Assembly (NCBI GenBank): GCA_031285115.1
Contig: JAITWU010000037.1
Location: 1 to 18,388, forward strand
Reading direction: 5' to 3'
DNA length: 18,388 bases
DNA from: Azonexus sp.
GTDB lineage: Bacteria > Pseudomonadota > Gammaproteobacteria > Burkholderiales > Rhodocyclaceae
Below, one piece after another: positions 1 to 18,388 of the stretch. The notes beneath the pieces were generated by a model that had not been told where the DNA came from, searched no databases, and saw nothing but the letters and a program-made list of their open reading frames with translations. Each line of letters begins with the position of its first letter. Within the stretch, counting starts at the first letter, position 1. A program made the position numbers and the translations under genes.

Positions 1-332
1 TGGGCAAAACAGCCTCCAAGTCGGAAGGCTGGACCATCAGTGGCGCCATTCCCTTCGGCAAGCATACGATCCTCGCCAGCTACTCGGCTTACAACGATAA
101 GTCGGATTTCAAGGGGGCCAACGGCAAAAATGATCGCGATGGCTCCTTGATCGGTATCGCTTACATCTACAAGATTTACGACAACACTGCGCTTTATGCC
201 AACTACGGCAAACAGTACAACCAACGCAATGCCAGCCAGAGTCTGGGTGACGCCAGTGATCTGGTCGGTAGTCTGAGCCGGACCGGCTATGACCCGAGCG
301 GCTTCATGATGGGTCTGAACACCCGGTTCTAG
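1..332 (+). CDS. Outer-membrane porin, C-terminal fragment (5' end outside window)
   Basis: An open frame runs in from the left edge (first full codon at base 3) and stops at 330-332. The roughly 109 visible residues alternate polar and hydrophobic positions as in beta-strands (ILASYSAYND, ALYANYGKQYN). They end in GFMMGLNTRF, with the terminal phenylalanine that the outer-membrane barrel assembly machinery recognises. This is the usual end of a general trimeric porin of betaproteobacteria. The start, signal peptide and constriction loop are not visible, so substrate selectivity cannot be judged. A strong terminator follows within 20 bases, which separates it from the downstream regulator. 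The nearby ATG at 147 is internal to the same frame and is not a gene start. Confidence 0.85.
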   Translation, partial: GKTASKSEGWTISGAIPFGKHTILASYSAYNDKSDFKGANGKNDRDGSLIGIAYIYKIYDNTALYANYGKQYNQRNASQSLGDASDLVGSLSRTGYDPSGFMMGLNTRF

Positions 333-350
333 GCCAGTTGCCCACCCCAG

Positions 351-385
351 CCAGGCTGTCCGCTGCGGACAGCCTGGGTTTTGTT
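351..385 (+). terminator. Rho-independent terminator of the porin gene
   Basis: A perfect 12-bp stem pairs CCAGGCTGTCCG (351-362) with CGGACAGCCTGG (366-377) around a 3-base loop. It is followed by GTTTTGTT. It lies 18 bases after the porin stop codon. Confidence 0.9.
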
Positions 386-424
386 GATAACCGTTCGCGC
401 TGCGTATTTCCAATCATTTTTTTT

Positions 425-440
425 ATGCACTGCCAAGCAA
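425..440 (+). promoter_or_regulatory. Possible partial operator (ATGCAC-TGCCAAGCAA)
   Basis: ATGCAC (425-430) is followed directly by TGCCAAGCAA (431-440). Both pieces resemble the elements seen upstream of the aldehyde dehydrogenase and DUF1329 genes (ATGCAC and TGCAAGCAA), but the 5-nt spacer and the second RTGCAY box are missing. It could be an autoregulatory site of the AraC-family regulator or a chance match. Confidence 0.3.
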
Positions 441-634
441 GACTCGGCGCAACAGACATCCGAAATTGCCCAGGCAGCAAAGACCCAATTGCACCATTCA
501 TCAGAAAAAATCGGGCGACAAGGGGTGACAAACGGTTCCACCGGATTGTGAGCTGCGGCGGATGCGTCGGCAGCAGATCGTCGAGACGCGGGAACGCCGC
601 CGCAGCGGCGCGGCCAGCGGCAGGGTGAAGTGAA

Positions 635-641
635 AAGGAGG
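635..641 (+). promoter_or_regulatory. Ribosome binding site of the AraC regulator
   Basis: AAGGAGG, a full Shine-Dalgarno match, ends 6 nt before the ATG at 648. It decides the start: the in-frame GTG at 630 lies upstream of this site and would have no such signal. Confidence 0.85.
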
Positions 642-647
642 AGGCGA

Positions 648-1676
648 ATGTCCTTGATGAACACGATGCAGCAAAGTGGCATGGCCCGCAGCGCGCTACC
701 CGCCCCCGGCGAGTTTCATCAGCCTGCCGTGTGGGCCAGTCAGGTGCGCCAGCGTTTCTTTCCGCTCGATTTGACGGTTGCCCGTGACGATCATTTCAGT
801 GCTCAGGCGCGGCTTGCCGGGTATCCGCAATGCCGCATGGCGCAAGTTGCCGCCAGCGCGCACGTTGCCTCGATGAGCCGGGCGGGGTGCAGCGCGTTGC
901 GCCAGCGGTACGTCAAAGTCCTGTGGGAACTCGATGGCGTCGGGTGGCTCGAACAGTCCGGCCATGAAGTGCGGCTGCCGCCCGCGCATTTCACTATCTA
1001 CGAAGCCAGTCGGCCTTATGCGATCCGCACCGAAAGCCAGTCGGCCTTCGTGGTCTTGCTGTGCGAAGTGGCGCCCAATGATCTTCTCGCCTCTCTGGCC
1101 CAGCGCGTCGCTGGCCGTTCGCTGCCGACCACCGGCAGCGCTGCGGTGGCGCTGGCCGCCGTGCAGGAGATGGTGGCGCAGGGCGAAACCATCAGTCACG
1201 GCAGCCGTTTTACCGTCCTCGAATTCGTCTCGTCGCTGCTGGCGCAGCAGATCAACGCGCTGGAAGGCGTGAGCGGCGTCAGGCGCAAACGCTCCCAGGA
1301 TGAATTGCTGCGCGAGGCGGTGCAGTACATCCGCTGCCACATGGGCGACGGCGACCTGTCGCCCGACCGCATCGCCAGCGCCCTCAACATCTGCCGCCGG
1401 ACGCTGTATCAGGTTTTTTCGCTGATCGGCGAGACGCCGCAGGCAACCGTTCAGCGTCTGCGGCTGGAGCGCTGCCGGGACATCCTCGCGCAGCATGGCG
1501 GCGAAAAGGCGAATATCACCGATCTCGCCCTGCAATACGGTTTTTCCGATCCGGCCTATTTCGCCCGGCTGTTCCGCCGGATGTTTGGCGTCGCGCCGTC
1601 GCAATACCGCGACGATGGCGGCGGCGCGCTGGATATTTCGCAGCTCATGCCCGCGCCGGGCAGCCGTCGGCAATGA
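648..1676 (+). CDS. AraC-family transcriptional regulator (FeaR-like role)
   Basis: The product is 342 residues, normal for AraC-family activators. Residues about 40-205 resemble the effector-sensing N-terminal domain of the FeaR/OruR-type branch. Residues about 218-322 are the DNA-binding domain with two helix-turn-helices: the first around LSPDRIASALNICRRTLYQVF (about 237-257), the second around ITDLALQYGFSDPAYFARLF (290-309), the family signature. The start at 648 is chosen from the Shine-Dalgarno AAGGAGG at 635-641. It lies directly upstream of the aldehyde dehydrogenase and amine dehydrogenase operon in the same orientation, separated by 152 bases. In E. coli, FeaR of this family activates aromatic amine oxidase (tynA) and phenylacetaldehyde dehydrogenase (feaB). 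By context I infer a similar role here: sensing an aromatic amine or its aldehyde and activating the downstream operon. The effector is unknown. Confidence 0.9.
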   Translation: MSLMNTMQQSGMARSALPAPGEFHQPAVWASQVRQRFFPLDLTVARDDHFSAQARLAGYPQCRMAQVAASAHVASMSRAGCSALRQRYVKVLWELDGVGWLEQSGHEVRLPPAHFTIYEASRPYAIRTESQSAFVVLLCEVAPNDLLASLAQRVAGRSLPTTGSAAVALAAVQEMVAQGETISHGSRFTVLEFVSSLLAQQINALEGVSGVRRKRSQDELLREAVQYIRCHMGDGDLSPDRIASALNICRRTLYQVFSLIGETPQATVQRLRLERCRDILAQHGGEKANITDLALQYGFSDPAYFARLFRRMFGVAPSQYRDDGGGALDISQLMPAPGSRRQ

Positions 1677-1706
1677 GGCGCGCGGCGTCAGACGGGGGCC
1701 GTCGAT

Positions 1707-1770
1707 ATGCACCCGTTTCGGCCAACGGTGCATTGAAGTGCAAGCAACCCGGCGGGCGAGATCCTAGAGT
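1707..1770 (+). promoter_or_regulatory. Putative regulator-dependent promoter of the aldehyde dehydrogenase/aau operon
   Basis: In order: ATGCAC (1707-1712), 15 nt, GTGCAT (1728-1733), 5 nt, TGCAAGCAA (1739-1747), 17 nt, TAGAGT (1765-1770). The last would be a weak -10, placing TGCAAGCAA over the -35 position, as expected for an activator bound next to RNA polymerase. The centres of the two RTGCAY boxes are 21 bp apart, two helical turns. The same arrangement recurs at 7095-7159. The bound protein is inferred to be the upstream AraC-family regulator; there is no direct evidence. Confidence 0.5.
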
Positions 1771-1828
1771 TGATCCGCCATCGAGGAATCGCCACCCACG
1801 GGTAAACCCTGCACAAACGGAGATTTGC

Positions 1829-3283
1829 ATGTCTGCGCCGCAAACATACCAACACCTGATCGCCGGAACCAGCCGCGAGGCTTCTGACGGCGCTGTTTTT
1901 GACAAATTCGAGCCGAGCACGGGGCAGCCGCTGGCTCAGGTTGCCGCTGGCACGGCGCGTGATGTGGACGCTGCCGTGGCGGCGGCGCGCGCCCAGTTCG
2001 ACGGCGGCGAGTGGCGGCGGATGCCGGGCGCGGCGCGCGGACGCCTGCTCAACCGGCTGGCCGATTTGCTGGAGCGGGATGCCGAGCGTTTCGTCGACAT
2101 TCTGGCGCGGGAGCAGGGGCGTCCGGTCATGGAAATGCGCCTGCTCGATCTGCCCTTGTCGATCGACACCATGCGCTATTTCGCGGGCTGGGCGGACAAG
2201 CTCGAAGGCCGCCAGATTCCGACCGGCGGCTTCATGGGCAAGCCGACCCTCAACTACACCCTGCGCGAGCCGGTCGGCGTCGCTGCCTTGATCGTGCCCT
2301 GGAATGCGCCGCTGATGATCGCCTGCTGGAAACTCGCCCCGGCGCTGGCGGCGGGGTGCGCGGTCGTCATCAAACCTTCGGAAGACGCGCCGCTGGCGGT
2401 CGATGCTTTGGCCCGGCTGACGCTGGAAGCGGGTTTTCCGCCGGGCGTCGTCAATCTCGTGCATGGCGTCGGCCCGGTTGTCGGCGCGTCGCTGGTCAAG
2501 CACCCCGGTGTGGACAAGGTCAGTTTCACCGGCAGCACGGCGGTGGGACGCCTGATTGCCCAGGAAGCCGCAGCGTCGTTCAAGCGGGTGACGCTGGAAC
2601 TGGGCGGCAAGGCGCCGCAGATTCTGCTCGAAGACGCGCCGCTGGAAGACGCCATTGGCGGCTTGATGATGGGCCTGTTCGTCGATCAGGGCCAGACCTG
2701 CGCCGCCGGGAGCCGCATTCTCGTCCATCGGCGGCATTATGACGATGTGGTGAGCGCCCTGGCTGGCGCGGCGCGTTCGCTCAAACTGGGCGATCCCTTC
2801 GATCCGGCGACGCAGATGGGCGCTTTGATCAGCGAGCGGCACGCCGGGCGCGTCAAATCGCATATCGACGCGGCGCTCAGGGACGGCGCGCGGATGGTCG
2901 CCGGGACTGAACCGTTGCCGGCGCAAGGCTATTTCGTGCGCCCGACCATTTTTGCCGATGTCGCGCCGACGATGGGCATCGCCCGCGACGAGATATTCGG
3001 CCCGGTTGGCGCGGTGATTCCTTTCGACAGCGAGGAAGATGCGGTGGCGCTGGCCAACGACACCAACTATGCGCTGTCGGCTTCGCTGTGGACGAAAAAT
3101 GTCAGCAAGGCGCATCAGATTGCCGCCCATCTGCGCGTTGGCGCGGTCGCCATCAATGGCTGGAGTCCGCTCGATGCCCGTCTGCCCTGGGGCGGCTTCA
3201 AGGACAGCGGCGTTGGCCGCGATCTTTCGAGCAAGGCGCTTGATGGCTATCTGGAAGAAAAAGTCGTCACCGTCATCATGTGA
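1829..3283 (+). CDS. NAD(P)-dependent aldehyde dehydrogenase (phenylacetaldehyde dehydrogenase-like)
   Basis: The product is 484 residues, the normal length of the aldehyde dehydrogenase superfamily. Visible catalytic residues are Asn159 in IVPWNAP, the general base Glu257 in TLELGGKAP and the nucleophile Cys291 in QGQTCAAGSR. The nucleotide-binding loop FTGSTAVGR and the C-terminal motif PWGGFKDSGVGRD are also present. There is no signal peptide, so it is cytoplasmic. The start at 1829 has ACGGAG upstream; the longer frame opening at 1673 overlaps the regulator's end and adds residues unlike the family. It stands first in the amine-oxidation operon, 21 bases before a cytochrome gene. I infer that it oxidises the aldehyde made by the amine dehydrogenase (for example phenylacetaldehyde to phenylacetate). 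Family sequence alone does not fix the substrate. Confidence 0.92.
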   Translation: MSAPQTYQHLIAGTSREASDGAVFDKFEPSTGQPLAQVAAGTARDVDAAVAAARAQFDGGEWRRMPGAARGRLLNRLADLLERDAERFVDILAREQGRPVMEMRLLDLPLSIDTMRYFAGWADKLEGRQIPTGGFMGKPTLNYTLREPVGVAALIVPWNAPLMIACWKLAPALAAGCAVVIKPSEDAPLAVDALARLTLEAGFPPGVVNLVHGVGPVVGASLVKHPGVDKVSFTGSTAVGRLIAQEAAASFKRVTLELGGKAPQILLEDAPLEDAIGGLMMGLFVDQGQTCAAGSRILVHRRHYDDVVSALAGAARSLKLGDPFDPATQMGALISERHAGRVKSHIDAALRDGARMVAGTEPLPAQGYFVRPTIFADVAPTMGIARDEIFGPVGAVIPFDSEEDAVALANDTNYALSASLWTKNVSKAHQIAAHLRVGAVAINGWSPLDARLPWGGFKDSGVGRDLSSKALDGYLEEKVVTVIM

Positions 3284-3304
3284 CCGGCGCAATACCTCAG
3301 AACG

Positions 3305-3769
3305 ATGAAGCTGATTTTCTGCCCTGCATCCGCTACCCGCCCGCGACAAAGGCGGCGTTGCCGCTGTTCGGGCGTCGCGCTGGGCGCGGCGTTTGGTGCG
3401 GCGTTTTGCGTTGCGGCTGCGGTTTCGGCGGTTGCCCAAGCCGCCCCGCTCGATGTCGGGCGAACCCTGTTCCGCACCAATTGCGCGCTGTGCCATTCGG
3501 CGGTCGCAGGCGACCCGCCCGGCGTTGGCCCCAATCTCCACGGTGTGCTTGGCCGCGATGTCGCAACGCTACCCGGTTTTACTTACACCCCGGCGCTGGC
3601 GGCGGTTGGCGGTAGTTGGGACGCGCCGCGCCTGTTGGCCTTTTTGACAGCGCCCGCAGAATTTGCGCCGGGGACGGCGATGCCTTTCGCCGGTCTCAAA
3701 TCCGAACGCGAGCGCCGGGCGCTGGTTTGTTTTCTCGGCGGCGACGCCCAGGCGGAGGTTTGCCGATGA
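3305..3769 (+). CDS. Periplasmic class I c-type cytochrome
   Basis: The product is 154 residues with one haem-binding motif CALCH (Cys60, Cys63, His64) and a likely axial methionine at Met126 in GTAMPFAGL. It has the VGPNLHGVLGR and FTYTPAL segments typical of mitochondrial/cytochrome c2-type class I cytochromes. A long basic N-terminus (residues 1-20) precedes a hydrophobic stretch, with likely signal cleavage after AQA at residue 46. The start at 3305 has no good Shine-Dalgarno; translation may be coupled to the upstream gene. The stop overlaps the aauB start by 4 bases (ATGA at 3766-3769). This close coupling suggests it accepts electrons from the amine dehydrogenase or passes them towards an oxidase. 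The published Alcaligenes faecalis aau cluster, as I recall it, has a cytochrome only after aauA, so this upstream one may be an added component. Confidence 0.88.
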   Translation: MKLIFCPASATRPRQRRRCRCSGVALGAAFGAAFCVAAAVSAVAQAAPLDVGRTLFRTNCALCHSAVAGDPPGVGPNLHGVLGRDVATLPGFTYTPALAAVGGSWDAPRLLAFLTAPAEFAPGTAMPFAGLKSERERRALVCFLGGDAQAEVCR

Positions 3770-4926
3770 ACAGACTTTCACTCACTCAACGCCTTTTCGG
3801 CGCGGCTGTCATGACCTTCGCCATCAGCGCCGCTGCCGCGCTGCCGGAAGAAAATATCAGCATCGAGCCGCTTGCCGCGCCCAATCCGCAGCGCCTCTAT
3901 GTGAACGACCCGGCCATGAACCACATCGTCGATGGTCGGGTACACGTCATCGACACGGGCCGGATGCGTTACCTCGGCCTGATTGGCGCTGGTTACGCCG
4001 CGTCCACGACCCTGTCGCGGGACGGCAAGCTCTTTTTCGTCGCCACCACCTACAACAGCCGCTTGCAGCGCGGCGAGCGTACCGATGTCATCGAAGCCTG
4101 GCGGACCTCGGATCTGAAGCTCGATCACGAAATCGTGATTCCGCCCAAACGGGCGCAGGCGCTGCATATCAAGGCGCTGGCGCGGACGACGGCGGATGAC
4201 CGTTTTCTCCTCGTGCAGAACGCGACGCCAGCGACTTCGGTGGCCGTGGTCGATTTGTCGGCGCGTAAAGCCGTCAGCGAAATCGCCCTGCCGGGATGCT
4301 GGGGCGTCATTCCCTGGCCGCAGTCGCCCCGCCGCTTTTCGACGGTGTGCGGCGATGGTTCGCTGACCACGGTCGAACTCGACGCCGATGGCAAGGAAGC
4401 CCGGCGCGGCGTCGGGCCGCGCTTCTTCGATCCGGACGGCGATCCGGTTTTCATGCACTACGAACTGGCGGGCAATCGCCTCCTGTTCGTTTCTTATTAC
4501 GGCAATATTTATTCGCTCAAACTCGAAGGCAACCAGCCGCAGGCCGAAGCGCCCTGGTCTTTCGTTGATCAAAAGGCAAAAAAACAGGGCTGGCGTCCGG
4601 GCGGCTTCGCCTTGTTCGCGCTGGAGCCGAAGAGCAACCGGCTGATCGTCGGTATGCACCCAAAAGGCAGCGAAGGCAGCCACAAAACACCGGCAGCCGA
4701 ACTGTGGGTGATTGATCTGGCGGAGCGCCGCGTCGTCACCCGCGCCCCCGGCCACATGGCGCTGTCGATGACGGTCATCCGCGATGAGCGGCCGGAGTTG
4801 ATCGTTCTCAACGCGGTTGATAACACGCTGTTGGCCTTCGACCTGAACGCCCGGCGCGGCTTGGCGAAGCCGCTGCGGCGCTCGGCCCCGGTTGGCGAAA
4901 CGCCGGTTTTCATGGAGGCGCACTGA
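3766..4926 (+). CDS. aauB: Aromatic amine dehydrogenase heavy (alpha) chain
   Basis: The product is 386 residues with a signal peptide (cleavage near AAA, residue 25), followed by a seven-bladed beta-propeller of the amine dehydrogenase heavy-chain family. Segments match my memory of the A. faecalis aromatic amine dehydrogenase alpha chain better than methylamine dehydrogenase: GRVHVID, TTYNSRLQRGERTDVIEAW, PPKRAQ, QNATPATS, FVSYYGNIYS and the HPKGSEGSHKTPAAELWVID stretch. Cys178 and Cys195 (in GCWGVIP and TVCGDG) lie where that protein has a conserved cysteine pair. The subunit forms an alpha2beta2 complex with AauA in the periplasm and shapes the substrate channel. The ATG at 3766 lies within the upstream stop (ATGA overlap), and aauE follows after a single base. 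The frame extends upstream to 3616, but that part lies inside the cytochrome gene and is not translated here. Confidence 0.93.
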   Translation: MNRLSLTQRLFGAAVMTFAISAAAALPEENISIEPLAAPNPQRLYVNDPAMNHIVDGRVHVIDTGRMRYLGLIGAGYAASTTLSRDGKLFFVATTYNSRLQRGERTDVIEAWRTSDLKLDHEIVIPPKRAQALHIKALARTTADDRFLLVQNATPATSVAVVDLSARKAVSEIALPGCWGVIPWPQSPRRFSTVCGDGSLTTVELDADGKEARRGVGPRFFDPDGDPVFMHYELAGNRLLFVSYYGNIYSLKLEGNQPQAEAPWSFVDQKAKKQGWRPGGFALFALEPKSNRLIVGMHPKGSEGSHKTPAAELWVIDLAERRVVTRAPGHMALSMTVIRDERPELIVLNAVDNTLLAFDLNARRGLAKPLRRSAPVGETPVFMEAH

Positions 4927-4927
4927 A

Positions 4928-5476
4928 ATGCTGGCCGGGCTGACGCTCGACCCGGTGCTTGCCGACGCTGCGGCAGCGGCGATGGGCTGCATTTTTCTCT
5001 CCGCCGCCTGGGTCAAGCTGATGGATGTCAAACGCTTTGCCGCCGTGCTCGACAACTACGCGCTGCTGCCCGACGATTGGCTTGATCCGGTTGCCTGGCT
5101 GTTGCCGCTCCTTGAAATGGCTGCCGGTCTGCTGCTGCTTTTTTCCGCCAGCCGCGCAGCCGGGAGCGCCCTGGCGCTGGTGTTGCTGGCTCTGGTCAGC
5201 GCCGCAGTGGCGGTGAATGTGGCGCGGGGTCGCACCGGCTTTGAATGCGGTTGCGGCGGCGACGAATTGCCGCTGGCGGGCAGTCTGCTGCTCCGCAACG
5301 CGGCGCTCGCCGCGCTCTTGCTGATGGCCGCCCAGCGCCCGGCGGAAAGAGCCGTGGTCTGGGTCGATGTGGTCACGACGGTGATGCTCACCCTGTTCCT
5401 GCTCGGGCTGTTCAAGGTGACCAACCTGCTGCTCGGACAGAGGGAAAAACTCGAACGATTGGGTAAAACGCCATGA
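4928..5476 (+). CDS. aauE: MauE-family membrane protein for light-chain maturation
   Basis: The product is 182 residues of largely hydrophobic sequence, with membrane segments near 15-33, 55-73, 78-98, 120-136 and 146-168. A Cys-x-Cys motif (Cys107, Cys109 in FECGCGG) sits between two segments. This is the MauE family, which with MauD is needed to produce stable amine dehydrogenase light chain in the periplasm, probably by supporting formation of its many disulfides. The CxC is the likely redox-active site (inference). The start at 4928 is preferred over the in-frame ATG at 4892 because it follows the aauB stop by one base and gives the usual family N-terminus. Its stop overlaps the aauD start (ATGA, 5473-5476). 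Confidence 0.9.
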   Translation: MLAGLTLDPVLADAAAAAMGCIFLSAAWVKLMDVKRFAAVLDNYALLPDDWLDPVAWLLPLLEMAAGLLLLFSASRAAGSALALVLLALVSAAVAVNVARGRTGFECGCGGDELPLAGSLLLRNAALAALLLMAAQRPAERAVVWVDVVTTVMLTLFLLGLFKVTNLLLGQREKLERLGKTP

Positions 5477-6096
5477 ACGAAGCCTTGATGATTTCAAACG
5501 TCCTGCTCTGGTGCGCCGTCGTCGCGCTGATCGTGGTCGTCATTGCGCTGTCGCGCCAGATCGGCATTCTTTACGAGCGCATTGCGCCGATGGGCGCTTT
5601 GATGATGGATTCCGGCCCCAAGGTCGGCGAAGCGGCGCCGGTGCTCGAACTTCCCTCGCTCCAGGGCGGGCGGATTGCCGTTGGCGCGGCGGGGGCGCGG
5701 GCGACGCTGCTGTTTTTCCTGTCGCCGACCTGCCCGGTATGCAAAAAGCTGCTGCCCATCATTTTGTCGCTGCACGCGGCGGAAAAATCCTTCGAGTTGG
5801 TCTTCGCTTCCGATGGCGAGCAGCCAGCGCATGAAAGTTTCCGCAAAAAAGCCGGGTTGTCGGCCTTTCCCTACGTGCTTTCGTCTGAATTGGGAATGCG
5901 CTGGCGCATCAGCAAACTGCCTTACGCCGTGCTCATCGACCGTAACGGCATCGTCCGCGCCAAGGGTCTCGTCAATTCGCGGGAACAACTGGAGAGCCTG
6001 TTTACCGCCGAGGAACTTGGCCTTGCCTCGGTGCAGGATCTCATCGACAAACGGATTGCCGCTGGCGCTCTCGAACTCGTCAAGGAACAGACATGA
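5473..6096 (+). CDS. aauD: MauD-family thioredoxin-like protein for light-chain disulfide formation
   Basis: The product is 207 residues. A single N-terminal membrane anchor (about 8-27) is followed by a periplasmic thioredoxin-fold domain. The active site is Cys87-Pro-Val-Cys90 in SPTCPVCKK, the MauD signature; the cis-proline loop is near KLPYAVLID. MauD is required in methylamine-using bacteria, and AauD in A. faecalis, for folding of the cysteine-rich light chain, acting as a disulfide oxidase or isomerase. Overlaps of 4 bases with aauE upstream and aauA downstream indicate translational coupling, which fits a maturation factor made together with its client. Confidence 0.92.
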   Translation: MNEALMISNVLLWCAVVALIVVVIALSRQIGILYERIAPMGALMMDSGPKVGEAAPVLELPSLQGGRIAVGAAGARATLLFFLSPTCPVCKKLLPIILSLHAAEKSFELVFASDGEQPAHESFRKKAGLSAFPYVLSSELGMRWRISKLPYAVLIDRNGIVRAKGLVNSREQLESLFTAEELGLASVQDLIDKRIAAGALELVKEQT

Positions 6097-6626
6097 ACTG
6101 GCTCTGGAATCTGCTCGATCGAAGCGTCGAGCAACACAGCCGACAACTGGCGCAGCGTATGTCGCGCCGCAGTCTGCTGGCCAAGGTCGGGCGCGTCCTC
6201 GTCGCCGCCGCTTTCACGCTGCCGGTGCTGCCTTTTGACCGGACGGCGCAGGCTCTGGCGCAGGGCAAAAAAACCAAAGAGCCGAGCGATACCGATTGCG
6301 ACTACTGGCGTTATTGCTCGGTCGATGGTTTTCTCTGCTCCTGCTGCGGCGGCAGCATGACGACCTGCCCGCCGGGTTCGACGCCCTCGAAAGTTTCCTG
6401 GATCGGCACCTGCCACAATCCGGTCGATGGTCTCGATTACATCGTCAGCTACAACGACTGCTGCGGCGTGACGCCGTGCGGCAGATGTTTCTGCAACACC
6501 AACAGCGGCGACCGGCCAGGTTACCGGCTGGGGCAGCATAACGACATCAACTGGTGCATGGCCAATCACGAATCGGTTTACCACTGCACGGTCTCGATCA
6601 TCGTCGGCGTTGCCGAAAAAGAGTGA
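6093..6626 (+). CDS. aauA: Aromatic amine dehydrogenase light (beta) chain carrying tryptophan tryptophylquinone
   Basis: The product is 177 residues. The leader contains a twin-arginine motif (SRRSLL, residues 24-29) before a hydrophobic stretch, so export of a folded precursor by the Tat system is likely. The mature part has 14 cysteines (CDYWRYC, FLCSCCGG, DCCGVTPCGRCFC). Trp103 (SWIGTC) and Trp154 (NWCMAN) are 51 residues apart, as the two cofactor tryptophans are in A. faecalis AADH (Trp109, Trp160). The offset of 6 also maps the catalytic Asp128 to Asp122 (YNDCC), Asp84 to Asp78 (VDGF) and Thr172 to Thr166 (HCTV). All key catalytic and cofactor residues are therefore present and the enzyme should be active. 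It oxidises primary amines, classically tyramine and phenylethylamine, to aldehydes with release of ammonia. Confidence 0.95.
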   Translation: MNWLWNLLDRSVEQHSRQLAQRMSRRSLLAKVGRVLVAAAFTLPVLPFDRTAQALAQGKKTKEPSDTDCDYWRYCSVDGFLCSCCGGSMTTCPPGSTPSKVSWIGTCHNPVDGLDYIVSYNDCCGVTPCGRCFCNTNSGDRPGYRLGQHNDINWCMANHESVYHCTVSIIVGVAEKE

Positions 6627-6633
6627 TCTCGCC

Positions 6634-7056
6634 ATGAGCCGCACGAAGTCGACCGGAATCGCCCTGGCTGCGGCGCTGGTCGCCGCTGCGGCCAGCGCCG
6701 AATCCGGCGACGCCCGCGCCTATCGCAACTATGTACTGCACTGCGCCGGTTGCCATCAGCTCGACGGAAGCGGTGCGCCGGAGGAAGGCGTTCCGGTCAT
6801 GCGCGGCGTGCTGGGCGCTTTTCAGGAAGTGCCGGGGGGCCGCGAATACCTGGTGCAGGTGCCCGGCGTCATGAATTCCGGGTTGTCCGATCATCAGGTT
6901 GCCGAATTGATGAACTGGCTGATTCCGCAAATGGCGGGCCGGGAACCGGCTTACACCGCTGCCGAAATTGCCCGGTTGCGCGCTTCCCGGCCTGTGGATA
7001 TTGCCCTCGCCCGTTTGCAGCTCATCGAAAAAATGTCGGTTGGCCGCCGTCCCTGA
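6634..7056 (+). CDS. Small periplasmic mono-haem c-type cytochrome
   Basis: The product is 140 residues with a signal peptide ending near ASA (residue 22), haem motif CAGCH (Cys37, Cys40, His41) and possible axial methionines Met56 or Met80 (PGVMNSGLSD). It follows aauA by 7 bases, so it is the last gene of the amine-oxidation operon. The A. faecalis aau cluster also has a small mono-haem cytochrome gene (orf-2) directly after aauA, so this position is probably conserved. Likely role: electron acceptor or relay for the dehydrogenase. The start at 6634 is chosen over the ATG at 6610, which lies inside aauA. I see no strong terminator after the stop, so some read-through into the DUF1329 cassette is possible. 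Confidence 0.9.
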   Translation: MSRTKSTGIALAAALVAAAASAESGDARAYRNYVLHCAGCHQLDGSGAPEEGVPVMRGVLGAFQEVPGGREYLVQVPGVMNSGLSDHQVAELMNWLIPQMAGREPAYTAAEIARLRASRPVDIALARLQLIEKMSVGRRP

Positions 7057-7094
7057 AACCGATCCGGCGGCAGTCAAGCGCCGAACAGAAAACC

Positions 7095-7159
7095 ATGCAC
7101 GGCATTGCGCTTCCTCATGCACGGCAATGCAAGCAAGCAGCGGTGGCGGCGGATAACTT
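7095..7159 (+). promoter_or_regulatory. Putative regulator-dependent promoter of the DUF1329 cassette
   Basis: In order: ATGCAC (7095-7100), 16 nt, ATGCAC (7117-7122), 5 nt, TGCAAGCAA (7128-7136), 17 nt, TAACTT (7154-7159). The first two boxes sit in a 15-bp direct repeat (7094-7108 and 7116-7130, one mismatch, period 22 bp, two helical turns), typical of AraC-family operators. A further ATGCAC lies at 7185-7190, downstream of the inferred start of transcription. The layout matches 1707-1770 to within one base. The binding protein is inferred to be the AraC-family regulator of this locus. Confidence 0.5.
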
Positions 7160-7224
7160 TTTGCCATCGTGTTGCATGGCGTTCATGCACGACACGAATG
7201 ACCAAAGAAAGAGTGAGGAGAGAC

Positions 7225-8610
7225 ATGTCCCGTTTACCCAATCTGACGATTGCCGCCGCAACGGCTGCTTTCGTGTTGCAGACAGTATCCGTCGCGGCAT
7301 TGGCCGACGGCTCCCGGCTTGGCGTCGAACTGACCAGCGCTGGCGCTGATCCGGGCGGCAGCAAGGATGGCGTCATCCCGGCCTGGAAAACGCCCGACGC
7401 CAATTTGCCGGGCTGGTCAGCCGGTAAAAAGCGCAAGGACTTTTTCAAATACAAGGACGACAAGCCGCTGTTCGCCATCGACGCCGCGAATGTCGATAAA
7501 TACGCCGACAAGCTCTCGCCCGGTCAGGTTGCGCTCATCAAAGAGACCAAAGGCTACCGCATGGATGTCTACCCGACGCGGCGGACTTGCGGCAATCCCG
7601 ATTTCGTTGTCGAAAACACCCGCAAGAACGCCGATGGCGCGGCCAAATTGGGCGACGATGGCTGGAGTTTGAAGGAGGCCGTCGTACCCGGCATTCCTTT
7701 CCCGATACCGGCCAATGGCGCTCAGGCGATGTGGAACGCCAAGTTCAAGTACGCCGGGGTCGGCATCGACATGGTCAAGGTTTTCGTCGCCCTGTCGCCG
7801 CGCAAAGGCACGAGCGAGTGGGTGCGCATCACGTCGACGCAAACCTACTATTACCCGTGGGGCAAAAAAGGCTCGGCCCTGTTGTCGCAGATACCGCCGG
7901 TCGAGTATGAAACCTACTTCGCCTATGAAGCGCCGACGGCGCTGGCCGGGCAGGCGCTGGTCTACACCTCTTACACCGACAAGGCGAGCGAAACCTTCTA
8001 CTACTTTCCGGGCCAGCGGCGCGTCAGACGTATGCCGACCTATTCCTACGACGCGCCCCAGGTTGGTTTCGAGAATCAGTACACGGTCGATGAACCGCGC
8101 GTCTTCAATGGCACGATGGATCGTTTTGACTGGAAGCTGGTCGGCAAGAAGGAAATGTATATCGGCTACAACGCCTTCGGCATGTACGACCCGAACGTCG
8201 GTTTCGATGCCGTCGCTGGCGGCGAATTCATCGACCCGGCCCAGCGCCGCTATGAATTGCACCGGGTCTGGGTGGTCGAGGCGACGGTCAAGCAGGGCGT
8301 CCGGCACGTTGCGCCGAAGCGGACTTTCTACATCGACGAAGATAGCTGGTCGCTGGTCGCGGCGGACGATTACGACGCCCAGGGGAAACTGTGGAAATTG
8401 CGTGAATCCTTCGTCATTCCGATTCAGGAAACCGGCAGTTGCGACAACCCGGCCTTTGTCCAGTACAACCTGCTCGAAGGGCGCTATCTGTTCGATCAGG
8501 GGCCGCTCGCCTCCGGTCAGGACATGCGCTGGGTGGTCGAAGCGAAGGACCCGAGATTCCGCGACGCTTTTTACACGGCGGACAACCTGCGCGCAATCAG
8601 CGAGCGCTAA
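7225..8610 (+). CDS. DUF1329 periplasmic protein
   Basis: The product is 461 residues with a signal peptide (likely cleavage after ALA, residue 27), then the DUF1329 domain over nearly the whole mature chain. Recognisable parts are the N-terminal GADPGGSKDGVIPAW and the strands RITSTQTYYYPWG, YFPGQRRVRRMPTYSYDAPQ, YIGYNAFGMYDP and RRYELHRVWVVEATVKQG. The fold is thought to resemble LolA/LolB-type lipid-binding half-barrels, which suggests binding of a hydrophobic molecule between the membranes. No enzymatic activity is established for the family to my knowledge. The start at 7225 has GAGGAG upstream. It is first of a cassette with DUF1302, RND and YCF48-like genes, an order I recognise as recurrent in proteobacteria. 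Confidence 0.9.
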   Translation: MSRLPNLTIAAATAAFVLQTVSVAALADGSRLGVELTSAGADPGGSKDGVIPAWKTPDANLPGWSAGKKRKDFFKYKDDKPLFAIDAANVDKYADKLSPGQVALIKETKGYRMDVYPTRRTCGNPDFVVENTRKNADGAAKLGDDGWSLKEAVVPGIPFPIPANGAQAMWNAKFKYAGVGIDMVKVFVALSPRKGTSEWVRITSTQTYYYPWGKKGSALLSQIPPVEYETYFAYEAPTALAGQALVYTSYTDKASETFYYFPGQRRVRRMPTYSYDAPQVGFENQYTVDEPRVFNGTMDRFDWKLVGKKEMYIGYNAFGMYDPNVGFDAVAGGEFIDPAQRRYELHRVWVVEATVKQGVRHVAPKRTFYIDEDSWSLVAADDYDAQGKLWKLRESFVIPIQETGSCDNPAFVQYNLLEGRYLFDQGPLASGQDMRWVVEAKDPRFRDAFYTADNLRAISER

Positions 8611-8623
8611 TGACAACCGGCGC

Positions 8624-8646
8624 ACGCCAACCGCCACGGTTGGCGT
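8624..8646 (+). other. Intercistronic hairpin between the DUF1329 and DUF1302 genes
   Basis: A perfect 9-bp stem pairs ACGCCAACC (8624-8632) with GGTTGGCGT (8638-8646) around the loop GCCAC. No T-tract follows, so it is not a standard terminator. It lies in a 75-base gap, the largest within the cassette, 14 bases after a stop codon. It may stabilise or process the mRNA and set different amounts of the two proteins. Confidence 0.55.
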
Positions 8647-8670
8647 CAGGCGCGAACGGGAACAATCGAC

Positions 8671-8675
8671 GGAGG
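8671..8675 (+). promoter_or_regulatory. Ribosome binding site of the DUF1302 gene
   Basis: GGAGG lies 10 nt before the ATG at 8686 and only 4 nt before the in-frame TTG at 8680, which is too close. It therefore supports the ATG start. Confidence 0.65.
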
Positions 8676-8685
8676 CAGATTGATC

Positions 8686-10341
8686 ATGCAAAAACAGATA
8701 AATAAACCGATCACGCGCGTCGCGCTGATCGCTTTGGGTGCGATGTCGTTCCAGACGGCGGGAGCATTCACTTTTGAAACGGAAAGCCTGCGCGGCAGTT
8801 TCGATTCCTCGATCGGAATCGGCCTTGGCGTCCGTACCCTGTCGCCTTCCTGCGGCCTCGTGACAGATGGCGCGACGGGGCGCGGCGCGCCTTCGGGTTG
8901 TCTTGCGCCGACTTCGATGCTGGGCGATCAGGGCGATCTCAACTATGAGCGCGGCGATGCTTTCGCCGCCCAGCTCAAGGGTAACCATGAGCTGCTGCTC
9001 AAGGCTCCGGATGTCGGCCTCGCCTTTATGGCGCGGGTAAACTGGGTGCGCGATTTCGCCGCGACGGAAACCACTGGCGTCACCAGCGCGACGACGCCGC
9101 CGGACATCCGGCACGGTCAGAGTTCGAGCGCCCGCGATGATTTGCGCTTCAAAGCGCGTCTGCTGGATTTGTGGTTGAGCAAATCCTTTACCGTTGGCGA
9201 GCAATCGGTGCGCGTGCGCGTCGGCAATCAGGTCATCAGTTGGGGCGAAAGCCTGTTTCTGCCGGGCGGCATCAACAGCACCAATGCGCTCGACATCATG
9301 CGTCTGTCGCAGCCGGGCACGCAACTCAAGGAAGTCTTCCTGCCAGCGCCGATGGTCAGCGTCGCCGCCGGTGTCGGCGACCATGTCAATGTCGAAGCCT
9401 ACGTCCAAACCAACTGGAACAAGAGCTACTTCCCGCCGAGCGGCAGCTACTGGTCGGTGGTCAACGGCCTCGGCAAAGGTTCCGGCGCTTACGGGCTGCG
9501 CGACCTCGATGCCAAAAACAGCGGCCAATGGGGCGTCGCGCTGAGGTATCAGCCGGAAGGCACGCAGATCAATCTGGGCCTCTATGCGATGAACTTTCAC
9601 GACAAAACGCCCCAGTTCACGTACAACGGCAAGAACGAGGGGATCGTCGGCTGGGTCTATGCGGAAAATCGCAGGCTGTACGGCGTCAGCGCCAATTTCC
9701 CACTCGGCGACTGGGCCATTGGTACTGAGCTTTCTTACCGGCCCAGAGATGCCGTGGCGCTCAACTCGATCAGCGGGTGCCTGTCGCAAAACGGTGATTG
9801 CTGGGTTGATGAAAAACGCTGGCAGTGGCACCTCACGGGGCTTTTGAGCCTGACGCCGGGCGGCGCTGGCAGCGGCGTGCTGGATATTGTCGGGGCCAGT
9901 ACCGGAACTTTGCTGGCCGAAGGCGTGGTCATCTATTACCCGGACATGAAGCGCGACTACGGCGGCGACCCGGTTGCCGCTGGTGGCTGGGGCTGGGGGC
10001 TGGAATATGACCCGGCGGCGAATATGAAGGCGGTTGGCACGAGGGCTTCGTCGGGCATCAATTTCGATTTCAGCCTGACTTACGACGGTACGATCATTCC
10101 CGGCTGGCAGGTCATTCCCGGCATCTACTATTTTCAGGCGCTGTCGGGGCGCACGCCCAATGCCTCCGGCTTGTTCATGAAGGGCGCCAAGTCATTGAAT
10201 CTCTACGTGAATTTCGTGCAAAACCCGGCAACCTGGCAGTTCGGGGTGAATTACGCCGCCTTCCGGGGCGGCTCGTCGCCTTTCGACCAACCCTATCGTG
10301 ACCGCGATTATTTCGGCGCTTATGCAACCTACAACTTCTGA
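8686..10341 (+). CDS. DUF1302 outer-membrane protein
   Basis: The product is 551 residues with a signal peptide (likely cleavage after AGA, residues 25-27). The mature N-terminus FTFETESLRGSFDSS and the motif RVRVGNQVISWGESLFLPGG are hallmarks of DUF1302. The chain is rich in alternating aromatic strands and ends in YATYNF with a terminal phenylalanine, consistent with an outer-membrane beta-barrel. Its function is unknown; members often sit next to DUF1329 and RND genes. The last 20 bases overlap the start of the transporter gene. Together with the DUF1329 protein it could form the outer-membrane and periplasmic part of a path for a hydrophobic compound, in either direction (inference). Confidence 0.9.
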   Translation: MQKQINKPITRVALIALGAMSFQTAGAFTFETESLRGSFDSSIGIGLGVRTLSPSCGLVTDGATGRGAPSGCLAPTSMLGDQGDLNYERGDAFAAQLKGNHELLLKAPDVGLAFMARVNWVRDFAATETTGVTSATTPPDIRHGQSSSARDDLRFKARLLDLWLSKSFTVGEQSVRVRVGNQVISWGESLFLPGGINSTNALDIMRLSQPGTQLKEVFLPAPMVSVAAGVGDHVNVEAYVQTNWNKSYFPPSGSYWSVVNGLGKGSGAYGLRDLDAKNSGQWGVALRYQPEGTQINLGLYAMNFHDKTPQFTYNGKNEGIVGWVYAENRRLYGVSANFPLGDWAIGTELSYRPRDAVALNSISGCLSQNGDCWVDEKRWQWHLTGLLSLTPGGAGSGVLDIVGASTGTLLAEGVVIYYPDMKRDYGGDPVAAGGWGWGLEYDPAANMKAVGTRASSGINFDFSLTYDGTIIPGWQVIPGIYYFQALSGRTPNASGLFMKGAKSLNLYVNFVQNPATWQFGVNYAAFRGGSSPFDQPYRDRDYFGAYATYNF

Positions 10342-12733
10342 TGTCGCGGACGCCGGGCGCGGTACGCCGAGCCGCGCCCGGCGGGCGTTGCATTGGCTGG
10401 AAGAGTTTTGTTTCGCGCACCGGGCGGCGCTGCTCGCAGTCCTTGCGGTGTTTACCGTGGTCATGGGCTGGTTTGCCCTGCAACTGCGCATGGACGCCGG
10501 TTTTGAAAAGCAGATGCCGATCGGGCATGAGTACATCCAGACTTTCAACACCTACCGCGACGACGTTTTGGGCGCCAACCGGCTCAATTTCGTCGTCCAT
10601 GCGCGCAACGGCGATATCTGGACACCGGCTGGACTGAAGCGGCTGTATGAGGTTACGCAGGCCGTTACTTTTCTGCCGGGGGTCGATCGCCTCGGCGTCC
10701 AGTCGTTGTGGACGCCCAATGCTTTCGTCAATGAAATCACTGAAGAGGGCTTTCGCGCCGACCCGCTGATTTCCGGCGCCCTGACGCCGGAACAACTGAC
10801 GCCGGAAGCCATCGAGACGATCCGCGGCGCGGCCCAGCGCGGCGGCTTCATCGGCACCCTGGTGGCGCGCGACAACAGCAGCGCCATGATCGTCGCCGAT
10901 TTGTCCGATGTGGATAAGGACGGCAAACGGCTCGATTACGTTGCCTACAACAAAATTCTCGAAGAAAAAATCCGCCGCCCGTTCGAGGATGCCGATTTCG
11001 AGGTCCAGATCATCGGCTTCGCCAAACAGATCGGCGACATCGCCGATGGCGCCTCGGCGGTTATCAAATTCTGCCTGATTGCGTTGAGCCTGACCGCCAT
11101 CGCCGTCTATTGGTACTGCCATTCGCTGCGCTTCACGCTGTTGCCGATTGCCTGTTCGCTGGCTTCGCTGGTCTGGCAGTTTGGCGCGCTGCGTCTGCTC
11201 GGCTTTGGACTCGACCCGCTGGCCGTGCTGGTTCCCTTTCTCGTGTTCGCCATCGGCGTCTCGCACGGCGTCCAGCAGATCAACTACATCGTCCGCGCCA
11301 TCTCGCGCGGCGTCAGTTGTTTCGATGCCTGCCGGTCGAGTTTCACCGGCCTGCTCATTCCCGGCACGCTGGCCCTGGTGACGGCGCTGGTGTCCTTTAT
11401 TACGCTGCTCCTGATTCCCATCCCGATGGTGCGCGAATTGTCGATTGCCGCCTCGCTGGGCGTCGGCTTCAAGATCATCACCAACCTCGTGATGCTGCCG
11501 GTCGCCGCCTCGTACTTCAATATCGGCAAAGATTACGCCGACAAAGCCATGCTCAAGCGGGAGAAGCGCGCCGGCTGGCTGCGCGGTCTGGCCAGGGTGG
11601 CTGAACCGCGCCACGCAACCTTTACCCTCGTTCTGGTCACGGTGCTCTTTGCCAGCGCCGTCTGGCAAAGCCGCGACCGGGTGGTCGGCACGCTCCAGCC
11701 CGGCGCGCCGGAACTGCGCGAGGAGGCGCGTTTCAACCGTGACGCCGTCGCCATCGCCAGCCACTACGACAATGGCCTCGACTGGCTGACGGTGATTTTT
11801 GAAGCAGCGCCGGAAAGCTGCGACAACGTCAATGCCGGTCTTTACCAGAACCGCTTTGCCCAGGCCATGCTGCCGGTTCCGGGCATTCTCTCGATTTCCT
11901 CTTTCGCCGGTCAGTTGCGGCTCTACAGCGAAGGCTACAACGAAGGTAATCCGAAAATGAACGTGGTGCCGATCGACGCCGCCAACTACGCGGCGCTGGC
12001 CATCGAGATTTCGCGCGTCCGCGGCATGATGCGCAAGGATTGCAGCATGACGGCGGCGCATCTGTACCTGACCGACCACAAGGCGACGACGATCAAGCGC
12101 GTGATCGAGGCCGTCAAAACCTTTCGTGAAACCCACCATGAAGACGGCGTGACGATCCGGCTCGCTTCAGGAAACGCTGGCGTCCTCGCCGCCATCGACG
12201 AAGAAATAGAACGCAGCGAATTACCGATGATGCTCTATGTCTATGCCGCCATCGTCATTCTCGTGTTGCTGGTCTATCGTGATTTCCGCGCCGTGCTGGC
12301 CTGCTGCCTGCCGCTCACCGTGGGCACTTTCATCGGCTACTGGTTCATGAAGGAACTCCAGATCGGCCTCACCGTCGCCACCCTGCCGGTGATGGTTCTC
12401 GCCGTCGGCATCGGCGTCGATTACGCCTTCTACATCTATAACCGTCTGCAACTCCACCTCGCCAACGGTCAGCCGATCGTCAAGGCCATCGAGCACGCCA
12501 TGCTCGAAGTCGGCATGGCGACGATCTTTACCGCCATCACGCTGGCTGTCGGCGTGGCGACATGGTCTTTTTCCGAACTCAAATTCCAGGCCGACATGGG
12601 CAAATTGCTGGCCTTCATGTTCATGGTCAACATGGTCATGGCGATGACGGCGCTGCCAGCCTTCGCTGTCTGGCTCGAACGCCTGTTCCCGCGCCGTGGG
12701 CCAGTGCGTGCGCCGGGGCTGCTGCAACACTGA
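10322..12733 (+). CDS. MMPL/RND-superfamily transporter
   Basis: The product is 803 residues with the duplicated RND layout: membrane helix 1 (about 34-54), a large periplasmic loop, helices 2-6 (about 246-395), helix 7 (about 431-449), a second large loop, and helices 8-12 (about 636-785). It resembles the MMPL-type branch (predicted exporters, COG1033-like), not AcrB-type pumps, which are over 1000 residues. Helix 10 carries Asp700-Tyr701 (GIGVDYAFY), the proton-relay type pair of MmpL proteins. The matching site in helix 4 is Ser314-His315 (IGVSHGVQQ). No membrane-fusion adaptor or TolC-like gene is nearby. The start at ATG 10322 overlaps the DUF1302 gene by 20 bases; an upstream GTG at 10298 is possible. 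Neither has a clear Shine-Dalgarno, so translation is probably coupled. Substrate unknown. Confidence 0.88.
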   Translation: MQPTTSDVADAGRGTPSRARRALHWLEEFCFAHRAALLAVLAVFTVVMGWFALQLRMDAGFEKQMPIGHEYIQTFNTYRDDVLGANRLNFVVHARNGDIWTPAGLKRLYEVTQAVTFLPGVDRLGVQSLWTPNAFVNEITEEGFRADPLISGALTPEQLTPEAIETIRGAAQRGGFIGTLVARDNSSAMIVADLSDVDKDGKRLDYVAYNKILEEKIRRPFEDADFEVQIIGFAKQIGDIADGASAVIKFCLIALSLTAIAVYWYCHSLRFTLLPIACSLASLVWQFGALRLLGFGLDPLAVLVPFLVFAIGVSHGVQQINYIVRAISRGVSCFDACRSSFTGLLIPGTLALVTALVSFITLLLIPIPMVRELSIAASLGVGFKIITNLVMLPVAASYFNIGKDYADKAMLKREKRAGWLRGLARVAEPRHATFTLVLVTVLFASAVWQSRDRVVGTLQPGAPELREEARFNRDAVAIASHYDNGLDWLTVIFEAAPESCDNVNAGLYQNRFAQAMLPVPGILSISSFAGQLRLYSEGYNEGNPKMNVVPIDAANYAALAIEISRVRGMMRKDCSMTAAHLYLTDHKATTIKRVIEAVKTFRETHHEDGVTIRLASGNAGVLAAIDEEIERSELPMMLYVYAAIVILVLLVYRDFRAVLACCLPLTVGTFIGYWFMKELQIGLTVATLPVMVLAVGIGVDYAFYIYNRLQLHLANGQPIVKAIEHAMLEVGMATIFTAITLAVGVATWSFSELKFQADMGKLLAFMFMVNMVMAMTALPAFAVWLERLFPRRGPVRAPGLLQH

Positions 12734-12739
12734 GATGAG

Positions 12740-13750
12740 ATGAAAGATTCAATCCGCCCAACCCGTTTTCGCCTCTGGCGCGGCGCTGCGGCATTGCTGC
12801 TGGCCGCCTGCCTCAACGCCGCCGCTGCCGAAACGCAAGCGCTGGCGCTGACGCTGCATCCCGCCGAACAGACCGTCCTCGCCGCGAAAACCATGATGTT
12901 GGCCGCCGTCACGGCGGGCAAGCGCATCGTTGCCGTTGGTGACCACGGCGTCGTGCTGCTCTCGGACGATGAAGGCCAATCCTGGCGTCAGGCCCGTTCC
13001 GTGCCCGCCGACGTGATGCTGACTGCGGTCAGCTTTGTCGATGCGCAACAAGGTTGGGCGGTCGGACACTGGGGGTTGATCCTGCACACGGGCGACGGCG
13101 GCGAGACCTGGACAGTGCAGCGGCTGGCGACGGATGAAGACCGGCCCTTGTTCGGCGTGCATTTTCGCGACGCGCGGCGCGGCGTCGCCGTCGGGCTGTG
13201 GTCTCTCATCCTGACTACCGATGACGGCGGCGCGACATGGCGGACACAGACATTGCCGCCGCCTGCCGGGGCCAGGCGGGCCGACCTCAACCTGTTCAGC
13301 CTGACGGCTGACCGTAACGGCAACTGGTACGCGCCCTCCGAGCGCGGTTTGGTTCTCCATTCAGCCGATGACGGCCTCACCTGGAACTGGCTCACGACCG
13401 GCTTCAAAGGCTCGCTGTGGAGCGTCGCCGCCTTGCCGGACGGCGTTCTGCTGGCGGCGGGATTGCGCGGCGCGCTCTATCGCAGCGTCGACGGCGGCGG
13501 CAACTGGAGCGCCGTCGCCAGCGGCGCTTCCGCTTCCATCATTTGGCTGGCATGGCGGGATGGCAAACTGATCGGCGTCAGCGTCGATGGCGAATTTCTG
13601 TCAAGTCATGACCAAGGCGCGAGTTTTCAACGCGCCCATAGCGATGATCGCCTTGCGCTGACCGGCGCGCTGATTTCTCCGGGCGGACAAACCGTGCTGC
13701 TGTCGCGTCAGGGGCCGGTGCGCTATAGCGGTAGCGGTTCCGGCCAATAA
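12740..13750 (+). CDS. YCF48-like exported beta-propeller protein
   Basis: The product is 336 residues with an N-terminal export signal and six BNR/Asp-box-type repeats: SDDEGQSW, TGDGGETW, TDDGGATW, SADDGLTW, SVDGGGNW and the degenerate SHDQGASF. This matches the YCF48/photosystem II assembly factor HCF136 fold, which in non-photosynthetic proteobacteria often accompanies RND transporters with DUF1302 and DUF1329. The signal could be a lipoprotein type (LLAAC, Cys24) or be cut after AAAA near residue 30. It begins 6 bases after the transporter stop, so it is in the same operon. Probably a periplasmic assembly or scaffolding partner of the transporter (inference). It is the last gene before the convergent terminator. 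Confidence 0.87.
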   Translation: MKDSIRPTRFRLWRGAAALLLAACLNAAAAETQALALTLHPAEQTVLAAKTMMLAAVTAGKRIVAVGDHGVVLLSDDEGQSWRQARSVPADVMLTAVSFVDAQQGWAVGHWGLILHTGDGGETWTVQRLATDEDRPLFGVHFRDARRGVAVGLWSLILTTDDGGATWRTQTLPPPAGARRADLNLFSLTADRNGNWYAPSERGLVLHSADDGLTWNWLTTGFKGSLWSVAALPDGVLLAAGLRGALYRSVDGGGNWSAVASGASASIIWLAWRDGKLIGVSVDGEFLSSHDQGASFQRAHSDDRLALTGALISPGGQTVLLSRQGPVRYSGSGSGQ

Positions 13751-13763
13751 AGCAGATGCCACA

Positions 13764-13795
13764 TTCCGGACTTCCGCACAGGCGGAAATCCGGAA
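13764..13795. terminator. Hairpin between convergent operons, probable bidirectional terminator
   Basis: A 14-bp inverted repeat pairs 13764-13777 with 13782-13795 around a 4-base loop. There is one C/A mismatch when read on the plus strand, which becomes a U-G wobble on the minus strand. It starts 13 bases after the YCF48-like gene's stop and lies 6 bases beyond the rne stop on the other strand. On the plus side TTATTTTT follows about 7 bases later (13802-13809). There is no T-run on the minus side. Confidence 0.7.
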
Positions 13796-13801
13796 AACCC
13801 C

Positions 13802-16498
13802 TTATTTTTGAGTTTCAACCATTTGCAGCGGTTCGTCGGCAGACTGGCCGAGGTCGGCCTTGGGTTTGCGCGGGCGGCCGAGGCGGGCCGGGGGTTCTGG
13901 TTGGGCGGCAATGGTGGCGGTTGTCGTTTGCACCAGAACGAGGCCGCTGTCGGCGAGCGTTTGTTCGAGGTTTTCGCTCGTGATGGCAATCGGCGCGGCG
14001 GCGACGAGCGGGGCCGGGGGGCTGGTCGGCGTTTCTTCCGCTACGGGTTCCGCTGCTGGCGGGGCAATGTCGGCCATGACTGCGATGACCGGCGTCGCTT
14101 CGACGGTTGCCGCCGGAATGGCAGCGACCGGCTCAAACACCGCGACTTCCGGCGTTACTTCGACGCTGACCGGCGCGACGATGACCGGCTCCGGCAGCGG
14201 TTCTTCGACCGGCGCGGCTTCGATGACGACGACGATGGGGGCGGCGGCTTCGCTGGCCGGTTCTGCTGCGGCGCTGGTTGCGGGAGCGGCGGCGGCAAGG
14301 GTTTCGTCCGTTGCCGCGGCCTGTTCGCCTTCGAGCGTCGTGGCGATGGTTTCACCTTCCGGACGGCGGCCCTCGCCACGGCGGTTGCCACGGCGACCAC
14401 GGCGGCGGTTGGCGTTTTCACCGCTGTTGTTGGCTTCCTGGCTTTCGCTATCGGCGGGCGGCGTGGTCAGATTGGCGGTTTCAAGGGCGTCTGGCGCCGG
14501 GCGCTGTTCGGCCTGCCGTTCTGTTTTGTCCCGGCGTTCGCCGCGCGGCTTGCGTTCTTTGCGCTCGCTGTTGCTGGCGGCGTTTGCAGCTTCTTCGCGC
14601 GGCGGGCGTTCGGCGCGGCTGGCGCGTTCCTGTCGGTCGCTGCGTTCTTCGTCGCGGCGGTTGCCGTTGCGGCCATTGCGGCGGCTATCGCCTCGCCCCT
14701 CGCCACGGCTGTCGTTGCGGCCATCGCGACCGGAGCGCGATTTGCGGCTGGGTTCGGGCGCTTTCGGCGTTTCAGCCGGTTTGTCGCCGCCGCTGAACCA
14801 GGCGGCGATTCTGGCGAACAGGCCGGGTTTGGCGGGCGCTGCCGGGGCGGGTTTTTCTTCGGCGCGTTTTTCGGCGACGAGCGGCGCTGGCTGTTCCGGC
14901 GCGATGCCTTTGACGGCGGCTTCCTGACGCGGTTTGGCGGCGTCCGTCTGGGCCGCCAGCTTGACGGCTTCTTCCGCCGGGACGTCGATCATGCGGTAGG
15001 AGGGTTCGCGGGCCTCTTCGCTGTTGAGATCGTCATGGCGCAGACGGGTGATGGTGTGGGCCGGGGTTTCGAGGTGGATGTTGGGAATCAACAGGATGTT
15101 GACTTTGTGCCGCAGTTCGATGGCGGCGATGTCGGGGCGCTTTTCGTTCAGGAGGAAGGTGGCGACATCGACCGGCATTTGCACGTGGACGGCGCCGGTG
15201 TTTTCCTTCATCGCTTCTTCTTCGAGGATGCGCAGGATGTGTAGCGCCGCCGATTCGGTCGAGCGGATGTGGCCGGTGCCGGTGCAGCGCGGGCAGGAGA
15301 TGTAGCTGGTTTCGGCCAGGGCCGGGCGCAGCCGCTGGCGCGAGAGTTCCATGAGGCCGAAGCGGCTGATCTTGCCCATCTGGACGCGGGCGCGGTCGAA
15401 GCGCAGGCCGTCGCGCAGGCGGTTTTCGACTTCGCGCTGGTTTTTGCTGCTTTCCATGTCGATGAAGTCGATGACGATCAGCCCGCCCAAATCGCGCAGG
15501 CGCAGTTGGCGGGCCAGTTCGTCGGCGGCTTCGAGATTGGTTTTGAGCGCGGTTTCTTCGATGTCGGAGCCGCGCGTCGCGCGCCCCGAATTGACGTCGA
15601 CGGCGACCAGCGCCTCGGTGTGGTCGATGACGATGGCCCCGCCGGAGGGCAGATTGACCTGACGGGCAAAGGCGGTTTCGATCTGGTGCTCGATCTGAAA
15701 GCGCGAGAAGAGCGGCACGTCGTCGCGGTAGCGTTTGACGCGGCTGACGTTGCCCGGCATGACCGTGCCCATGAAGGCGCGGGCCTGTTCGTACACGTCG
15801 TCGGTGTCGATGAGGATTTCGCCGATGTCGGGCTGGAAGTAGTCACGGATGGCGCGGATGACCAGCGAGCCTTCGAGGTAGATGAGAAAAGCGCCGGATT
15901 GCTGCTGGGCCGCGCCTTCGATGGCGCTCCACAGTTGCAGGAGGTAGTTCAAATCCCATTGCAACTCTTCGGCCTGGCGGCCAATGGCGGCGGTGCGGGC
16001 GATCAGGCTCATGCCACCCGGCACTTCGAGCTGATCCATGACTTCGCGCAGTTCGGTCCGCTCGTCGCCATCGACGCGGCGCGAGACGCCGCCGCCGCGC
16101 GGGTTGTTCGGCATCAGGACGAGATAGCGGCCCGCCAGCGAAACGTAGGTGGTCAGCGCCGCGCCCTTGTTGCCGCGCTCGTCCTTGTCGACCTGGACGA
16201 TCAGTTCCTGGCCTTCCTTGAGCGCCTCTTTGATGCCAGCCTTGCTGACGTCGACGCCCGGCTGGAAATAAGCGCGGGAGACTTCCTTGAAGGGCAAAAA
16301 GCCGTGCCGCTCGGCGCCGTAATCGACGAAGCAGGCTTCGAGCGATGGCTCGATGCGGGTGATGACACCCTTGTAGATATTGCTTTTACGTTGTTCCTTG
16401 GCGGCGGATTCAATGTCGAGGTCGATCAGTTTTTGACCATCGACAATGGCGACACGGAGTTCTTCCGCCTGTGTCGCATTGAAGAGCATGCGTTTCAT
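13802..16498 (-). CDS. rne: Ribonuclease E
   Basis: The product is 898 residues. The N-terminus MKRMLFNATQ is the canonical RNase E start, so the ATG at 16498 is preferred over an in-frame one at 16540; GGAG lies about 10 nt upstream. The catalytic half contains the S1 RNA-binding domain (about 38-118), the metal-binding aspartates Asp301 (AVDVNS) and Asp344 (VIDFIDM), and the zinc-link Cys402-Pro-Arg-Cys405 that joins subunits. The C-terminal half (about 500-898) is low-complexity, with arginine/glutamate-rich blocks (NRRRGRRGNRRGEGRR) that resemble RNA-binding and degradosome scaffold regions, then an Ala/Val/Pro/Glu-rich tail. It is the endonuclease that starts mRNA decay and matures rRNA and tRNA at the inner membrane. 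The divergent arrangement with rluC is the same as in E. coli. Confidence 0.97.
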   Translation of the reverse strand: MKRMLFNATQAEELRVAIVDGQKLIDLDIESAAKEQRKSNIYKGVITRIEPSLEACFVDYGAERHGFLPFKEVSRAYFQPGVDVSKAGIKEALKEGQELIVQVDKDERGNKGAALTTYVSLAGRYLVLMPNNPRGGGVSRRVDGDERTELREVMDQLEVPGGMSLIARTAAIGRQAEELQWDLNYLLQLWSAIEGAAQQQSGAFLIYLEGSLVIRAIRDYFQPDIGEILIDTDDVYEQARAFMGTVMPGNVSRVKRYRDDVPLFSRFQIEHQIETAFARQVNLPSGGAIVIDHTEALVAVDVNSGRATRGSDIEETALKTNLEAADELARQLRLRDLGGLIVIDFIDMESSKNQREVENRLRDGLRFDRARVQMGKISRFGLMELSRQRLRPALAETSYISCPRCTGTGHIRSTESAALHILRILEEEAMKENTGAVHVQMPVDVATFLLNEKRPDIAAIELRHKVNILLIPNIHLETPAHTITRLRHDDLNSEEAREPSYRMIDVPAEEAVKLAAQTDAAKPRQEAAVKGIAPEQPAPLVAEKRAEEKPAPAAPAKPGLFARIAAWFSGGDKPAETPKAPEPSRKSRSGRDGRNDSRGEGRGDSRRNGRNGNRRDEERSDRQERASRAERPPREEAANAASNSERKERKPRGERRDKTERQAEQRPAPDALETANLTTPPADSESQEANNSGENANRRRGRRGNRRGEGRRPEGETIATTLEGEQAAATDETLAAAAPATSAAAEPASEAAAPIVVVIEAAPVEEPLPEPVIVAPVSVEVTPEVAVFEPVAAIPAATVEATPVIAVMADIAPPAAEPVAEETPTSPPAPLVAAAPIAITSENLEQTLADSGLVLVQTTTATIAAQPEPPARLGRPRKPKADLGQSADEPLQMVETQK

Positions 16499-16900
16499 TG
16501 TTGTTGGCTCCAGCGCCCTTTCTTTGTCGCGCGCAGCCACGAAACGCCCATGCAGGCAGACAGTTTCAGTTCCCGGCAGGTGTCGTCATGGCATCGGTTC
16601 AGGGTGAAAGTGCTGTTTGAAATATTGGCCGCTGCGTTTTCAAAAACTGAAAAGGCGCGGCCCAAAAAATCCTGCAACGGGCAATCCGTGCGTGCTTAAA
16701 GGTGGGCTAATCCATTAACATCACTACTTTTGGTGAGTGAACTTAACCAGGTGATTTACGTTGGTCTGGCTTGCGCACGTCGCACAAGTGAAGTTTCTGA
16801 ATCTGCCGCACAGCGGCCGCAAAACTGCGGGGGAGGGCGGTCTGACGGTTCGGAGACTTCTTGCAAACCGAGACGTAAAGCGGGCGAAGTATATTAGAAA
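16499..16900. other. Divergent intergenic region between rne and rluC
   Basis: These 402 bases must hold both promoters and the rne leader. Visible items are a strong stem-loop at 16627-16662, a small inverted repeat CCGCA/TGCGG around 16805-16829 and an AT-rich TATATT (16890-16895) just before rluC. Short frames here do not look like genes. I found no confident -35/-10 pair for either direction. Confidence 0.6.
16627..16662 (-). promoter_or_regulatory. Two-part stem-loop in the putative rne 5' leader
   Basis: GGCCGC (16627-16632) pairs with GCGGCC (16657-16662). Inside it TTTTCA (16637-16642) pairs with TGAAAA (16648-16653) around a 5-base loop, with a small internal loop between the two stems. 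It lies about 130 bases upstream of the rne start. In E. coli the rne 5' UTR forms hairpins through which RNase E controls its own mRNA. A similar role here is an inference from position only. Confidence 0.4.
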
Positions 16901-17941
16901 ATGATGAGTCCCGGTAAAAATTCAGCCAAAAACGCAACCTCGAACGCAAACCCGAACGCCGTCACTTACCTCACCATTGGTGACGAGGCCGACGGTCAGC
17001 GCCTCGACAATTTTCTGATTCGTCACTGCAAGGGCGTCCCTAAAAGCCACCTCTACCGCATCCTGCGGAGCGGCGAAGTGCGGGTCAACAGTGGCCGGGT
17101 CGAGGCGACTTACCGGCTCTGCGTTGGCGACAAGCTGCGTCTGCCGCCGCTGCGTCTGGCCGCGCGGCAGCAAGACGAGATCGACGAAGCCGCGCAGCAA
17201 CGGGTCGCTCTGCCGGTTCTCTTTGAAGACGACGCCCTGCTGGTCATCGACAAACCCGACGGCATCGCCGTGCATGGCGGCAGCGGCGTCAGTTTCGGCG
17301 TCATCGAAGCCTTGCGCCAGCAAAGACCGACCGCCCGCTTCCTCGAACTCGCCCACCGGCTCGACCGCGAAACCTCCGGCATTTTGCTCATCGGCAAAAA
17401 ACGTCTGGCGCTCACGGCGCTGCACGATATGTTCCGCGAACACGGCGCTGGGGCCGACAAACGCTATCTGGCGCTGGTCAAGGGCCGCTGGCTGAATCTG
17501 ACGCAGCATGTCAAAGCGCCGCTGCACAAATACCTGCTCGACAACGGCGAGCGGCGGGTCGCCGTGCGGGCCGACGGCAAGGCGGCGCACACCGTTTTTC
17601 GTCTGCTCGCCCGCTGGCCGGAAATGAGCCTCGTCGAAGCGCAACTGAAAACCGGGCGCACCCACCAGATTCGCGTTCACCTCGCGCATCTCGGCTTTCC
17701 CATTCTTGGCGATGAAAAATACGGCGACTTTGCGCTCAACCGCCAACTGCCCAGACAGGGCCTCAAACGCATGGCCCTGCACGCCTGGCGCATGGCCTTC
17801 CGCCATCCGCTGACGGCGGCGCCGCTCGAATGCGTCGCGCCGCTGCCGGAAAATATCCGTTCGGCCATCGCCGCCGCTGACGCCAGGAGCGAACGCGAAT
17901 TTTCCGTCGATAACCTCAAGCAAATCCTCAACCCGCCATGA
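16901..17941 (+). CDS. rluC: 23S rRNA pseudouridine synthase RluC
   Basis: The product is 346 residues. An S4 RNA-binding domain (about 33-95, DGQRLDNFLIRHCKGVPKSH) precedes an RluA-family pseudouridine synthase domain (about 105-300). The catalytic aspartate is Asp155 in AHRLDRETSG; GRTHQIRVHLAHLGFPILGD is the other family motif. In E. coli RluC makes pseudouridines 955, 2504 and 2580 of 23S rRNA. The start is uncertain: tandem ATGs at 16901 and 16904 have no good Shine-Dalgarno, and the first 20 residues (Asn/Ala-rich) are not family-conserved. The stop overlaps the next gene by 4 bases (ATGA, 17938-17941). The rne/rluC divergent pair supports the RluC assignment over RluA or RluD. Confidence 0.93.
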   Translation: MMSPGKNSAKNATSNANPNAVTYLTIGDEADGQRLDNFLIRHCKGVPKSHLYRILRSGEVRVNSGRVEATYRLCVGDKLRLPPLRLAARQQDEIDEAAQQRVALPVLFEDDALLVIDKPDGIAVHGGSGVSFGVIEALRQQRPTARFLELAHRLDRETSGILLIGKKRLALTALHDMFREHGAGADKRYLALVKGRWLNLTQHVKAPLHKYLLDNGERRVAVRADGKAAHTVFRLLARWPEMSLVEAQLKTGRTHQIRVHLAHLGFPILGDEKYGDFALNRQLPRQGLKRMALHAWRMAFRHPLTAAPLECVAPLPENIRSAIAAADARSEREFSVDNLKQILNPP

Positions 17942-18388
17942 ATTACCCCCTCATCGTTTTTGACTGGGACGGCACCCTGCTCGATTCCGCCGCCGCCATT
18001 GTCCGCGCCATACAAGCCGCCTGCCGCGATCTCGACCTGCCCGCGCCGGATGACGACCGCGCCCGTCACGTCATCGGCCTTGGCCTTGCCGACGCCATGC
18101 GGCAGGTTGCGCCCGACCTCGAGCCGGAGCGGCTTCCGGCGCTGGCTGACCGCTATCGCTACCACTATTTATCCGGCGACCATCAACTGACCTTGTTCCC
18201 CGGCGTGCCTGAAATGCTCGCGCGGTTGTCGGCAGCGGGCCACCAGTTGGCCGTCGCCACCGGCAAAAGCCGTCTCGGCCTGGAAAGGGCGCTCGACCAT
18301 TCCGGCCTGCGTTCTTATTTTCTTGCTTCGCGCTGCGCTGACGAATGCCATTCCAAGCCGCATCCGCAAATGCTGCTGGAGTTGCTCG
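17938..18388 (+). CDS. HAD-superfamily hydrolase, phosphoglycolate phosphatase-like (3' end outside window)
   Basis: 150 residues are visible. HAD motif I is DWDGTL with nucleophile Asp9 and Asp11. A helical cap follows (about 15-85). Motif II is ATGKS with Thr108, and motif III is Lys140 in SKPHP. The fourth motif with the metal-binding acidic residues lies beyond the window edge. This is the HAD-IA (Gph/PGP-like) branch, which often follows rluC in betaproteobacteria. It probably dephosphorylates a small phosphometabolite in the cytoplasm; the substrate cannot be deduced. Its start overlaps the rluC stop, so the two are likely translationally coupled. Confidence 0.9.
   Translation, partial: MNYPLIVFDWDGTLLDSAAAIVRAIQAACRDLDLPAPDDDRARHVIGLGLADAMRQVAPDLEPERLPALADRYRYHYLSGDHQLTLFPGVPEMLARLSAAGHQLAVATGKSRLGLERALDHSGLRSYFLASRCADECHSKPHPQMLLELL

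Follow-up and report, generated by a model that had tools for sequence, protein, structure and literature searches.

A three-box composite occurs twice in the window (the whole 18,388-nucleotide stretch of Azonexus DNA that was analysed), before the amine-oxidation operon and before the neighbouring membrane transport cassette, and a single activator appears, judging from this arrangement, to serve both. Each element is very probably a tandem AraC/FeaR-like operator with its -10 hexamer, and the FeaR-like protein encoded at 648-1676 would be the activator of both operons. Both sites are kept in both of the further genomes found to carry an ortholog of this regulator with at least 73% identity (G013 and G562).

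Two composite elements and the genes behind them

The first-pass annotation had described the same boxes at the same distances before both operons, and on rereading the window the positions and gaps of both copies proved exact (Table 1). The composite ATGCACN{15,16}RTGCAYN5TGCAAGCAA is found twice in the window and never in 200 shuffles, as is TGCA-N6-TGCAAGCAA-N17-TANNNT with up to two mismatches; that the three-box composite should be present twice by chance is unlikely. In the genome as a whole (an assembly of 2.64 Mb, 83% complete), TGCA-N6-TGCAAGCAA has two exact matches, both in the window, against none for the reversed control; one mismatch adds none and two mismatches add 37, giving 39 in all versus 8 in all for the control.

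Plain similarity between the two GC-rich intergenic regions could in principle be fortuitous: 20 of 500 shuffle pairs attain the best 26-bp ungapped match (18/26), and 65 of 500 share a 9-mer, so that one genome alone is only suggestive, and the case for shared sites rests on relatives. Conservation there, together with the absence of the composite from all 200 shuffles, contradicts chance, which can be given almost no weight as an explanation.

Table 1. Features of the window, with positions, strand and basis of assignment

Feature	Position	Strand	Basis or detail
AraC/XylS-family regulator, FeaR-like	648..1676	+	AraC_binding_2 and HTH_18 (Pfam)
Operator copy 1	1707..1747	+	Outer half-site ATGCAC 1707-1712; inner half-site GTGCAT-N5-TGCAAGCAA 1728-1747 (GTGCAT 1728-1733, TGCAAGCAA 1739-1747); 21 bp apart; conserved in G013 and G562
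-10 of copy 1, TAGAGT	1765..1770	+	17 nt after the 9-mer
Aldehyde dehydrogenase	1829..3283	+	Nearest NCBIfam: phenylacetaldehyde dehydrogenase StyD, below its cut-off
c-type cytochrome	3305..3769	+	Pfam
TTQ amine dehydrogenase heavy chain, aauB-like	3766..4926	+	Pfam; below methylamine dehydrogenase cut-off
MauE-like	4928..5476	+	Pfam
MauD	5473..6096	+	NCBIfam, above cut-off
TTQ amine dehydrogenase light chain	6093..6626	+	Nearest solved structures: aromatic (aralkyl)amine dehydrogenase
c-type cytochrome	6634..7056	+	Pfam
Operator copy 2	7095..7136	+	ATGCAC 7095-7100, ATGCAC 7117-7122, TGCAAGCAA 7128-7136; 22-bp direct repeat, ATGCACGGCATTGC and ATGCACGGCAATGCAAGCAA; conserved in G013 and G562
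-10 of copy 2, TAACTT	7154..7159	+	17 nt after the 9-mer
DUF1329, AmeB-like, LolA-like periplasmic protein	7225..8610	+	Pfam; PMC6394551 (source in part)
DUF1302, AmeA-like outer-membrane protein	8686..10341	+	Pfam; PMC6394551 (source in part)
RND/MMPL protein, HAE3 type, AmeD-like	10298..12733	+	TIGR00921, 138.7 bits, below cut-off 351.9
YCF48/PSII_BNR protein, AmeC-like	12740..13750	+	Profile match

The regulator has an N-terminal AraC_binding_2 domain (PF14525, 3.9e-15) and a C-terminal HTH_18 domain (PF12833, 7e-20). Its best NCBIfam match is FeaR (NF007243) at 97.7 bits, below the cut-off of 199: it is FeaR-like, not FeaR. Its start is likely the ATG at 648, with AGGAGG just upstream, rather than the GTG at 630. 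The amine dehydrogenase light chain is closer to aromatic amine dehydrogenase (193.7 bits) than to the best methylamine dehydrogenase chain (153.2 bits), as expected of an aralkylamine dehydrogenase.

Conservation alongside the regulator

Orthologs were sought by peptide patterns or by scoring at most five candidates per genome, and some may therefore have been missed; co-occurrence of this regulator with the motif was seen in three genomes plus Derxia gummosa. In the close relatives the boxes and their spacing are kept, as the shared-promoter idea would have it. G013 retains both sites and also the synteny. In G562 (record L093) the regulator is 73% and the aldehyde dehydrogenase 85% identical, with a site preceding the latter, and a scan by pattern revealed another site, similar to copy 2; the DNA there carries a DUF1329 cassette (identities 83/79/84/65%), DUF1329 starting 134 bp past the first base of this site. 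The enzyme operon of G562 encodes a quinohemoprotein (CTQ), not a TTQ amine dehydrogenase, and still the second site stands before the cassette. In Derxia gummosa, with a regulator of 42-44% identity, a site followed by N17 and TAGCCT precedes a 71% identical aldehyde dehydrogenase gene, 5.8 kb from the regulator.

When the six sites of the three genomes are aligned, TGCA-N6-TGCAAG forms an invariant core, and invariant positions are concentrated in the boxes and -10 (13/21, versus 1/22 in the spacers; Fisher p 6e-5); when only the three copy-2 sites are taken, the excess of conservation in boxes over spacers is not significant (15/21 versus 13/22, p 0.30). With Derxia included, all seven aligned sites have two direct half-sites 21-22 bp apart and TANNNT 17 nt past the 9-mer position, and N8-AAG is present in every inner half-site (7/7) and no outer one (0/7). 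The spacing of copy 1 is 21 in two of the genomes and 22 in the third, and CTAGAGT at its -10 is invariant in all three; the copy 2 equivalents are TAATAT in G013 and TAACCT in G562. Two details of the first-pass annotation hold for both window copies and loosen beyond them: the 9-mer, called identical, is less fixed than that, taking three other forms in relatives (TGCAAGCAC, TGCAAGCAG and TGCAAGTGG), and the second box, given as RTGCAY, is relaxed to CTGCAC and TTGCAC in Derxia and in G562 copy 2.

These comparisons also bear on whether copy 2 might be a fossil of promoter duplication with no regulatory role, read-through from the amine operon then accounting for transcription of the cassette. 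The last cytochrome gene and DUF1329 do lie on the same strand with only 168 bp between them, and the gap before DUF1329 ranges from -4 to 67 bp in nine B-type loci. Against decay of this kind, the internal repeat of copy 2 is the more regular of the two (13/17 versus 5/17 in copy 1), and all three genomes, including one with a different upstream operon, conserve this copy together with its -10, making a fossil distinctly improbable.

Loci without the regulator and searches further afield

Neither the composite nor the looser TGCAC-N15..17-TGCAY-N8-AAG occurs in any of 34 loci that encode a related TTQ enzyme, a set in which the DNA taken around each locus (some on short contigs) holds no such regulator; among them the shorter TGCA-N6-TGCAAG and TGCAC-N16..17-TGCAC have one match each (L082 and L083). 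With the sites kept where orthologs of at least 73% identity are present and the composite absent from all 34 of these loci, control of both operons by one regulator, as first suggested, is the best reading.

In 16 other loci of the genus, the FeaR-like regulator and its motif are both absent; TTGCCRATTYTTGATA, with at most one mismatch, is found instead before 16/16 amine operons and 16/16 DUF1329 genes. No EutR-like regulator for L055 and L065 turned up in the stretch of DNA around those loci. Sigma-54 promoters were considered as a shared signal and rejected, a pattern scan of loci L055-L084 having found none before aauB or DUF1329. Because G562 keeps the sites with a CTQ enzyme, and TTGCCRATTYTTGATA is common to both operons in the 16 loci, co-regulation of periplasmic amine oxidation and an Ame-like cassette appears to be conserved despite changes of regulator, operator or enzyme.

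Across the order (399 genomes, without G013 and G562), the loose composite has 21 matches in 19 genomes, versus 2 for the reversed control: two are those of the window, and the remainder, which count neither way, show that the loose composite arises elsewhere too. TGCA-N6-TGCAAGCAA occurs at 17 places in 16 genomes among 120 relatives (reversed control 3), 14 of them outside the window and G013; the three neighbourhoods inspected (L089-L091) gave no match, save a weak one to aldehyde dehydrogenase in L089. An off-target match on contig C131 lies within a gene and antisense to it; from its sequence, the gene is presumably translation-factor-like.

Another possibility is that the sites are real AraC/FeaR-like operators and that a different AraC-family protein of this genome binds one or both. 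Eight of 15 other FeaR-like loci have TGCAC-N16..17-TGCA within 100 bp past the end of the regulator match, and on contig C312 an AndR-like AraC_binding_2 regulator adjoins an aldehyde dehydrogenase gene with TGCAC-N16-TGCAC-N8-AAG upstream, and G013 has an equivalent regulator with a site of this type; cross-recognition is therefore conceivable. The C312 site differs beyond the shared skeleton, however, and the window sites adjoin a regulator of their own and persist in G562, where the enzyme differs but the regulator stayed, so binding by another family member is unlikely. The other seven FeaR-like loci (L130, L132, L133, L136, L138, L144, L146) have no TGCAC-N15..17-TGCA within that distance: in L130 the site precedes the aldehyde dehydrogenase gene instead, and in Burkholderia cenocepacia (L132; regulator 55%) the patterns used found no such site before its 74% identical aldehyde dehydrogenase. 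A looser match lies about 310 bp before the L132 regulator match.

Activation model and known systems

The first-pass proposal of an AraC-type activator over the -35 is the best reading of the two sites, given their retention in G013 and G562, a FeaR-related regulator and a geometry similar to that of feaB and tynA. The activator would most likely be the FeaR-like protein. Within the inner half-site, TGCAY-N5/6-TGCAAG, the two points of contact would be separated by one helical turn, matching the pair of HTH motifs in a single AraC-family monomer. The outer half-site, which lies 21-22 bp further upstream, is degenerate: TGCAC is kept, and the second contact is putatively weaker, TTTC in copy 1 and TTGC in copy 2. 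A pair of monomers would lie side by side on the DNA; the inner one would cover a poor -35, and activation would therefore be expected to be of class II, with the bound activator contacting RNA polymerase. Of the two promoters, the one at about 1765 would serve the aldehyde dehydrogenase and TTQ amine dehydrogenase genes, and that at about 7154 the DUF1329-DUF1302-RND-YCF48 cassette, which may move an amine, a toxic aldehyde or a membrane-damaging intermediate of the same catabolism across or out of the envelope.

There is perhaps an even chance that periplasmic amine oxidation by tryptophylquinone enzymes has, in this genus and a relative, an envelope partner dedicated to it in the Ame-like cassette, selection for joint expression having outlived replacement of regulator, operator and enzyme. 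If so, regulators and operators have been swapped (a FeaR-like regulator with TGCAC repeats versus a EutR-like candidate with TTGCCRATTYTTGATA; alternatively, the two operons may have fused into one), as have enzymes (TTQ versus CTQ): a clean example of regulatory rewiring, the parts being exchanged on a constant wiring diagram. To our knowledge, the function of DUF1329/DUF1302/HAE3-RND/YCF48 cassettes is little known; an operator shared with amine oxidation suggests concretely what cargo and inducer might be (an aryl-alkylamine or aldehyde), and makes the link to amine use testable.

A FeaR consensus was reportedly published by Zeng and Spiro in 2013. Upstream of E. coli feaB are two TGTCA-N8-AAA repeats 21 bp apart, and upstream of tynA two TGGCA boxes 21 bp apart, N8-AAA following the first; the window operators share this layout, with TGCAY in place of the TGNCA of FeaR. 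The outer half-sites lack N8-AAG, whereas both feaB repeats have AAA, so the kinship of the operators is partial, and E. coli FeaR is 24% identical to the window regulator. In Escherichia coli, the FeaR regulon (feaR, feaB, tynA) places amine and aldehyde oxidation under a single regulator (PMC4640556). Common to it and the window is an AraC-family activator adjoining an aldehyde dehydrogenase gene; the enzyme here is a TTQ or CTQ dehydrogenase rather than a copper oxidase, and the envelope cassette is extra. Like aau/mau and qhp operons, the amine operon has the expected enzyme and maturation genes; unlike them, it is coupled to the cassette by a shared operator. All four kinds of component in AmeABCD of Castellaniella defragrans (DUF1302 outer-membrane, DUF1329 periplasmic, YCF48-like and HAE3 RND proteins; PMC6394551, in part) occur together in the window, a likeness at the level of domain kinds. 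The order here is DUF1329-DUF1302-RND-YCF48, whereas the Castellaniella accession order, in the same partial source, suggests DUF1302-DUF1329-YCF48-RND; and the role reported there for this type of cassette is in monoterpene metabolism, whereas here it is linked to amine catabolism.

A composite site in the window and in its relatives

In the window, the AraC-family regulator gene is followed by an aldehyde dehydrogenase gene (closest to phenylacetaldehyde dehydrogenases), a cytochrome gene and the operon of a TTQ amine dehydrogenase, with a light chain that resembles aromatic amine dehydrogenase more closely than methylamine dehydrogenase; downstream lie genes for DUF1329, DUF1302, HAE3-type RND and YCF48 proteins. 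The first-pass annotation had claimed that one composite site, with an outer and an inner box, a 9-mer (TGCAAGCAA) and a -10, at gaps that agree except for one base in the outer gap, precedes both the aldehyde/amine dehydrogenase operon (copy 1) and the DUF1329 cassette (copy 2), and these boxes and gaps were reproduced exactly in both copies. Two copies of the full composite are present in the window, against none in 200 dinucleotide shuffles, and the inner part plus -10 with up to two mismatches gives equal counts (2 vs 0). In the window's own genome assembly (2.64 Mb, 414 contigs, 83% complete), both exact matches to TGCA-N6-TGCAAGCAA are inside the window; allowing two mismatches there are 39, versus 8 for the reversed control. 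Plain similarity of the two intergenic regions is a much weaker test than these counts: their 26-bp similarity score is matched by 20 of 500 shuffle pairs, and a shared 9-mer arises in 65 of 500. Since the composite was picked after being seen, the argument rests on relatives.

Close orthologs of the regulator were found in two genomes, G013 of the same genus (88%) and G562, a Rhodocyclaceae MAG (73%; locus L093). A search of 5.8 billion proteins added four at 70-76%, on contigs of 9.6-20.2 kb, and a group at about 40-55%, some named Burkholderia, Variovorax, Comamonas or Derxia. Conservation in close relatives, proposed earlier as a check, holds in both genomes: G013 is syntenic with the window and retains both sites, and G562 retains both as well. 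After the regulator and an aldehyde dehydrogenase of 85% identity, G562 has genes for a quinohemoprotein amine dehydrogenase in place of the TTQ operon; those for alpha, beta and the radical-SAM maturase all exceed NCBIfam cut-offs. The second G562 site was located by pattern before its downstream gene was known; DUF1329 starts 134 bp past the first base of that site and is followed by DUF1302, RND and YCF48. Across four genomes, TGCACN{15,17}TGCAYN8AAG has 11 matches and its reversed control none. Seven are the described sites (two each in the window, G013 and G562, one in Derxia), two are a corresponding pair before AraC-type genes in the window's genome (AndR-like) and G013, and the last two lie on C131 of the window's genome, inside a gene, and at a counterpart on C9 of G562. 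In that pair, L157 (contig C312 of the window's genome) and L158 (C67 of G013), the AraC-type gene has its own TGCAC-N16-TGCAC-N8-AAG site upstream; the L157 gene, AndR-like, is adjoined by an aldehyde dehydrogenase gene.

Anatomy of the sites

Seven sites, aligned and registered at box 2, have NGCAAG in common, and all seven carry TANNNT exactly 17 nt past the 9-mer position. Over six sites of three genomes, 13/21 box and -10 positions are invariant versus 1/22 in the spacers (p 6e-5), and in the copy-1 trio 19/21 versus 9/22 (p 7e-4). The contrast is not significant in the copy-2 trio (15/21 versus 13/22, p 0.30) because its spacers too are conserved; 17 of its 57 ungapped flank positions are invariant. 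Copy 2 is an evident 22-bp tandem repeat (13/17 positions) and the repeat in copy 1 is degenerate (5/17); half-site spacing is 21 in copy 1 of the window and G013, and 22 in the other five sites. All seven inner half-sites read TGCAC/T-N8-AAG; the outer ones retain TGCAC, with N8-AAG in 0/7. Bound at these tandem half-sites, the FeaR-like activator would quite probably act by class II activation.

Several further motifs were observed (Table). The single half-site before the regulator in the window and the paired boxes before it in L093 may reflect autoregulation, and the inverted repeat could be a leader hairpin or a second operator.

Table. Positions of the regulator gene and of additional motifs
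Feature	Position	Description
AraC-family regulator	window 648-1676	AraC_binding_2 and HTH_18 domains; best NCBIfam match FeaR, under cut-off
Single half-site	window 426-441	TGCAC-N8-AAG, ~220 bp upstream of regulator start; TGCGC in G013
Perfect inverted repeat	window 7173-7189	TGCATG-N5-CATGCA, between predicted transcription start and DUF1329; present in G013, absent in G562
Paired boxes upstream of regulator	L093 9900-9941	TGCAC boxes spaced 22 bp

The amine operon and the DUF1329 cassette across the genus

The light chain is matched in 30 of 120 genomes (the window's included), at 36 places, 35 of which, besides the window's, were compared. Within the DNA compared, DUF1329 lies downstream in all 26 genus loci with enough flank (L055-L080; only its first part in L069, at the edge), with DUF1302 in 25 and an RND gene in 23; four more genus loci are on contigs too short to judge DUF1329, and the four light-chain loci outside the genus have no DUF1329 there. 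Neither composite pattern was found in the 34 loci L055-L088, some of them truncated.

Word counts comparing aauB and DUF1329 upstream regions gave a different motif in 16 loci (L055-L070, "A-type"), unrelated to the TGCAC-type operator. TTGCCRATTYTTGATA, with at most one mismatch, lies 95-121 nt upstream of the inferred aauB start and 99-121 nt upstream of DUF1329 in 16/16, followed at similar spacing by GATACT (AATACT in L068) on the aauB side and TACACT (TAGACT in L068 and L070) on the DUF1329 side; only six other matches occur in these loci. As the motif was derived from them, its occurrence there is not independent evidence. What does count independently is that both promoters carry it and that, over whole genomes, it matches in 16/16 A-type genomes versus 0/3 with the FeaR-like regulator (reversed control, 0 in 19/19). 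A EutR-like AraC gene, present in 14 of the 16 stretches (two partial at the edge), encodes a candidate regulator that may bind TTGCCRATTYTTGATA; the L061 protein scores 164.5 bits against NCBIfam EutR (cut-off 319).

By eye, TGAT-N4-ATCA dyads, which we take to be FNR/Anr-like, stand directly before TTGCCRATTYTTGATA upstream of DUF1329 in 12 of the 16 (L055-L059, L061, L063-L067, L069), perhaps placing the cassette under oxygen control. A third TTGCC-N7-GATA between aauA and DUF1329 in L055, L056, L057 and L067, ~1.9-2.2 kb upstream of DUF1329, is perhaps a further promoter of the regulon.

Both operator kinds were searched for in nine B-type loci, and neither was found. DUF1329 there starts -4 to 67 bp past the end of the preceding reading frame and may share a single transcript with the amine operon; some motif-bearing A-type loci have equally short gaps (8-52 bp), so the gap alone is indecisive.

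Judged from sequence, amine oxidation and the envelope cassette appear to be tied to each other through two shared operators of unrelated kinds, and perhaps also within a single operon, and the pairing seems to persist once, in G562, where the enzyme has another cofactor class. Such a pairing would be hard to explain unless the cassette serves periplasmic amine oxidation. As to its cargo and the inducer, we can only guess at an amine, an aldehyde, or protection from them.

Comparison with known systems

The cassette is made of the same four component kinds as AmeABCD of Castellaniella defragrans, which has been described as an efflux system in monoterpene metabolism (PMC6394551). Among the papers listed in searches of the open-licence literature, no title or abstract opening links such cassettes to amine oxidation.

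Among 15 other FeaR-like loci (27-55% identity), eight, several of them near-identical and so by eye about four independent cases, have TGCAC-N16..17-TGCA within 100 bp past the end of the regulator match; TGCAC-N15..17-TGCA has 16 matches in the 431,790 strand-bases of all 15. Upstream of E. coli K-12 feaB are TGTCACAGCTGACAAAG and TGTCACAGCGAAAAAAG, spaced 21 bp, and upstream of tynA two TGGCA, likewise 21 bp apart, with N8-AAA after the first; both genes are activated by FeaR, according to PMC4640556. Registered on CAC, the inner half-sites of the window read CAC-N8-AAG in copy 2 and CAT-N8-AAG in copy 1.
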